Shown: piece by piece, positions 1-64,000 of the stretch
Layout: every line of letters starts with the position of its first letter
Numbering within the stretch: position 1 is the stretch's first letter
NCBI RefSeq assembly: GCF_002797685.1
Contig: NZ_PGFH01000002.1
Coordinates: forward strand, 248,001-312,000
Reading direction: 5' to 3'
Origin: Salinibacterium amurskyense
Lineage (GTDB): Bacteria > Actinomycetota > Actinomycetes > Actinomycetales > Microbacteriaceae
DNA: 64,000 nucleotides
The notes under the pieces: generated by a model
Databases searched by the model: none
What the model was told of the DNA's origin: nothing
The model's input: only the letters and a program-made list of their open reading frames with translations
Position numbers and translations under genes: made by a program

Positions 1-189
<189 letters not shown>

Positions 190-198
190 CTAATTCTT

Positions 199-1059
199 TC
201 AGATCGAATAGTCAACAACGACGGGAGCGTGATCGCTCCAGCGCTCATCCCAGGCGCCGGCCTTGTCGATGCGGTAATCCGCAACGGTGGCTGCAAGCGC
301 GGGGGTGGCGACGTGGTAGTCGATACGCCAACCAGTGTCGGTGTCGAAAGCTTGGCCGCGCTGCGACCACCAGGTGTAAGGCCCGTCGACTTCACCAGCG
401 AACTGGCGGCCGACATCCACCCAGCCGAGGCCGGGTGCGGTCGTGCCGTCAACGCATTCGATGGTCTCGCCAGCGGCGCCGAAGAAGCGGTCGAAGTAGG
501 CGCGCTCCTCGAGCAGGAAGCCGGCCTTTTTGCGGTTGCCACGCCAGTTCTTGATGTCGAGCTCGCGGTGACCAACATTGAGGTCGCCGACGATAAGGGC
601 GTGGTCGCTGTGGGCGGCAAGCTCGGGCAGGCGTACGAGCATGGCCTCTAAGAACTTGTACTTCTCTACTTGCTTCGGGGTGTCAACAACGCCCGAGTGA
701 ACGTAGGTGCTGACAACAGTGACGGTCGTACCGTCGACGTCAAAGTCGGCTTCGAGCCAGCGGCCAGCGCTGTCGAAGTCGTCGGCGCCGAGCGCTACGC
801 GGTGAGCAAGAGGGGCGGATGCCGCAGACCCCTTGCGTGAGGCCAGCGCGACTCCTGCGCGGCCCTTTGCGGTCGCGGCATCGTGCAGGATGTTCCAGCC
901 ATCGCCGAGCAGCCCTTCGATATCGGCGTCGGCGGCGCGAACCTCTTGCAGCGCCAGAATGTCGATGTCCCGGGCATCCAGCCAGTCGCCCATGCCCTTG
1001 CGGTAGGCGGCGCGAACACCATTGACGTTGACGGATGCGATGCGAAGACGTGTTGCCAT
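199..1059 (-). CDS. xthA: Exodeoxyribonuclease III (AP endonuclease family)
   Basis: A 286-residue endonuclease/exonuclease/phosphatase-fold enzyme, close to the usual length of ExoIII. It should cut at abasic sites and act as a 3' exonuclease in base excision repair. Visible motifs are ASVNVNG at the N-terminus, the metal-binding Glu in LALQEVRA near residue 40, GDLNVGH in the middle, and the terminal WSDHAPVVVDY that carries the catalytic His. The start ATG at 1057-1059 sits just before this conserved beginning, so it is well supported. It lies between trpS and the YihY gene on the same strand and may be read with either. Confidence 0.95.
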   Translation of the reverse strand: MATRLRIASVNVNGVRAAYRKGMGDWLDARDIDILALQEVRAADADIEGLLGDGWNILHDAATAKGRAGVALASRKGSAASAPLAHRVALGADDFDSAGRWLEADFDVDGTTVTVVSTYVHSGVVDTPKQVEKYKFLEAMLVRLPELAAHSDHALIVGDLNVGHRELDIKNWRGNRKKAGFLLEERAYFDRFFGAAGETIECVDGTTAPGLGWVDVGRQFAGEVDGPYTWWSQRGQAFDTDTGWRIDYHVATPALAATVADYRIDKAGAWDERWSDHAPVVVDYSI

Positions 1060-1130
1060 GCCTCAAGACTACCGACGCGCACCGACCGTGCGGCACCCGG
1101 AAGTGAATGCCGGGCGCGCTGCAACGGGTG

Positions 1131-2258
1131 CTACTTCTTCTTGTTGCGCTTCATCATTCGAGAGAAGGTGCGCTTGAACTTCTTTTCATTGGCTCGGTCG
1201 CGCTCGCGGGCGTCGTCATCCGTCACTGTTGCTGTCGTCGGCTGAGATGACCGGGCGGAATCGCGCTGCGGTCGCCCGTTGGCTTTTTGCGCCTTGTTCG
1301 CCTTCGCATCTTCGGTGGCTTTCGTCGGTGTGACCGCACGCGGAGCATCTTCATCACGCTGAGCACCGCTGATGTCGAGATCCGCATCATCGGCAGCCAC
1401 GGCGATCCAAGCAGCGCCAATCAGGATGATCTGGCAGATGAAGTTGAACCAAATCAGCAGACCGATGATGACCGCGAAGGACGCGAGGAGAGGGTTGCGG
1501 GTTGCGCCTTCAAGCAAGAAGCCACCACCGAACTTGAGCGCACCCAGGGCGACGGCGGCGATGATGGTGCCCTGAGCGAGCATCCGGAACGGAATCTTGA
1601 TGCCAGAAACGACGCGGTAGAAGATTCCTAGCGTTGCGGTGTCGAGAATCAGCACGATGACGAGGGCAACACCGCGCGTGGCGATCACTCCGGCGGTTGA
1701 GTTTTCATTGATCGACACGAGGCCGAGAATCCAGTTGAGCGCGGCGGAGCTGAGCACCGAGACGCCCGCCGAAACGAGCACAGCAAGACCGAAACCGATT
1801 GCAAGCCCGGCATCCTTGAGCTTCAGGATGAGAAAGTTTGTTTCGGAGCTTTCCAGCCCAAACATCGAGCGCACAGCGTCGCGGCCCGACGCAATCCAGC
1901 CCAGCGCCGTGAAAGCCAAACCGAAGGCAGCGATGACACCGGTGATACCAAGAATGCTGGTATCGGCGAGGGTCTCGCGGCTAATTGCCCCGTTGCCGCT
2001 GCCGTCACCGATGAGGCCGGGGATGTTCGTGGAGATGAAGTTGTAGACCGCATCGAGCAAAACGGGATCGCCCTGCACGATAAAGCCGGCGACAGCGAAA
2101 CCAACCCAGATTGCGGCGAAGACGGCGAAGATCGCCTGGTAGGAAAGTCCCGATGAGAGGAGTGGTCCTAATTTGTCCGCGTAGTGCATGAAGACACGCA
2201 CGGGGCGTAGCTGGAGTACCCACTCAATGGCCGGTTTCAGTCGTTGCGCAAGCTGCAT
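1131..2258 (-). CDS. YihY/BrkB-family inner membrane protein
   Basis: A 375-residue polytopic protein with about six hydrophobic helices between residues 40 and 300. Examples are the segments around VFAAIWVGFAVAGFIV and LLIWFNFICQIILIGAAW. A long charged C-terminal tail rich in Lys, Arg and Asp ends in RMMKRNKKK. This matches the YihY/virulence factor BrkB family, once called ribonuclease BN by mistake. Its biochemical role is unsettled, so no reaction is proposed. The gene is divergent from ptsI with only 54 bases between the start codons. The basic cytoplasmic tail is longer than in the enterobacterial proteins and is probably disordered. Confidence 0.88.
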   Translation of the reverse strand: MQLAQRLKPAIEWVLQLRPVRVFMHYADKLGPLLSSGLSYQAIFAVFAAIWVGFAVAGFIVQGDPVLLDAVYNFISTNIPGLIGDGSGNGAISRETLADTSILGITGVIAAFGLAFTALGWIASGRDAVRSMFGLESSETNFLILKLKDAGLAIGFGLAVLVSAGVSVLSSAALNWILGLVSINENSTAGVIATRGVALVIVLILDTATLGIFYRVVSGIKIPFRMLAQGTIIAAVALGALKFGGGFLLEGATRNPLLASFAVIIGLLIWFNFICQIILIGAAWIAVAADDADLDISGAQRDEDAPRAVTPTKATEDAKANKAQKANGRPQRDSARSSQPTTATVTDDDARERDRANEKKFKRTFSRMMKRNKKK

Positions 2259-2312
2259 CCGTTAAGAATAGCTAGGCTGTCTGTGCGTAACTCAGAGGAG
2301 AGGTCAGATCAC

Positions 2313-3959
2313 ATGGAACTTCAGGGTGTTGGAGTCGGACGATCGGTTGCCATTGGAAAAGTCGTGCGGATGCCCGACCCCCTTCCGGAACCGAAAGATG
2401 CTCGCCATTCAGGCGACGCCGCAGCAGAAAAAGAAGCGGCAGCATCCGCACTCACATTCGTGGCTGCTGACCTGCGTGCACGCGCCGAAAAAGCGGATGC
2501 CGAGGCCAACGAGGTTCTTACCGCTACAGCCCTGATGGCTGAAGACCCCTCGATTCTCGACAGCGTGAACGAGCTGATCGACGGCGGCAAGGCTGCCGAG
2601 CGCGCTGTATTTGAGGCTTTCGCTTCGTTCCGCGAGATGTTGATTTCGCTGGGCGGCATGATGGCCGAACGTGCCACCGACCTCAGTGACGTGAGCCAGC
2701 GCGTGGTTGCTCGCCTGCGTGGCGTTGAAGCCCCGGGCGTTCCGCAGCGCGATGAGCCGTTCGTGCTCGTGGCCGACGACCTCGCCCCAGCAGATACCGC
2801 TCTGCTCGAACTCGACAAGGTTCTCGCTCTCGTTACCCGCCAGGGTGGGCCGACCAGCCACACCGCAATTCTTGCTCGCTCGAAGGCGATCCCCGCCATC
2901 ATGGGTGTTGCCGAAGCGCTTGAGCTTGCCGACGAGACGCTCGTGATTGTGGATGCCGGTGCCGGCACCATCACGACGGAGCCCACCGCTGAGCAAGTCT
3001 CCGCAGCAGAAGCCCGCATCGCCGAGCTTGCCGCCGCAGCAAACGCTCCCATCACTGATGGTGCTCTCGCAGACGGAACCCTCGTTCCGCTCCTCGCCAA
3101 CTTGGGCACTCCCTCGGAGGCTGCGCAGGCAGTCGAACTCGGCGCGGAAGGTGTCGGCCTGTTCCGCACCGAGCTCATGTTCCTCGATGCCACTTCGGCC
3201 CCCACGGTCGAAGAGCAGACGAAGGAATACACCGAGATGCTGCAGCACTTCCCCGGTAAGAAGGTTGTCGTTCGTGCCCTCGACGCCGGTGCCGACAAGC
3301 CGCTGAGCTTCATGGACATGGGTGAAGAAGTAAACCCCGCCCTCGGGCAGCGCGGCCTTCGCTCGCTCCGTGTCAACGAGAACATCCTGCGCGACCAGCT
3401 CACCGCGCTCGTGAACGCTCAGAACGCGACCGACGCCGACCTCTGGGTCATGGCCCCGATGGTGTCGGATGCCGAAGAGACCGAATACTTCGTCGCCCTG
3501 GGCCGCGAACTTGGCCTCAACACCGTGGGTGTCATGGCCGAGGTTCCCTCGCTCGCCGTTCTCGCCGATCAGGTCGCCGAACGCAGTGACTTTGTCTCAA
3601 TCGGCTCCAACGACCTCACCCAGTACACGCTGGCGGCAGACCGGATGCTCGGCACCCTCGCCAAGTTCCAAGACCCGTGGCACCCTGCAGTGCTCCGCAT
3701 GGTCAAGCTGCTCGGAGACGCTGGTGCTGCTGCAGGCAAGCCCGTCGGAGTCTGTGGTGAAGCTGCCGCAGATCCACAGCTTGCCATCGTTCTTGTCGGC
3801 CTCGGAGTCACAAGCCTCTCGATGACGCCCGCGGCGCTCGCCGACGTGCGCGCCGAGCTGCTGACGGTCACGCTCGAGCAGGCTAAGGCTCGCGCTGCTG
3901 CTGCTATCAACGCAACGACCGGGCCGACGGCTCGCGAAGCTGCTGCACAGGCTGCCTAA
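2313..3959 (+). CDS. ptsI: Phosphoenolpyruvate-protein phosphotransferase (PTS enzyme I)
   Basis: Enzyme I takes phosphate from PEP and passes it to HPr, starting the PTS relay. From ATG 2313 the protein is 548 residues. This start is chosen because AGAGGAGAGG at 2294-2303 is a strong ribosome-binding site and because MELQGVGVG matches the family N-terminus. An in-frame codon at 2244 would overlap the YihY gene. The phospho-His is in GGPTSHTAILAR (His183). The PEP-binding barrel shows GLFRTELMFLD, and the conserved Cys is in VGVCGEAA. No ptsH lies beside it. The nearest PTS partners in this window are the EIIA and EIIB genes at 25.7-26.4 kb. A strong hairpin follows the stop. Confidence 0.96.
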   Translation: MELQGVGVGRSVAIGKVVRMPDPLPEPKDARHSGDAAAEKEAAASALTFVAADLRARAEKADAEANEVLTATALMAEDPSILDSVNELIDGGKAAERAVFEAFASFREMLISLGGMMAERATDLSDVSQRVVARLRGVEAPGVPQRDEPFVLVADDLAPADTALLELDKVLALVTRQGGPTSHTAILARSKAIPAIMGVAEALELADETLVIVDAGAGTITTEPTAEQVSAAEARIAELAAAANAPITDGALADGTLVPLLANLGTPSEAAQAVELGAEGVGLFRTELMFLDATSAPTVEEQTKEYTEMLQHFPGKKVVVRALDAGADKPLSFMDMGEEVNPALGQRGLRSLRVNENILRDQLTALVNAQNATDADLWVMAPMVSDAEETEYFVALGRELGLNTVGVMAEVPSLAVLADQVAERSDFVSIGSNDLTQYTLAADRMLGTLAKFQDPWHPAVLRMVKLLGDAGAAAGKPVGVCGEAAADPQLAIVLVGLGVTSLSMTPAALADVRAELLTVTLEQAKARAAAAINATTGPTAREAAAQAA

Positions 3960-3972
3960 GACCTAGAACACA

Positions 3973-4010
3973 CGAAGTGCCGCCACCCCAAAACGGGTGG
4001 CGGCACTTCG
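3973..4010 (+). terminator. Intrinsic terminator after ptsI
   Basis: A perfect 16-bp stem, CGAAGTGCCGCCACCC (3973-3988) pairing with GGGTGGCGGCACTTCG (3995-4010), has a CAAAAC loop. It starts 13 bases after the ptsI stop. There is no long T run, as is usual in high-GC actinobacteria. Confidence 0.88.
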
Positions 4011-4418
4011 TCGTTAACGGGGTTCACGCTGGAGCGGCGGGCGTCGTGCCGTGGGTGCGATGCCGTGAAGTGGTCCACCCGAAAGGTGTATTCCTGCGGC
4101 CGACGGTGGGTCTTCGCGACGGAAATGATGGCTTCTCAGTAACGCCCTGAAGGTCCATCGGGGTACAAACTGTCGAACGATGTGGCTCTCATCGACGCGG
4201 TCAAAAATGGTGCTGATCGGCAAAAGTGGGCGCGGGCCTCGGCCAAAGAGTGGATCAGCGCTCTGTCTACCCGGCCTCGCGATCTCGGTGATGAGAGCGC
4301 TTTCAGCGAAAGTAGGTGGTCTAGCGGAGCCCCGGGTGGCACCCCCACCGCCACTAGTCTGAAAGCCGCTAGAACGCAGCACTATTCGGGCCAGAACGAT
4401 CTGTTCCCCCCTAGTGGG
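4011..4418. other. Long intergenic region with no convincing gene
   Basis: About 400 bases between the ptsI terminator and the sigma-factor promoter hold short open frames on both strands. None has a good ribosome-binding site or a recognisable domain. The plus-strand frame from about 4143 reads KLSNDVALIDAVKNGADRQ and looks mildly protein-like, so it could be a decayed gene fragment. This is weak evidence and no gene is called. Confidence 0.35.
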
Positions 4419-4447
4419 GTCACAAATTTCTGTAAATATTCGATAGT
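4419..4447 (+). promoter_or_regulatory. Candidate promoter of the ECF-type sigma gene
   Basis: GTCACA (4419-4424) and GATAGT (4442-4447) are separated by exactly 17 bases. Each matches four of six bases of the housekeeping consensus. The stretch between them is AT-rich and stands out from its surroundings. The predicted start of transcription near 4454 would give a leader of about 100 bases. Confidence 0.4.
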
Positions 4448-4473
4448 CTGCGTCATAGAGAACGGGTTACTCG

Positions 4474-4524
4474 GTCTCTTTGGGTAAGAAGGTTGTTTCT
4501 CCATAACCTTCGCCCCAAAGGGAC
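4474..4524 (+). promoter_or_regulatory. Large stem-loop in the leader of the sigma-factor gene
   Basis: GTCTCTTTGGG (4474-4484) pairs with CCCAAAGGGAC (4514-4524) with one G-U pair. Inside it GAAGGTT (4488-4494) pairs with AACCTTC (4505-4511), leaving a 10-base loop. The two helices are joined by a small internal loop of 3 and 2 bases. The element ends 31 bases before the chosen start codon. It could be a regulatory RNA fold or a weak attenuator. No known riboswitch class was recognised. Confidence 0.55.
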
Positions 4525-4555
4525 AAAAGAGAGGCCCGGGAAATGGATCAGGGGG

Positions 4556-6184
4556 ATGAGCGGAATCGTGGCTTCGAAGCTAACCACTTCGGACGAGCAG
4601 CTGCTGGCACAGGCGCGTACGGGGGTACAAAACGCCTTTGCCGAGCTCTGGAGTCGCCACTACCGCTCGGGTATATGTGTTGCCCGTCAGTACACGTCGA
4701 TAGACGCGGACGATCTCGTGTCTGAGTCGTTCGCGCGTATTTACCAGCGTGTGCTGGCGGGTGGCGGCCCGCAAGGAGCCTTCCGCCCTTACCTCTATAC
4801 GACCATCCGCAACCTCGCTTCGACCTGGGGCGCTGCCTCCCGCGAAGTACAAGTGGATGAGATCGCAGACTTCGAAGACCCCAGCACGCTTGACGATCCA
4901 ATTGCGATCGCCCTCGACCACACGCTCACCGCAAAAGCCTTCCGTGAACTACCGGAACGCTGGCAGTCGGTGCTCTGGTACACCGAAGTAGAGGGCATGG
5001 ATCCTCACGAAGTGGCTCCGCTGATGGGGATGAGCGCCAACAGTGTCGCTGCGCTGTCGTACCGTGCGCGTGAAGGCCTTCGTAAAGCCTGGTTGCAGGC
5101 TCACATCAACGATGCCACGGCATCCGGTGAATGCCAGTGGGCCATGTCCAAGTTTGGCGAGCATGCTCGTCAGAGCCTCAGCGGCCGCGATGCAAAGAGA
5201 ATTTCAGCTCACCTCGAGTCGTGCACTCGCTGCGCGATCGTGTGTGAAGAAGTCGACGAAGTTGGTTCACGCCTAGCACTCGTGATGATCCCGATGCTGC
5301 TGGGCGGCGTTGCAGGCGGAGGCTTCCTGAGCGCCTTCGGGCAGGGTGGCGCCGCGTCGCTCACTGCAGCAGCAGCACCGGCCATGCCAGCAGCCGTCGT
5401 CGCGTCAACCCACGTGGCCGGAGCGACCGCCGTTACTGCGGTGGGCGGCGCGAGTGCGGGCGCGATGCCGGTCGCTATCGCGGGAACCGTTGCCGCCGCC
5501 ATCGCGATCTCCGGATCGTTCGTTGCATTGGCGCCGGTTGCCCCGGAGGCCACAACGGCCGACGGCACCTCATCAAGCCAATCGATCGACTCCTCCGACA
5601 GCGCCACTTCAGCCGCGGCAAGTGTCAATGACAACCTCGGCGGCGACCGTGCAGACCCCAGCAATCTCACGATTCCTACCGTGCCTTCGATTGACTCTGC
5701 GACGGTCGCTGGAGAATCTGCTGGCGGCGGTCTCGGGACTGGCCTTGGCGGCGTCGTAGGCGGCGTTGGTGGGGCAGTGGGTGGACTCGTGGATGCGGTG
5801 GTTGGCACCGTCACTGGGGGAGCACCTCCCGAGGGCCACACCGCTCCCGGCGGAGTCGTCGCCGCTGATATCGACCTCAACCTCGTAGGTACTGCGACAC
5901 CCGGTGCCCATCTCTCTCTTCAGGCCGGCGGCCTCGTCTACGCGACAACCACCGTTTCGAGCAATGGAACCTTCGCTCTCAACGTCACGGGTATCCCCGG
6001 AGGTCTCTCGTCACTCGACCTTGTCCAGACCGTTGATCGCGACTACCTTGCCGGCATCGTCGGTACGGGTGGCCTTCTCGGAGGACTCCTTGGTGTCGTC
6101 GACGGTCTCATCAACGACCTCATCAAGCCGCTTAACCTGTCGTCTGGAACCAACCAGGGCGTCAACATCCGACTGTTGAACTAA
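4556..6184 (+). CDS. ECF-type sigma factor fused to zinc finger, membrane helices and an exported C-terminal domain
   Basis: From ATG 4556 the protein is 542 residues, about three times a normal ECF sigma factor. Residues 1-180 carry sigma region 2 (AFAELWSRHY, DADDLVSESFARIYQRV) and region 4 (LPERWQSVLWYTEVEGMDPHEVA). Next comes a zinc-finger anti-sigma motif, HLESCTRC. Two hydrophobic segments follow, around LALVMIPMLLGG and AGTVAAAIAISGSFVAL. The rest is a Ser/Thr- and Gly-rich linker and an Ig-like segment with VGTATPGAHLSL. Sigma factors with anti-sigma-like membrane extensions are known in Actinobacteria. The likely reading is a membrane-held sigma factor that reacts to an outside signal. 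The start is uncertain because the GGGGG just before it gives no spacing. GTG 4568 is an alternative. Confidence 0.82.
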   Translation: MSGIVASKLTTSDEQLLAQARTGVQNAFAELWSRHYRSGICVARQYTSIDADDLVSESFARIYQRVLAGGGPQGAFRPYLYTTIRNLASTWGAASREVQVDEIADFEDPSTLDDPIAIALDHTLTAKAFRELPERWQSVLWYTEVEGMDPHEVAPLMGMSANSVAALSYRAREGLRKAWLQAHINDATASGECQWAMSKFGEHARQSLSGRDAKRISAHLESCTRCAIVCEEVDEVGSRLALVMIPMLLGGVAGGGFLSAFGQGGAASLTAAAAPAMPAAVVASTHVAGATAVTAVGGASAGAMPVAIAGTVAAAIAISGSFVALAPVAPEATTADGTSSSQSIDSSDSATSAAASVNDNLGGDRADPSNLTIPTVPSIDSATVAGESAGGGLGTGLGGVVGGVGGAVGGLVDAVVGTVTGGAPPEGHTAPGGVVAADIDLNLVGTATPGAHLSLQAGGLVYATTTVSSNGTFALNVTGIPGGLSSLDLVQTVDRDYLAGIVGTGGLLGGLLGVVDGLINDLIKPLNLSSGTNQGVNIRLLN

Positions 6185-6303
6185 ACCCCAGTTCGGGGGT
6201 GTTCAGCCCGTTGTGCCGTCATAACGTGCCGGTAGACCAGTCTCTTTGAGTGAGTAACCCGAATACTCAGTGTGGGCGGTCGCCGTGGGTGACGGCCGCT
6301 CAC

Positions 6304-6354
6304 AAACAAATCGCCCCTGTCGCTACCGAGGTAGCGACAGGGGCGAGCTTGTTT
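6304..6354. terminator. Bidirectional terminator between sigma gene and sdhB
   Basis: CGCCCCTGTCGCTA (6312-6325) pairs perfectly with TAGCGACAGGGGCG (6332-6345) around a CCGAGG loop. An outer AAACAA/TTGTTT pair gives A and T tracts on both sides. It therefore works as a stop signal for the two convergent genes ending at 6184 and 6370. Confidence 0.9.
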
Positions 6355-6369
6355 AGTGCGGGTGCGCCG

Positions 6370-7128
6370 TTACGGCTTGCCCTTAATGATGGCCTGCTTC
6401 ACTTCAGCGATTGCCTGCGTGACCTGGATGCCACGGGGGCAGGCGTCGGTGCAGTTGAAGGTGGTGCGGCAACGCCACACGCCCTCTTTGTCGTTGAGGA
6501 TGTCGAGGCGAACCTGCGAACCCTCATCGCGCGAGTCGAAGATGAAGCGGTGAGCGTTCACGATGGCGGCGGGACCGAAGTACTGGCCGTCCGTCCAGAA
6601 CACGGGGCAGCTCGACGTGCACGCAGCGCACAGGATGCACTTGGTGGTGTCGTCGAAGCGAGCGCGTTCAACGGGGCTCTGCTTGCGTTCCTTGCCGCCC
6701 TTGGTGGCGCCAGCCATCAGGAACGGGTTGATCTCCTTGTAGGAGTCGAAGAACGGCTCCATATCGACGATCAAGTCCTTCTCCAGCGGCAGGCCCTTGA
6801 TGGCTTCCACGTAGATGGGCTTGGTGATGTCGAGATCCTTGATCAGGGTCTTGCAGGCCAGGCGGTTGCGGCCGTTGATGCGCATGGCATCCGAACCACA
6901 AATACCGTGCGCGCACGAGCGGCGGAAGGTCAGCGACCCATCCTGCTCCCACTTGATCTTGTGCAGGGCATCGAGCACGCGGTCAGTGGCGTACAGTTCG
7001 ACGTCAAAGTCTTCCCAACGCGGCTCTTCGTCAACATCCGGGTCGAAACGACGGATGATGAGCGTCGCAGTGAAGGTAGGAATCTCTTCGGCTGCGGCAG
7101 GCTTCTTGTCAGCGACGGCAGTGCTCAT
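6370..7128 (-). CDS. sdhB: Succinate dehydrogenase iron-sulfur subunit
   Basis: A 252-residue SdhB. It carries the three iron-sulfur clusters that move electrons from the flavin of SdhA to quinone in the membrane. The 2Fe-2S ligands are in RRSCAHGICGSDAM and the later Cys of NRLACKTL. The two C-terminal cluster motifs are CILCAACTSSCPVFW and FNCTDACPRGI. The ATG at 7126-7128 overlaps the sdhA stop by one base (TAATG), so the two are translationally coupled. It is the last gene of sdhCDAB and ends at a bidirectional terminator. Confidence 0.97.
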   Translation of the reverse strand: MSTAVADKKPAAAEEIPTFTATLIIRRFDPDVDEEPRWEDFDVELYATDRVLDALHKIKWEQDGSLTFRRSCAHGICGSDAMRINGRNRLACKTLIKDLDITKPIYVEAIKGLPLEKDLIVDMEPFFDSYKEINPFLMAGATKGGKERKQSPVERARFDDTTKCILCAACTSSCPVFWTDGQYFGPAAIVNAHRFIFDSRDEGSQVRLDILNDKEGVWRCRTTFNCTDACPRGIQVTQAIAEVKQAIIKGKP

Positions 7129-8942
7129 TAGTACTTTCTCTCCATCGGCGGGTAGTTAGTGATCACTACCGGCTTCCAGTCGAGGCGGATGTGGTCACCC
7201 GCCTCCTCTGATTCTGGATCGCCGGTGAGGTACGCCATCGTGTGCACGAGGAAGTTCTCGTCGTCACGGTTGGGGTAGTCCTCACGCATGTGACCGCCGC
7301 GGCTTTCCTTGCGCGACCGAGCCGAGTACACGAGTACTTCAGCGAGGTCGAGCAGGAAGCCAAGCTCAACGGCTTCGAGCAGGTCGGTGTTGAACCGCTT
7401 GCCCTTGTCGTGGAGCTGAATGTTCTTGTAGCGTGCGCGCAGCTTCTGGATGAGCTGGGTAACCTCTTCGAGGCTTTCATCCGTACGGAAGATCTGTGCG
7501 TTGCGGTCCATCGAGTCTTGCAACTCTTTACGGATCACAGCAATGCGCTCGGTGCCATCACCGGAGCGGACCATGTCGAGGATGCGCTTGACGCCTCCAG
7601 CAGGATCCTTCGGCAGCGGAACGAACTCAGCGGTCTTCACGTACTCAACGGCCGACTTTCCGGCGCGCTTTCCGAAGACGTTGATGTCGAGCAGCGAGTT
7701 GGTGCCCAAGCGGTTAGAACCGTGAACGGAAACACACGCGCACTCGCCGGCGGCGTACAGGCCCTTGACGACATCCGTGTTGTTGCGCAGAACTTCAGCT
7801 TCAACGTTGGTCGGGATGCCACCCATGGCGTAGTGCGCGGTGGGCAGTACGGGAACCGGCTCGGTGTACGGCTCAACACCCAGGTAGGTGCGGGCGAACT
7901 CCGTGATGTCTGGCAGCTTCTCGTCGATAACGGCAGGCTCAAGGTGAGTGATGTCGAGGAACAGGTAGTCCTTGTCGGGACCAGCTCCGCGGCCTTCACG
8001 AATCTCGGTAGCCATCGAGCGCGCAACGATGTCTCGCGGGGCGAGGTCCTTGAGCGTCGGCGTGTAGCGCTCCATGAAGCGCTCACCCTCGGCGTTACGC
8101 AGGATCGCGCCTTCGCCTCGAGCTGCCTCAGAGAGCAGGATGCCCAGTCCAGCCAACCCGGTGGGGTGGAACTGGAAGAACTCCATGTCTTCGAGCGGAA
8201 GGCCCTTGCGCCAAATGATTCCGACGCCATCACCGGTGAGGGTGTGAGCGTTGGATGTCGTCTTGAAGATCTTGCCGAATCCACCGGTAGCGAAGATGAT
8301 CGCCTTCGACTGGAACACGTGCAGCTCGCCGGTAGCGAGCTCGTAGGCAACAACGCCGGAGGGTTCTTCGACGCCATCAACCTCGGTCATGACCAGGTCG
8401 AGAACGTAGAACTCGTTGAAGAAGTTGATGCCGAGCTTGACGCAGTTTTGGTACAGCGTCTGAAGGATCATGTGACCCGTGCGGTCGGCGGCGTAGCAGG
8501 CGCGGCGAACCGGAGCCTTGCCGTGCTCGCGAGTGTGACCGCCGAAGCGACGCTGGTCGATCTTGCCGTCTTCGGTGCGGTTGAAGGGCAGACCCATGTT
8601 TTCGAGGTCGATGACCGCGTCAATGGCCTCTTTGGCGAGGATCTCGGCAGCGTCTTGGTCAACGAGGTAGTCGCCACCCTTGACGGTGTCGTAGGTGTGC
8701 CATTCCCAGTTGTCGTCCTCGACGTTGGCGAGGGCCGCAGCCATACCGCCCTGCGCTGCACCGGTGTGCGAGCGCGTGGGGTAGAGCTTGGAGATCACCG
8801 CGGTCTTGGCGTGCGGGCCGGCTTCAATAGCGGCACGCATACCGGCACCACCGGCGCCCACAATCACGATGTCGAACTGGTGGTAGTGGACTCCGTCAAT
8901 GACGGTTCCGTCGGCGATGTCGCCGGTGTTGATCGTAGACAA
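7128..8942 (-). CDS. sdhA: Succinate dehydrogenase flavoprotein subunit
   Basis: A 604-residue SdhA that oxidises succinate to fumarate in the TCA cycle. It shows the N-terminal dinucleotide fold [15 protein letters not shown] and the covalent FAD attachment site [15 protein letters not shown]. The active-site segments are [12 protein letters not shown] and [12 protein letters not shown]. The C-terminal domain ends with the family-typical [17 protein letters not shown]. The gene sits between sdhD and sdhB, with one base between the sdhD stop and this start. Length and order match actinobacterial sdhCDAB operons. Confidence 0.98.
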
Positions 8943-9395
8943 TTAAAGCGCCTCACAGAAGCTTGCAAGCAGGGCTGGGTCAGCACCGGCTGGGCAGGGG
9001 TCGAAGGTGGTGATCACGAGGGTTCCCAGCGCGATCAGGATGATGGTCGATACGGCGATTCCAGCAAGCAGAACCGTGCGCACCTTCGGGTTGGTCGCAT
9101 AGTCATTCACGATCGTGCGCATACCGTTGGCGCCGTGGATGAGGGCGAGCCACAGCATCAGGCCGTCCCAGACTTGCCAGAACGGGTCGGAGAGCTTTCC
9201 GCCGACGAACGCGAAGTCGATTGCCTTAACGCCCTCGCCCAGGAACATGTTGACGAGAAGGTGGCCGAAGATGAGAACGACAAGAACTACGCCGGAGGCG
9301 CGCATGTAGATCCATCCCCATTTTTCCCAGTTGATGCCGCCAGTGCGGCGACCACGGGTAGGAGTGCGAGGGGCTTCGATGAGACTCATGCTCAA
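8943..9395 (-). CDS. sdhD: Succinate dehydrogenase membrane anchor subunit D
   Basis: A 150-residue protein with three predicted membrane helices: around SGVVLVVLIFGHLLVNMF, WDGLMLWLALIHGANGM and LAGIAVSTIILIALGTLVI. The His in GHLLVN and the HGANGMRTIVNDY segment fit heme and quinone contacts in SdhD proteins. It anchors SdhAB to the membrane together with SdhC. The start overlaps the sdhC stop by four bases, which indicates coupled translation. Confidence 0.9.
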   Translation of the reverse strand: MSMSLIEAPRTPTRGRRTGGINWEKWGWIYMRASGVVLVVLIFGHLLVNMFLGEGVKAIDFAFVGGKLSDPFWQVWDGLMLWLALIHGANGMRTIVNDYATNPKVRTVLLAGIAVSTIILIALGTLVITTFDPCPAGADPALLASFCEAL

Positions 9396-9829
9396 CCTCC
9401 GAAGACGTGCATTAGCTGGCGGGGGATGAATCCGGCAAGCAGCACCAGCCAGATACCAATGACGACCCAGAACAGGGTGCGCTGGTGCTTGGCGCCGAAG
9501 GCCCAGAAGTCGATCAGGATGATGCGCAGTCCGTTGATCGCATGGAACCCGATCGCCGCAACAAGACCGATCTCAGCAAGACCCATGAGCGGTGTCTTGT
9601 AGGAGTCGATGACGATGTTGTAGGCGTCAGGGCTTACGCGAACGAGTGCTGTGTCCAAGATGTGCACGAGGAGGAAGAAGTAGATGGAAACACCGGTAAT
9701 ACGGTGCAACACCCACGACCACATGCCCTCGTTACCCCGGTACAGGGTGCCAGCAGGTCTCTTGGGTGAGCGAATCTTGGGCGGCGACTGCGGCTCCGCC
9801 ACTAGGTTGCTCGCCGACTTCTCTGGCAC
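9392..9829 (-). CDS. sdhC: Succinate dehydrogenase cytochrome b556 subunit C
   Basis: A 145-residue SdhC with three membrane helices. The motif WVLHRITGVSIYFFLLVHILD holds the Ser/Arg quinone-site residues of HRITGV and the heme-ligand His of LVHILD. It is first in the sdhCDAB operon. The start is GTG at 9827-9829, preceded on the minus strand by AAGGAGGG with good spacing. This is the best ribosome-binding site in the operon. The leader of about 100-200 bases upstream contains two small perfect hairpins. Confidence 0.93.
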   Translation of the reverse strand: MPEKSASNLVAEPQSPPKIRSPKRPAGTLYRGNEGMWSWVLHRITGVSIYFFLLVHILDTALVRVSPDAYNIVIDSYKTPLMGLAEIGLVAAIGFHAINGLRIILIDFWAFGAKHQRTLFWVVIGIWLVLLAGFIPRQLMHVFGG

Positions 9830-9851
9830 GAGGACCCTCCTTGCGGTCTTG

Positions 9852-9892
9852 GGTCGCGTCCACCGCGACCGATGAGTGTCCGCACAGCGGAC
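9852..9892 (-). promoter_or_regulatory. Tandem hairpins in the sdhC leader
   Basis: GGTCGCG (9852-9858) pairs with CGCGACC (9864-9870), and GTCCGC (9878-9883) pairs with GCGGAC (9887-9892). Both stems are perfect and lie just upstream of the sdhC ribosome-binding site. They could protect the message or regulate translation. No matching family is recognised. Confidence 0.4.
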
Positions 9893-9951
9893 CTACCCAT
9901 TCTATTCCCGCTTATAGACGGCCGCTTCCCAGTCGACCCTAAATAGCAAGA

Positions 9952-9973
9952 ATTCGCGAAGGTTTTCGTGAAT
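9952..9973. promoter_or_regulatory. Inverted repeat between sdhC and the MerR gene
   Basis: ATTCGCGAA (9952-9960) and TTCGTGAAT (9965-9973) form an inverted repeat with one mismatch and a GGTT spacer. It lies upstream of sdhC, where a transcription factor could act. The binding protein is unknown. Confidence 0.35.
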
Positions 9974-10016
9974 ATTGCGGAACTTAAGGAGCGCCAATGA
10001 GCGCTTGCCCGAATAA

Positions 10017-10451
10017 TTACGGCGTAGAGGCAGTTGCGGTGAGAGTTTCGGTGAGGCGAGCATCCGACGAGTCAGCCTGGTCGAGTGCTGCGCGGTACCA
10101 CTCAATCTTCGCCGTGATGCCGACGAGGTGCTTGTGCTGCTCGGCGAGCTCGCGCGCAACGTTGTCGCGGTGTTGCTCGAGCAGGCGCATCCGCTCTGCC
10201 GAAGTGTCTTTGCCGCTGCGCACTAGATCGGCGTATTCGAGGATCGCGCGAATCGGCATTCCGGTGCGGCGAAGGTGACCGATGAACTCGACAGCTTTTA
10301 CATCCATCTCCCGATAGCGCCGCTGGCCGTTCGAAAGGCGGGGCACTTCAAGCAGCCCCGCTTTTTCGTAGTAGCGAAGCGTGTGCACCGTGACGCCCGT
10401 CAGTGCGGCGACTTCGCCGATCGTGAGTACCTGTTCAGTCTGGTTCGTCAT
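10017..10451 (-). CDS. MerR-family transcriptional regulator, cysteine-free
   Basis: A regulator of about 144 residues. The winged helix-turn-helix is LTIGEVAALTGVTVHTLRYY followed by EKAGLLEVPRLSNGQRRY. A long dimerisation helix covers residues 75-125. There is no cysteine in the protein, so it is unlikely to sense metals or thiols directly. It resembles the aldehyde- or drug-responsive MerR members. Two starts are possible, at 10463 and 10451. The candidate promoter (TTGACC at 10487-10492, 19-bp spacer, AACAAT) places the transcription start just before 10451, so the second ATG is preferred. The spacer palindrome suggests self-regulation. Confidence 0.88.
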   Translation of the reverse strand: MTNQTEQVLTIGEVAALTGVTVHTLRYYEKAGLLEVPRLSNGQRRYREMDVKAVEFIGHLRRTGMPIRAILEYADLVRSGKDTSAERMRLLEQHRDNVARELAEQHKHLVGITAKIEWYRAALDQADSSDARLTETLTATASTP

Positions 10452-10461
10452 AACGGTGTTC

Positions 10462-10492
10462 ATTGTTCTCCCTAAAGTGCACTCTAGGTCAA
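10462..10492 (-). promoter_or_regulatory. MerR-type promoter with palindromic spacer
   Basis: On the minus strand, TTGACC (10487-10492) is followed by a 19-base spacer and AACAAT. The spacer carries CCTAAAGTGCACTCTAGG (10471-10488 on the plus strand), an inverted repeat with one mismatch per arm pair. An extended 19-bp spacer with a dyad is the hallmark of MerR-controlled promoters, and this one drives the MerR gene itself. Confidence 0.7.
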
Positions 10493-10520
10493 GCGGTTGG
10501 GAGAACGAGGAGCGCCCGGC

Positions 10521-11651
10521 TTAGCGTGTGAGCTGCGCCGGCACCGTCGCGATTGCGTCGTTGTAGTGCGCGACGAGTTCAGCGCAGATGCCGCTCCACG
10601 ACTTGCTCAGCACCGTTCGCCGGCCAGCCTCGCCCATGCGTGCACGAAGCGCCGGGTCAAGGCAGAGCGCCTCGATATAGGCACGCAACTCATCCTCGTT
10701 GTCCGGCTCGAAAAGAAAACCATTCGTGCCGTGCGTGATGAGGTCGATTGGCCCGCCCGCGCGGGGAGCCACGACCGGCAATCCGGCTGCATGAGCTTCC
10801 TGAAGCGTCTGGCCGAAGGTCTCCTCCGTGCCCGTGTGAGCGAACACATCGAAAGCGGCATACGCCGTGGCCAACTCTTCGCCGCCTAGCTTGCCAAGCC
10901 ACGTGACCGGGATGCCGGCAAGCTCCTTCTTAACAAGAGGTACCGATGAACCGTCTCCCACGATCGCCACGCGCACTCCGGTGAGGCCGCGAAGAGCTCG
11001 CAGGCGTTCCACTTGTTTCTCCGGAGCGATGCGTCCGACGTAGCCGACAACCACATCGCCGCGAGGGGCGAGCCGTTTGCGCAGTCGAGCGGTGGCGGGG
11101 GAGAGCTTCTTGGCGGGGTGATACATCGCCAGATCAACGCCGCGGCCCCAGCGCTCGAGCTTCGTCAGGCCGATGGCCTGCAGGTCGGCCATGGCTGTGC
11201 TCGAGGGAGCGAGAGTCAATTGCGCGCCATCGTGGATCCAGCGCACGATGCGCCAGGCCAGTTTCGTGGCCTGACCGAGGTGGTGGCGGCGAGCGTAGCC
11301 AGCGACATCCGTCTGAAAAATGGCAACCGTGGGAATGCCGAGTCGGTTGGCCGAGGAGATCGCCTGTGCGCCGAGAAGGAACGGGGCGGCTGCGTGAACA
11401 ACATCGGGCCGAAAGTCGGCGATCAGCTTGTGCACCTGCGGATTGGGAAGCCCGACGGGGAATTGGCGGTAAGCCAGAGCCGGTACCGCGTGAACCGGAA
11501 ACCCTGCGTAGGTTTTCGGTGCCCCGGCCGAAGGGCAAATCACAATCGCATCGTGGCCTTCGGCACTCAAATAGTCGAGCACTTTGAGCACGCTGTTCGT
11601 GACTCCGTTGACAGTGGGAAGAAAGCTTTCGCTCACAATGACGACTCGCAC
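10521..11651 (-). CDS. Glycosyltransferase family 4, MgtA/PimB-like alpha-mannosyltransferase
   Basis: A GT-B fold glycosyltransferase of 376 residues. The start is GTG at 11649-11651, supported by GAGG eight bases before it and by the family N-terminus VRVVIVSESFLPTVNGVTNS. Earlier in-frame codons encode an Arg-rich non-conserved stretch. The donor-binding domain shows GRIAPEKQVERL and the EX7E motif in EETFGQTLQE. Actinobacterial relatives use GDP-mannose to mannosylate glycolipids or phosphatidylinositol mannosides at the inner membrane face. The divergent neighbour makes GDP-mannose, which supports this donor. The exact acceptor is not determined by the sequence. Confidence 0.87.
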   Translation of the reverse strand: MRVVIVSESFLPTVNGVTNSVLKVLDYLSAEGHDAIVICPSAGAPKTYAGFPVHAVPALAYRQFPVGLPNPQVHKLIADFRPDVVHAAAPFLLGAQAISSANRLGIPTVAIFQTDVAGYARRHHLGQATKLAWRIVRWIHDGAQLTLAPSSTAMADLQAIGLTKLERWGRGVDLAMYHPAKKLSPATARLRKRLAPRGDVVVGYVGRIAPEKQVERLRALRGLTGVRVAIVGDGSSVPLVKKELAGIPVTWLGKLGGEELATAYAAFDVFAHTGTEETFGQTLQEAHAAGLPVVAPRAGGPIDLITHGTNGFLFEPDNEDELRAYIEALCLDPALRARMGEAGRRTVLSKSWSGICAELVAHYNDAIATVPAQLTR

Positions 11652-11740
11652 AATCAGCACCTCAATCGGTCTCGTAGTGCTGACGGTACGAGGCGTGGAT
11701 AACCGGCGAGTTAACGGGTGCTGAAGTCTAAGGTGGAGGC

Positions 11741-12862
11741 ATGAGCCAACATGAGGCATCGTTCGACAACTTCTATAGCGTGATCCCTGCCGGCGGCATC
11801 GGATCACGGCTCTGGCCGCTTTCGCGCGCGGATGCACCCAAATTTCTGCACGACCTCACCGGGTCGGGGCAAACCCTGCTGCGCGATACGTGGGATCGGC
11901 TCGCACCGCTTTCTGGGCCCGACCGGATCATGGTTGTCACTGGGCGAGCGCATCGCGCTGCCGTCGAAAAGCAGCTTCCCGAACTCAGCGACCCCAATGT
12001 TGTGCTCGAGAGTGAGCCGAAAGACTCCTCGGCTGCCATCGGGCTTGCGGCCGCGATTCTGCTCAAGCGCGACCCCAACGTCATTATTGGATCGTTTGCT
12101 GCTGACCATGTGATTCGTGACATCCGAGGGTTCAGGCGCAGCGTGCGGGAATCAATCGCCGTCGCCAACGCCGGATTCATCGCGGCCATCGGCATCACTC
12201 CCACCGAGCCTGCGATCGGCTTCGGTTACATTCACTGCGGCGCCGCACTCGACATTGAGGGTGCTCCGAGCGCGATCGGCGCCAAGTCGTTCGTAGAGAA
12301 GCCCAACTTCGCAACCGCGCAGTCGTATGTTGCCAGCGGCGATTACCTGTGGAACGGTGGCATGTTCATTTCCCGCGCGGATGTACTGCTCGAGCAACTG
12401 GGCAAGGCTGAGCCCGAACTGCTCGAAGGCCTGACTGAACTCGCCGAAGCGTGGGATACCCCACAGCGTGGTGCCGTAGTGGATGCCGTCTGGCCCCACC
12501 TCACCAAAATCGCCATCGACTACACGGTTGCGGAGCCCGCAGCGGCAGAGGGAAAGCTTGTCGTCGTGCCCGGCGACTTCGATTGGGACGATGTCGGAGA
12601 CTTCGCGTCCATCGCCAAACTGCACTCGGGCGGCCGCAAATCTGACCTCGCGATCTTGGGTGAGAACGCTCGAGTTTTGGCCGACAAGTCGACCGGAGTA
12701 GTCATTAGTCAGACTGACCGGCTTATTTCCCTAATTGGGGTAAACGACATTGTCGTGGTCGATACGCCTGACGCTTTGCTGGTTACGACAACTGCAAACG
12801 CTCAGCGCGTGAAATCTGTGGTGGATGCTCTAAAAATCTCCGGACGTAACGACGTCTTGTGA
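11741..12862 (+). CDS. manC: Mannose-1-phosphate guanylyltransferase
   Basis: A 373-residue enzyme that makes GDP-mannose from mannose-1-phosphate and GTP. The nucleotidyltransferase signature is GGIGSRLWPLSRADAPKF near the N-terminus, and the sugar-binding motif FVEKP is near residue 185. The length covers only the pyrophosphorylase domain and lacks the C-terminal isomerase found in bifunctional forms. ATG 11741 follows GGTGGAGG. It is divergent from the mannosyltransferase gene with 89 bases between starts, so donor synthesis and use are side by side. Confidence 0.92.
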   Translation: MSQHEASFDNFYSVIPAGGIGSRLWPLSRADAPKFLHDLTGSGQTLLRDTWDRLAPLSGPDRIMVVTGRAHRAAVEKQLPELSDPNVVLESEPKDSSAAIGLAAAILLKRDPNVIIGSFAADHVIRDIRGFRRSVRESIAVANAGFIAAIGITPTEPAIGFGYIHCGAALDIEGAPSAIGAKSFVEKPNFATAQSYVASGDYLWNGGMFISRADVLLEQLGKAEPELLEGLTELAEAWDTPQRGAVVDAVWPHLTKIAIDYTVAEPAAAEGKLVVVPGDFDWDDVGDFASIAKLHSGGRKSDLAILGENARVLADKSTGVVISQTDRLISLIGVNDIVVVDTPDALLVTTTANAQRVKSVVDALKISGRNDVL

Positions 12863-12954
12863 CGATGTGATTTCGCGTTTGTAACCATTCGGCTTCGGCG
12901 CTCATATTCGCACATTCGTTTACTTGATTCTTCGGTACCGTAGGTTCATCATGT

Positions 12955-12973
12955 TTCGACAATTTCTGTCGAA
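12955..12973 (+). promoter_or_regulatory. Perfect hairpin or operator before the BMP gene
   Basis: TTCGACA (12955-12961) and TGTCGAA (12967-12973) are a perfect inverted repeat with an ATTTC centre. It sits just upstream of the GGAGG site of the nucleoside-binding lipoprotein gene. A possible promoter (TTGATT, 17 bases, CATCAT) precedes it. It could be a repressor site or a leader hairpin. Confidence 0.45.
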
Positions 12974-12992
12974 CAGCATCTTGGAGGACACC

Positions 12993-14090
12993 TTGAGAAT
13001 CAGCACTCACGGCCGCGCACTCAGCGGCATGGCGCTCGTTGCCACCAGCGCACTCGTACTCGCCGGTTGCGCAGCTGCACCCGAAGAGACCGACGCCGGA
13101 TCGGGCGAAGCGCTTGACTACCTTCCCTGCATGGTTTCTGACTCGGGCGGATTCGACGACAAGTCGTTCAACCAGCTCGGTTACGAAGGTATCGAAGCAG
13201 CAGCAGACGCACTCGGTGTCGAGTTCAACGCTGTTGAGTCGACCAGCGACGCAGACTACGCACCCAACATCGAGAGCCTCGTAGCCGAGGGCTGCGACCT
13301 GATCGTTACTGTCGGATTCAACCTCTCCGCAGCAACCGTCGAGTTCGCGCTCGCCAACCCCGACATCAACTTCGCCATCGTTGATGACGCAGCTGACAAC
13401 GACTTCGACGGAGAGATCGACGCTCCGAACATCAAGCCGATCCTCTTCGACACCGCCGGTGCTGCATTCCTCGCCGGTTACGCCGCAGCCAGCTACTCCA
13501 AGTCCGGTGTTGTCGGCATGTACGGTGGAATGAACTTCCCCACCGTTTCGATCTTCCTCGACGGAACCGCTCAGGGTGTTGAGTACTACAACGCTGAAAA
13601 GGGAACCGACGTTACGGTTCGTGGTTGGGACACCGCAGCGCAGGACGGAACCTTCATCGGTACCTTCGCTCCCGGAACCGACTCGCGTGCAGCAGCTCAG
13701 AACCTGATCGACCAGGGTGCAGACGTTCTGCTTCCCGCCGGTGGACCCATCTTCCAGAGCGCGGTTGAGGCAATCCGCGACTCCGGCAAGGACATCGCAA
13801 TGATCGGCGTCGACGCTGACCTCACCGAGACCGAGACCGCAGCTGCGGACTTGTTCCTCACCTCGATCCTCAAGCAGATCGGCGTTGCAGTTGAAGACGT
13901 CGTCACCGAGGCATCGAGCGGTTCGCTCGACACCACTCCTTACATCGGAACGCTCGAGAACGGTGGAGTTGGCATCTCGCCGTTCCACGACTTCGAGTCG
14001 AAGGTTGACGGAGGGCTCGAAGCTGAGCTCGTCGCAGTCAAGGACGGCATCATCTCCGGCGACATCGCCGTGAAGTCGTACCTCAACTAG
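12993..14090 (+). CDS. BMP-family nucleoside-binding lipoprotein (ABC transporter)
   Basis: A 365-residue lipoprotein of the Bmp/PnrA family, which binds purine and other nucleosides outside the membrane. The start is TTG at 12993, chosen because GGAGGA lies seven bases upstream and because it directly precedes a typical signal sequence ending in LVLAGC, the lipobox. The core shows DSGGFDDKSFNQ, the usual BMP opening. It is the first gene of an operon with an ABC ATPase, two permeases, cdd and deoA, which makes nucleosides the likely ligand. A terminator-like hairpin follows, so this gene is probably expressed above the rest. Confidence 0.93.
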   Translation: MRISTHGRALSGMALVATSALVLAGCAAAPEETDAGSGEALDYLPCMVSDSGGFDDKSFNQLGYEGIEAAADALGVEFNAVESTSDADYAPNIESLVAEGCDLIVTVGFNLSAATVEFALANPDINFAIVDDAADNDFDGEIDAPNIKPILFDTAGAAFLAGYAAASYSKSGVVGMYGGMNFPTVSIFLDGTAQGVEYYNAEKGTDVTVRGWDTAAQDGTFIGTFAPGTDSRAAAQNLIDQGADVLLPAGGPIFQSAVEAIRDSGKDIAMIGVDADLTETETAAADLFLTSILKQIGVAVEDVVTEASSGSLDTTPYIGTLENGGVGISPFHDFESKVDGGLEAELVAVKDGIISGDIAVKSYLN

Positions 14091-14103
14091 TTAGATAGCA
14101 CTG

Positions 14104-14133
14104 AGGGGGCTGGCTCGAGAGGGTCAGCCCCCT
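14104..14133 (+). terminator. Intra-operon terminator after the BMP gene
   Basis: AGGGGGCTG (14104-14112) pairs with CAGCCCCCT (14125-14133), and TTCGTTTT follows. It lies between the lipoprotein gene and the ATPase gene. It probably works partially, so that the binding protein is made in excess of the membrane parts. Confidence 0.8.
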
Positions 14134-14176
14134 TCGTTTTGGATTAGTCTTCTGAGGCTAATCTTGTGAATCCCAC

Positions 14177-14194
14177 GATGGCGAGGACGCCATC
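14177..14194 (+). promoter_or_regulatory. Small perfect hairpin before the ABC ATPase gene
   Basis: GATGGCG (14177-14183) pairs with CGCCATC (14188-14194) around AGGA, a few bases before the GAGGAGAG ribosome-binding site. It may end or protect the processed message, or be chance. Confidence 0.35.
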
Positions 14195-14213
14195 ACAGCA
14201 ATGAGGAGAGATT

Positions 14214-15724
14214 GTGAAGCTTGAGCTGCGAGGTATTACCAAGCGCTTCGGTGACCTGATCGCGAATGATCATATTGATCTCACTGTCGAAGAGGGCGAA
14301 ATCCACTGCCTCCTCGGCGAGAACGGCGCGGGCAAGTCAACGTTGATGAATGTGCTCTACGGCCTGTATCAGGCTGAAGAGGGCGATATCCTCATCGACG
14401 ATGAAGTCCGCCACTTCGCGGGCCCCGGTGACGCTATGCGCTCCGGAATCGGCATGGTCCACCAGCACTTCATGCTGATCCCTGTCTTCACCGTCGCTGA
14501 GAACGTGGCTCTCGGCCACGAACAGGTTTACGGACCTGGACTACTGAACTTGGATGCCGCCCGCACCCTCGTGCGTGATATTTCCGCACGATTCGGGTTC
14601 GACATCGACCCCGATGCTCTCGTCGAAGACCTTCCTGTTGGTGTGCAGCAGCGCGTCGAGATCGTCAAGGCGCTCTCTCGCGAAGCCAAGGTGCTTGTCT
14701 TCGATGAGCCCACCGCGGTACTTACCCCGCAAGAGACTGACGAGTTCATGGCAATCATGCGTCAGCTCAAGAGCGAGGGAACCTCGATCGTCTTCATCAC
14801 GCACAAGCTGCGTGAGGTCCGCGAAGTCGCCGACCGCATCACCGTTATTCGCCTCGGCAAGGTTGTCGGCGAAGCCGACCCCAACGCGGGCAAGGAAGAA
14901 CTCGCATCGCTCATGGTCGGGCGCGCTGTTGACCTGACGATCGACAAGGCGCCAGCGCAGCTCACCGACAACTCGCTCGTTATCGACAAGCTGTCGATCG
15001 CGGATGAGACGGGCCACCGTTCCGTACGAGAGCTCAGCGTTACCGTTCAGGGCGGCGAGATTCTCGCCATCGCTGGTGTGCAGGGCAACGGTCAGACCGA
15101 GCTCGCCGAAGCGCTGCTCGGAATGCAAGAGCGCGCATCCGGCTCCATCACGCTCAACGGCACCGAATTGCTCGGGCTCAACGCCCGCCAGATTCTCGAC
15201 GCCGGCGTCGGCTATGTTCCGGAAGACCGCACGGTCGACGGCCTGGTCGGTGGCTTCAGCGTTGCCGAAAACCTCATGCTCGACCGCAGCGACGGGGAAC
15301 CGTTCGTAAAATTCGGCACTCTGCAGACTGATGTGCTCAACGAGTTCGCGACCGAGAAGCTCGAGTCGTACGACATTCGTTCGCAGAGCATCCACGAGCA
15401 CGTTTCGAAGCTCTCGGGTGGTAACCAACAGAAGGTTGTTCTGGCCCGCGAAATGAGCCGCGAACTTTCACTGCTCGTGGTCTCGCAGCCGACTCGTGGA
15501 CTCGACGTCGGATCGATTGAGTTCGTGCACGAGCAAATCGTTGGTGTGCGTGATCGTGGTGTTCCCGTGATCGTCGTCTCCACCGAGCTTGATGAAGTCG
15601 TGTCCTTGGCTGACCGCATTGCGGTCATGTACAAGGGCCAAATTGTAGGAATCGTGCCTGCGGATACCCCCCGCGAAAAACTCGGCCTCATGATGGCTGG
15701 CGAACGCATTACGGAGGAGGCAGC

Positions 15725-15728
<4 letters not shown>
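14214..15728 (+). CDS. Nucleoside ABC transporter ATPase (two ABC domains)
   Basis: A 504-residue double ATPase of the sugar/nucleoside type. The first half has Walker A GENGAGKST, a signature region PVGVQQRVEIVKAL and Walker B VLVFDEPTAVL. The second half has a degenerate Walker A, GVQGNGQTEL, with signature LSGGNQQKVVLAREM and LLVVSQPTRGLD. The fused pattern and weaker second site are usual in this family. The start is GTG 14214 with GAGGAGAG eight bases before it. The stop overlaps the next permease start by four bases (ATGA). It powers nucleoside import with the BMP lipoprotein and both permeases. Confidence 0.94.
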
Positions 15729-16995
<1,267 letters not shown>

Positions 16996-16996
<1 letters not shown>

Positions 16997-18276
16997 TGAC
17001 TCTCACCAAAACTTCTGAAGGCAAGAGCCTGACGGGAACGAAGATCGATCGTCGCAGTTGGAAGCTTCCGATTGCGTTCGCGATTGTCTCGGTCTTCTCT
17101 GGTGTTCTCTTCGTCGGTTTCGCCGAGGATGCTCCCACGGGATTCAACCTCTCCACGGGTAGCGACCTCATCCAGCTGCCGGTCGTTCACCTGCCGGCAC
17201 TCGCCACAGGAATCGTCGTCACGATCCTGACCGCCCTCATTGCGCTCGGTTCGGCGTTCATGATTTCTCAGGACCGCACGGTTCCCAAGTGGATTCCGAT
17301 CGTGGGTGCGATTCTCGCTCTCACCGGCTTCCTGACCTGGGCTGCTGCTGACGAAACCCTCCGCGTGCCTGAGCTGCTGGCTGGCTCGCTCGTGCTGGCG
17401 GTACCGCTCGTATTCGGTGCCCTCGGTGGCGTTATCTCCGAGCGCGTTGGTGTTGTAAACATCGCGATCGAAGCCCAGTTGCTTGCCGGTGCGTTCGTTT
17501 CCGCTGTCGTAGGAACGCTGACGGGTTCTGCATTCGCCGGCTTGTTCGCCGCCGCCGTTGCCGGAATGCTCGTGTCGTTCTTGCTCTCGGTCTTCGCGAT
17601 CAAGTACCTCGTCAACCAGATCATCGTCGGTGTTGTCATCAATGTTCTGGTCTCCGGTCTTACCGGCTTCCTGTACTCGACCTGGCTTACCGACAACCCC
17701 GAGCAGCTGAACAACCCCGAAGGGTTCTCGACGCTCGCGATTCCGATCTTGAGCGGCATCCCGATCATCGGACCGGTTCTGTTCAAGCAGACCCTGATCG
17801 TGTACTTGCTGTACATCATCGTTGCTGCTGTGGCCTTCGCGCTGTACCGCACTCGCTGGGGGCTGCGCCTGCGCGCCGTCGGCGAGCACCCCAAGGCTGC
17901 AGACACTGTCGGCATCAACGTGACGCTTACCCGTTTCTGGAACGTCGCCCTTGCCGGTGCGATCGCTGGTCTGGGTGGAGCATTCATCACGCTGAGCCAG
18001 ACAGGCCAGTTCGGCAAGGACGTTACGGCGGGAGCCGGCTTCATCGCCCTCGCCGCGGTGATCTTCGGTCGCTGGGACCCGATCAAGGCCACGCTCGCGG
18101 CACTGCTCTTCGGCTTTGCCAGCAACCTGCAGAACGCGCTCAGCGTTGTCGGTTCGCCGGTGCCGAGCGAGTTCATGCTCATGCTGCCGTACGTCGTGAC
18201 GATCATCGCCGTTGCCGGTCTGGTCGGAAAGTCGCGGCCGCCAGCAGCATCCGGAACACCGTACATCAAGGGGTAA
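16996..18276 (+). CDS. Nucleoside ABC transporter permease 2
   Basis: A 426-residue permease of the same superfamily as its upstream neighbour, with ten or more hydrophobic helices. The family motif is GERVGVVNIAIEAQLLAG-like (SERVGVVNIAIEAQLLAGAF here), and the late loop reads TRWGLRLRAVGEHPKAADTV. It starts at ATG 16996, overlapping the previous stop by one base. It forms the heteromeric translocation pore with permease 1. The next gene is cytidine deaminase, four bases after the stop. Confidence 0.93.
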
Positions 18277-18280
18277 CGCT

Positions 18281-18697
18281 ATGACGATCGAGCCGCAATC
18301 AATTGACTGGGATGCGCTGAGGCTCGTCGCCAAAGAAGCCCTCACTCACGCCTACGTTCCCTATTCGAAGTTCCCGGTCGGCGTCGCCGCAATCGTCGAC
18401 GACGGCCGGGTAATTTCGGGCGCGAACGTAGAGAACGCCTCCTATGGCCTCACGCTGTGTGCCGAATGCTCCATGGTGTCGGCACTGCACATGTCTGGCG
18501 GTGGAAAGCTCGTTGCTTTCACCTGCGTCGATGGCAAGGGCAACGCCCTCATGCCGTGTGGCCGCTGTCGCCAGCTGCTCTTCGAGCACTCTGCCGAAGG
18601 CATGCTGCTGGAGACGGTATCGGGCATCAAAACCATTGACGAAGTAATTCCCGACGCGTTCGGGCCACGCACCCTTGAGGAGTACCGCGGTGAATAA
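18281..18697 (+). CDS. cdd: Cytidine deaminase
   Basis: A 138-residue homotetrameric-type enzyme. It converts cytidine and deoxycytidine to uridine and deoxyuridine. The zinc site is complete: CAECSMVSAL carries the first Cys and the proton-shuttle Glu, and PCGRCRQ carries the other two Cys. YVPYSKFPVG and GANVENASYGLTLC are also family motifs. ATG 18281 follows AAGGGGTAA from the end of the permease gene. It works on nucleosides brought in by the upstream ABC system before DeoA splits them. Confidence 0.97.
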   Translation: MTIEPQSIDWDALRLVAKEALTHAYVPYSKFPVGVAAIVDDGRVISGANVENASYGLTLCAECSMVSALHMSGGGKLVAFTCVDGKGNALMPCGRCRQLLFEHSAEGMLLETVSGIKTIDEVIPDAFGPRTLEEYRGE

Positions 18698-20006
18698 CAG
18701 CGCAGAAGCCAAGCAGGTCGAACGTTTCGACGTCGTTGACCTCATCCACGCCAAACGTGACAAGGGAGTGCTGAGCACAGACCAGATCAACTGGCTCGTG
18801 GATGCTTACACTCGCGGTTACGTGGGCGACGAGCAGATGGCTGCCATGACGATGGCCATCTTTATCAACGGCATGGAGCGCGAAGAGATTCGCGACCTCA
18901 CGCTCGCGATGATCGCCAGCGGAGAGACCCTGAGCTTTGAGGGCCTCGGTAAGCCGACGACCGACAAGCACTCCACGGGTGGCGTTGGTGACAAGATCAC
19001 CCTGCCGCTCGCTCCTCTTGTGGCGTCCTTCGGCGTCGCCGTACCGCAGCTTTCGGGCCGTGGCCTCGGTCACACCGGCGGAACGCTCGACAAACTTGAG
19101 AGCATCCCCGGCTGGCGCGCCGACCTCACCAACGAAGAGTTCTACGCGCAGCTGCGTGGCGTTGGTGGCGTTATCTGTGCCGCCGGCTCGGGTCTCGCTC
19201 CGGCCGACAAGAAGTTGTATGCCCTTCGCGACATCACCGGAACCGTTGAGGCGATCCCGCTGATCGCATCCTCGATCATGAGCAAGAAAATCGCCGAGGG
19301 CACTTCGGCTCTCGTGCTCGATGTGAAGTTCGGTTCTGGCGCGTTTATGAAGGACGCCGACCGTAGCCGCGAGCTGGCCGAGACCATGGTTCGCTTGGGC
19401 AAGGATGCCGGCGTCAAGACGGTTGCCCTGCTCACGAACATGAACGTGCCGCTCGGTCTTGCCATCGGTAACGCCAACGAGGTGCGCGAATCTGTTGAGG
19501 TTCTCGCTGGTGGCGGGCCTGCTGACGTGCGTGAGCTCACGATTGCTCTCGCCCGCGAAATGCTCGCTCAGGTCGGTCACGAAGATGCCGATGTCGAGGC
19601 TGCTCTCGACAACGGACAGGCAATGGATGCCTGGCGCGGCATGATCAGCGCGCAAGGCGGAGACCCGGATGCTGCCCTGCCGCAGCCGAAGGAAAGCCAC
19701 GTTGTTACTGCTGACCGCGACGGCGTTCTCGTCGAACAAGAAGCGCTGCCGTTCGGTATCGCCGCGTGGCGTCTGGGCGCCGGCCGTGCCCGCAAGCAGG
19801 ATCCCGTGCAGCACGCTGCTGGCATCGATCTGCACGCGAAGCCCGGTGACACCGTACGCAAGGGCGAGCCGCTCTTCACGATGCACGCTGACGAACCCGC
19901 TCGTTTCGAGCGTGCACTCGAGTCTCTCGAGGGTGCTTACCGCATCGGCGATGAGGGGGATACCGTGCACGATGGTGGTCCGCTGATCGCCGGACGCATC
20001 GACTAA
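18690..20006 (+). CDS. deoA: Thymidine/pyrimidine-nucleoside phosphorylase
   Basis: A 438-residue phosphorylase that splits thymidine or uridine/deoxyuridine with phosphate to a base and a pentose-1-phosphate. The signature GRGLGHTGGTLDKLESIPG is present near residue 110, with KHSTGGVGDK and the phosphate site before it. The start is GTG 18690, which overlaps the cdd end by eight bases and has GAGGAG upstream. The usual C-terminal lipoyl-like domain is present. It is the last gene of the nucleoside operon, and its product sugar phosphate can be handled by the PGM2-like mutase at 26.5 kb. Confidence 0.96.
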   Translation: MNNSAEAKQVERFDVVDLIHAKRDKGVLSTDQINWLVDAYTRGYVGDEQMAAMTMAIFINGMEREEIRDLTLAMIASGETLSFEGLGKPTTDKHSTGGVGDKITLPLAPLVASFGVAVPQLSGRGLGHTGGTLDKLESIPGWRADLTNEEFYAQLRGVGGVICAAGSGLAPADKKLYALRDITGTVEAIPLIASSIMSKKIAEGTSALVLDVKFGSGAFMKDADRSRELAETMVRLGKDAGVKTVALLTNMNVPLGLAIGNANEVRESVEVLAGGGPADVRELTIALAREMLAQVGHEDADVEAALDNGQAMDAWRGMISAQGGDPDAALPQPKESHVVTADRDGVLVEQEALPFGIAAWRLGAGRARKQDPVQHAAGIDLHAKPGDTVRKGEPLFTMHADEPARFERALESLEGAYRIGDEGDTVHDGGPLIAGRID

Positions 20007-20019
20007 CGAATCCACTAAT

Positions 20020-20035
20020 GACGCAACTCTGCGTC
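20020..20035 (+). terminator. Short hairpin after deoA
   Basis: GACGCA (20020-20025) pairs with TGCGTC (20030-20035) around ACTC, 14 bases after the deoA stop. It is short and has no T tract, so it is only a weak terminator candidate. Confidence 0.35.
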
Positions 20036-20045
20036 TGAACGAGGG

Positions 20046-20094
20046 GTCTCATCCGCTGACGTACAGTTGTTGAAATGACGACAGCGGATGAGAC
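20046..20094. promoter_or_regulatory. Perfect 13-bp inverted repeat bracketing the start of the MFS gene
   Basis: GTCTCATCCGCTG (20046-20058) is repeated as its exact reverse complement, CAGCGGATGAGAC (20082-20094). The 23 bases between hold TACAGT (20062-20067), a likely -10 box, and the ATG at 20075 seven bases later. The transcript would be leaderless. The arms could be repressor sites or, if transcription starts upstream, a hairpin holding the start codon in its loop. Confidence 0.7.
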
Positions 20095-21610
20095 AGTTCC
20101 CAGCGCTGAACCAGCGCGGAACGCTGCCGGGCGCACTACTCCTGCCCCTGGCGATACAGACATCGACCACTCCACCAAATGGCGCGCCTTCTGGGTCTGC
20201 GTCGTGGTCGCAGCCATCACGATTCTCGACCTGTCGAAGGTCAATGTGGCGCTGCCCTCGATTGAAGACGCCCTCGGCGCAACCTCAACTCAACTGCAAC
20301 TGATCGTCTCGGGCTATGTGCTGACCTTCGGGTTGATTCTCGTGCCGGCCGGGCGCTTCGGCGACCAGCGCTCGCGCAAAACCCTGTTTCTGATCGGGTT
20401 GACGGTCTTCACCGTTGCCAGTATCGCCTGTGCTCTCGCGCCGAATGCGGCCATGTTGCTCGTGTTCCGTTTGCTGCAGGGAGTCGCGGCCGGCATCCAG
20501 ATGCCTCAGGTGATTGGTCTTATTCAGCAGTTGTTCCATGGCCCGGAACGCGGGCGAGCCTTTGGTTTGTTCGGTGCCATGATCGGCATCTCAACCGCCT
20601 TCGGACCCACGCTCGGCGGCCTCATGATCGCTATCGGCGGCGCCCAAGACGGCTGGCGCTACATCTTCTGGATGAACGTTCCGCTCGGCATCATCGCTCT
20701 CGTGTTGGCCTGGCGCATCCTGCCCTCGACCGCCAAGACCACCTACGCCCGCCTCGACCTCGACCCGGTGGGGATTGCCATCTTCGGCGTCACGGTGCTG
20801 GCGCTCATGTGGCCCTTCCTCTTCACGACCGGTGCGCCGACGGATGACCCCAACCGCTGGTGGCTGCTGGTGCTGTTTGTACTTTTTGCCGCGGCGTTCA
20901 TCTGGTGGGAGCGCCGCTACGCGGCTGGCGGACGCGCGCCCCTCGTGCCGCTCACACTCTTCCGCATCAGCTCGTTCCGCAACGGCACCCTACTCGCGAC
21001 CGTGTACTTCGCGGCGATGCCCGCGATGTTCCTCTTGACCACGCTGTACTTGCAGCTGGGCTTGGGGCTCGCGCCTGTCTTCGCTGGCACGGTGACGATC
21101 GGCTTCGCCTTGACGAGCGCGTTCTCGTCGTGGCGCGGCGGTATTCTCGTTGAACGCTACGGTCGCTCACTCGTGGTCGTGGGGCTCGCGATTCTGATGA
21201 TCGGAATCGGCGTACTCATGGCCGCGGCAATTCTTACTCCGCCGGCGCTCACACCGTTCGTGATGGCGGCGGCGATGTTCATTGGCGGCGCGGGTGGCGG
21301 CCTTGTGATCTCGCCCAACCAGACGCTAACGCTGCACGACATCCCGCCGCTCGAAGGCGGCTTGGCGGGATCCGTGGGGCAACTGGGGCAGCGCATCGGA
21401 ACCGCGATCGGCACCGCCGTAGCGCTCTCACTGTTTTACTCAACGCTCTACAACGAGCGCAACAGCGGCGAAAGCACCGTTGAGCTGTACCACCACGCGT
21501 ACGGCATGGGCATGATCGCGACGACGGTGTTTTTTGCCATCGCTATTCTCATTGGCGTTGTTGACCTCGGCGCCCGCAAGCGGCGCGAACGAACATTCGC
21601 AACCGCGTAG
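20075..21610 (+). CDS. MFS transporter, DHA2-like (14-helix drug:proton antiporter family)
   Basis: A 511-residue protein with about 14 hydrophobic helices. The motif LDLSKVNVALPSIEDAL at helix 1 and GRFGDQRSRKTLFLIGL in the first cytoplasmic loop are typical of DHA2 exporters. The first 45 residues are hydrophilic. No ribosome-binding site precedes ATG 20075, but TACAGT lies seven bases upstream, so a leaderless message is likely. The substrate is unknown. Position between two nucleoside-catabolism units hints at, but does not prove, transport of a nucleoside or base analogue. Confidence 0.88.
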   Translation: MTTADETVPSAEPARNAAGRTTPAPGDTDIDHSTKWRAFWVCVVVAAITILDLSKVNVALPSIEDALGATSTQLQLIVSGYVLTFGLILVPAGRFGDQRSRKTLFLIGLTVFTVASIACALAPNAAMLLVFRLLQGVAAGIQMPQVIGLIQQLFHGPERGRAFGLFGAMIGISTAFGPTLGGLMIAIGGAQDGWRYIFWMNVPLGIIALVLAWRILPSTAKTTYARLDLDPVGIAIFGVTVLALMWPFLFTTGAPTDDPNRWWLLVLFVLFAAAFIWWERRYAAGGRAPLVPLTLFRISSFRNGTLLATVYFAAMPAMFLLTTLYLQLGLGLAPVFAGTVTIGFALTSAFSSWRGGILVERYGRSLVVVGLAILMIGIGVLMAAAILTPPALTPFVMAAAMFIGGAGGGLVISPNQTLTLHDIPPLEGGLAGSVGQLGQRIGTAIGTAVALSLFYSTLYNERNSGESTVELYHHAYGMGMIATTVFFAIAILIGVVDLGARKRRERTFATA

Positions 21611-21624
21611 AGCACGCCGGAAAC

Positions 21625-21663
21625 GACGGATGCGGCGAACCGAAGTCGGTCGCCGCATCCGTC
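21625..21663. terminator. Bidirectional terminator between MFS and nucleoside hydrolase genes
   Basis: GACGGATGCGGCGA (21625-21638) pairs perfectly with TCGCCGCATCCGTC (21650-21663). An inner CCG/CGG pair closes an AAGT loop. It lies 14 bases after each of the two convergent genes. Confidence 0.85.
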
Positions 21664-21676
21664 ACGCTCACGCGAT

Positions 21677-22624
21677 TTAGAGCTTGGGTTCGCCGATGCG
21701 CTCGAGGGCGTCCACGATCATTCCCCAGAACTTGGGAACGTCGATGCTGCGTGCAACTTGAGTCGTGCAGTCGGCGGGAGCCGGCGCGCGGAAATCAGCC
21801 ACAGTCATACCGAGGGTGATGGAACCGGTGAGTTCGACATCCAGCGGCACCTTGGCGGTTTCCATGACGGTGGGGTCGATGAGGTAGGCCACGGCGCAGG
21901 GGTCGTGCACGGGAGGATGCTCGAAGCCCTGAGCTTCAAGGTAAGTGGCGCCGAAGAATTCGAGCAGCTCACCCACAAAACGGGCCGGGCCGGTGCCGAC
22001 AGCGGCGATGCTTGCGGCTACTTCTTCAGTAGCGAGAGCATCGTGGGTGACGTCGATGCCGACCATGGTGAGCGGCCAGCTCTCGTTGATCACGATGTGC
22101 GCAGCTTCGGGGTCAATGACGATGTTGAACTCGCTCGTCGCGTTCCAGTTGCCGACGTTGACTCCACCACCCATCATGACGACCTGCTTGACGCGTTGAG
22201 CAATGCGGGGCTCTTTGCGCACGGCGAGGGCGAGGTTGGTGAGTGCGCCGGTGGGAACGAGCGAGACGGTTCCCGGCTCGTTCGACATCACAGTGTCAAT
22301 GATGAAGTCGACCGCGTGACGCGAGTCGAGTTCAATCGTGGGCTCGGGCAGTACGGGGCCATCGAGGCCGGACTCGCCGTGGATCGACTCCGCGACCTCT
22401 ACCTCGCGAACGAGCGGGCGGTGGGCGCCACGAGCGAAAGGAACATCGGTCATGCCGATGACGCGTGCAACAGCAAGGGCGTTGCGGGTGACTTTCTCGA
22501 TGGTCTGGTTGCCCACCACGGTGGTCACGCCGAGCAGTTCGATGTTGGGGCTGCCGTGGGCGAGCAGGATCGCAATCGCGTCGTCGTGCCCGGGGTCGCA
22601 GTCGAGAATAATTTTTTCAGCCAT
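21677..22624 (-). CDS. Nucleoside hydrolase (inosine-uridine preferring type)
   Basis: A 315-residue enzyme that hydrolyses the N-glycosidic bond of ribonucleosides to free base and ribose. The calcium-binding cluster is DCDPGHDDAIAI at the N-terminus. ALTNLALAVR, MMGGGVNVGNWN, EFNIVIDPEAA and the late HDPCAVAYLID fit group I/II nucleoside hydrolases. ATG at 22622-22624 is preferred. The next ATG upstream, 22634-22636, lies inside the inverted repeat that separates this gene from the SAH-hydrolase-like gene. The substrate could be inosine, made by the adenosine deaminase nearby. Confidence 0.92.
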   Translation of the reverse strand: MAEKIILDCDPGHDDAIAILLAHGSPNIELLGVTTVVGNQTIEKVTRNALAVARVIGMTDVPFARGAHRPLVREVEVAESIHGESGLDGPVLPEPTIELDSRHAVDFIIDTVMSNEPGTVSLVPTGALTNLALAVRKEPRIAQRVKQVVMMGGGVNVGNWNATSEFNIVIDPEAAHIVINESWPLTMVGIDVTHDALATEEVAASIAAVGTGPARFVGELLEFFGATYLEAQGFEHPPVHDPCAVAYLIDPTVMETAKVPLDVELTGSITLGMTVADFRAPAPADCTTQVARSIDVPKFWGMIVDALERIGEPKL

Positions 22625-22633
22625 AGCAAAAAG

Positions 22634-22660
22634 CATATATGAAAACTCTCTTCATATATG
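22634..22660. promoter_or_regulatory. 27-bp operator-like inverted repeat in a divergent promoter
   Basis: CATATATGAA (22634-22643) and TTCATATATG (22651-22660) are exact reverse complements separated by AACTCTC. TAGAGT at 22661-22666 is a likely -10 box for the rightward gene, whose ATG follows six bases later (leaderless). The site therefore covers the rightward -35 zone and lies ten bases from the leftward start codon. The IclR-family product encoded in the rightward operon is the obvious candidate binder. Confidence 0.75.
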
Positions 22661-22672
22661 TAGAGTGACGAT

Positions 22673-23851
22673 ATGACTGACGAACTGATCGCTCGCGCTG
22701 CTGCCCGTCTCACGTGGATTCGCTCTCGCATGGCCCTTCTGGCCGACGTGCGCGAGCGGTTCGCCGAGAGCCAGCCCTTCGCCGGCCACCGCATTGGAAT
22801 GTCTCTTCACCTTGAGCCGAAGACAGCCGTACTTCTCGAAACCCTCGCCGTCGGGGGAGCCGAGATCGTGGCCACCGGCAACCACGGTTCTACCCAAGAC
22901 GACATCGTCGCCTTCTTGCGCGACCAGGGGATGACCATCTTTGGTGCGCGCGATGACACCCTTGAGCAGCACCACGCCAACGTCGCGAGCGTTGTGGCCG
23001 CTGAGCCAGACATCCTTCTCGACAATGGTGCTGATCTTGTCGCAGGCATCGTGGCTGCCGGTCGCGGCGCGCAGATCGTGGGCGGCACCGAAGAAACCAC
23101 CTCCGGCGGTTACCGCCTGCGCGACGAACTTGCTGATCAGGTGCCGTATCCCGTCATCGTGATCAACGACAGTCCGTTGAAAGCAATTGGTGAGAACAAG
23201 CACGCCGTCGGTCAATCGGTGGTGGAAAGCTTTATGCGCATCACGAACCTCATGGTGCCCGGTCGCCGCTTCGTGGTCGCGGGCTACGGCTGGTGCGGTC
23301 GCGGAGTCGCCCACTACCTGAGAGCGCTCGGCGGCAAAGTTGCGATCGTCGAAGTCGACGAGATCAAAGCCTTCGAAGCCGCGCTTGACGGCTACCGCGT
23401 GGCAAACGTGCTCGACCTTGCCGACTGGGGCGAGGTGTTCATTACGGCTACAGGGCATCCACAAATTCTGGGCGCCGAGTTCTTTGACCGGGTCGCCGAT
23501 GGTGCCATGCTCGTGAACTGCGGTCACTTCCCGTGGGAGATCGACGTTCCGGCACTGCGGGCGCTGGCCACCGGCAGCACCGAAATCGACACCGCCATCG
23601 AGCGCATCGATCTGCCGGGCGAGCGGCACGTCACGCTCATTGCCGACGGCCGCATGATGAACCTTGCTGGCCGCGAGCCCAAGGGCAACTCGATCGAGTC
23701 AATGGATCTCGGCTTCCTCTTGCAAGTGCTCTCACTCGAACAGGTTGCCACCGCCACTGACACGCTCGTCGCCGGAGCGCAGCCCGTGCCCGACTCGATC
23801 AACCGTGAGATTGCCCGGCGGATGCTCGCCACGATGAAGGCGGATCGCTAG
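22673..23851 (+). CDS. S-adenosylhomocysteine hydrolase-like NAD-dependent enzyme, diverged active site
   Basis: A 392-residue member of the AdoHcyase fold. It has the NAD motif AGYGWCGRGVAHYLR (residues 203-217), EETTSGGYRL (140-149), INDSPLKAIGEN with the Schiff-region Lys170 and Asn175, and NCGHFPWEID (282-291). Several conserved positions differ from canonical SAH hydrolase. The LHMTxxT adenine-site motif is LHLEPKT (46-51), DDGGD is DNGAD, the catalytic Asp before Asn is Glu174, and the C-terminal GHPS loop is EPKGNSIESMDLGF. The usual C-terminal Tyr tail is absent. It probably works on a nucleoside or thioether other than SAH, but the substrate is unknown. The gene is leaderless-looking and coupled to the IclR gene. 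Confidence 0.8.
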   Translation: MTDELIARAAARLTWIRSRMALLADVRERFAESQPFAGHRIGMSLHLEPKTAVLLETLAVGGAEIVATGNHGSTQDDIVAFLRDQGMTIFGARDDTLEQHHANVASVVAAEPDILLDNGADLVAGIVAAGRGAQIVGGTEETTSGGYRLRDELADQVPYPVIVINDSPLKAIGENKHAVGQSVVESFMRITNLMVPGRRFVVAGYGWCGRGVAHYLRALGGKVAIVEVDEIKAFEAALDGYRVANVLDLADWGEVFITATGHPQILGAEFFDRVADGAMLVNCGHFPWEIDVPALRALATGSTEIDTAIERIDLPGERHVTLIADGRMMNLAGREPKGNSIESMDLGFLLQVLSLEQVATATDTLVAGAQPVPDSINREIARRMLATMKADR

Positions 23852-24534
23852 TGTCAAAGGCTCCCGAATACACCGCTCCCGCCCTCGACAAGGGGCTGGA
23901 CATCCTGGAACTTCTCGCCGCGACCTCCGGCTCGTTGAGCCAATCAGAGATCGCCGAAGCCACCGGTCGCAGCACCGGCCAGATCTTCCGCGTGCTCGCG
24001 ACGCTGGAGCGACGCGGCTACGTGTTTCGCGACAAGCAGTCGGGGCTTTATGTGCTGGCGATGAAGCTGTTTGAACTGGCTCACCGGCATCCGCCGCTGC
24101 GCGGTCTCATCAGCGTCGCACTGCCGATCATGCAGGGGCTCGCTGAAGCAGCGCGCCAGTCATGCAATCTCTCAGTCATTGATGGCACCGAAGTACGGGT
24201 CATCGCTCAGGTTGAATCACCAGCAGACTTTGGCTTCCGGGTGCGCGTCGGAGCCGGCTTCGGCATCACGACGACCGCAACGGGTGGGGTGCTATCAGCG
24301 CCCGCCGGTCAACGCCCCGAAGCCTCCGTGCACGCCGACAGCTTGCAGCCAGGAATCACGGATGTCGTTGCGCCGATCATCGGAGCCAACGGGCTCGTCG
24401 TCGCAGCTCTCACGGTGCCATACGTCGCCACGACCTTCAGCGAAGTCGACCCCGAAAGCGTGCGAAAGCTGACGACAGCAGCGGTGAAAGAAATCTCGAA
24501 TTTGCTCAGCGAGGAAGCTTTCACAGGATCGTAA
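23851..24534 (+). CDS. IclR-family transcriptional regulator
   Basis: A 227-residue regulator. The winged HTH covers LDILELLAATSGSLSQSEIA and EATGRSTGQIFRVLATLERR. The C-terminal effector domain has LPIMQGLAEAARQSCNLSV and DVVAPIIGANGLVVAALTV. The start is GTG 23851, overlapping the stop of the SAH-hydrolase-like gene by one base. It probably controls the divergent promoter at 22.63 kb through the 27-bp inverted repeat and responds to a nucleoside-derived metabolite. The C-terminal domain is somewhat shorter than in classical IclR proteins. Confidence 0.92.
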   Translation: MSKAPEYTAPALDKGLDILELLAATSGSLSQSEIAEATGRSTGQIFRVLATLERRGYVFRDKQSGLYVLAMKLFELAHRHPPLRGLISVALPIMQGLAEAARQSCNLSVIDGTEVRVIAQVESPADFGFRVRVGAGFGITTTATGGVLSAPAGQRPEASVHADSLQPGITDVVAPIIGANGLVVAALTVPYVATTFSEVDPESVRKLTTAAVKEISNLLSEEAFTGS

Positions 24535-24591
24535 CGTCATCCAGCGAAGCCACAGGGCGCTTTCAGTGATCGGCACGGTAGATTTGTAGGT

Positions 24592-25713
24592 ATGAACGCC
24601 GCTGTTGAGAATTTCGTAATGCCCGGAGGCGGCGCTAGCATCACTGCGCTACCCAAGATCTCCCTGCATGACCACCTTGATGGCGGGCTTCGTCCCCAGA
24701 CAATCGTGGAGCTGGCTGACGAAATCGGCTACCAACTTCCCGAGAACGACGCTGCGAAACTCACGTCGTGGTTCTCGAGTCAGGCCGACTCCGGTTCTCT
24801 CGTCGACTACCTCAAAACGTTCGACGTCACCATCGCCGTCATGCAAACAACTGAGGGCCTCAAGCGCGTCGCGAGCGAATTCGTTCACGACCTCGCCGCC
24901 GACGGCGTCATCTACGGCGAAATCCGTTGGGCACCCGAGCAGCACTTGCAGAAGGGGCTCGACCTCGATCAGGTCGTCAGCGCCGTGCAGCAGGGCCTCG
25001 AAGAGGGTGTGGATGCCGTGCGCTCAAGCGGCCGCAGCATCCGCGTTGGCCAGCTTCTCAGTTCCATGCGCCAGACCGAGCGCGGCACCGATATCGCCGA
25101 GCTCGCGATTCGTCACCGCGACCGCGGCGTCATCGGGTTCGACATTGCCGGCCCCGAAGCGGGATTCCCGCCGAGCCGCATGCGTGGAGCCTTCGACCTG
25201 CTCGCGCACAACTACATGCCCGCCACCGTGCACGCGGGTGAAGCGGATGGCCTCGACAGCATCCGTAGCGCCCTTTTTGACGGTCGCGCGCTTCGCCTCG
25301 GCCACGGGGTGCGCCTGGCTGAAGACATCACGATCGCGAACGAAGACGACGAGAACACCTACGTCACACTCGGCGATTTGGCGCAGTGGGTCAAGGATCG
25401 CGAGATCGCGCTCGAACTGAGCCCCTCGTCGAACCTGCAGACCGGCGCTATCGAGCAGTGGGGCGACGAAATGATCGACCACCCCTTCGACCTGCTGTAC
25501 CAGCTTGGATTCCGGGTGACGGTCAACACCGACAACCGCCTCATGAGCGCCACGACCCTCAGCCGCGAGCTTGCGTTGCTCACCGAAGCGTTCGGATACG
25601 ACCTCACCGACCTTGAGGTTTTCCAGATCAATGCTGCTGCGGCAGCGTTCTTGCCCATCGAAGAACGCGACGAGCTTTCCGAGGCAATCAGCGTCGGTTT
25701 CGAGAGAGCGTAG
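24592..25713 (+). CDS. add: Adenosine deaminase
   Basis: A 373-residue zinc enzyme that converts adenosine and deoxyadenosine to inosine forms. Metal and catalytic motifs are SLHDHLDGG (HxH), ATVHAGEADG (His/Glu), RLGHGVRL (His) and VTVNTDNRLMS, which carries the zinc Asp. SPSSNLQTGA is also a family signature. ATG 24592 follows a GTAGGT site. The stop TAG at 25711-25713 directly abuts the EIIA start, so add, EIIA and EIIB form one unit. It lies downstream of the IclR gene with 57 bases between, and may have its own promoter there. Confidence 0.95.
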   Translation: MNAAVENFVMPGGGASITALPKISLHDHLDGGLRPQTIVELADEIGYQLPENDAAKLTSWFSSQADSGSLVDYLKTFDVTIAVMQTTEGLKRVASEFVHDLAADGVIYGEIRWAPEQHLQKGLDLDQVVSAVQQGLEEGVDAVRSSGRSIRVGQLLSSMRQTERGTDIAELAIRHRDRGVIGFDIAGPEAGFPPSRMRGAFDLLAHNYMPATVHAGEADGLDSIRSALFDGRALRLGHGVRLAEDITIANEDDENTYVTLGDLAQWVKDREIALELSPSSNLQTGAIEQWGDEMIDHPFDLLYQLGFRVTVNTDNRLMSATTLSRELALLTEAFGYDLTDLEVFQINAAAAAFLPIEERDELSEAISVGFERA

Positions 25714-25715
25714 TG

Positions 25716-26165
25716 ATGTCACTTCCCCCGCTGCCCGAATCAGCGATTGAAATTGGTGTGGGTGCCAAGGACTGGCGTGCCGCTGTTGCGCTGTCTGGCG
25801 AAGCACTCGCGCGTTCTGGAGCGGCCCATCCCGGGTACGCCCACGAGATGATCCGCATGATCGAGGACCACGGCCCCTACGTTGTGATCGCACCCGGCCT
25901 GGCCTTGGCGCACGCACGCCCCGGCCCGCAAGTAATTGCGAACGGGCTGTCGATCGTGACACTCAAGGAACCCGTTCGCTTCGGTCACGCGCACAACGAC
26001 CCGGTTCGTGTCGTTCTCGGCCTTGCCATCACCGAAGCCGGTGCGCATCTCGCCGCGGTTGCTGCCGTCGCGAACATCTTCAACGACTCCTCGGCAATCG
26101 ACCAGTTGGCTGCCGCAACAACCCCCGCCGAAGTTCAGCGCATTATGGGAGTGACCCCCGAATGA
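25716..26165 (+). CDS. PTS EIIA component, ascorbate/mannitol-fructose (Ula) type
   Basis: A 149-residue EIIA domain protein. It should accept phosphate from HPr on the His of LALAHARPGP (family form ALPHAR; the Pro is Ala here). VIAPGLALAHAR and LKEPVRFGHAHNDPVRVVLGLA are typical of the UlaC group. ATG 25716 is preferred, and GTG 25713 overlaps the add stop. The end overlaps the EIIB start by four bases. No EIIC permease gene is nearby, so either the membrane part lies elsewhere or the pair has a regulatory role. Linkage to adenosine deaminase is unusual for a sugar PTS. Confidence 0.88.
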   Translation: MSLPPLPESAIEIGVGAKDWRAAVALSGEALARSGAAHPGYAHEMIRMIEDHGPYVVIAPGLALAHARPGPQVIANGLSIVTLKEPVRFGHAHNDPVRVVLGLAITEAGAHLAAVAAVANIFNDSSAIDQLAAATTPAEVQRIMGVTPE

Positions 26166-26434
26166 AGATTGTGACCATCTGTGGTGCTGGTATCGGCAGT
26201 TCTGGTGTTCTCAAGATCAACGCGGAACGTGCCCTCAAGGCTCTTGACCTCGAAGCGACTGTGGTCGCCGCCGACGTCAGCACCGTGCGCACTGTTGCCG
26301 CTGATGCCCAGATCATCCTCACCAGCCAAGAATTCGTTGAAGCGATCGGTAAGACGAACGCCGACGTCATCGTGATCGTGAATCTCTTCGACACGTCTGA
26401 ACTGGCACAAAAACTCGAGGACGCCCTCGGCTAG
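26162..26434 (+). CDS. PTS EIIB component, Ula/Gat-like
   Basis: A complete 90-residue EIIB protein. The phosphocysteine motif is ICGAGIGSSGVLK (Cys8), the CxxGxGSS pattern of the lactate/ascorbate-type EIIB fold. The start overlaps the EIIA stop (ATGA). The gene is the last of the add-EIIA-EIIB unit and ends convergent with the phosphomutase gene. Without EIIC its substrate cannot be read from the sequence. The neighbours suggest a nucleoside, ribose or related compound. Confidence 0.88.
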   Translation: MKIVTICGAGIGSSGVLKINAERALKALDLEATVVAADVSTVRTVAADAQIILTSQEFVEAIGKTNADVIVIVNLFDTSELAQKLEDALG

Positions 26435-26471
26435 ACCAAGGACGCCCTCTGAGAGTGTCTGATTGTGCGTA

Positions 26472-26499
26472 AGCGCTCGCGCTCGCGCTAGCGCTAGCT
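26472..26499. repeat. GC-rich hexamer repeat between convergent genes
   Basis: Two GCTCGC units are followed by two GCTAGC-like units, giving several overlapping self-complementary AGCGCT and GCTAGC stretches. The repeat covers the stop codon of the phosphomutase gene (26494-26496). It can fold into a hairpin and may end transcription from both sides. Confidence 0.4.
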
Positions 26500-28161
26500 G
26501 AGAAGCTCGCGCATGCCTGCCTCAAGCTGGCTCGCAACGGCTTCTGCGGCAGCCTGCCGTTCGGCGCCGTCGCCTGCCGTGCTGGAGGCATCCACATAGA
26601 ACTTGAGTTTGGGCTCGGTGCCGCTGGGGCGCACAATCACGCGGGCGCCGCCCTCAATCTGCAAGCGGATGATGTTGCTGGGGGCGAACCCGTCGACGCC
26701 GTTCTCGAAGTCATCGAACGATTCGACCGCGAGGCCGCCGACGCTCGTGGGTGCCGCGGCACGCAAGCGCGTCATGGTGTCGCCGATTTCCGAGATCTGA
26801 GCGAAGCGCAGTGAGACCTGGCGCGAAGCAAAGGCTCCGAAGCGTGCGGTGAACGCGTCGAGGCGGTCGAGGATCGTCGAGCCTTCGGCTTTGAGTTCGG
26901 CCGCCATCGACAGGAAATCGACCGAGGCCGAAATGCCGTCTTTGTCGCGAACCTTGTCGGGGTCGACGAGGTAGCCGAGGGCTTCTTCGTAGCCGAAGAT
27001 CAGCCCATCGATGCGAGAGATCCACTTGAAACCGGTGAGGGTGTCGGAGTAGTCGAGGCCGTAATCGGCGGCAATGGCGCGCAGGGCAGGAGAGGAGACG
27101 ATCGACGCGGCGAGCTTTCCCGTTCCATTCGAACGCTCTGCGGCACGCCACCCGAGCAGCATGCCGACTTCGTTTCCGCTCAGGCGGCGCCATTCACCAT
27201 CACGACCGGGAACGGCGACGGCAAGACGGTCGGCATCCGGGTCATGAGCGATCGCCAGGTCGGCACCAGCTTCGCGAGCTTTCGCGAAGCTGAGATCCAT
27301 GGCGCCCGGCTCTTCAGGGTTGGGGAAGGCAACGGTGGGGAACGCGGCGTCGGGCTGAGCCTGTTCCTCCACGAGCGCGGGGGCAGGGAGGCCAGCCTTC
27401 GCGTACACAGCCTGAGTGGTTTCCCAACCAACACCGTGCATCGCGGTGTACGTGTAAGTGATGTCTTTGACCGGGCCTGCGAGAGCTGCCGTGCGCGCGA
27501 TGTACTCATCGACAACGCCGTCGTCGGTCGTGACGAAATCGGTTGAACGCGGCAGATCGGCGATTGATCCCTTGGCTACAACATCAATCGCGTGGGCGAT
27601 GTCGGCGTCGGCGGGGGAGACGATCTGCGAGCCGTGGTTGTCGCCGCCCAGATAGACCTTGTAGCCATTGTCAATCGCCGGGTTATGGCTAGCGGTAACC
27701 ATCACGCCCGCGCTTACGTTGAGGTGACGAACAGCGAACGCGAGCACAGGTGTCGGCAGCAGGCGTGGCAACAGAATGGCGCGCACTCCGGCACCCGCCA
27801 TGATCGTGGCGGTATCGCGGGCAAAGACCTCGGAGTTCACCCGCCCGTCGTAGCCGATCACAATGCTGGGGCTCAGCTCGTGGGTGAGCAGGTAGGCGGC
27901 AAGTCCCGCAGCCGCCTGAGTGACCAGCACCCGATTCATGCGGTTCGGGCCGGCACCCAATTCGCCGCGCAACCCGGCCGTGCCGAAGGCGAGCCGCGCA
28001 TCAAAGCGGTCATGGAGGCCAGCGATAGCGGCCTCGTCGCCTTGGGTGGCATCCGTGATCAAGGCTTCGAGCTCGGTGTGCGTAACCGCGTCAGGGTCTT
28101 GCTCCAGCCAAGCATTGGCGGCGGCAATCAGTTCGTCGGTGCCAAGGGGTGCTGCACTCAT
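26494..28161 (-). CDS. Phosphopentomutase/phosphoglucomutase of the PGM2 type
   Basis: A 555-residue alpha-D-phosphohexomutase superfamily enzyme. The phosphoserine loop is VTASHNPAIDNGYKVYLGG, the metal loop is AHDPDADRLAVAV, the sugar loop is GFKWISR, and the phosphate loop near the C-terminus is VRPSGTEPKLKFY. The length and N-terminal helix LAFGTAGLRGELGAGPNRMN match the PGM2/PMM group, whose animal member is mainly a phosphopentomutase. The gene is translationally coupled to purine nucleoside phosphorylase (ATGA overlap). The natural reading is ribose-1-phosphate to ribose-5-phosphate conversion. Glucose or mannose mutase activity is also possible. Confidence 0.88.
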   Translation of the reverse strand: MSAAPLGTDELIAAANAWLEQDPDAVTHTELEALITDATQGDEAAIAGLHDRFDARLAFGTAGLRGELGAGPNRMNRVLVTQAAAGLAAYLLTHELSPSIVIGYDGRVNSEVFARDTATIMAGAGVRAILLPRLLPTPVLAFAVRHLNVSAGVMVTASHNPAIDNGYKVYLGGDNHGSQIVSPADADIAHAIDVVAKGSIADLPRSTDFVTTDDGVVDEYIARTAALAGPVKDITYTYTAMHGVGWETTQAVYAKAGLPAPALVEEQAQPDAAFPTVAFPNPEEPGAMDLSFAKAREAGADLAIAHDPDADRLAVAVPGRDGEWRRLSGNEVGMLLGWRAAERSNGTGKLAASIVSSPALRAIAADYGLDYSDTLTGFKWISRIDGLIFGYEEALGYLVDPDKVRDKDGISASVDFLSMAAELKAEGSTILDRLDAFTARFGAFASRQVSLRFAQISEIGDTMTRLRAAAPTSVGGLAVESFDDFENGVDGFAPSNIIRLQIEGGARVIVRPSGTEPKLKFYVDASSTAGDGAERQAAAEAVASQLEAGMRELLS

Positions 28162-28994
28162 AGGGCGCTCACAATCTGGGCGAGAAGGTTGCTGATCTGC
28201 ACTTCGGCGTCTTTGCCCGCCTGAATCACTTCTTCGTGGCTGAGGGGAGTGGTCTGGATGCCGGCCGCCAAGTTGGTGATGAGCGACATTCCCAAGATTT
28301 CCATGCCAGCCTGGCGCGCCGCGATCGCTTCGAGCGCCGTGGACATTCCCACGATGTGGCCACCCATGGTCTTAGCCATCTGAACTTCGGCGGGAGTCTC
28401 GTAGTGCGGGCCGCGGAACTGCGTGTACACACCCTCGTCGAGGCTCGAGTCGATCGACTTCGCGATCTCGCGCAGGCGCTTGCTGTACAGGTCGGTGAGG
28501 TCGATGAACGTCGCACCTTCAAGGGGCGAGTCGGCCGTGAGGTTGAGGTGATCGCTGATGAGCACCGGTGTTCCCGGCTTCCACGTCTCCTTGATGCCAC
28601 CGGCACCGTTGGTAAGAATCATGGTCGTGGCGCCGGTAGCAGCAGCGGTGCGCACGGAGTGAACAACGCGGCGAACGCCGTGGTTCTCGTAGTAGTGGGT
28701 GCGTGCGCCGATGACGAGGGCGCGCTTGCCGCTCGGCAACAGGATCGACCGCAGAGTGCCGACGTGGCCTTCAAGCGCCGGCTTGGAGAAACCGGGGATG
28801 TCGGAGGCGGGGATCGTGGCAGTAGTTTCGCCGATCAGATCGGCGGCTTTGCCCCAGCCGCTACCGAGCGTGAGGGCAATGTCGTGCTTCTCGACTCCGG
28901 TCGCGGCTGCGATTGCGGCAGCGGCTTCCTTAGCGACCTCAAACGGGTCTGCAGTGGGGTCGTCGAGGGGGTTTGTGAGTGGCGACTGTGACAT
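28158..28994 (-). CDS. punA: Purine nucleoside phosphorylase (trimeric type)
   Basis: A 278-residue enzyme that phosphorolyses inosine and guanosine to base and ribose-1-phosphate. Family motifs are TLGSGWGKAADLIG, EGHVGTLRS, GARTHYYENHG, ILTNGAGGI, FRGPHYETPAEVQM and MSLITNLAAGI, where Asn contacts the 6-oxo group. The start is ATG at 28992-28994. Upstream in-frame codons reach into the divergent gene's promoter and are not conserved in character. The stop overlaps the mutase start by four bases. Products pass to the mutase. Confidence 0.94.
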   Translation of the reverse strand: MSQSPLTNPLDDPTADPFEVAKEAAAAIAAATGVEKHDIALTLGSGWGKAADLIGETTATIPASDIPGFSKPALEGHVGTLRSILLPSGKRALVIGARTHYYENHGVRRVVHSVRTAAATGATTMILTNGAGGIKETWKPGTPVLISDHLNLTADSPLEGATFIDLTDLYSKRLREIAKSIDSSLDEGVYTQFRGPHYETPAEVQMAKTMGGHIVGMSTALEAIAARQAGMEILGMSLITNLAAGIQTTPLSHEEVIQAGKDAEVQISNLLAQIVSAL

Positions 28995-29051
28995 GGCATC
29001 CACTCTAAACGCTGGGGCAGTTAACTCACCGAGCGGTTGAGCGCGAATGTG

Positions 29052-29077
29052 AGCAGCGAAGCGCGCGTGTCGCTGCT
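29052..29077. promoter_or_regulatory. Inverted repeat between punA and the quinone reductase gene
   Basis: AGCAGCGA (29052-29059) and TCGCTGCT (29070-29077) are perfect inverted repeats around a GC-rich 10-base centre. They lie in the divergent region between punA and the flavoprotein gene. They may be an operator for either side, but no regulator is identified. Confidence 0.35.
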
Positions 29078-29123
29078 GTTGAGCCGCCGATGAGAGCCGC
29101 ATGCACATCGGTGCGTCGACGGT

Positions 29124-29152
29124 TTGTCGCTGGGGCAGAACCGCGCGAGAAT
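29124..29152 (+). promoter_or_regulatory. Promoter for a leaderless quinone reductase transcript
   Basis: TTGTCG (29124-29129), 17 bases, then GAGAAT (29147-29152). The ATG at 29159 begins six bases after the -10 box, which is the expected site of transcription start. The coding message would lack a leader, as is common in actinobacteria. Confidence 0.5.
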
Positions 29153-29158
29153 AAGGGC

Positions 29159-30595
29159 ATGGCCTATGAGTTTGAGCGCACCCAACGAATTGCAGTACTC
29201 GGTGGTGGCCCCGGTGGCTACGAAGCAGCCCTTGCGGGTGCCCAGTTGGGAGCCGAAGTAACTCTCGTTGAGCGCGCCGGCGTCGGCGGCTCAGCAGTGC
29301 TCACCGATGTGGTGCCCTCGAAGACGCTGATCGCAACGGCAGAAGCGACGAACGCGATTCGGGATGCCGCCGACCTGGGCGTGCAGTTCTACTCACGCTC
29401 CGACTCCGGGCGGGCCGTTCGCCCCGACATCACCGTGAACCTTGCTGCCGTCAATGCGCGCCTCATGCGCCTTGCCCAGCAGCAGTCAGACGACATGAAG
29501 TCGCAACTGATCAAGGCCGGCGTACGCATCATTGAAGGCGAGGGGCGTCTCGATGGCCCCCAGCGCCTCGTTGTCTCGACCGGCAAGGGTAAGTCGGGCA
29601 CCGACTTCGACGAAGTGGATGCTGACACCGTCATCGTCTCTGTGGGTGCACGCCCGCGCGTGCTCGACTCCGCTCTGCCCGATGGCAAGCGCATCCTCAC
29701 GTGGACGCAGCTCTACACACTCGACGAAACCCCCAAGCACCTCATCGTGGTGGGCTCTGGTGTCACCGGTGCCGAGTTCGCTTCGGCCTACACCGCGCTC
29801 GGTGCCAAAGTCACTTTGATTTCCTCCCGCGATCGCGTACTTCCGGGGGAAGACGAAGATGCCGCCCGCGTGATTGAAGACGTTTTCAAGCGCAACGGCA
29901 TGACCGTTCTTTCCAAGTCGCGCGCCGAATCCGTGAAGACCACCAAGGATGGCGTCATCGCGACGCTCAGCGACGGACGCACCGTAGAGGGCTCGCACTG
30001 CCTCATGGCCGTCGGCTCATTGCCGAACACCGAAGGTCTTGGCCTCGAAGAGGCTGGCGTACAGCTGACCGAATCCGGCCACATCCGCGTCAATCGCGTT
30101 GCCCGCACCTCGATGCCGTCGATCTATGCGGCCGGTGACTGCTCAGACTTCTTCCCGCTCGCCTCGGTCGCCGCAATGCAGGGCCGCACTGCGGTGTTCC
30201 ACGCCATGGGCGACGGCGTTACGCCGATCGAACTGCGCAACGTGGCATCCAACATCTTCACTCAGCCCGAGATTGCCACCGTCGGCTGGTCGCAAAAGCA
30301 GATCGAAGACGGCCTCGCTCAGGGCACCATCTACAAGCTGCCGCTGGCCTCCAACCCGCGCGCCAAGATGATGGGCATCAAGGACGGCTTCGTGAAGCTC
30401 TTTGCTCGCACCGGCTCTGGCACCGTTATCGGTGGCGTCGTCGTGGCGCCGAATGCTTCTGAGCTCATCATCTCGATGGCGCTCGCAGTAGAGCACCGCC
30501 TCACGGTCGACCAGATTGCCCGCGCTTTTTCCGTGTACCCGTCACTGACAGGCAGCATTACGGATGCCGCACGCGCCATGCACGTCGTTCACTAG
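29159..30595 (+). CDS. lpdA: NAD(P)H:quinone reductase, LpdA-like flavoprotein
   Basis: A 478-residue member of the flavoprotein disulfide reductase family. The FAD motif is AVLGGGPGGYEAALAGAQLG and the NAD motif is IVVGSGVTGAEFASAY. The second FAD segment is YAAGDCSDFFPLASVA. The redox-active CxxxxC of lipoamide dehydrogenase is missing: the site reads GGSAVLTDVVPSK. Mycobacterial LpdA (Rv3303c) shares this loss and reduces quinones, so the same role is inferred here. The His-Glu pair expected at the C-terminus is also altered. ATG 29159 is preferred over 29090, which lies inside non-conserved sequence. It ends overlapping the SorC gene tail-to-tail by four bases. Confidence 0.88.
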   Translation: MAYEFERTQRIAVLGGGPGGYEAALAGAQLGAEVTLVERAGVGGSAVLTDVVPSKTLIATAEATNAIRDAADLGVQFYSRSDSGRAVRPDITVNLAAVNARLMRLAQQQSDDMKSQLIKAGVRIIEGEGRLDGPQRLVVSTGKGKSGTDFDEVDADTVIVSVGARPRVLDSALPDGKRILTWTQLYTLDETPKHLIVVGSGVTGAEFASAYTALGAKVTLISSRDRVLPGEDEDAARVIEDVFKRNGMTVLSKSRAESVKTTKDGVIATLSDGRTVEGSHCLMAVGSLPNTEGLGLEEAGVQLTESGHIRVNRVARTSMPSIYAAGDCSDFFPLASVAAMQGRTAVFHAMGDGVTPIELRNVASNIFTQPEIATVGWSQKQIEDGLAQGTIYKLPLASNPRAKMMGIKDGFVKLFARTGSGTVIGGVVVAPNASELIISMALAVEHRLTVDQIARAFSVYPSLTGSITDAARAMHVVH

Positions 30596-31623
30596 CCCGC
30601 GGTCGCTGGCTCTGCCGCGCTCTGGCGTTCTTGGAAGGCTAGCTCTTCGGCTGACGCTGCTCCTTCTTTCAGCTCCATGACGTGTTCAACGAGCTTCGTG
30701 GCGGTCTGTTCATCGATCACGAGGTCGGTGATGACGCCCGCCCGCAGTGCTGCGAGCAGCGGAACGACCTTGTTATCGCCGGCCACGCCACAGATGCGGC
30801 GGGGGATCGCACGCAGTTCTGCCGGGGTGGGGCCGGTTGCACGTGCGTTCATCGAGAGGTCTTCGTAGCTGCCATCTTCGCGAAGGAAGATGGTGCACAC
30901 GTCGCCCACAATGCCTTCGCTGTCGAGCGTTTCGATGTCGCCCGCTTCGAGGTAGCCGGCGGAGTAGACGTGGCTGGGCACTTCACCGGCGATGGCGCCG
31001 ATCGAGAAGAGCGCAATATCCGCGCGACGCTGGTACTCAAGCACGCGCACAATTGACCGCTCTGACCACATGGCATTGCGTGTTTCGGCGTAATCGAAGA
31101 ACGCCGGCACTGGGAATAAGTGCACTTGGGCGTCGAACGCGTCGCCAAAGTTGGCGATGAGGTTGCCGGCATATTCCACGCCCGAGGTGCGAACGTTAGC
31201 CGCTCCATTGAGCTGCACGACGGCGCTTCCGCGGGTGGGTTTCTTGCCCAAATGGCGCGAGATCGCGGCCAACGTGGTGCCCCAGGCCACGCCCATGATC
31301 ATGTCGGAATCGAACCAGCCGGTGACCATTCGAGCGGTGGCTTTCGCTACCTGCTCGAGCCGTTCTGTCTCGTCGGCAAGGTCAGCGACGGGCACGACAT
31401 GGGTGGCGATTCCGAAGCACGTTTCGATCTTTTTGGCCAGACCCGGGCCCCGCGTGGGAGTGGGACGAAGCGTGATTTCTACGAGGCCGCTATCGCGGGC
31501 ATCCCGCAGCAATCGGGACACGCTTGAGCGGGACATATGTAGGTGGTTCGCAATGGTGTCCATCTTGATGTCTTGCAAGTAGTACATCGACGATGCGGCC
31601 AGCATTGCCTCTTCGCGTTCCAT
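30592..31623 (-). CDS. SorC/DeoR-type sugar-binding transcriptional regulator
   Basis: A regulator of 343 residues from ATG 31623. An in-frame ATG at 31632 has no spacing to the AAGG site, so the second is preferred. The N-terminus has a crp-like HTH: AASSMYYLQDIKMDTIANHL followed by HMSRSSVSRLLRDARDSGLVEI. The C-terminal sugar-binding domain has MIMGVAWGTTLAAISRHL and IGAIAGEVPSHVYSAGYL, as in SorC proteins that bind phosphorylated sugars. It is divergent from glpD-glpK, so glycerol-3-phosphate or a related metabolite may be the effector. The linked palindromes at 31636-31704 are candidate operators. Confidence 0.9.
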   Translation of the reverse strand: MEREEAMLAASSMYYLQDIKMDTIANHLHMSRSSVSRLLRDARDSGLVEITLRPTPTRGPGLAKKIETCFGIATHVVPVADLADETERLEQVAKATARMVTGWFDSDMIMGVAWGTTLAAISRHLGKKPTRGSAVVQLNGAANVRTSGVEYAGNLIANFGDAFDAQVHLFPVPAFFDYAETRNAMWSERSIVRVLEYQRRADIALFSIGAIAGEVPSHVYSAGYLEAGDIETLDSEGIVGDVCTIFLREDGSYEDLSMNARATGPTPAELRAIPRRICGVAGDNKVVPLLAALRAGVITDLVIDEQTATKLVEHVMELKEGAASAEELAFQERQSAAEPATAG

Positions 31624-31635
31624 AACGTCCATCCT

Positions 31636-31649
31636 TGCACGTTCGTGCA
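31636..31649. promoter_or_regulatory. Palindromic operator candidate at the SorC gene start
   Basis: TGCACGTTCGTGCA (31636-31649) is a perfect 14-bp dyad. It overlaps the translation start region of the SorC-family gene and lies about 125 bases upstream of the glpD start. The position fits self-repression. Confidence 0.6.
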
Positions 31650-31655
31650 GATGTG

Positions 31656-31704
31656 CTGCTCAGTTTGTCATTGACCCTAGCTAGCGTAATACGCTGCTGA
31701 GCAG
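31656..31704. promoter_or_regulatory. Repeat elements in the glpD promoter region
   Basis: CTGCTCAG (31656-31663) and CTGAGCAG (31697-31704) are exact reverse complements 33 bases apart. CTGCTGAGCAG (31694-31704) and GCGTAATACGC (31684-31694) are perfect odd dyads. Possible -35 (TTGTCA, 31665-31670) and -10 (TAATAC, 31687-31692) boxes lie among them. The region is likely the control site of glpDK. Confidence 0.5.
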
Positions 31705-31774
31705 TGGATCATCCCAGAAGATTCACAGCCGCCCTCGGCGGTAACCACCACCACACGATAGAAGAGCAGTGTTC

Positions 31775-33547
31775 ATGGCTGACCAGTCCCTCACCCGCGA
31801 AACCCGCGACAGCGCCATCCAGCGTCTTATGGAGAGCGCAGAGCCGGGGCGTGAACTTGACGTTCTCGTCATCGGTGGTGGAATTACCGGCGCCGGAATT
31901 GCTCTGGATGCCGCCACGCGCGGTCTCGACACCGTCGTTGTTGAGTCCCAAGACTGGGCCGCCGGCTCTTCCAGCCGCGCCAGCAAGCTCATCCACGGCG
32001 GGCTTCGCTACCTGCAGATGCTCGACTTCAAGCTCGTGCACGAAGCACTCACCGAGCGCGACCTGTTGCTCAACAACGTGGCACCGCACCTCGTGCGTCC
32101 GCTGCCGTTCCTCTACCCGCTGCGTCACCACGTGTGGGAGCGCGCTTTCGTCGGCGCCGGAATTGCTCTCTACGACTTCCTCGCTTCGGTTACCGTCAAG
32201 AGCACTTCGGGCAAGCGCAGCGTTCCGTGGCACCGCCACATGTCGCGCAAGCAGCTCGCTGCTCGCTTCCCCGGTCTCGCTCACGATGCCGCTGTCGGCG
32301 CGATCGAATACTGGGACGCCAACGTCGATGATGCTCGCTACGTCGTGAGCGTCATCCGCACCGCCTCGGCTCACGGCGCAGGCGCCGCTACCCGCATGCA
32401 GGTCGTCGAGATCACGAAGAACGATGAGGGTGTCGTCAACGGCGCCGTCATGGTTGACCTCGAAACGGGAAAGACATTCCCCGTTCGCGCCAAGGCCGTC
32501 ATCAACTCCACCGGCGTCTGGACCGGCGAGACTCAAGCCCTCGCCCACGAAAGCGGCGGACTCAAAGTTCTGGCCTCCAAGGGCATCCACATTGTTGTTC
32601 CTCGCGAACGCATCAAGGGTGAAGCCGGCCTGATCCTGCAAACTTCCAAGAGCGTGCTCTTCGTGATTCCCTGGTCACGCTATTGGGTCATCGGCACCAC
32701 TGACACTCCGTGGAAAGAGAACCTTCTCAACCCTGCGGCAACCGCCGATGACATTGACTACGTCATTGCTGAAGCCAACGCAGTGCTCGCAAACCCCATC
32801 GACCGCACCGACGTTATCGGCACCTGGGCGGGACTTCGCCCCTTGCTGCAGCCGGGCACGATGGAAGGCACAAACTCGGCCAAGGTCTCGCGAGAGCACA
32901 CTGTTGCGTCGCCCATCCCGGGCCTCACGGTTATCGCTGGTGGAAAGTTCACCACGTACCGCGTGATGGCGAAGGATGCCGTTGACTTCGCGATCGGTAA
33001 GGACGCGGCCAAGGCCAACCCTTCAACCACCGAAACTGTCGCACTGTTGGGCGCTGAAGGACTCGAGGAAGCAACCGCCGGTGCTGCGGCACTCGGAGCG
33101 AAGTTCGGCTGGAGCGATCAGATGATCGACCACCTGCTGCACCGTTACGGCGCGAAGATCTCCGAGATCGCCGCCATCGCTGAGGCCGAGCCTGAGATGG
33201 CCAAGCCGCTGGCGCAGGCCTCCGCTTACCTCCGTGCCGAAATCGCCTACGCGATCACCCACGAAGGTGCCCTGCACCTCGAAGACCTCATGGTTCGTCG
33301 CACCCGCATGAACTACGAGTACCTCAACGAGGCAATGGCCGCTGTACCCGAGGTGGCAGAAATTGCCGCGAAGCTTCTCGGCTGGGATGAGCAGACCACC
33401 GCTCACGAAGTCGCTGTCTACACCCAGATGGCGGAGGCCGTAGCAGCTGCTGCGCTCACCCGCGATGACGAAAGCGCATCCGACGTGCGCGAAGCAGCAC
33501 CGCAGATCGTGCCGCTTGTGACCCCCGCAGCACTCGAAACAAAGTAA
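31775..33547 (+). CDS. glpD: Aerobic glycerol-3-phosphate dehydrogenase
   Basis: A 590-residue FAD enzyme that oxidises glycerol-3-phosphate to DHAP and passes electrons to quinone at the membrane. The FAD motif is [20 protein letters not shown] near the N-terminus. [17 protein letters not shown] and TTDTPW match GlpD. The C-terminal domain from about residue 420 is the usual helical cap. ATG 31775 is chosen after an AGAAGAG site. It is followed by glpK 68 bases downstream and divergent from the SorC regulator, giving a glycerol-use operon. Confidence 0.96.
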
Positions 33548-33564
33548 CCGAACTACTGGATTTG

Positions 33565-33578
33565 GGCGCGCAAGCGCC
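33565..33578 (+). other. Small GCAA-tetraloop hairpin between glpD and glpK
   Basis: GGCGC (33565-33569) pairs with GCGCC (33574-33578) around GCAA, a stable GNRA-type tetraloop. It lies in the 68-base gap between the two genes and may tune message stability. Confidence 0.35.
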
Positions 33579-33615
33579 TCACGAAGTACAGACGATCAAT
33601 GGAGATACGCCGACG

Positions 33616-35133
33616 ATGACACAGTACATACTGTCGATTGACCAAGGAACGACGAGCTCACGCTCGATCATCTTTGATCACGACGCGCGTATCGTTTCGA
33701 GCGGTCAGCTCGAGCACGAACAGATTTTCCCTCGTGCCGGTTGGGTCGAACACGACCCGATGGAGATCTGGGACAACGTTCGAGAGACCGTCGGGCTGTC
33801 GCTCTCGCGGGCCAACCTGACCTACCAAGACATTGGCGCCGTCGGCATCACCAATCAGCGTGAAACCACGGTGGTGTGGAACAAGACCACGGGCCTTCCG
33901 GTCACGAATGCGATCGTTTGGCAAGACACTCGTACCCAGCACATCATTACCGAGCTTGCGGGCTCCGAGGGTCTCGAAAAGTACAAGGCCATCACAGGAC
34001 TGCCGCTGGCACCGTACTTCGCCGGCCCCAAAGTCACGTGGATCTTGCGCTACGTCGACGGAGCTCAAGAAGCCGCTGACCGCGGCGAGCTACTCTTCGG
34101 CACGATCGACACCTGGCTGCTCTGGAACCTCACCGGCGGTGTCGATGGGGGAGTGCACGCGACCGACGTGACCAACGCCTCCCGCACCATGCTCATGGAT
34201 CTCGACACTCTCCAGTGGCGCGAAGACATCGCAGCAGACATGGGTATTCCGATGTCGATGCTGCCCGAGATTCGCTCCTCCAGCGAGATCTTCGGCCACT
34301 GCCGCGACCACGGTTCGCTGCCCGGAGTGCCCATCGCGGGCATCCTCGGCGACCAGCAGGCGGCGACGTTCGGCCAGGCCTGCTTTAGCGAGGGAATGGC
34401 CAAGAACACGTACGGCACCGGCAACTTCTTGCTGTTGAACACCGGCAACAAGCGCGTTCACAGCAACAACGGCCTGCTCACTACGGTCTGCTACAAGATC
34501 GGCGACGCCGCTCCCGTGTACGCCCTCGAGGGTTCGATCGCTGTCACGGGATCGCTCATCCAGTGGCTGCGCGACAACCTCGGCATGTTCTCCGACGCTC
34601 CCGATGTCGAGCGCCTCGCTCTCGAAGTCGAAGACAACGGTGGCGCCTACTTCGTGCCCGCCTTCTCCGGACTCTTCGCCCCCTACTGGCGACCGGATGC
34701 TCGGGGAGCTCTCCTCGGACTCACCCGTTACGTCACCAAGAACCACATCGCTCGTGCAGCGCTCGAAGCCACCGCGTACCAAACGCGCGAGGTCATGGAC
34801 GCCATGAATGCGGATGCCGGAGTCGACCTCGCGGAACTCCGCGTCGACGGCGGCATGGTGGCCAATGAACTTCTCATGCAGTTTCAGGCTGATCAGCTGG
34901 GCGTGGACGTCATCCGCCCCCGCATCACCGAAACCACCGCTCTCGGCGCAGCATTCGCGGCCGGCATCGCGGTCGAGTTTTGGGGCAGCGAGCACGACGT
35001 GCTCTCCACCTGGAACGAAGACAAGAGGTGGAAGCCGCAAATGGCTCGCCTCGAGAGAGATCAGCTTTACCGCAACTGGAAAAAGGCGGTAACCAAGACC
35101 ATGGGCTGGGTTGATGAGGACGTGGAGACCTGA
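33616..35133 (+). CDS. glpK: Glycerol kinase
   Basis: A 505-residue FGGY-family kinase that phosphorylates glycerol with ATP. The opening [38 protein letters not shown] and WQDTRT are hallmark GlpK segments. [11 protein letters not shown] and [19 protein letters not shown] mark the C-terminal half. The start at ATG 33616 has GGAG eleven bases upstream. It works directly before GlpD. No glycerol facilitator (glpF) gene is visible in the window. Confidence 0.97.
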
Positions 35134-35219
35134 TCTGCCTGATTTACCCATGACGGGCGTGCTGTCAGTCACGTCCATAACCACACAGCAATCGATACCC
35201 ACGAAGGGGTAGGGAATCA

Positions 35220-37070
35220 ATGAAAACCTCGTTAGTAAAGAGGAACAGCTTCTGGCTCGTTCTCTCGCTAGTCATGATGTTGGTCACATCCATCGGTGCG
35301 TCCATCGTTCAAACCGGTGCAGGCTCAATCAGCGTGAAGGACATGCGCTGGGAGACCTCGTCGGGCCAGATGATGAGCGCGCTGCTCTTCAAGCCTGACA
35401 CGGCAACCGTCGACAACAAGGTTCCGGCCATCGTGGTGAGCCACGGCTGGTGGAACAACCGCGAAATGCAAGACGCCAACTACGTTGAGCTTGCACGTCG
35501 TGGCTACGTCGTCGTGTCAATCGACATGTACGGTCACGGAAACTCCTCACCGTTGACCCCTGACGTCACGCTCGGCGGAACCGGTATGTACGACGCTGTG
35601 AAGCTCGTCGCCGACTTCCCCTACGTTGACACCGACAAGATTGGTGTGAGCGGTCACTCGAACGGTGCACGCGCAGCAAACTTCTCGACCGTGATCGACA
35701 ACGCCGCTGACGAACAGCTCATCTCGGCCATCCTGCTCGTCGACAACGACGCTGTCTACACGGATGCCGAAGCTGAGAACGCGTACTTCAACCTCTACGG
35801 TGCCCGCGATGTCGGAATCGTTGCTGACCAGTACGACGAGTTCTTCTTCCGCAGCTACAGCCCCGAGGGCGAAGTTCTCACGCCGCCGCGCGAGTACATC
35901 GGAACCCCGAACGCACAGTCGTTCCTCCACTTCGGTGCAAACCCGGAAGAGGTTTCCTCTGACGTTCGCGAAGCGAGCGAGTTCTACACCGACTCTGTCG
36001 ACGGTGAGGATGCTCTCCGCATCGTCTACACGCCAGCAGAGAACCACCCGTGGGGAACCATCTCCAAGACGACAGTCGGCAGCCAGATCGAGTTCTTCCA
36101 AGAAGCATTCGGCGCTCCCAACGAGATCGCAGCCGGTTCGCAGGTGTGGCAGGTCAAGGAGACCTTCACGCTCTTCGGACTGATCGGCTTCGGAATCTTC
36201 CTCGTCGCCTTCACGCGTGCACTGCTCTCGACCCGCGCGTTCGCTGGACTGCGCGCTCCTGCTGCAGCAGTAGTGCCCGCAACCCGTAAGGGACTCGCCT
36301 GGTTCTGGGGCGGACTGGTTGTTTCGGCAATCATCTCCGGTTGGAGCTGGTTGATCCTCGCTAACACCCCGTGGGTGGGCGCGATCGCGTTCAACGCTGT
36401 TCAGTTCTTCATGCCTCAGGGCGCCGTGTTCTTCGTAGCCTTCTGGGCCGCGGTCAACGCGATTGCCGCGATCATCATCATGGTGATCTCGTACCTTATC
36501 TTCGGACGCAAGAACGGTCTCGACCTTCGCGCATCCGGAGTACTGCCTGGCTGGAAGAAGTTCTTCCACGGCCTCGGTCTGTCGTTTGTCGTCGTTGTTT
36601 CGGCCTACGCGATCGTCTTCGTGCTCGACTACTTCTTCAAGACGGACTTCCGCTGGTGGGTCGTCGCCGTCAAGGCCTTCACGCCTGACAAGGTCGGCAT
36701 TGCGCTCATGTACCTGCCGCTCTTCGCGATCTACTTCGTTGCGAACTCGGTTGCGGTCAACGCCTTCAACCGCTTCTCCATCCGCGGCAAGGAGTGGATC
36801 AACACGGCACTGCTCGCGTTCTTCAACGCTCTGGCACCCATTGTTCTCGTCGTTGCTCAGTACACCAACTTCTTCACCACGGGGTACACGATCGACGGCT
36901 TCGGCGGAATCTTCAGCATCTGGCTCTACCCGGTCATCCTCATCCTGGCCGTAACCGCAGTCATCTCGCGCAAGATTTACCGTGAGACGAACAACCCGTA
37001 CATCGCCGGCTTCATCAACGCGGCAATCGTTACCCTCATCTCGGTAACGAACACGCTCACCGCAGCGTAA
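35220..37070 (+). CDS. Membrane-bound alpha/beta hydrolase with large C-terminal transmembrane domain
   Basis: A 616-residue two-part protein. An N-terminal helix (SFWLVLSLVMMLVTSIGASI) leads to an alpha/beta hydrolase domain at residues 40-300. This domain has the nucleophile elbow GVSGHSNGARAA, preceded by VVSHGWWNNREM and a YGHGNSS loop. A likely catalytic His lies in PAENHPWGT. From about residue 310 there are eight or so hydrophobic helices to the end. The hydrolase domain resembles dienelactone hydrolase/prolyl oligopeptidase types and should face outward. The substrate is unknown. The position downstream of glpK raises the idea that it releases glycerol from esters. Strong expression is suggested by GAAGGGGTAGGG before ATG 35220. 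Confidence 0.8.
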   Translation: MKTSLVKRNSFWLVLSLVMMLVTSIGASIVQTGAGSISVKDMRWETSSGQMMSALLFKPDTATVDNKVPAIVVSHGWWNNREMQDANYVELARRGYVVVSIDMYGHGNSSPLTPDVTLGGTGMYDAVKLVADFPYVDTDKIGVSGHSNGARAANFSTVIDNAADEQLISAILLVDNDAVYTDAEAENAYFNLYGARDVGIVADQYDEFFFRSYSPEGEVLTPPREYIGTPNAQSFLHFGANPEEVSSDVREASEFYTDSVDGEDALRIVYTPAENHPWGTISKTTVGSQIEFFQEAFGAPNEIAAGSQVWQVKETFTLFGLIGFGIFLVAFTRALLSTRAFAGLRAPAAAVVPATRKGLAWFWGGLVVSAIISGWSWLILANTPWVGAIAFNAVQFFMPQGAVFFVAFWAAVNAIAAIIIMVISYLIFGRKNGLDLRASGVLPGWKKFFHGLGLSFVVVVSAYAIVFVLDYFFKTDFRWWVVAVKAFTPDKVGIALMYLPLFAIYFVANSVAVNAFNRFSIRGKEWINTALLAFFNALAPIVLVVAQYTNFFTTGYTIDGFGGIFSIWLYPVILILAVTAVISRKIYRETNNPYIAGFINAAIVTLISVTNTLTAA

Positions 37071-37081
37071 GTACACCCTCT

Positions 37082-37137
37082 CCGATCAACTGATCGGCTC
37101 CAGCAGCGCCCCGGTCTCCATCTCGACCGGGGCGCTG
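37082..37137 (+). terminator. Terminator after the membrane hydrolase gene
   Basis: CAGCGCCCCGGTC (37104-37116) pairs perfectly with GACCGGGGCGCTG (37125-37137) around an 8-base loop, followed by TTG. A smaller dyad CCGATCA/TGATCGG (37082-37097) comes just before. The genes on both sides converge here. Confidence 0.85.
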
Positions 37138-37236
37138 TTGTGTGCGGAGCCCGCGTGCCCGTGGGACAAGTACGGGCGGTGCGGCATCCGCTATTTCGGC
37201 GGGCGATGCTCTGTCGCCCGCCGAAAGCCAGATTGT

Positions 37237-39552
37237 TTAGGCGACGACGGTGATGTCCACGGTGCGGCTGTCGTCGGTGGTCACAGCGTGAACGGGCCCC
37301 GTGATCGTGACTGTTCCGAGAGCCGCGGCTTCGGTCTCGCAGTCGCTGCCGAGCCACAACCGCACGTCGCCGGGCTCAATGATGCGCGTCATGCTGCGAT
37401 CGCTGAACGCGATGCGGGTGGTGGGGATGCTCATCGAGAGAGTTCGTGACTCTCCCGGCTGAAGCGTCACTCGAGTAAACGCGATCAACTGACGCATGGG
37501 CCGGGTAACGGAACCCACGACATCGTTGGCGTACACCTGAATGACGTCGTCACCTTCGCGGGTGCCCGTGTTGGTCACTGTGAAGTGGATGTCGAACCTG
37601 CCGTCGGCCGCAATCGTCTCGGAGTCGATGCCCGCCTCCGAATAGCTAAAGCTCGTGTAGCTGAGCCCGAAGCCGAAGGGGAAGGCGGGGGCCGTGGTGA
37701 GGTTCGAGACTTCGCTCGGTTCACCGAGTCGCGGGTGAAGGTAGGAGTACGGTTGCGACCCTGCTGAGCGCGGCACCGACACCGCGAGTCGGCCCGCGGG
37801 GTTGAGGCGACCGGCAATCGCACCGCTGATCGCGGCGGCGCCCTCTTCGCCGGGGAAGAATGCTTGAATGATGGCTGCTCCGCGAGCTGCCGCCCAGTCG
37901 ATGGCATAGGGGCGACCGGAAATGACCACGAGAACAACGGGAGTTCCGGAGTCGAGCACGGCCTCGACGAGCTGACGCTGCACCCCGGGAAGCTCAAGCG
38001 AGTCGCGGTCACAGCCCTCACCCACGGTGCCGCGGCCGAAGAGACCAGCGTGATCACCGACAGCAATCACCGCGACCCCGGCGGTTTTCGCCAGCTCAAC
38101 AGCCTCGGCAATCTGTGAGGTGTCATCGTCATCCACGGCACAACCCGGCGCGAAACCGAGCACCGAACTGAAGTCGTGGTTGAGGCTCTCGAACAGCGTC
38201 GCGGCCTCGAAACCCATCTCGACCTCCGGGTGACGCTCGAGTACATGGTTGACGAAGGAGTAGCAGCCGAACAGGGCGGCGGTGCGGTGCGCGTTGGGTC
38301 CCAGCACGGCGATCTGAGCATCCGGAGCTAACGGCAGAATGCCTCCGTCGCTCAGTAGTGTGACCGACTTCTCCGCGATGGTTGCGGCGATCGCACGGTG
38401 ATGCGGCGGGTCAAGGTCGATCTCGTCGTCATCCGCGTCTACCGAGAATGCGGCGGATTCGGGGTCAAGCAGGCCGAGCTGCTGCTTCTGTATGAGAACT
38501 CGGCGCAGCGCTCGATCGACGAGCGCGCTGTCGACCTCACCGCTGCGCACCTTCTTGGCGAGCGGTGCCAAGAAAGCCTTCCCCGTAGGCAGTTCGATAT
38601 CGACACCGGCGGCCAAAGCTTGGGCGGCCGCGTCGCCAAGATCACTCGCAACCTGGTGCAGTGATTCGAGAAACGCGACGCCAAAGTAGTCGGCGACCAC
38701 AGTGCCCTCAAAGCCCCAACGGTCGCGCAGAAGGTCAGTCAAGAGAGTGGGGTCGGATGCGACAGGCACGCCGTCAATTTCGGCGTACGAGTGCATGACC
38801 GAGCCCACCCCCGCATCCAGCACCGCCATCTCAAAAGGAACAAGCAGCACGTCGGCGACTTCGCGCGGACCGGCATAGACGGGAGCCAGGTTGCGCCCCG
38901 CCCGTGAGTTCGAGTACCCGACAAAGTGTTTGAGGGTGGCGATGACACCCGTGGATTGCAGCCCGCGGACGTAGGCGGAACCGAGTTCTCCCACGACGAA
39001 GGGGTCTTCGGCGATGCACTCTTCAACGCGGCCCCAACGCACATCGCGGATCACATCGAGCACGGGAGCGAGCCCCTGGTGCACCCCGAGCTTCGCCATG
39101 CTTTCGCCTATGGCGTGCCCCATCTCCTCGATGAGATCAGGGTCGAAAGTCGCGCCCCACGCCAAAGGTGTAGGGAACGTGGTGGCTTGCCACGCAGCAA
39201 GACCAGTCAGGCACTCTTCGTGCGCAATCGCAGGGATGCCGAGGCGGGTGTTGTCGCGCAGCCAACGTTGGGTGCGGCCGAGTGCCGACCGGCCAGCACT
39301 CGGGCTGACGGGTACCGTGCCGAACACACGAGTGAGGTGGCCGAGGCCGTTCTTCGAGAACTCGTTAAAGTCGTCGGCGCCATCATCTTGCGCGCTTTGC
39401 ATCGGGGCAACACTTTGGCCATCGACGCCGGCCCCGACCCAAATGCCAACGAGTTGGGCGAGCTTTTCTTCGAGAGTCATCTGCGCAATGAGGTGCTCGA
39501 CCTGATCATTCGTTTCGGGAAAATCAGATAGTGCAGTAGTGGAGAGAGTCAT
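37237..39552 (-). CDS. Glycoside hydrolase family 3 beta-glucosidase/xylosidase
   Basis: A 771-residue GH3 enzyme. It has the N-terminal barrel with IPAIAHEECLTG, LKHFVGYS and the nucleophile region TVVADYFGVAF (Asp). The C-terminal sandwich has GVAVIAVGDHAG, the fibronectin-like domain starts near SGRPYAIDW, and FPFGFGLSYT is present. There is no signal peptide, so it acts in the cytoplasm on sugars brought in by the ABC importer encoded just upstream. GH3 covers beta-glucosidases, beta-xylosidases and others, and the exact bond cannot be chosen from this reading. It is the last gene of the LacI-controlled operon. Confidence 0.9.
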   Translation of the reverse strand: MTLSTTALSDFPETNDQVEHLIAQMTLEEKLAQLVGIWVGAGVDGQSVAPMQSAQDDGADDFNEFSKNGLGHLTRVFGTVPVSPSAGRSALGRTQRWLRDNTRLGIPAIAHEECLTGLAAWQATTFPTPLAWGATFDPDLIEEMGHAIGESMAKLGVHQGLAPVLDVIRDVRWGRVEECIAEDPFVVGELGSAYVRGLQSTGVIATLKHFVGYSNSRAGRNLAPVYAGPREVADVLLVPFEMAVLDAGVGSVMHSYAEIDGVPVASDPTLLTDLLRDRWGFEGTVVADYFGVAFLESLHQVASDLGDAAAQALAAGVDIELPTGKAFLAPLAKKVRSGEVDSALVDRALRRVLIQKQQLGLLDPESAAFSVDADDDEIDLDPPHHRAIAATIAEKSVTLLSDGGILPLAPDAQIAVLGPNAHRTAALFGCYSFVNHVLERHPEVEMGFEAATLFESLNHDFSSVLGFAPGCAVDDDDTSQIAEAVELAKTAGVAVIAVGDHAGLFGRGTVGEGCDRDSLELPGVQRQLVEAVLDSGTPVVLVVISGRPYAIDWAAARGAAIIQAFFPGEEGAAAISGAIAGRLNPAGRLAVSVPRSAGSQPYSYLHPRLGEPSEVSNLTTAPAFPFGFGLSYTSFSYSEAGIDSETIAADGRFDIHFTVTNTGTREGDDVIQVYANDVVGSVTRPMRQLIAFTRVTLQPGESRTLSMSIPTTRIAFSDRSMTRIIEPGDVRLWLGSDCETEAAALGTVTITGPVHAVTTDDSRTVDITVVA

Positions 39553-39599
39553 TTTTTCTTTCTGGGTGGAAGCGAAGGGGAGCTGAGGCAGGTCAAGGC

Positions 39600-40487
39600 T
39601 TAGCCCTTGAACGCGCCATCCATGACACCGGCAACCATCTTGCGACCGACGAAAATGAACAGGATCAGCAGTGGAATCGTCGCGAGGAATGACCCGGACA
39701 TGGCGAGGCCGTAGTCAACGAAGTACTGCCGTTGCAGCGCCTTGATGGCCAATTGCACCGTGTAGTTCTCGGGCGACTGGATCACGATGAGGGGCCAGAG
39801 GAAGTCGTTCCACGCTGTGACGAACGCCAACAGGCCCAACACGAAGGCAGCCGAGCGCACGAGGGGAAATGCGATGCGCCAATAGATCTGCCAAGTGCTG
39901 CACCCGTCGATTCGTGCCGCCTGCATGAGCTCGTTGTTGAGAACGCTCGCCAAGTGCTGGCGCATCCAGAAAATACCGAACGCACTCGCCATACCGGGCA
40001 CGATGAGCGCCTGCAGCGAATCGATCCAGTCGAGGTTCGACATGATCATGTAGAGCGGGATAACCGCGAGTTGAGTGGGAACCATCATCGTGATGAGCAC
40101 CACGATAAAGAGGGGATCCCGGCCGCGAAACTGCAGCTTCGCAAACGCGAAGCCAGCGAGAGTGCACAGCACCATTTGGGCAAGAGCGATGCTTCCCGCC
40201 ACGACGAACGAGTTCACGAGGCTCTGCACGAACGGAACGGTCGTGAAAACCTGCTCGGCGAGGGCGAAGAAGTTGCCACCGGGAAGAACTGTTGGAGGCA
40301 TTTGCGAGACCGCAGCCGAGTCGTTGGTGGAGACGACGAACATCCAATAGAGCGGGAAGGCGCTCATGAAAACCGAGGCGATGAGGAACGCGTAGGTCCA
40401 CCAGCGAACGCGGCCGACGAATGCACGCTTGAGCGGGCGGCCGGTGGGTCGGATGACAGGGGCGGCGTTTGAAGAGTGAGTAGTCAT
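39600..40487 (-). CDS. Carbohydrate ABC transporter permease (MalG/ThuG type)
   Basis: A 295-residue permease with six helices. The conserved cytoplasmic EAA loop is LMQAARIDGCSTWQIYWRI, followed by FPLVRSAAF. The ATG at 40485-40487 follows AAGGA on the minus strand. It pairs with the neighbouring MalF-type permease, ten bases upstream, to form the channel for the sugar-binding protein encoded first in the operon. No ATPase gene is present. A shared MsiK-like ATPase encoded elsewhere is likely, as is common in actinobacteria. Confidence 0.93.
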   Translation of the reverse strand: MTTHSSNAAPVIRPTGRPLKRAFVGRVRWWTYAFLIASVFMSAFPLYWMFVVSTNDSAAVSQMPPTVLPGGNFFALAEQVFTTVPFVQSLVNSFVVAGSIALAQMVLCTLAGFAFAKLQFRGRDPLFIVVLITMMVPTQLAVIPLYMIMSNLDWIDSLQALIVPGMASAFGIFWMRQHLASVLNNELMQAARIDGCSTWQIYWRIAFPLVRSAAFVLGLLAFVTAWNDFLWPLIVIQSPENYTVQLAIKALQRQYFVDYGLAMSGSFLATIPLLILFIFVGRKMVAGVMDGAFKG

Positions 40488-40497
40488 GATGGCGTCC

Positions 40498-41484
40498 TTA
40501 TTCGTCTGAGGTGATGCGACGAGAGAGCAAGTAGTTGATGACGGAGAACACGACGATCAAAGCGAACAGCGTCACTCCGATGGCCGAGCCGTAACCGAAC
40601 TTGAAATCTCCGAAGCCTTGCTCGTACATGAACAGGCTCAGGGTCTGGAACTGACGCCCAGCACCACCGGTGAGGCCCGGGGAGGAAAGCAGTAGAGGCT
40701 CGGTGAAGATTTGCAGGCCACCAATCGTCGACACGATCACCGTGAAGATGATGACTGGGCGAAGCGAGGGGATCGTGACAAAAATGAACTGCTTGAAGCC
40801 ACCGGCACCGTCGATCGCCGCCGCCTCGTAGACGTCTTTCGGAATGGCCTGGAGCGCCGCGAGATAGATGAGGGTGTTGTAACCGAACCAGCGCCAAAGC
40901 ACCATGGTGGAGACCATGATGTGGCTCGCGAAGGTGTTCGCTGCGAAGTCAATCGACTCGATCCCGAAGAGATTGAGGAAGCTGTTAATGAGGCCGTAGT
41001 CGCGGCCGAAGAGCGACGCGAAGACGATCGTGGTCGCCACCACCGAGGTGATGTACGGAACGAGCATCGTCATCCGAAAGAGGTTCGCGAACTTCAACCG
41101 CGCATTGTTGAGCAACTGGGCGAGGAACAGCGCGAGCAGAAGCTGCGGCACCGTCGAGAGAATCCAGATGCTGAAGGTGTTGCGCATCGCATTCCAGAAC
41201 CGTTCGTCGCCATACAGGGTGACGAAGTTCTCGAAGCCAATGAAGGTTTGGCCGCCGATCGGGTTCCAGTCAAAGAGAGCGACGTAGAACGTGAAGACGG
41301 TAGGGAACAGGCCGAACACAGCGAACAGGGCGAAGAACGGCGCGATGTACATGTAGGGCGCGAAGGCGTCCATGCGCGACGCCGACCTGATGCGACGTCG
41401 AGGCTTCGGAGCGGTGCTCTTCGTGAGTCGACGAACAGAGGTCGAGCGGGGAGAGGTTGAACGGGGAGGGGCAGACAAAACCAT
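40498..41484 (-). CDS. Carbohydrate ABC transporter permease (MalF type)
   Basis: A 328-residue permease. A basic N-terminal stretch of about 45 residues precedes six membrane helices. The EAA loop is DVYEAAAIDGAGGFKQFIFV, followed by TIPSLRP. ATG at 41482-41484 has AAGGAG six bases upstream. A longer frame upstream overlaps the binding-protein gene and is rejected. It sits between the substrate-binding lipoprotein and the MalG-type permease genes. Confidence 0.93.
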   Translation of the reverse strand: MVLSAPPRSTSPRSTSVRRLTKSTAPKPRRRIRSASRMDAFAPYMYIAPFFALFAVFGLFPTVFTFYVALFDWNPIGGQTFIGFENFVTLYGDERFWNAMRNTFSIWILSTVPQLLLALFLAQLLNNARLKFANLFRMTMLVPYITSVVATTIVFASLFGRDYGLINSFLNLFGIESIDFAANTFASHIMVSTMVLWRWFGYNTLIYLAALQAIPKDVYEAAAIDGAGGFKQFIFVTIPSLRPVIIFTVIVSTIGGLQIFTEPLLLSSPGLTGGAGRQFQTLSLFMYEQGFGDFKFGYGSAIGVTLFALIVVFSVINYLLSRRITSDE

Positions 41485-41546
41485 GGCGAACTCCTTGACA
41501 GGGGATGGGAGGGCGGGCTCACGAGTGTGAGCCCGCCCCGAGAGCA

Positions 41547-42815
41547 CTAGCCGCCGAGGGCAGTCTTGACGTTCTTCATTGCCGTGGACCACGCATCCGC
41601 TGCGGGTTCTTCACCGTTCTCAACCTGCGAGAGCGAGTTCAAGATCGCGGTGTCGATGATGCGTTGCTGTGGGCCTTCGAAGATGGGCTGGATCGATTCC
41701 ACGCTGTTGGCGTAGATCGGCCCAACCGGAGCATCACTGAAGAATTCACTCGTGAAGTTCTGGATGTCGGGGGTTTCGTAAAGTTCCGGCGTCGACGGGA
41801 AGTTGCCGTGAGCCTGGAAAATCTCGAGCTGACGCTCCGGCGACATGAGCCACTCGATGAAGGCGAAGGCTTCTTCGGGGTGATCAGATTTGGCCGGGAT
41901 CGTGAGCTGGCTACCGCCCCAGTTGCCGGCGTTCTCGGGAACCGCTGCGATGTCCCACTTTCCTGCAGTGTCGGGTGCCTGCTGTGAAATGTAGGTCATC
42001 ATCCAGGAAGGAGCGGCGAGCACGGCGAAGTCGCCATTGTTCATGCCGGCGTTCCACGCTTCACTCCACGACGGGGTGCGCGACGTGATGTCAGCGTCGA
42101 TGGCGTCGAGCGCATACTCGAACGCTTCTTTCACGTCGGGGTTGCTGTCGTACACGAGGTCGTCGTCGCTCGAGCCGTAATACATTTCGTCACCCTGACG
42201 AACGGCGGGGTTGAAGATTGCGCTGTTGACGTTGTCGATCATTCCCTTGCCGGTAGCTTCGCGGTACTGGGCGCCGACGTCGATGAAGTCGTCCCACGTG
42301 GGCCACAGGGCGCTCACTTCATCGCGGTCGGTCGGGAGCCCCGCAGCCTCGAACAGATCGGTGCGGTAGGCCATGGCGAGTCCGCCGACGTCAGTGGGGA
42401 TGCCGACGACAGAGCCGTCAGCGGCGACGCCTTGAGACCAGCGCCAGTCAAGATACGTTCCTTCGATGTCGTCGGCACCAAGAGTGCGCAGGTCGACAAA
42501 GTTTTGTGGTTGGGCTTTGAACTGCGACATGTAGCCGACCTCGATCGCCGCGACGTCAGGACCTTTACCGCCAGCCAGAGCAGTGGTGAGGGCCTGCGCT
42601 TGTTCATCAGATCCACCCGCGTTGGTGACTTTGAGAATGATGTCGGGGTTTTCTTCTTGGTACGTCGCGAATGCTTCGTCGAGGCCCATGCCACCGAAGG
42701 TCCAAACGTCGAGGGTGATCTTCCCGTCGGTGTCACCTCCGCCCGAGCATCCGGCAAGAAGCGCAAGAGCCGCGCCTCCGGCGATCACTGTTCTGGCGAT
42801 TTTTTTCGCTGACAT
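41547..42815 (-). CDS. Sugar-binding lipoprotein of ABC transporter
   Basis: A 422-residue extracellular solute-binding protein of family 1. The signal peptide ends in the lipobox ALLAGCSGGG. The mature protein has the expected ITLDVWTFGG opening, GGKGPDVAAIEVG, and ends with AMKNVKTALGG. ATG at 42813-42815 has GGAGG eight bases before it. It captures an oligosaccharide for the two permeases downstream. Co-transcription with the GH3 enzyme suggests beta-linked glucosides or xylosides. A LacI operator overlaps its promoter. Confidence 0.93.
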   Translation of the reverse strand: MSAKKIARTVIAGGAALALLAGCSGGGDTDGKITLDVWTFGGMGLDEAFATYQEENPDIILKVTNAGGSDEQAQALTTALAGGKGPDVAAIEVGYMSQFKAQPQNFVDLRTLGADDIEGTYLDWRWSQGVAADGSVVGIPTDVGGLAMAYRTDLFEAAGLPTDRDEVSALWPTWDDFIDVGAQYREATGKGMIDNVNSAIFNPAVRQGDEMYYGSSDDDLVYDSNPDVKEAFEYALDAIDADITSRTPSWSEAWNAGMNNGDFAVLAAPSWMMTYISQQAPDTAGKWDIAAVPENAGNWGGSQLTIPAKSDHPEEAFAFIEWLMSPERQLEIFQAHGNFPSTPELYETPDIQNFTSEFFSDAPVGPIYANSVESIQPIFEGPQQRIIDTAILNSLSQVENGEEPAADAWSTAMKNVKTALGG

Positions 42816-42890
42816 TACGTCCTCCACGTTGAGGTGTGATTGGGGAATTGAGGGGGCCTCCACTGAGGAAGAGCGTTCGAGGTGTGGTCG

Positions 42891-42904
42891 AGGAAGCGCT
42901 TCCT
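42891..42904. promoter_or_regulatory. LacI-family operator 1 (sugar operon)
   Basis: AGGAAGCGCTTCCT is a perfect 14-bp palindrome with the central GCGC that LacI-family repressors contact. It lies just downstream of the predicted transcription start of the sugar operon, so binding would block transcription. The adjacent divergent gene encodes a LacI-type repressor. Confidence 0.82.
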
Positions 42905-42919
42905 TGATGAAGTAATGCC

Positions 42920-42948
42920 ACCGTATAGGCTTATGTGGGGAATGACAA
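42920..42948 (-). promoter_or_regulatory. Promoter of the sugar ABC-GH3 operon
   Basis: On the minus strand, TTGTCA (42943-42948) and TACGGT (42920-42925) are 17 bases apart. They lie between the two operator candidates and drive the binding-protein gene. Confidence 0.55.
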
Positions 42949-42954
42949 CAAAAA

Positions 42955-42966
42955 GATTGCGCTTCC
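42955..42966. promoter_or_regulatory. LacI-family operator 2 (imperfect)
   Basis: GATTGCGCTTCC matches nine of the twelve core bases of operator 1, with one intact half. It sits 64 bases from operator 1 and just before TAAAAT (42968-42973), a possible -10 box of the lacI-type gene. This fits self-repression or looping. Confidence 0.5.
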
Positions 42967-43026
42967 CTAAAATTCGCAACGATCAGCGGTGCGAGTTCCA
43001 CAAATCACGACGCGGCAGGGGATGAT

Positions 43027-44034
43027 GTGCAGATGGTTACCCTCGACGACGTCGCTCGTGAAGCGGGCGTATCGCGCACTACAGCCTCCCGAGCGATCAA
43101 CGGCAAGCTCACGGTGCACCCCGAGCGCAGTGCCGCGGTGCAGCGAGCCGCCGAAAAACTAGGCTTTCGCCCCAACCCGGCAGCCCGCTCGCTGGCCCGA
43201 GGACGCCACGACTCAGTCGCGCTCATCGTCTCGGAAACCAACATCGAAGGCATGACGAACTCGTTCTTCGCGATGGCCCTCCACGGAGCCATCCGCGAGA
43301 TTGCCAAGACTGATCAGCAACTCGTCATGCTGCTGCGCGCCAACGATGAAAGCGACGAGAAGTTCCTTCGCTTTCTCGAAGCCAGCCACGTTGACGGCGC
43401 GATGGTGATTCTCGAAGCGCACAACACCGAGCTGCCTCGACTGCTCGCGCAGTCCGATCTTCCCGTCGTGTTCCTGGGGCGACCCATTGAGTCCGCCGAG
43501 GCGCCGCTGTCGTATATCGACTCCGACAACGTCGGTGGAAGTGTGCTCGCGGCCGAGGCGCTGATCGCCGCTGGTCGCCGCCGCATCGGGGTCATCACCG
43601 GTCCTCACGGCATGGGCGTTTCTCAAGACCGTCTTCGCGGTTTCCAGCAGGCCCTTGACGCCCACGGCCTCGATAGTTCCCTCGTCGCCGAGTCAGACTT
43701 TCAAACAGCCGGCGGCGCGGAGGCCATGGGGCTCCTGCTCGACCAGCACCCTGATCTCGATGGGGTCTTCGTGATGTCCGACCTCATGGCGGCGGGTGCA
43801 GTGGGAACGCTCAAAACGCGCGGTCGACGAGTGCCCGAAGATATTTCGCTTGTCTCGTTCGACGACACCGTCATCGCGACAACTCTTGAACCGCGGCTCA
43901 CCACGGTGCGGCAGCCCCTCGAAGAACTCGGTGCGCGGATGGTCACGGCGCTCGCTGAGCTCATAGCCGCTCCGACAGCGGCGCCAATTAGGGACACTCT
44001 GCCCACCACTCTGGTGCGGCGCGACTCGGTCTAG
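43027..44034 (+). CDS. LacI-family transcriptional regulator
   Basis: A 335-residue repressor. The HTH is VTLDDVAREAGVSRTTASRA at the N-terminus with the hinge helix RPNPAARSLARGR. The periplasmic-binding-like effector domain covers residues 60-330, with DGVFVMSDLMAAGA and ISLVSFDDTVIATTLEPRLT. The start is GTG 43027, or ATG 43033, with AGGGG upstream. It is divergent from the beta-glycoside operon and most likely represses it until the sugar binds, through the AGGAAGCGCTTCCT site. Confidence 0.94.
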   Translation: MQMVTLDDVAREAGVSRTTASRAINGKLTVHPERSAAVQRAAEKLGFRPNPAARSLARGRHDSVALIVSETNIEGMTNSFFAMALHGAIREIAKTDQQLVMLLRANDESDEKFLRFLEASHVDGAMVILEAHNTELPRLLAQSDLPVVFLGRPIESAEAPLSYIDSDNVGGSVLAAEALIAAGRRRIGVITGPHGMGVSQDRLRGFQQALDAHGLDSSLVAESDFQTAGGAEAMGLLLDQHPDLDGVFVMSDLMAAGAVGTLKTRGRRVPEDISLVSFDDTVIATTLEPRLTTVRQPLEELGARMVTALAELIAAPTAAPIRDTLPTTLVRRDSV

Positions 44035-44062
44035 CTCGCCTCGACCGCGAGCCCGGTATCTG

Positions 44063-44082
44063 CCCACCGCCATCTGGCGGGT
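44063..44082 (+). terminator. Weak hairpin after the LacI-type gene
   Basis: CCACCGCC and GGCGGGTGG pair with a one-base bulge around ATCT, about 30 bases after the stop. There is no T tract, so it is only a candidate terminator. Confidence 0.4.
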
Positions 44083-44166
44083 GGCTGCTTCAGGATCGTG
44101 GAATAGCGGATGCCCGGCTACGGTTTTGCCTACAGACGCGATCGGCGTCTCAGCGAAAGGGAGCTC

Positions 44167-45207
44167 GTGAATCAGCAGGTTCAGTTTGGACTCGGCACAT
44201 TTGGCGACGTCACGGTAGATGAAGACGGTGCGCCGCTCAGCCAAGCGCAGGTCATCCGCAACGTTGTCGCTGAGGGAGTGCTGGCCGACAAGCTCGGCAT
44301 TGATTACTTCGGCGTGGGTGAGCACCACCGCGACGACTTCGCCATCACTGCTCCCGAGACCGTCTTGGGCGCTCTTGCCGCCGCGACCACCAACATCCAG
44401 TTGGGCTCAGCCGTCACGGTCTTGAGCTCTGACGACCCCGTGCGCGTCTACGAACGCTTTGCCACCGTGGATGCCCTGTCGAACGGCCGCGCGGAGATCA
44501 TTCTCGGTCGCGGCTCATTTACCGAATCGTTTCCGCTCTTCGGCTACAACCTCGCCGACTACGAAACGCTCTTCTCTGAGAAGCTCGACCTGTTCTCTGA
44601 ACTCATCAAGGAAGAGCCGGTTACGTGGTCGGGCACTCTTCGCGCCGGCCTGAAGAACCAAGAAGTCTTCCCGCGCACCGAATCTGGCTCGCTCAAGACC
44701 TGGATCGGCGTCGGCGGAAGCCCCGAATCTGTCGTGCGCGCCGCCCGCTACGGGATGCCCATGGTGCTGGCGATCATCGGCGGCCAACCCGAACGGTTCG
44801 CGCCCTACGCGCAGCTGTTCCACAACGCCTTGGCCGAGTTGGGGCAACCCGACCTGCCGATCGCCGTTCACTCGCCCGGCTACATCACCGACTCCGACGA
44901 CAAGGTCGTCGAGGAGATGTGGCCGCACTACAAGACGATGCGTGACCGCATCGGTCGCGACCGTGGCTGGCCCGAGTCGAGCGTTGATGAGTTCATCGGC
45001 GAAGTGAAGCACGGCTCCATGTACGCCGGATCGCCGGAGACCGTGGCGCAAAAGATAGCGAACACTATCTCTGCCCTCGGCATCCAGCGATTCGACATGA
45101 AGTACAGCGCAGGAACCCTGCCTCACGAACGCATGATGCGCAGTATTGAGTTGTACGCCACCGAGGTCATTCCTCGGGTTCGAGAGTTGCTGGCTGAGAA
45201 GGCCTAG
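44167..45207 (+). CDS. LLM-class flavin-dependent oxidoreductase
   Basis: A 346-residue luciferase-like monooxygenase fold protein. It has an FMN-binding barrel with FGVGEHHRDDFAITAPE and IILGRGSFTESFPLFGY. Members of this family use reduced FMN or F420, and the substrate cannot be told here. The start is GTG 44167 with AAGGGAG six bases before it. The upstream in-frame ATG at 44110 lacks such a site. The stop overlaps the convergent DUF4349 gene by four bases, so the two transcripts overlap at the ends. Confidence 0.88.
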   Translation: MNQQVQFGLGTFGDVTVDEDGAPLSQAQVIRNVVAEGVLADKLGIDYFGVGEHHRDDFAITAPETVLGALAAATTNIQLGSAVTVLSSDDPVRVYERFATVDALSNGRAEIILGRGSFTESFPLFGYNLADYETLFSEKLDLFSELIKEEPVTWSGTLRAGLKNQEVFPRTESGSLKTWIGVGGSPESVVRAARYGMPMVLAIIGGQPERFAPYAQLFHNALAELGQPDLPIAVHSPGYITDSDDKVVEEMWPHYKTMRDRIGRDRGWPESSVDEFIGEVKHGSMYAGSPETVAQKIANTISALGIQRFDMKYSAGTLPHERMMRSIELYATEVIPRVRELLAEKA

Positions 45208-46199
45208 TCGGCCTTCGGCTCCTCGGGGGTAGTGGTGGTGGCTGCGTCGGCGTGTGCCGTTTCCGTCTCAGCCGTCGCTGTCTCAACCGGGGCGGATGTC
45301 GCGGCCGGTGCTGCGGAGGTCGAACGTCTGCCTGAACGCAATGCCGTTCGCACGATCACTACGATGACACCGCCGACGATCGCGAGAAGAACGAGCCACG
45401 GCAGCAGCACTCCGAGCAGTACGAGAAGGCCGGAGAAGAAGGCAACGAGCCCGGCCCAGCCGGCCGCGAGTCCGTCAAGGAACGTGTCGGGTTCGGTGGT
45501 GGGGGCATCCGCTTCGGAGACTAGGCTGAGCGTGAGCGTCGACATCGCAACCTGATCATCGAAGTACCGCTTTTGTGATTTCAGGCTCTCGAGTTCCCCT
45601 TGGCGGCTAGAGATTGCGGTCTCCAGTTGGATCAACGTTTCGGTGTCGCTTGCCTTCGTGAGCAGAGCGAGCAAACGGTCGACCGACGCTTCGAGAGCCG
45701 TGATGCGCGCTTCCAGATCGCGCGACTGCATCGTGACGTCCTGGGCGTTGGTGGAGACCTCTTGCAGTTCTCCCAGCTCCTTGAACTTGTCGAGCGTGGC
45801 GGTGAGGTTGGATGCCGGAATGCGCAGCGTGAGGGTGGAGCTGCCCCGGTTGCCTTCCGACGGCGCATACTCGTTGCGGCCGTCAACGCGACCACCCACA
45901 GATTCGGTGATGCGGATGGCCTCGGCGGTCGCTTCATCGGGGCTCACTACCGTCACGGCCATGTAGCCCGTAGTGATGACCTCGCGGCTGATGTCGGACT
46001 CATTCGCGAGAGCGCCGTCGGCGGCGGGGGCGCCAAGTTCTTGAACGTCGCCGGACGTGCCGGACCGCCCCTCGATCGCCTCGTCAACGAGATACTCCGA
46101 CGACTCGCTCGTCGAGAGATTGCTCATCCCGGCAGAACAGCCCGAGAGAACGAGTGCGGAAAATGCCAGTGCTGTGGTGATCTTTAGTGTGCGCCTCAT
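45204..46199 (-). CDS. DUF4349 lipoprotein with coiled coil and C-terminal membrane helix
   Basis: A 331-residue protein. The signal peptide ends in the lipobox LVLSGCSAG. A DUF4349 region follows, with ITTGYMAVTVVSPDEATAEA and a coiled-coil stretch from about residue 150 to 215 (LEARITALEASVDRLLALL). A hydrophobic segment LLVLLGVLLPWLVLLAIVGG near residue 265 is followed by an Ala/Thr-rich tail. The lipid anchor and helix would tie it to the outer face of the membrane. The function of the family is not known. It stands alone in its direction. Confidence 0.85.
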   Translation of the reverse strand: MRRTLKITTALAFSALVLSGCSAGMSNLSTSESSEYLVDEAIEGRSGTSGDVQELGAPAADGALANESDISREVITTGYMAVTVVSPDEATAEAIRITESVGGRVDGRNEYAPSEGNRGSSTLTLRIPASNLTATLDKFKELGELQEVSTNAQDVTMQSRDLEARITALEASVDRLLALLTKASDTETLIQLETAISSRQGELESLKSQKRYFDDQVAMSTLTLSLVSEADAPTTEPDTFLDGLAAGWAGLVAFFSGLLVLLGVLLPWLVLLAIVGGVIVVIVRTALRSGRRSTSAAPAATSAPVETATAETETAHADAATTTTPEEPKAD

Positions 46200-46316
46200 G
46201 TTTTCAATGTAGGGCTGCGGGATGCGGAAAAACTACCCAACGTTTGTCACGATTCGAGCGTCACCACCTGATCGTTATCGCTCGTGAGCTCCGCGCGCAG
46301 TGGGCATGAGCTTGAC

Positions 46317-46341
46317 GTTTTCTGAAAGCACACTTGGGGTT
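46317..46341 (+). promoter_or_regulatory. Possible SigB-like promoter of the small protein gene
   Basis: GTTT (46317-46320), 15 bases, then GGGGTT (46336-46341) resembles GTTT-N15-GGGTAT, the actinobacterial stress-sigma pattern. The match is imperfect. It is considered because the gene product is of a stress-associated type. Confidence 0.3.
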
Positions 46342-46387
46342 CTATGGAAAATTCGATGCCGCTGGCACGCCGCAGATATCGTGAAAT

Positions 46388-46408
46388 AGTGCCTCACAGC
46401 GAGGCACT
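46388..46408 (+). promoter_or_regulatory. Hairpin in the leader of the small protein gene
   Basis: AGTGCCTC (46388-46395) pairs perfectly with GAGGCACT (46401-46408) around ACAGC, 28 bases before the AGGAGG ribosome-binding site. It may stabilise the message of the highly expressed small gene. Confidence 0.5.
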
Positions 46409-46441
46409 GAAAGACACGGATTACTTACACAAGGAGGAATC

Positions 46442-46654
46442 ATGGGTCTCATCGATAACGCAAAGGACGCCGGCGAAGCCACCGCAAAGAAGGTCGGAGA
46501 GTTCGTCGACGACACCAAGGAGCGCGTCAGTGACGCAGCCGACCAGGCTGAGGCCGATGCCGAGGTGAAGAAGGCAGAAGCCGACCTCGAGCGCGCGAAA
46601 GCCGAGAGCGAAGCCACCGAAGCGAAGAACGAGTACAAAGAGAACCTTCGCTAA
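46442..46654 (+). CDS. Small charged helical protein, CsbD-like or stress-type
   Basis: A 70-residue, very hydrophilic protein rich in Ala, Glu, Lys and Asp. It begins MGLIDNAKDAGEATAKKVGE and is predicted to be one long helix or coiled coil. It has no Cys and no Trp. AAGGAGGAATC directly before ATG 46442 is the strongest ribosome-binding site in this part of the window, so it should be made in large amounts. The composition resembles CsbD/LEA-type stress proteins, but no family is certain. It stands alone between the DUF4349 gene and an alpha/beta hydrolase gene. Confidence 0.82.
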   Translation: MGLIDNAKDAGEATAKKVGEFVDDTKERVSDAADQAEADAEVKKAEADLERAKAESEATEAKNEYKENLR

Positions 46655-46705
46655 ATTGGTTCGCTAACTCAGCATCCACCCGTCTGGGACTGGGATACTG
46701 AGCAC

Positions 46706-47533
46706 ATGGGTTTATGGGCGGCGTTTCGACGGTGGGTTACCCCGTCGAAAGCACCGCTGCTGAATATTGCTGCGGATGAGGGCGAAGGCCCCGTGATTAT
46801 CTTTCTTCACGGGATCGCCTCGTCCGCGGCGACATTCACCCATGTCATCCCGCAGCTTTCAGATCACTACCGCTGCATCTCGTTCGATCTCCTCGGCTTT
46901 GGAGAATCACCCAGCCCCGCGGATGCCACCTTCACGATCGAAGAGCACGTGGATTCCATCCGTGCCACGATCAATTCGCTCAAGCTCGACGCCCCTTTTA
47001 TTCTCGTGGGCCACTCGCTCGGCAGCCTTCTCGCTGCGCGTTACACGGCGATGCACCCCAGCAAGGTCAGTCGCCTCGTTCTGGTGAGCCCACCCATCTA
47101 CGTGCCGCCGAACCAGATCGGCGATCCACTCGTGCGTGCCCGCGTCGGCGCTTACATGCGGGCCTACGAGTTCTTGCGCGACAACAAAGATTTCACGATG
47201 GCGACCGCTGAAACGTTAGGCCGTCTCTTTCAGCTCGAGGACATCCTCGATGTATCCGAGCGCAATTGGCAAGCCTTCGTGCTGAGCCTCAAGAACTGCA
47301 TCGAAACTCAAACAACCGTGAGCGATATCGCCTCCGTGCGGGTGCCGATTGACGTGGTGTATGGCTCTCTCGACCAGTTCATCGCACCGGGAACGATGCG
47401 CATCGTCGAACAGATGCGGCAAGTGACGATGCATCGAGTCGAGGCGAACGACCACCTCGTGCGCAAACGCCTGGCCAAGCGACTGGTCTCCGTGATCGAT
47501 AGCGGCGCCGAACTGGCGCAGAAGGCGCGCTAG
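46706..47533 (+). CDS. Alpha/beta hydrolase
   Basis: A 275-residue soluble alpha/beta hydrolase. The oxyanion loop is FLHGIASSAATF, the nucleophile elbow is LVGHSLGSLLA, the Asp is in VYGSLDQFIAP, and the terminal His is in VEANDHLVRK. The triad is thus complete. The domain resembles esterases and C-C hydrolases, with no specific substrate readable. ATG 46706 lies 51 bases after the small protein gene. An FAD-dependent monooxygenase gene follows, and the pair could act in one degradative route. Confidence 0.85.
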   Translation: MGLWAAFRRWVTPSKAPLLNIAADEGEGPVIIFLHGIASSAATFTHVIPQLSDHYRCISFDLLGFGESPSPADATFTIEEHVDSIRATINSLKLDAPFILVGHSLGSLLAARYTAMHPSKVSRLVLVSPPIYVPPNQIGDPLVRARVGAYMRAYEFLRDNKDFTMATAETLGRLFQLEDILDVSERNWQAFVLSLKNCIETQTTVSDIASVRVPIDVVYGSLDQFIAPGTMRIVEQMRQVTMHRVEANDHLVRKRLAKRLVSVIDSGAELAQKAR

Positions 47534-47559
47534 CCGCGAGCGGTAACCTCCGCGAGCGG
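47534..47559 (+). repeat. Two tandem CCGCGAGCGG units upstream of the monooxygenase gene
   Basis: CCGCGAGCGG occurs at 47534-47543 and again at 47550-47559, a 16-base period. Each copy is a small dyad, CCGC-GA-GCGG. They start just after the hydrolase stop and end about 20 bases before the ribosome-binding site of the next gene. Confidence 0.55.
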
Positions 47560-47593
47560 CAGGAGTAGCGTGGAGCTAACGGAGGGAACTCTC

Positions 47594-48841
47594 ATGGCCC
47601 AGCAACTCGACACCACCGTCTGCATCGCAGGGGGAGGCCCGGCCGGAATCATGGCCGGTCTCATTCTGGCTCGCGCCGGCATCGATGTCGTGGTACTTGA
47701 GAAACACGCCGACTTTCTGCGCGACTTTCGCGGCGACACCGTTCACCCGTCCACGCTGAATCTGCTCGACCAGCTCGGGTTGGGCGAGGCGGCGGCGAAG
47801 ATTGACCACAGCGAGCTTTCCGTCCTCGATGCGGTGATTGACGGCATCCGGCTTCGTGCCGTTGACTTCACGATACTGCCGGCGCCACACCGCTACGTGA
47901 CGCTCATGCCGCAGTGGGATCTGCTGAACATGCTGGTGGAAGAAGCCCAGCGGCAAACCTCGTTTCGTTTGGTGCTCGAGGCGACCGCCCATTCGGAAAT
48001 TCAGGAAAACGGGCGCGTTGTCGGAATCGAAGCGACGACGCCCGACGGGCCGCTTCGCGTGAACGCGGCGCTCTCGGTGGCCGCCGATGGGCGCGCTTCA
48101 GCCGTGCGCGATGCCCTCGGCTTAGTGCCGGCAGATTATGGCGTTCCCATTGATGTGCTGTGGTTTAGGGTGCCGCGCCCCACGAAACCGATGCGCGACA
48201 CTCTCGCTAACATCCGGGGTGGTTCGGCTCTCGTCACGATCCCGCGACCCGGCTATTTTCAGTGCGGGCTTCTCATTCGAAAAGGCAGTTTTCCTGAATT
48301 TCAGAAGGCGGGCATCGAAGCGTTCCGCAACAAGATTGCGGCGACCGCACCACGCCTACGCGACGTGACCCACGAGATCGCGAGCTTCGACGACGTGAAA
48401 CTGCTGTCGGTGCAAATCAATCGCCTGCCTGAATGGTCGGTACCCGGTGCGATTTGTATTGGCGATGCCGCCCACGCGATGTCGCCCGCATTCGGCGTGG
48501 GCATCAACTACGCGATTCAAGACGCCGTTGCCCTCGCGAATACTCTCGTTCCCGTGCTGCGAAAGAAGGGGACGGATGCCGCAGCAATCGATGCTGCATG
48601 CGCCGCCGTGCAGCGTCGCCGCACCTTGCCCACGGTGCTCATGCAGCGCATGCAACGAGTAGCGCACCGGCTCATCAATCGCGCCACGAGTGGAGTCGTT
48701 CTGCACAACCCACCGCGCCTGCGCGAACGCTTCGTGATCGCGGTGGTGTTGCCGCGCGTGCGCCCGATTTTGGCGCGAATCGTGGGCTACGGCTTCCGGC
48801 CGGAACGCATTGCTCCGGGCATCCTGAAACCGCGCGCGTAG
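47594..48841 (+). CDS. FAD-dependent monooxygenase, PHBH family
   Basis: A 415-residue flavoprotein of the p-hydroxybenzoate hydroxylase fold. The FAD motif VCIAGGGPAGIMAGLILARA is at the N-terminus. The DG motif is near SVAADGRASAVRDALG, and the second FAD motif is CIGDAAHAMSPAFGVGINYA. Members hydroxylate aromatic or polyketide compounds with NAD(P)H and oxygen. Some act only as oxidoreductases. ATG 47594 has GGAGGG seven bases before it, which is better than the earlier in-frame codon at 47570. Confidence 0.88.
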   Translation: MAQQLDTTVCIAGGGPAGIMAGLILARAGIDVVVLEKHADFLRDFRGDTVHPSTLNLLDQLGLGEAAAKIDHSELSVLDAVIDGIRLRAVDFTILPAPHRYVTLMPQWDLLNMLVEEAQRQTSFRLVLEATAHSEIQENGRVVGIEATTPDGPLRVNAALSVAADGRASAVRDALGLVPADYGVPIDVLWFRVPRPTKPMRDTLANIRGGSALVTIPRPGYFQCGLLIRKGSFPEFQKAGIEAFRNKIAATAPRLRDVTHEIASFDDVKLLSVQINRLPEWSVPGAICIGDAAHAMSPAFGVGINYAIQDAVALANTLVPVLRKKGTDAAAIDAACAAVQRRRTLPTVLMQRMQRVAHRLINRATSGVVLHNPPRLRERFVIAVVLPRVRPILARIVGYGFRPERIAPGILKPRA

Positions 48842-48907
48842 GCCGAACCGGGCCCACGTCAGCCAGGGGTCAACCTCTGCTGTCCGAGCGCCCTAGCGCC
48901 CGCGGGC

Positions 48908-49615
48908 TTAGTACGTCTCGAGCACCATCGTGACGGCCCAGACAACGCTGGCGCCGATGAGGGCGGCGAAGACGAGGAGCCAGAATACCGAGGGAATGCC
49001 GGTGCGCTTGAAGAGGAGGTAGGCGTCGGAGGTGCTCAGCTGGTCGCGGCGGCGAGTGTGAACACCGATCACGGTGGCGAGGCCGCGCACGCTTCCCACG
49101 AGTAGGGCGATCGCGATCACGAGGAGCACGTAGCTCTGCTGTTCGGGCGTTGCCCACGCCCAGAGCGCGGCGCTCGCGGCGGCGGAAACGGCCACGACAA
49201 GGAAGCCGAAGAGGTTGCGAATCACGAGCAGCGTGAGCACGAGGATGATGCCGCCGATGAACAGCGCCATGGCGGTGTAGCCCTGGGTGACGCACCAGAG
49301 TTGCACGGCTCCGACGATGGCCGGCGCGGGATAGCCGAGCGATCCGCTGATCACGGAGCCCAGTTTGCCGCGGCCGCTACTGACAGCTTCACCGGAGTGG
49401 TTCATCCGAATCTTCATGCCGTGTACGAAGCGACCGGTGAGAATCGCGCCGACAGCATGGCCGAGTTCGTGCACGAGGGTCGTGAAGAGTCCGAACCATT
49501 TCCAGATGGGCTGCGGGATGCTCAGCACGGCCGCTGCGGCCACGATCACGATCAGCAGAGTCGGCGAGATGTCGACCGGGGTCGTGCGGGCGAGGGAGTC
49601 GAGAAGGGCATCCAT
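48908..49615 (-). CDS. M50-family membrane metallopeptidase-like protein
   Basis: A 235-residue membrane protein with five or six helices. The zinc motif HELGHAVGA lies at about residue 49 in a hydrophobic segment, as in peptidase M50B and site-2 protease-like proteins. Its substrate is unknown. The gene is alone in its direction, divergent from DUF4956 and convergent with the monooxygenase gene. No PDZ domain is present, so it is a minimal form. Confidence 0.85.
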   Translation of the reverse strand: MDALLDSLARTTPVDISPTLLIVIVAAAAVLSIPQPIWKWFGLFTTLVHELGHAVGAILTGRFVHGMKIRMNHSGEAVSSGRGKLGSVISGSLGYPAPAIVGAVQLWCVTQGYTAMALFIGGIILVLTLLVIRNLFGFLVVAVSAAASAALWAWATPEQQSYVLLVIAIALLVGSVRGLATVIGVHTRRRDQLSTSDAYLLFKRTGIPSVFWLLVFAALIGASVVWAVTMVLETY

Positions 49616-49682
49616 TCGGGAATTGTCTCACCTCGAAGCTACGAGTGAGGCCTTTTTAGGACTCCCACGCCGCGTCGAGATC

Positions 49683-49704
49683 GTTCATAGAAAGTCCATA
49701 GAGT
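49683..49704 (+). promoter_or_regulatory. PHO-box-like direct repeat upstream of the polyphosphate pair
   Basis: GTTCATAGAAA (49683-49693) is directly followed by GTCCATAGAGT (49694-49704), an 11-base direct repeat with eight matches. Actinobacterial PHO boxes in Streptomyces are 11-base direct repeats starting GTTCA. The site lies about 67 bases before the DUF4956 start. Confidence 0.45.
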
Positions 49705-49770
49705 TCTCGGGCTCAATGGGGACCAGCGTGAAAGCACGACCACTCTTCGTAACAACTTTGGAGCCCCGCA

Positions 49771-50433
49771 ATGAGCCAACTCACCATGATCGCCCTCGAC
49801 CTTGTCGCCGTCGGTCTTCTCACTTTCGCTCTGTATTTTGCGCGCCACCGCCGCCGCGACCTGCTCGTCGCCTACCTCATCGTGAATGTTGGCGTGATGG
49901 CCGTTACGGTCATGCTGGCCGATAGCGCCGTCGGTGTTGGCCTTGGTCTCGGCCTGTTCGGAGTTCTCTCGATCATCCGCCTCCGTTCCTCGGAGATCGC
50001 GCAGCACGAAGTGGCGTACTACTTCGCCTCACTCGCCCTCGGCCTCATCGCGGGTCTCGGAGCTGCAGGCTTCGCCAGCGAATCCACCTCACTGGTCTCG
50101 GTCTACGTCGCCCCGGCGCTCATGGCCATGATCTTGCTCGTGATGACCTTCGGCGACCACCCGCGACTGTTCCGCGCCTACCGTCAGCAGACAGTGACGC
50201 TGGATGCCGCGATCGCCGACGAGCCCACCCTGCGTGTGCGTCTCGAAAACTTGCTGGGCGCTCGCGTTCACTCGCTCACGGTGTCGAAGCTCGACCTCGT
50301 CAACGACACGACGGTGGTGGATGTTCGCTACCGCCTCGTTGAGGGTGCTCGCTCGGCCCGCAACACCGCAACCGCTGCGCCGACCGCAGCCGCTAGCGGT
50401 GCGCACGACAACCTTGAGGCAGCACAGCGATGA
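49771..50433 (+). CDS. DUF4956 membrane protein
   Basis: A 220-residue protein with four or so N-terminal helices and a cytoplasmic C-terminal domain ending in an Ala-rich tail. The segment GLGLFGVLSIIRLRSSEIAQ is typical of DUF4956. The family is nearly always found beside VTC-type polyphosphate polymerase genes, as here (ATGA overlap with the next gene). It is thought to be the membrane partner of that enzyme, but this is inference from association. ATG 49771 follows GGAG at good distance. Confidence 0.87.
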   Translation: MSQLTMIALDLVAVGLLTFALYFARHRRRDLLVAYLIVNVGVMAVTVMLADSAVGVGLGLGLFGVLSIIRLRSSEIAQHEVAYYFASLALGLIAGLGAAGFASESTSLVSVYVAPALMAMILLVMTFGDHPRLFRAYRQQTVTLDAAIADEPTLRVRLENLLGARVHSLTVSKLDLVNDTTVVDVRYRLVEGARSARNTATAAPTAAASGAHDNLEAAQR

Positions 50434-51206
50434 ACACGCCAAACACCACCCGCTTCGCATCCATCTCGCTCGAGGAGCTGGCCGAACGCGCCTCGCTATT
50501 GACGCGGGTCGACCGCAAGTACCTAGTGCCGGCATCCGACCTGGAAGCACTGCTCGCCGAGCTCGAGTCTCAGGCTCGCGTGCTCGAGATCAATGGGCAG
50601 CAGCACTTTGACTACGAGTCGGTGTACTTCGATACTCCGGAGGCGGCGAGCTACCTGTTGGCCGCGCATCCGCGACGCCGTCGCTTCAAGGCCCGCACTC
50701 GCAGCTATCTGGACACGGGGGATTGCTACCTCGAAGTGAAGACGAAGGGCTCGCGCGGCACGACCGCCAAGCAGCGCCTGCCGTACAGCTTCGACGAGCG
50801 CGACCGTCTCACAGTCGAGGGTCGCGAGTACATCGACGAATTGCTGCAGGATGCCTCGGTCGTCGGGATCGACTCCGACACCATGGAGCCGGTGCTCACG
50901 ACGCGCTACACCCGCACGACTCTGTTTTTGCCGGGCAGCGGCAGCCGGTGCACGATCGACAGTGCGCTGGCGTGGGAGTGTGACGACGACGCGCTTCGTT
51001 TCGACGACACCGTCATTGTCGAAACCAAGTCGTCGGGCCAGGCCAGCGAGGTCGACCGCCTTCTCTGGAAGATGGGACATCGCCCGGATCGCATCTCCAA
51101 GTTTGCGACCGGCCTTGCCGCCCTTCGCCCAGAACTGCCGCACAACCGGTGGTCGCGGGTGCTCCGTCAACACTTCGCTCCGGCGCTCGAGAGCGTCGCT
51201 GCCTAA
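50430..51206 (+). CDS. VTC-domain polyphosphate polymerase-like protein
   Basis: A 258-residue protein with a single VTC/CYTH-like tunnel domain. The N-terminal RVDRKYLVP and the basic patch RRRRFKARTR line the tunnel. LEVKTKGSRGTTAKQRLPY, TTRYTRTTL and VIVETKSSG, with the terminal KFATGLAAL, also fit. Yeast Vtc4 uses ATP to make polyphosphate in such a tunnel. The same activity is inferred, probably at the membrane with the DUF4956 protein. The start overlaps the previous stop by four bases. A CotH kinase gene, often third in such operons, is absent here. Confidence 0.88.
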   Translation: MNTPNTTRFASISLEELAERASLLTRVDRKYLVPASDLEALLAELESQARVLEINGQQHFDYESVYFDTPEAASYLLAAHPRRRRFKARTRSYLDTGDCYLEVKTKGSRGTTAKQRLPYSFDERDRLTVEGREYIDELLQDASVVGIDSDTMEPVLTTRYTRTTLFLPGSGSRCTIDSALAWECDDDALRFDDTVIVETKSSGQASEVDRLLWKMGHRPDRISKFATGLAALRPELPHNRWSRVLRQHFAPALESVAA

Positions 51207-51304
51207 GCGCCACATACTTGTCGCCCGTTCGTGACTGCCCTCACGGACGGGCGACGTTTGTTGCGTGGTCGAACTTTGTCGCCGCGGAGGCGTAGCGTTG
51301 AGTC

Positions 51305-52303
51305 ATGGACATTCGCACTCTGGGCCGCACCGGCCGTTCTGTTTCCGCAATCGGTCTTGGCACGTGGCAGTTGGGTGCCGACTGGGGTGACGTGAGTGAG
51401 GCGGATGCCCGCAGCGTGCTCGATACCGCGGTGGATGGCGGCGTCACCTTCTTCGATACCGCCGACGTCTACGGTGACGGTCGCAGCGAAAAATTCATTG
51501 GCAGCTACCTCGCCGACCGCCCCGAACTCGACATCACTGTCGCGACCAAGATGGGCCGCCGCGAGGCGCAAGATCCCAGCAACTTCACCCTCGCCAAGTT
51601 CCGCGAGTGGACAGACCGCTCCCGCCAGAACCTCGGCGTTGACACTCTCGACCTCGTGCAGTTGCACTGCCCACCCACCGCAGTTTTCGGCATGGACCGT
51701 GTCTTCGATGACCTCGACACGCTCGTCGCCGAGGGCGCGATCGCTGCCTACGGCGTGAGTGTGGAGACCGCGGATGAGGCGCTCGCCGCGATCGCGCGAC
51801 CGAACGTCGCGAGCGTGCAAATCATCCTCAACGCCTTCCGCCTCAAGCCGCTGGATGCCGTACTGCCAGCCGCGCTCGACGCCGGTGTAGGAATCATCGC
51901 TCGCGTTCCGCTGGCCTCTGGTCTGCTCAGTGGAAAGTACCGCGTTGACACCACGTTCGCGGAAAACGACCACCGCACCTACAACCGCAACGGCGAAGCG
52001 TTCGACGTGGGGGAGACCTTCTCCGGCGTCGACTTCGAGACCGGCGTTGCCGCGGCTCAGGAGTTCGCGGCGCTCCTCGCCGCCGAGCCTTCCGTCGCCG
52101 ACTTCTCGACGCCACAGGTTGCACTCGCGTGGGTTGCTCAGCAGCCCGGCGTGAGCTCGGTGATTCCGGGAGCACGCAACGTGGCTCAGGCTCAGTCCAA
52201 CGCCGGTGCCGGCGAAGTGCCTGTGCTGAGCGAAGGCTTCATGGCCGGGGTGCGCGACATTTACGATCGCCACTTCCGCGCTGCCGTGCATCCACGCTGG
52301 TAA
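51305..52303 (+). CDS. Aldo/keto reductase
   Basis: A 332-residue AKR-fold oxidoreductase using NADPH. The catalytic Asp-Tyr pair is in FFDTADVYGDGRSE. The catalytic Lys is in VATKMGRREA, and the His position is in LDLVQLHCPP. The NADPH loop near the C-terminus reads VIPGARNVAQAQSNAGA. ATG 51305 follows GTTGAGTC, a weak site. The gene lies alone after the polyphosphate pair. The substrate cannot be told, since the family is broad. Confidence 0.91.
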   Translation: MDIRTLGRTGRSVSAIGLGTWQLGADWGDVSEADARSVLDTAVDGGVTFFDTADVYGDGRSEKFIGSYLADRPELDITVATKMGRREAQDPSNFTLAKFREWTDRSRQNLGVDTLDLVQLHCPPTAVFGMDRVFDDLDTLVAEGAIAAYGVSVETADEALAAIARPNVASVQIILNAFRLKPLDAVLPAALDAGVGIIARVPLASGLLSGKYRVDTTFAENDHRTYNRNGEAFDVGETFSGVDFETGVAAAQEFAALLAAEPSVADFSTPQVALAWVAQQPGVSSVIPGARNVAQAQSNAGAGEVPVLSEGFMAGVRDIYDRHFRAAVHPRW

Positions 52304-52442
52304 TCGCATACGGGTAGAGCGACCGCGTCATGCCTTTAGGGGCGGGACGCGGGCGTCTTTCGCGATGGCTGCTGGCGTACGACTCGTTGGCGTATGACTT
52401 GGCGTGTAGGACTTGCCGATGCAGGGTCGCTGTTTGTGGACG

Positions 52443-53651
52443 CTACTGGCGCAGGGTGCTGATCGGTTCAGTGTCGGGGATGGGACTCGCATCTTTGCCG
52501 CGCAGGTCGGGGTGCCAGCCGCGCAGCAGCGTCGGCACGAGAACTCCGAGGGCAGCAATGACGGTCGCTGCCCAGAAGCCACCGATAGGGCCATAGGCGT
52601 CGATGAGGAATCCGGCGACGGCCGAGCCGAGCGCGGCACCGATGAGCTGGCCGGTGCCGACCCATCCGTAGGCCTCAGCGGTGTCGCTGAACTTCACGCT
52701 GGCGGAGACGATGGCGAAGATCACGGCGAACGCAGGAGCAATACCAATACCGGCGATGAGCAGCATGATGGCCAGCCACCAGAAGTCGAGGTAGATCATC
52801 GCTAACGCCATGCCCACGAACACGATGAACATGCGGCGTGCGAGAGCCCACGGCCCAATGGGGAGGTGGCCCAAGAGCAATCCACCAAAGAGTGAACCGA
52901 TGGCCCAGATGCCGAGCACGATACCGGCCTGCGGGCCGCCGTGCCCGAAGACCGCAACGACGGATGCTTCGACTGCTGAAGCGGCGCCTACGAGCAGGAA
53001 GCCCGTGATGGTCGCGAGCAATACGGGCGGGCGGCGCAGCACGGTTCCGAAGGAACGCTTGCTGCGTGGGATGCGCACCTGGCCAACTTCGGGGCTAGCG
53101 ATGAACCAGATGCCACCCAAGATGAGGAAGGTGCCGGCAACGACGATTGCGAGAGTTGTGGAGATCTGCACCGCAATGAAGGTCGCGGCGACGGGGCCGG
53201 CAACCCAGATAATTTCTTGAGCCGACGCATCCAGCGAAAAAAGTGGCGTCAGCTGTTTGGAGTTGACCATCTTGGGATAGATCGTGCGAACCGCGGGCTG
53301 GACCGGAGGGTTGCTCAAGCCAGCAACGAGGCCGACGACCATGAACATTCCGACGCTCATCGGTACGAGGGCGATCGCAAAAATAGATGCCGCTGAAATC
53401 ACGAGGGTGAGGATGAGAACTTTGCGCATTCCCCACACGCCCATCCACCGGCTGGTCAAGGGGCCGGCAACGGCTTGACCGACGCTCGTGGCAGCGAGCA
53501 CAAGGCCAGCGGCGCCGTAGGAGTCGTGGATCTGCTCAACGTGAAGAAGGATCGCCAACGAGAGCATTCCGCTCGGAAGCCGGGCAGTGAGCTGCGCGGC
53601 GATAATCCTGGCGATGCCCGGAGTTTTCAACAGGTCGATGTATGCGTTCAC
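52443..53651 (-). CDS. MFS transporter
   Basis: A 402-residue transporter with 12 hydrophobic helices. It has the conserved loop segment LTSRWMGVWGMRKVL after helix 2. It is of the single-length type, unlike the 14-helix protein at 20.1 kb. ATG at 53649-53651 is upstream of helix 1 (GIARIIAAQLTARLPSGMLS). It is divergent from nrdA, about 250 bases away. The substrate is unknown. Confidence 0.88.
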   Translation of the reverse strand: MNAYIDLLKTPGIARIIAAQLTARLPSGMLSLAILLHVEQIHDSYGAAGLVLAATSVGQAVAGPLTSRWMGVWGMRKVLILTLVISAASIFAIALVPMSVGMFMVVGLVAGLSNPPVQPAVRTIYPKMVNSKQLTPLFSLDASAQEIIWVAGPVAATFIAVQISTTLAIVVAGTFLILGGIWFIASPEVGQVRIPRSKRSFGTVLRRPPVLLATITGFLLVGAASAVEASVVAVFGHGGPQAGIVLGIWAIGSLFGGLLLGHLPIGPWALARRMFIVFVGMALAMIYLDFWWLAIMLLIAGIGIAPAFAVIFAIVSASVKFSDTAEAYGWVGTGQLIGAALGSAVAGFLIDAYGPIGGFWAATVIAALGVLVPTLLRGWHPDLRGKDASPIPDTEPISTLRQ

Positions 53652-53734
53652 AAGGACTCCAGCTTAGCTGCCGAATTGGGCCAATTTTCGGCGCTCAGAG
53701 GCCGGGTTTCTGCGGGTTTTCCGGGTGTCAGTGG

Positions 53735-53774
53735 TTATCCATAGGCTGTGGAAAACCCCGCGAAGTTATCCACA
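53735..53774. promoter_or_regulatory. Cluster of DnaA boxes upstream of nrdA
   Basis: TTATCCACA (53766-53774) is a perfect DnaA box. TTATCCATA (53735-53743) has one mismatch, and TGTGGAAAA (53747-53755) is a one-mismatch box on the other strand. Three boxes within 40 bases, just upstream of the NrdR boxes, suggest DnaA control of ribonucleotide reductase, as known for E. coli nrdAB. Confidence 0.72.
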
Positions 53775-53790
53775 CCTGTGGAGGACACGC

Positions 53791-53838
53791 CCACTACATC
53801 TAGGGTTGGCGAGAGGTGGCACCCACGATATATAGTGG
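53791..53838. promoter_or_regulatory. Two NrdR boxes and promoter of nrdA
   Basis: CCACTACATCTAGGGT (53791-53806) and CCACGATATATAGTGG (53823-53838) match the NrdR box pattern aCaCwAtATaTwGtgt. Their centres are 32 bases apart, three helix turns, as expected for NrdR pairs. A likely promoter, TTGGCG (53806-53811), 17 bases, TATATA (53829-53834), overlaps box 2, so repressor binding would block RNA polymerase. Confidence 0.82.
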
Positions 53839-53899
53839 TGGAACCGCTTGGCCGGGGGTCGCGGTTTTGAGTGTTTTACGGGGATTTTAGGGAGTATTT

Positions 53900-56338
53900 G
53901 TGGCAATCACAGTCGTCAAGCGCAACGGTCAGCGAGAGCCGTACGATGCGAACAAGATCAACATCGCAATCGAAGAAGCCGCAGCCGGCCTCGACGAGAA
54001 CATCACGTGGGTCACTCAGATCGCTTCTGAGCTCGAACTGACGCTGTTTGACGGCATCACCACGCAGCAGCTCGACGAAGCTGTTATCCAGGTTGCTCTC
54101 CAGAACGTGAAAGATGACCCGGCCTTCGACACTGTCGCCGCCCGTCTTCTCCTCAAGACCATTTACAAGCGCGTTCTCGGTGACTACACCGACGCTGCTG
54201 ACCTCAAGCGCCTGCACAAAGAACACTTCGCCACCAACGTCACCCGCGGCGTAGAAGAGGGACTCCTCGACCCTCGCCTCACGAGCATGTTCGACTTGGA
54301 TGCTCTCGCCGAGCACCTCGAGCCCGCTCACGACGAGCTGCTCAAGTACATCGGTGTCGTCACCCTCAACAACCGCTACGGCATCAAGGGTCGCAACGGC
54401 GATGCCCTCGAGGTTCCGCAGTACTTCTGGATGCGCATCGCAATGGGCCTCTCGCTCAACGAAGCGAACCCCAACGAGGCAGCGCTCAAGTTCTACGAGA
54501 AGATGTCCAGCCTCGAATACCTGGCTGCCGGCTCCACTCTCGTGAACGCGGGAACGATCTACCCGCAGCTCGCAAACTGCTTCGTCATGGAAATGCAAGA
54601 CGACATGGAGCACATCGCCAAGACCACGCGCGATGTCATGTGGCTCACCAAGGGCACCGGCGGAATTGGCCTTTCGGTCACCAAGCTGCGCGCCCAGGGT
54701 TCACCCATCCGCTCCAACAACACCACGTCCACCGGTCCCATCCCGTTCATGCACACGATCGACTCGATCCTTCGTGCTGTGAGCCGTGGTGGCAAGAAGT
54801 TCGGTGCGCTGTGCTTCTACATGGAGAACTGGCACATGGACTTCCCGGAGTTCCTCGAACTCCGCAGCAACTCCGGTGACCCCTACCGCCGCACCCGCAC
54901 CGCCAACACGGCCGTGTGGATCAGCGATGAGTTCATGAAGCGTGTTCAGAACGACGAGCCGTGGTACCTCTTCGACCCGCTCGAAGTTGCCGACCTCAAC
55001 GAGCTCTACGGCAAGGCGTTTTCCGAGCGTTACAACGAATATGTCGCCATGGCCGAAGCCGGCGAAATGCACATGTTCAAGAAGATCGGTGCTCGCGAGC
55101 AGTTCAAGTCGATCCTCATCTCGCTGCAGACCACCAGCCACCCGTGGCTGACCTGGAAAGACACGATCAACAACCGTGCGCTCAACAACAACACGGGCAC
55201 GATCCACCTCTCCAACCTTTGCACCGAAATCACGCTGCCGCAGGATGAAGACAACGTCTCCGTCTGCAACCTCGCGTCGATCAACCTCTCGCGTCACCTT
55301 CTGCCCGAAGGCGGCGTTGACTTCGTGAAGATCGCGGAGAGCGCTCGACTGGCCGTTCGCCAGCTCGACAACCTCATCGACATCACGCGCTCCAGCGTGA
55401 AAGAAGCTGACTTCTCCAACGAGCAGAACCGCGCCGTCGGTCTGGGCGTCATGGGATTCACCGACATCATCGAGAAGCTCGGCTACAGCTACGAGAGCGA
55501 AGAGGCCTACGACCTCATCGACGAAATCATGGAGCACGTCTCGTACGCAGCGATCGACGCCAGCACCGAGCTAGCCAAAGAACGTGGCTCGTACACAAAC
55601 TTCGAAGGCAGTCGCTGGTCAGAGGGCCTCGTGCCGCTCGACTCCATCGCGCTCACCGAAGCCGACCGTGGCATGGAGATTAAGGTCAACCGCAAGACGC
55701 GTCTCGACTGGGATGCTATGCGCGAGAAGGTCAAGGGCGGAATGCGTAACGCAACGCTCATGGCGATCGCTCCCACCGCATCCATTGGTCTTGTCGCCGG
55801 CACCACGCCCGGTCTCGACCCGCAGTTCTCGCAGATCTTCAGCCGCTCGACCTCGAACGGTAAGTTCCTCGAAGTGAACCGCAACCTCGTTGCGACTCTG
55901 CAAGAAAAGGGCCTCTGGGAGCAGAACCGCGAAGCGATCCTGCGTAGCCAAGGTGACGTGCAGAACGTTGCAGGCATCCCCGACGACATCAAGGCCGTGT
56001 TCAAGACGAGCTTCCAGCTCTCGCCGTACGCGTTCCTTGAAGTTGCCGCTCGTGCTCAGAAGTGGATCGACCAGGCCATCAGCCGCAACATGTACCTCGA
56101 GACGCGTGACCTCGGCGACATGATGGACATCTACTTCGACGCATGGTCGCGCGGAGTAAAGACCACCTACTACCTGCACATGAAGCCTCGCCACCAGGCC
56201 GAGCAGTCCACGGTGAAGGTCAATAAGGCAGAAGAAATTTCGTCGACCAAGGCTGCAACAGCCTCGACATCCACATCAACAGCGGGCGCAGCTCCCGCAC
56301 GCCGAGGTTTCGGCGGATTCGCAAAGAAGGCAGAGTAA
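53900..56338 (+). CDS. nrdA: Class I ribonucleoside-diphosphate reductase, large subunit
   Basis: An 812-residue enzyme that reduces ribonucleoside diphosphates. Residues 1-95 form an ATP-cone (VVKRNGQREPYDANKINIAI). The catalytic core has Cys227 in LANCFV, Asn439-Cys441-Glu443 in SNLCTEI, Cys456 in VCNLASIN, and the radical-path pair Tyr757-Tyr758 in KTTYYLH. There is no cysteine after Cys456, whereas class I enzymes normally end in a CxxC or CxxxxC tail that re-reduces the active site. The C-terminus is instead a low-complexity Ala/Ser/Thr tail ending GGFAKKAE. A 26-codon frame with the tail begins two bases after the stop. NrdR and DnaA boxes lie upstream. Confidence 0.95.
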   Translation: MAITVVKRNGQREPYDANKINIAIEEAAAGLDENITWVTQIASELELTLFDGITTQQLDEAVIQVALQNVKDDPAFDTVAARLLLKTIYKRVLGDYTDAADLKRLHKEHFATNVTRGVEEGLLDPRLTSMFDLDALAEHLEPAHDELLKYIGVVTLNNRYGIKGRNGDALEVPQYFWMRIAMGLSLNEANPNEAALKFYEKMSSLEYLAAGSTLVNAGTIYPQLANCFVMEMQDDMEHIAKTTRDVMWLTKGTGGIGLSVTKLRAQGSPIRSNNTTSTGPIPFMHTIDSILRAVSRGGKKFGALCFYMENWHMDFPEFLELRSNSGDPYRRTRTANTAVWISDEFMKRVQNDEPWYLFDPLEVADLNELYGKAFSERYNEYVAMAEAGEMHMFKKIGAREQFKSILISLQTTSHPWLTWKDTINNRALNNNTGTIHLSNLCTEITLPQDEDNVSVCNLASINLSRHLLPEGGVDFVKIAESARLAVRQLDNLIDITRSSVKEADFSNEQNRAVGLGVMGFTDIIEKLGYSYESEEAYDLIDEIMEHVSYAAIDASTELAKERGSYTNFEGSRWSEGLVPLDSIALTEADRGMEIKVNRKTRLDWDAMREKVKGGMRNATLMAIAPTASIGLVAGTTPGLDPQFSQIFSRSTSNGKFLEVNRNLVATLQEKGLWEQNREAILRSQGDVQNVAGIPDDIKAVFKTSFQLSPYAFLEVAARAQKWIDQAISRNMYLETRDLGDMMDIYFDAWSRGVKTTYYLHMKPRHQAEQSTVKVNKAEEISSTKAATASTSTSTAGAAPARRGFGGFAKKAE

Positions 56339-56340
56339 TT

Positions 56341-56421
56341 ATGAACCGCGAAAACACCGTTGAGGACTACTTCGTACCGGTCGACCCGATGGACGACCTG
56401 CAGTGCGACAGCTGCCAGTAA
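56341..56421 (+). CDS. 26-residue micro-ORF with the RNR CxxC tail sequence
   Basis: This frame encodes MNRENTVEDYF and ends in DDLQCDSCQ. The Cys22-x-x-Cys25 end looks exactly like the redox-active C-terminus missing from NrdA. ATG 56341 lies two bases after the NrdA stop, and AGAAGG ten bases before it could serve as a ribosome-binding site. This fits termination-reinitiation. The frame is -1 to nrdA and stays open upstream across the nrdA end. A -1 shift at GCAAAG, or a sequencing error, would therefore also join the tail to NrdA. Whether it is a free peptide or a fused tail is undecided. Confidence 0.72.
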   Translation: MNRENTVEDYFVPVDPMDDLQCDSCQ

Positions 56422-56446
56422 GCGCAGCCACTCACTAACCTCCCCC

Positions 56447-56478
56447 GGGGAACACGACACCACACCGTCGTGTTCCCC
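56447..56478 (+). terminator. Hairpin between nrdA and nrdB
   Basis: GGGGAACACGAC (56447-56458) pairs perfectly with GTCGTGTTCCCC (56467-56478) around an 8-base loop. There is no T tract. It lies inside the operon, 44 bases before nrdB, so it probably attenuates or marks a processing site that sets the NrdA:NrdB ratio. Confidence 0.7.
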
Positions 56479-56522
56479 ACCACACACATCGAGCACCAAT
56501 CGAGAAAGAAGAAGTCACCGGA

Positions 56523-57521
56523 ATGGGAATTCTAGGTACAGGCCTGCAAGACGGCCTCCTGCTGAAGCCAATTAAGTACCAATGGGCTATGGACCTGTAC
56601 GACCAGGCCGTGGCTAACACCTGGTTCCCTAACGAGATCCAGCTGGGCGAAGACATCGCCGACTTCAAGAAGATGACTGATGAAGAGCGTCACGCGGTGA
56701 CCTTCCTCATGAGCTACTTCAACCCGAATGAGCTGCTCGTCAACAAGGCACTCGCCTTCGGCGTATACCCCTACGTTTCTGCCGCAGAGTGCTCGCTGTA
56801 CCTCGCGAAGCAAATGTGGGAAGAAGCCAACCACTGCATGAGCTTCGAGTACGTTCTCGAAACCTTCCCCATCGACCGCGAAGCGGCCTACAACTCTCAC
56901 GTTGATGTGCCGTCCATGGCGCGCAAGGAAGAGTTCGAAATGAAGTACATCCGTCGCATGACGGAGCAAACCCTCGACATCAACACCATCGAGGGCAAGC
57001 AGGACTTCATCCGCAACCTCGTGGCCTACAACGTGGTGCTCGAAGGCATCTGGTTCTACTCGGGCTTCATGGTTGCCCTGTCGTTCCGCCAGCGCAACCT
57101 GCTGCGCAACTTCGGTTCGCTCATGGACTGGGTTGTTCGCGACGAGAGCCTGCACCTCAAGTTCGGTATCAACCTGATTCTCACGGTGCTCGAAGAGAAC
57201 CCCGAGATTCAGACCGAAGAGTTCGCTGACGAAATTCGCCAGATGATCTTGGATGCTGTGGAGATGGAAGAGGCGTACAACCACGACCTGCTCCCCGGCG
57301 GCATCCTCGGCCTCAACGCCAACTACATCAACCAGTACGTGAAGTACCTGGCTGACCGTCGCCTTGAAGAGCTCGGCTTCGAGCCGCACTACAAGGTCTC
57401 GAACCCGGCCAAGTGGATGGCAACAGCCAACGACACTCTCGAGCTCGTGAACTTCTTTGAGTCGACCAACACCTCGTACGAAGCCAACGCGTCGGCAACC
57501 ACCAAAGCAAAAGCGGAGTGA
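56523..57521 (+). CDS. nrdB: Ribonucleoside-diphosphate reductase small subunit, class Ic-like
   Basis: A 332-residue ferritin-like subunit that generates the radical for NrdA. Metal ligands are Glu70, Glu101, His104, Glu174, Glu208 and His211. The position of the radical tyrosine is Phe108 (EANHCMSF). The first ligand is Glu instead of Asp. All ligand spacings, and the C-terminal Tyr319, equal those of Chlamydia trachomatis R2 shifted by 19. This protein is the model for Mn(IV)/Fe(III) class Ic enzymes. The same metal cofactor is inferred. ATG 56523 follows a GAAAGAAGAAG purine-rich site. The stop overlaps the GNAT gene start. Confidence 0.95.
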   Translation: MGILGTGLQDGLLLKPIKYQWAMDLYDQAVANTWFPNEIQLGEDIADFKKMTDEERHAVTFLMSYFNPNELLVNKALAFGVYPYVSAAECSLYLAKQMWEEANHCMSFEYVLETFPIDREAAYNSHVDVPSMARKEEFEMKYIRRMTEQTLDINTIEGKQDFIRNLVAYNVVLEGIWFYSGFMVALSFRQRNLLRNFGSLMDWVVRDESLHLKFGINLILTVLEENPEIQTEEFADEIRQMILDAVEMEEAYNHDLLPGGILGLNANYINQYVKYLADRRLEELGFEPHYKVSNPAKWMATANDTLELVNFFESTNTSYEANASATTKAKAE

Positions 57522-57997
57522 GCCTGACCGTTGAGTGGGTCGACTGGCTCGACCCACGAGCGGTAAACCAGCGCGAACTGATGACGGTCGAAACGACGGC
57601 GATGTATGCCGATCGTCAGGCCGCCCTCGACGAGGCAGGCCGCAACGCAGTGAATGCTGCGTTGACGGTCGCGCCCGAGGACATCAGTCACACGCTGTTG
57701 GTGCTCGACGGCGATACCGTCATCGGTCACGCCGCGCTTCGTCCCTTCGGGCAATCGCTCGAAGTGAAGAAAGTCTTCGTCGATTCGCGTCATCGGGGCA
57801 AGGGCGCTGCCCGCCGCCTCATGAACGAACTCGAGGCGGTCGCGCGTGAGGCATCCGCTCACTCGCTCGTTCTTCAAACGGGTCACGCTCAGTTGCCCGC
57901 AATGGCCCTCTACGAGAGCCTCGGCTACACCCACATCGAGGCTTTTGGCGAGTACGCCAACATCCCGTTCGGCATTTGCTACGAGAAACCCCTGTAG
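57518..57997 (+). CDS. GNAT-family N-acetyltransferase
   Basis: A 159-residue acetyltransferase. The acetyl-CoA site is VFVDSRHRGKGAARRLMNEL, followed by LVLQTGHAQLPAMALYESLG and YTHIEAFGEY. The start is GTG 57518, overlapping the nrdB stop by four bases (GTGA), so it is translated together with the reductase. The acetyl acceptor is not known. Whether coupling to nrdB has a functional meaning is uncertain. Confidence 0.9.
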   Translation: MSLTVEWVDWLDPRAVNQRELMTVETTAMYADRQAALDEAGRNAVNAALTVAPEDISHTLLVLDGDTVIGHAALRPFGQSLEVKKVFVDSRHRGKGAARRLMNELEAVAREASAHSLVLQTGHAQLPAMALYESLGYTHIEAFGEYANIPFGICYEKPL

Positions 57998-58072
57998 TTC
58001 ATTCAGCTACGCCCTCTAAGCTTCACCGGATGGGGGATACCCTTCGTCCACTTAACTCGAAACAATTGCACT

Positions 58073-58600
58073 GTGAGACTTTTCCGGCGGCGCCCGCGCC
58101 TTAACTTGGGCAAATTTACGGCGCCCGAGCCGGTAGAAGAAGCACCCATCGAACGCGTCGTCGAAGAGGGTGTTCTTATCGCGCGCAATGCCGTGCGCAT
58201 GGCGGTCAAGAACCGCATCATTGTCGACGCTGCGCGCGACCACCTCGACTACGACGATGGTGCGCTTGCGGGCCTCGTTCACGTGGAGTTCGACCACCTG
58301 GCCGATCAAGCCGAGCGCCTGCTCAAGGTCACGCGCACCGACCGCAACCGCGCCGTTCAAGAGGGCCTCACCGAGGGACTTCGGCAGGCGTCCATGGATG
58401 GCGAGTTGATCTCGAACATCATCGACGAAGCACGCGAACTGGCCTGGAGTGAAATCGGCACGGCGATCATCGCGAAGCTGCGCGATGCCTACATGCCCGA
58501 GGCCGACCCGCAGTATGAAAAGAACCGCGAAACCCGGCTGCGAGAGCTGCGCAACATCAACTTCGCCGAGCTGCAAGCGGCGAACGAACCCGAGTACTAA
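58073..58600 (+). CDS. Conserved hypothetical helical protein
   Basis: A 175-residue, highly charged and probably all-helical soluble protein beginning MRLFRRRPRLNLGKF. It has no membrane segment, no signal peptide and no motif that I recognise. The Arg-rich start and acidic core suggest a cytoplasmic structural or nucleic-acid-associated role, but this is only composition. The start GTG 58073 has no ribosome-binding site. AACAAT ends six bases before it, so the message may be leaderless. It lies between the GNAT gene and the amino-acid transporter operon. Confidence 0.72.
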   Translation: MRLFRRRPRLNLGKFTAPEPVEEAPIERVVEEGVLIARNAVRMAVKNRIIVDAARDHLDYDDGALAGLVHVEFDHLADQAERLLKVTRTDRNRAVQEGLTEGLRQASMDGELISNIIDEARELAWSEIGTAIIAKLRDAYMPEADPQYEKNRETRLRELRNINFAELQAANEPEY

Positions 58601-58704
58601 CGGCCGCACAACCGTCGCGCTCGAAAGCTCGACGAGTGCGCCTCCGCCGCACCTCTTCTTTGCCTCCCGCACGATTCTGGCGACAAGGCCGCAATGGATA
58701 CCGG

Positions 58705-58724
58705 ATCGTTTCTCACCAAACGAT
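58705..58724. promoter_or_regulatory. Inverted repeat upstream of the amino-acid ABC operon
   Basis: ATCGTTT (58705-58711) and AAACGAT (58718-58724) are perfect inverted repeats with a CTCACC centre, 120 bases before the binding-protein gene. It is the only clear dyad in the 243-base gap and may bind a repressor. The rest of the gap shows nothing else recognisable. Confidence 0.45.
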
Positions 58725-58843
58725 GAACTCTGAGCAGCCGGGGGTAGGCTTCCTTGGTCGGCGTTGAAGCGAGGCGCATCCGTTCCGGATTCGGTCCTCG
58801 TAACCGACGCCACTATTCATCGGGAAATAGAGAAGGTTGAACC

Positions 58844-59737
58844 ATGAGAATCAAGTACGTGACTCCGGCACTGGTTGTTGCCGCAGCGCTCATGCTGTCG
58901 GGTTGTGTCGACAACAGCACTGGCACCGAAACCACCACCGGGGGCAACACTCCTGACGTCGGAGTGAACGAAGCCGCTGCCGCTCTGCTGCCTGATGACA
59001 TCAAGGAAGCCGGCGTGCTCGTGATCGGTATCGACCCGACCTACGCTCCTAACGAGTACAAGGACGACGCCGGAAACCCCATCGGGTGGGAGGTTGACCT
59101 CGCCAACGCGATGGCCGCCACCCTTGGCCTCGAGACCCAGTACGAGCCCTCGAGCTTCGACAAAATCATCCCGAGCGTTACTGGCGGAAGCTACGACATC
59201 GGCTTCTCCTCGTTCACCGACAACGCTGAGCGCGAGAAGGTCGTCGACTTCGTGAACTACTACGAAGCGGGCATCCAGTGGGCACAGCTCATCGGTGTCG
59301 ACGTTGACCCCGCCAACGCGTGTGGTCTCACCGTTGCTGTTCAGACCGCAACGTACGAAGAGACCGACGAGCTTCCTGCGAAGTCGCAAGAGTGTGTGGA
59401 TGCTGGCAACGAGCCCATCAACATCCTCAAGTTCGACACCCAAGACGAAGCCACCAACGCGCTCGCTCTGGGCCGTGCCGACGCGATGAGCGCCGACTCA
59501 CCCATCACGCAGTACGCCGTGAGCCAGGTCGAAGACAAGATCGAGCTCGCTGGCGACTCCTTCGACACCGCACCTTACGGAATCGCGATCGCCAAGGACT
59601 CGACGCTCCCCGCCGCTCTTCAGGCTGCACTGCAGTCGATGATCGACGATGGAACCTACAAGTCGATCCTCGACGACTGGGGTGTTTTCAGCGGTGCTGT
59701 TGACACCATCACCATCAACGCGGCAACCGCTAGCTAA
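58844..59737 (+). CDS. Amino-acid-binding lipoprotein of ABC transporter
   Basis: A 297-residue family 3 solute-binding protein. The signal peptide ends in the lipobox LMLSGCVDN. The mature part shows LVIGIDPTYAPNEYKDDAGN and IGWEVDLANAMAATLGL, with the late YGIAIAKDS. This is the pattern of polar amino-acid receptors (GlnH/ArtJ type). It is the first of three genes for import of a polar amino acid or opine-like compound. ATG 58844 follows AGAAGG. Confidence 0.92.
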   Translation: MRIKYVTPALVVAAALMLSGCVDNSTGTETTTGGNTPDVGVNEAAAALLPDDIKEAGVLVIGIDPTYAPNEYKDDAGNPIGWEVDLANAMAATLGLETQYEPSSFDKIIPSVTGGSYDIGFSSFTDNAEREKVVDFVNYYEAGIQWAQLIGVDVDPANACGLTVAVQTATYEETDELPAKSQECVDAGNEPINILKFDTQDEATNALALGRADAMSADSPITQYAVSQVEDKIELAGDSFDTAPYGIAIAKDSTLPAALQAALQSMIDDGTYKSILDDWGVFSGAVDTITINAATAS

Positions 59738-59741
59738 GTAG

Positions 59742-60779
59742 ATGGCTGCATCAGGCTCTAACCGTTCGGCGACACCAGCAGTGGTGTCGCCGAACGGCGC
59801 CGATCAAGCGGAAGCTATCAAGGCCATTCGCCTTCGCCACCCCTGGCGAAACATCGTCGCCGTCGTTCTGGTGGCGATGCTCGCACTCTTTGTGCTGGAT
59901 GCTGCCCAGCGCGAGGCGTACGGCTGGGAGAACTTCGCCAAGTACATCTTCGATCAGCGCATTTCGCAGGCGGCGGGCTACACGCTGCTGCTGACGGTCT
60001 ACTCGATGGTCATTGCGATCATTTTGGGCGTCACCCTGGCGGTCATGCGCCTGTCGGAAAACCCGGTCGTCAAGGGTATCGCCTGGTTGTACCTCTGGGT
60101 CTTCCGCGGCACTCCCGTGTATGTGCAGCTCGTGTTCTGGGGTCTCTTCGCGACGATCTACTCCACGATCGACATCGGCATTCCGTTCACGGAGCCGTGG
60201 CTTTCGTTCGAGACGAACGACCTAATCAGCGTGTTCTGGTTGGCCGTCATCGGCCTTGCGCTCAACGAATCTGCGTACATGGCAGAGATCGTGCGTGCCG
60301 GCATCCTCTCGGTCGACAAAGGCCAAGACGAAGCTGCCACCGCGCTCGGAATGTCGTGGATGCAGACCATGACTCGCGTCGTGATTCCGCAGGCCATGCG
60401 CATCATCATTCCGCCCACGGGCAACGAAGTTATTTCGATGCTCAAGACCACCTCGCTGGTCACGGCCATCCCGTTTAGCTTGGAGCTCTACGGTCGCTCG
60501 CGCGACATCTCCGTTGTGATCTTCGACCCGATTCCACTGTTGCTCGTCGCTTCCGCGTGGTACCTGCTGTTCACCTCGATCCTGATGGTGGGCCAGTACT
60601 TCTTGGAGAAGCGCTTCTCGCGCGGTGTCGGTCAGGCTCGCCCCGATAAGGCAGGCACCGAGACAGGAGCAATCACGCTGAAGACGGGTGTTATCTCGAC
60701 GCCGGGTGCGGCATCCGCTGCCGACGGCGACGCCGGTTCTGATGCCAGTACCGACCCTTCCGGAAAGGAGCACCAATGA
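59742..60779 (+). CDS. Amino-acid ABC transporter permease
   Basis: A 345-residue permease of the HisMQ type. The first 50 residues are hydrophilic. Five to six helices follow, and the EAA loop is [20 protein letters not shown]. It has a Gly/Ala/Asp-rich cytoplasmic tail of about 50 residues after the last helix, longer than usual. One permease gene suggests a homodimeric pore. ATG 59742 is four bases after the previous stop, and the end overlaps the ATPase start by four bases. Confidence 0.92.
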
Positions 60780-61558
60780 TGAACGCGGCTACTAGTGGCG
60801 TGCCCATGGTGCACGCCGATCGTGTCTCGAAGAGCTTCGGTTCTAACGAAGTACTCAAGAGCATTTCGCTGTCGGTGCCGCAGGGCGAAGTGATGTGTTT
60901 GGTCGGGCCTAGTGGTTCGGGCAAGTCAACCTTCTTGCGCTGCATCAACCACCTTGAACGAGTGGATGCCGGTCGACTCAGTGTCGAAGGCGTTCTGGTC
61001 GGGTACGAAGAGCGTGGCGACAAGCTCTATGAGCTCAAGCCGCGCGAAGCTGCACGCCAGCGTCGGGATATCGGCATGGTCTTTCAGCGCTTCAATCTGT
61101 TCCCGCACATGACGGCCCTCGAAAACATCATTGAGGCGCCCATCCGGGTGAACAAGGTCAAGAAAGAGGCCGCGGTCGCGCACGCTCAAGAGCTGCTCGC
61201 TCGGGTTGGTCTCGCGGGCAAGGCGGATGCCTACCCGGCTCACTTGTCGGGTGGTCAACAGCAGCGTGTGGCTATCGCGCGCGCTCTCGCCATGGAGCCC
61301 AAGCTCATGTTGTTTGATGAGCCGACGTCGGCGCTCGACCCGGAGCTCGTGGGCGAAGTGCTCGATGTCATGAAGGGTCTCGCCGAATCGGGCATGACCA
61401 TGATTGTTGTCACTCACGAGATGGGGTTCGCGCGCGAAGTCGCCGACCAGCTCGTGTTTATGGATGGCGGCGTTGTCGTGGAGTCGGGTGACCCCGACCA
61501 GGTGTTGGGCAATCCCCAGCACGAACGTACGAAAGCGTTCCTCTCGAAGGTTCTCTAA
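60776..61558 (+). CDS. Amino-acid ABC transporter ATPase
   Basis: A 260-residue ATPase of the GlnQ/HisP group. Walker A is [13 protein letters not shown], the Q-loop is [15 protein letters not shown], the signature is [15 protein letters not shown], Walker B is [14 protein letters not shown], and the H-loop is [17 protein letters not shown] 60776 overlaps the permease stop, and ATG 60779 is a second option. It completes the transporter encoded by the previous two genes. Confidence 0.95.
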
Positions 61559-61627
61559 GTTCGGTTCGCTCCATTCGCTCGGATCCTTTAGCTCGCTCGC
61601 GAGCGTCGGTCGGTCCGGGTGCTGCTG

Positions 61628-62383
61628 CTAGCGCGGCTGCATCCGGATCGCACCGTCGAGCCGAATCACTTCACCGTTGAGCATGGGGTTCTCAACGATG
61701 TGCTGCACGAGCGCGGCATACTCCGCCGGTCGTCCCAGCCGCGACGGATGCGGCACTTGCGCGCCGAGGGAATCTTGCGCCTCTTGCGGCAGGCCCGCCA
61801 TCATCGGCGTCTCGAAGATGCCCGGAGCGATCGTCATCACGCGCAGCAAGCTCGCCGCGAACTCGCGGGCGAGCGGCAGGGTCATGCCGGCGACGCCCGC
61901 TTTGGAGGCGGCGTACGAGGGCTGGCCGATCTGGCCGTCGAAGGCGGCGACGGATGCCGTGTTCACGATCACGCCGCGTTCGCCATCGATGGGCTCGGTT
62001 TCGACCATCGCGGCCGCAGCGAGCCGGATGACGTTGAACGTGCCCACGAGGTTGATGCCGATCACGGTCTCGAAGGTCTCCAAAGGCAGCACACCCTTGC
62101 GGCCGAGCGTCTTGCCCGGCGTCGCAACGCCAGCGCAGTTCACGACGATGCGCAGCGGAGCCACCGAGCCGGCGAGATCGACGGCAGCCTGAACGTCCGC
62201 TTCGGAGCGCACATCGGTGGGCGCGAATCGGAAGCCGTGTTCGGCGGCGATGTCGACTCCACGAGAGCTGGGCAGGTCGGCGATGGTGACCTGAGCACCC
62301 TGCGCGGCGAGGGCGCGAGCGGTGGCCAAGCCGAGGCCACTGGCGCCGCCGGTGATAAGAGCTGCGGCATCCTGAATCTTCAT
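61628..62383 (-). CDS. Short-chain dehydrogenase, 3-hydroxyacyl-CoA type
   Basis: A 251-residue NAD-binding SDR. The nucleotide motif is [17 protein letters not shown], followed by NCAG. The catalytic Ser is in [10 protein letters not shown], and Tyr and Lys are in YAASKAG. The N-terminus [17 protein letters not shown] and the pattern [11 protein letters not shown] are typical of the HSD10-like 3-hydroxy-2-methylbutyryl-CoA dehydrogenase group. The start is ATG at 62381-62383, overlapping the thiolase stop by one base. A longer frame upstream is not used. It oxidises the hydroxyacyl-CoA before thiolysis. Confidence 0.9.
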
Positions 62384-63537
62384 TAAAGCCTTTCGATGAG
62401 GGTTGCGTTGGCCATGCCGCCGCCTTCGCACATGACTTGGAGTCCGAAGCGACCGCCGCTGGCGTCGAGATTGTTGACGAGCGTGGTGAGCAGGCGAGTG
62501 CCGGAGGAACCGAGGGCGTGGCCAAGGGCGATGGCGCCGCCGCGGGGGTTCACGATCGTGGGATCGACGGGAAACTCTTGCAGCCAGGCGAGGGCGACCG
62601 AAGCGAAAGCTTCGTTGACTTCGATGCTGTCGAGTTGGTCGAGACGGATGCCGCTGCGTTCGAGAATGCGATGCGTGGCGGGAATGATGCCGGTCAGCAT
62701 CTCGATGGGGTCGGAGCCGACCACCGCAAAGGAATGGAAACGCGCGCGAGGCTTCAGACCGAGGGCGGCCGCCCGCTCTTCGCTCATGATGAGCGCCGCC
62801 GAGGCACCATCGGTGAGCGGCGAGGAGTTGCCGGCGGTCACGCGCCACTGAATTTCGGGAAAACGACCGGCGATCTTGGCGTCGTAAAAGACGGGCGAGA
62901 GCCCGGAGAGCTTCTCGGCGGTGGTGCCGGGGCGCACGGTTTCGTCGCGGTCGAGACCGGCGAGGGGCAGAATCTCCGAGCTGAAATCGGCGGCAGCGGC
63001 GCGAGCGTGCGAGAGAGCCGCATAAACGTCGAGGTCGTCGCGTTCAAGACCCCAGCGTGCGGCAATCAACTCAGCAGAGATGCCCTGAGTGACAAACCCT
63101 TCGGGGTACCGATTGCGGATCAAGCGACTCATGCCGCCCTGACCCAGCGTGGCCTGACCGAGGGGATGCGTGCTCATGAGTTCGACACCGCAGGCGATCA
63201 CGATGTCGTTGACGCCCGCCATGATCGACTGCGCGGCAAAGTGCGCTGCTTGCTGGCTTGAGCCACACTGACGGTCGATCGTGGTGGCGGGCACCGACTC
63301 GGGGAACCCTGCAGCGAGAACCGCGGTGCGGGTGACGTTGGCGGCTTGGCGGCCGGATTGCGTGACGCAGCCACCCATCACATCGTCGATCGTGGCCGGG
63401 TCGAGATCGTGACGATCGACCAGACTGCGCAATACTACGGCCAGAAGATCGACCGGATGCTCGCTCGAGAGCGCCCCACCAGGTTTTCCCCGGCCCGAAG
63501 GCGTTCGAATCGCGTCAACAATGACTGCCGTTGTCAT
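62383..63537 (-). CDS. Acetyl-CoA C-acyltransferase (thiolase)
   Basis: A 384-residue thiolase. The acyl-binding Cys is in [18 protein letters not shown] at about residue 90. The second site is [19 protein letters not shown] with the His, and the last Cys is in [13 protein letters not shown]. It cleaves 3-oxoacyl-CoA in beta-oxidation or branched-chain breakdown. It is coupled by TAATG to the SDR gene, so oxidation and thiolysis enzymes are made together. Confidence 0.94.
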
Positions 63538-63592
63538 GGCTCAACCCTAACCGCGGGTGCGGGTGCGGGGAAGAGCCACGACAGTGACAGCT

Positions 63593-64000
63593 TTAGGCGG
63601 GTTCGACACCAAACGCGCGAGCCAGCTTGTCAATCTTTTGAGCACGGCCGAGGCGGGGCAGGTCGCTGCCGTCGCGGATGACGCGGCCACGAGCTTCGAA
63701 GTCTTCTAGGAAGTCGCGAGCCCACGCCACGTCGGAACGCGTGGGGCTGATGACCTCGTTGATGATCGGGAGTTGCTCGATGTCGAGGCAGAGCTTGCCG
63801 GTCATTCCGAGCGAGACGGCCATGTCGCCCTGCTCGCGCAGAACGGGGTGGCTCGTGCCGACGGTCGGGCCATCGATCGGGCCGGGCAGGTTGCCGACGC
63901 GGCTGGCGATGACCAAGCGTGAGCGGGGGTAAGCCATAGCGAGGTCGTCAGCACTAGCACCCGTGTCGCGACGGTAGTCGCCACTGCCGAAAGCGAGGCG
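63593..64000 (-). CDS. HpcH/HpaI aldolase or citrate lyase beta-like protein, C-terminal part
   Basis: The visible 135 codons continue past the right edge. The frame reads RLAFGSGDYRRDTGASADD before the internal Met at 63937, so the earlier start is outside. FGSGDYRRDTG is the CitE-like metal-binding loop. HPVLREQGDMAVSLGMTGKL and CLDIEQLPIINEVISPTRSD also match the family. It is likely a malyl-, citramalyl- or beta-methylmalyl-CoA lyase or thioesterase, and the choice cannot be made from this piece. It lies upstream of the thiolase-SDR genes in the same direction with 55 bases between, so it may belong to the same acyl-CoA route. Confidence 0.88.
   Translation of the reverse strand, partial: RLAFGSGDYRRDTGASADDLAMAYPRSRLVIASRVGNLPGPIDGPTVGTSHPVLREQGDMAVSLGMTGKLCLDIEQLPIINEVISPTRSDVAWARDFLEDFEARGRVIRDGSDLPRLGRAQKIDKLARAFGVEPA

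Follow-up and report, generated by a model that had tools for sequence, protein, structure and literature searches.

The window, that is, the whole 64,000-nucleotide stretch of Salinibacterium amurskyense contig NZ_PGFH01000002.1 analysed here (positions 248,001 to 312,000), codes for both subunits of a class I ribonucleotide reductase (RNR), with a very short open reading frame (ORF) between the two genes. The features of the locus are as follows.

53792 to 53836, + strand: pair of NrdR-type boxes, CACTACATCT...ATATAGT, upstream of nrdA (pattern scan)
53900 to 56338, + strand: nrdA, class I RNR catalytic subunit of 812 residues, stop codon TAA at 56336-56338, without a C-terminal cysteine pair
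56341 to 56421, + strand: micro-ORF, putative detached redox tail MNRENTVEDYFVPVDPMDDLQCDSCQ (ORF list; conservation in the family; E 8.5e-15 in its own genome with a profile built with this peptide included)
56523 to 57521, + strand: nrdB, class I RNR radical-generating subunit (Pfam Ribonuc_red_sm; NCBIfam)

Pfam and NCBIfam searches confirmed NrdA, its ATP-cone and NrdB. NrdA has the ATP-cone, all-alpha and barrel domains of class I enzymes and the catalytic triad C227/C441/C456, which we take to be the equivalents of E. coli C225/C439/C462. The ferritin-like radical subunit is encoded alongside, with a Phe aligned with the radical-Tyr site. The translated NrdA contains cysteines at positions 227, 305, 441 and 456 only and ends with an A/P-rich linker that includes an ARRGFGGF motif. 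Thus, as a preliminary description of this DNA had pointed out, no cysteine follows Cys456, and the redox pair typical of the C-terminus of class I catalytic subunits sits in the separate ORF instead. That description had also placed the micro-ORF correctly: it has 26 codons, two of them for cysteine, and its ATG lies two bases past the nrdA stop codon in frame -1. The peptide has no Pfam or NCBIfam match at E 0.001. The genome (2.78 Mb, 99.99% complete) yielded a single match to the NrdA query at E 0.001, the nrdA gene of the window, and the closest named relatives found are Salinibacterium strains whose NrdA proteins are 96-97% identical. In class I RNRs, a cysteine pair on a flexible C-terminal tail re-reduces the active-site disulfide and is itself reduced by thioredoxin or glutaredoxin, according to parts of PMC5704485 and PMC4390871.

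We analysed the distribution of the micro-ORF in the Microbacteriaceae. The NrdA query matched all 27 genomes of the genus, one of them weakly (G006, E 8.2e-45), and 291 of the 299 genomes of the family, many of these with just about 30% likeness; by best E-value, 130 family genomes were scored as having this NrdA. Separately, 130 nrdA junctions were parsed, 26 from the genus (all of its 27 genomes but one) and 104 from the rest of the family; another 20 genomes of the family that have this NrdA lie outside the junction set, and four loci were dropped for want of a usable NrdA end. As the preliminary description had anticipated for a genuine gene, a micro-ORF follows nrdA at 125 of the 130 junctions, 124 of them identified by motif and the last one (G035, whose nrdA frame has no stop ahead of the peptide copy) by profile alone. 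The encoded peptides end with YxVPxDPMDxLQC[DE]SCQ or a near variant, and their N-termini are variable, with about 3 to 35 residues ahead of this core. Averaged over all pairs, without a tree, the 17-codon core has a pS of 0.54 and a pN of 0.12 among 123 junction copies, and values of 0.52 and 0.057 among 25 genus copies. D6, P7, M8, C13, C16 and Q17 are set by the motif with which the core was extracted, and this accounts in part for their invariance; only one junction copy fails it (L010, with N for D9). On these comparisons, conservation is far beyond chance and change in the core is mostly synonymous, from which we infer that the micro-ORF is translated.

The micro-ORF is in frame -1 relative to nrdA in 106 of 124 junctions, in frame 0 past the stop codon in 11 and in frame +1 in 7. 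With start codons chosen automatically, the first one has an offset of -1 or +2 relative to the stop codon, i.e. a stop/start overlap, in 84 of the 124 junctions, which suggests translational coupling. The preliminary description had also considered a programmed -1 shift near GCAAAG that would produce a fused NrdA-tail protein. The predominance of the -1 frame is what such a mechanism would give, but ATGA, TGATG and TAATG overlaps yield this frame anyway, 18 of the 124 junctions have another frame, and some genomes possess only unlinked copies of the peptide gene. These observations exclude frameshifting as a general mechanism, and we regard it as very improbable.

Unlinked copies came to light with profile A1, made from 20 of the peptides. 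It detected a second copy in the same genome (G000:C2:141214-141294, MDNENDTVGGYAIPVDPMDLLQCDSCQ), approximately 161 kb ahead of the nrdA start and just upstream of hadA-hadB-murB, genes named here from a reading of their protein sequences rather than from a family search. This placement of the unlinked gene is conserved in many genera. We examined 34 extra-copy regions hand-picked from the profile match lists. Twenty-five are at or near the hadAB-murB locus, and one (L196) has a pair of NrdR-type boxes without hadAB-murB synteny within its 5 kb. Eight show neither the synteny nor the boxes, and in one of them (L187) the motif finds no peptide. Five of the parsed junctions lack a micro-ORF (G163, G079, G201, G148 and G041). 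Their genomes all have an unlinked copy at hadAB-murB, as do those of three further junctions lacking it (L283, L286 and L280); L280 is the G163 contig again, and these eight junctions therefore represent seven genomes. In the reduced genome G041, the only peptide copy is located between hadB and murB. At another locus (L260), the sequence stops at a contig end ahead of the nrdA junction. In genomes of this kind, action in trans is the only one open to the tail.

The intergenic regions link the second gene with RNR in another manner. The site pair upstream of nrdA (CACTACATCTAGGG...GATATATAGTGG) has a 16 bp spacer and presumably represents NrdR boxes, and the pair ahead of the unlinked peptide gene has a 17 bp spacer. 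The genome also codes for a protein of family TIGR00244, which we take to be NrdR. The usual spacer of NrdR boxes is 15-16 bp, and spacers of 14-17 bp were bound by all NrdRs tested, as reported in part of PMC12051234. Both genes are thus preceded by two predicted boxes spaced as in members of the NrdR regulon. In the 2.78 Mb genome, the box-pair pattern and a looser form of it each match exactly twice, upstream of nrdA and of the unlinked peptide gene, and the reversed control of the pattern gave no match in this genome. Within the window it matches once, compared with none in 100 simulated windows with matched dinucleotide composition. The parsed junction stretches contain no DNA upstream of nrdA, and nrdA was scanned at 48 loci; all 48 have one box pair, 80-215 nt upstream of the gene. 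A pair is also present in 24 of the 34 extra-copy regions, namely 23 of the 25 at hadAB-murB and L196. The ten without it include the only copy of G041 (L183) and L204, both at hadAB-murB. No pair was found in the 15 loci from other families (L135-L149). As the pattern was written from the two sites in view, these family counts are descriptive; the weight of the genome-wide count lies in the lack of any other match in 2.78 Mb and the zero of the reversed control. Since the only two box pairs of the genome precede nrdA and the unlinked gene, the latter is tied to RNR independently of the peptide sequence. The peptide genes are thus probably co-regulated with RNR by NrdR, and the unlinked one is a further likely member of the NrdR regulon. 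Of the separately made, diffusible redox peptide envisaged in the preliminary description, separate coding is well founded, with unlinked copies and junction copies in all frames, while the words diffusible and redox are presumptions about its behaviour.

The peptide was found at E 0.01 or better in 136 of the 299 family genomes. It is present in all 130 genomes with this NrdA versus 6 of the 169 others, and the other 163 have neither. Five of the six extras (G138, G196, G273, G313 and G315) are drafts of 120-320 contigs, 77-94% complete, in which the NrdA match is absent or fragmentary; in the sixth (G166), the NrdA match reaches E 6.3e-45 at best and the peptide match is weak and partial (E 0.002). 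No peptide copy was found in G006, a 99% complete genome of the same genus in which this NrdA has only weak matches (22-30%).

Elsewhere in the order, in other families (L135-L153), the NrdA ORF continues through an A/P-rich linker and ends with ...CPVDPMERLQCESCQ or a similar CxxCQ sequence. Fused NrdA proteins from eight families all have cysteines at -5 and -2 and a third at -12 to -15 (19 of 19). Conversely, 115 of 116 split NrdA proteins with a recognised C456 motif have no cysteine past C456; 11 more without a recognisable motif were left out of this count, and the exception (L279) has a single cysteine, 92 residues from its end. The free peptide consists of the cysteine pair and terminal Gln preceded by a conserved segment shared with the fused tails, such that P.DP...L.C..CQ is conserved in both forms; at the site of the third cysteine of fused tails, it has another residue, usually Val. 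Split genomes and the closer fused outgroups have similar NrdB ends (NFFE..NTSYE), and we rejected the idea that the peptide substitutes for the NrdB C-terminus. Structure prediction for a fused NrdA (L142, 25 aligned sequences) gave a mean pLDDT of 56.9, with the linker below 50, too poor to place the tail.

Profile A2, which includes fused rows, matched 28 genomes of the order outside the family. In 27 of them, the match lies in an open frame of 458-1108 residues, with nrdA in 27 of 27 loci, and one match is weak and partial. In the class-wide search, 21 of the 24 outside matching genomes have it in a frame of 851-1153 residues; of the other three, L414 seems to be truncated by a contig end, G687 has its best match in frame with a truncated NrdA, and one match is weak and partial. 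In a FastTree phylogeny of 114 NrdA cores (96 split, 18 fused), rooted on five distant fused sequences, the split proteins group in a single clade (support 0.974) that contains no fused sequence. Both this tree and the cysteine counts include repeats, as 47 of 80 named loci are the same DNA as another locus in the set. Given the fused frames outside the family and the single clade of split NrdA proteins, the fused state would most simply be ancestral, with one fission event. The preliminary description had foreseen homologues with a fused tail and this strain alone split: the tail is indeed fused in other families, but the whole clade shares the split. A recent indel in this strain, another of its proposals, or an assembly error would be in line with the fused outgroup form. 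It is excluded by the presence of the same layout in more than 100 genomes with mostly synonymous change, and its probability is negligible.

The peptide might alternatively regulate or inhibit RNR, or some other thiol enzyme, with NrdA re-reduced directly by thioredoxin or NrdH. The peptide N-termini differ in length and sequence, and copies in phages could be modulators, as this reading would have it. However, the same sequence forms the NrdA C-terminus in the outgroups, the peptide co-occurs almost strictly with tail-less NrdA, and CxxCQ is present in 124 of 124 junction copies, although the motif search itself demands CxxCQ. We consider a purely regulatory role unlikely.

We also looked at mobile elements. 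Standalone peptide copies are present in Pontimonas phage phiPsal1 and Clavibacter phage CMP1, unannotated and at the holin gene end; a variant, FACPNDPADLVSCESCQ, is encoded by 'Pseudanabaena' phage Pan2, where its frame differs from that of the annotated CDS. The E-values of these three phage matches are 0.02-0.08, and their support comes from the full motif at the ORF end rather than from the E-value. Among contigs classed as viral (IMG/VR), 223 of 231 pattern stretches encode a relative, of which the best 80 were kept. Together with the three phages, 82 of these 83 viral loci show the motif under the pattern used, and one of the 83 has a box pair. The hadA, hadB and murB genes are absent from all 83 within their few kilobases. 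One locus (L383), on a contig classed as viral, encodes nrdA with an in-frame insertion and nrdB, with the peptide upstream of nrdA. Nineteen plasmid records have a match (E 5e-5 to 0.09), from Clavibacter (15), Leifsonia (3) and Gryllotalpicola (1), and in the three that were opened each peptide ends with CxxCQ. In Leifsonia sp. ZF2019, a 33-codon peptide CDS is annotated as 'ribonucleotide-diphosphate reductase subunit beta'; thus, at least one of these ORFs already carries the name of an RNR in the databases.

Taken together, the comparative data make it highly likely that the redox tail of a class I RNR has been split off as a dispersed peptide, probably co-regulated by NrdR, that acts in trans. 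The C-terminal tail of NrdA would have been cut off in an ancestor of those Microbacteriaceae that possess this enzyme and become a free gene of about 25 codons. The peptide would dock on NrdA through YxVPxDPMDxL, and its CxxC would reduce the active-site disulfide, by homology presumably C227-C456, after each turnover. Thioredoxin or a glutaredoxin-like protein would then reduce the peptide, which would in this way take over, in trans, the cis function of the flexible tail. Peptide and enzyme would be regulated together by NrdR, and phages and plasmids may carry the peptide to support dNTP synthesis of the host. An additional partner of the peptide is conceivable.

In one variant, the peptide stays permanently bound to the enzyme as its third subunit (alpha-beta-tail) instead of being a diffusible shuttle, and fission altered the encoding alone. 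This is a sub-case of the detached tail acting in trans, with which its probability overlaps, and we hold it to be plausible but somewhat short of an even chance. Fused and free forms share P.DP...L.C..CQ, the kind of conservation expected of a docking site, and NrdJb, a separate chain of a class II RNR, binds its partner NrdJa with an apparent Kd of about 260 nM (in part of PMC4520616). In contrast, the presence of unlinked genes, of multiple copies in a genome and of copies on phages or plasmids better fits a free component with its own stoichiometry than a 1:1 subunit. The broadest form of the preferred reading, for which we see slightly better than even chances, is that, throughout a bacterial family, electrons must pass from the thioredoxin system to class I RNR via a free dithiol peptide of ~25 residues. 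NrdR would co-regulate this peptide with the enzyme, and chromosomes, plasmids and phages would exchange its gene as a minimal auxiliary metabolic gene.

The electron hand-over from the class I tail to the buried active site is hard to study, with the tail both flexible and covalently attached. Its natural detachment would mean that a synthetic 26-mer could be titrated, labelled and mutated against the intact enzyme, and that the affinity, stoichiometry and rate of the tail step would become directly measurable. The data also point to a class of very short genes carried by phages and plasmids, several of them unannotated in the records examined.

Among the matches listed in the open-access PMC literature, we found none that describes a class I tail as a detached peptide. 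In related class I NrdAB enzymes (L135-L147), with NrdA about 67-73% identical to that of the window, the same catalytic cysteines and a CxxCQ end, the dithiol is covalently attached, and it is likewise fused in the E. coli and human NrdA proteins. NrdH, thioredoxin and glutaredoxin are small CxxC proteins that deliver electrons to RNR, but these folded redoxins are much longer than 26 residues; the Microbacteriaceae peptide has neither the length nor the database matches of a redoxin domain and resembles the own tail of NrdA. Part of PMC3653736 reports on phage RNR genes that introns, inteins and homing endonucleases interrupt, and names nrdA of Aeromonas phage Aeh1, which is in pieces. As here, a class I catalytic subunit is encoded there by two genes. 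The Aeh1 gene is reportedly interrupted by a mobile element in one phage, which is not a detached peptide.

The closest precedent is NrdJa/NrdJb of Pseudomonas aeruginosa and relatives, likewise an RNR with dithiol exchange on a separate polypeptide and, in the corresponding passage of PMC4520616, the only split RNR in a non-viral organism as of 2015. NrdJb has 229 residues and mediates dithiol exchange (passages of PMC4520616); it corresponds to the cysteine-rich domain of other class II enzymes (passages of PMC5704485). Both parts are required for growth when the class I enzyme is blocked (parts of PMC4520616 and PMC5704485). For a class II RNR stripped of its cysteine-rich domain, the separately expressed domain added back gave no activity, as described in part of PMC5704485, a result that counts against easy complementation in trans; NrdJa and NrdJb do function as separate chains (part of PMC4520616). 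NrdJa/NrdJb is an AdoCbl-dependent class II enzyme with NrdJb in the same operon, whereas the present system is class I: the best NCBIfam model is that of the alpha-subunit (NrdA), NrdJ_Z stays below its cut-off, and nrdB is present. Similarly, the second chain is a peptide of 26 residues with two cysteines rather than a cysteine-rich zinc-finger domain of about 150-230 residues. The passages of PMC4520616 and PMC5704485 describe no unlinked, plasmid or phage copies for NrdJa/NrdJb, whereas the Microbacteriaceae peptide has them. By analogy, the peptide would work like NrdJb yet stand outside the NrdJb family, in a variant of split RNR whose trans-acting part is, to our knowledge, both the most dispersed and the smallest.

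Copies of the redox tail-like peptide outside bacterial chromosomes include the following:

L404 4983-5084, plasmid of Leifsonia sp. ZF2019: peptide CDS of 33 codons, annotated 'ribonucleotide-diphosphate reductase subunit beta'
L319 3971-4084, phage Pan2: peptide variant, in a frame that differs from that of the annotated CDS

The recorded source of phage Pan2 is a cyanobacterium, and its peptide variant has the extra Cys of the fused tails. On a viral-classed contig (L383 3986-8069), the peptide gene is found together with nrdA and nrdB. Roughly 307 aa are inserted in frame into this nrdA and interrupt it; the insert is putatively intein-like.

At the nrdA junction of a single Microbacteriaceae genome (G035, 86% complete; L124), the nrdA frame contains no stop before or through the micro-ORF. 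This layout may reflect overlapping genes or an assembly error.

In the window, NrdA carries a short linear motif upstream of its stop:

56297-56335 (+): [RK][RK]GFG(F)GG-like motif, where the A/P-rich linker ends

Motifs of this kind are present in many NrdA proteins, split and fused alike, often in two copies.

In NrdB (56523-57521), a Phe residue occupies the position of the radical Tyr of standard R2 proteins. This substitution suggests that the enzyme may belong to the Mn/Fe class Ic. In the alignment at this site, EEANHCMSF of NrdB pairs with EEAVHTHTF of 1syy, a chlamydial R2.
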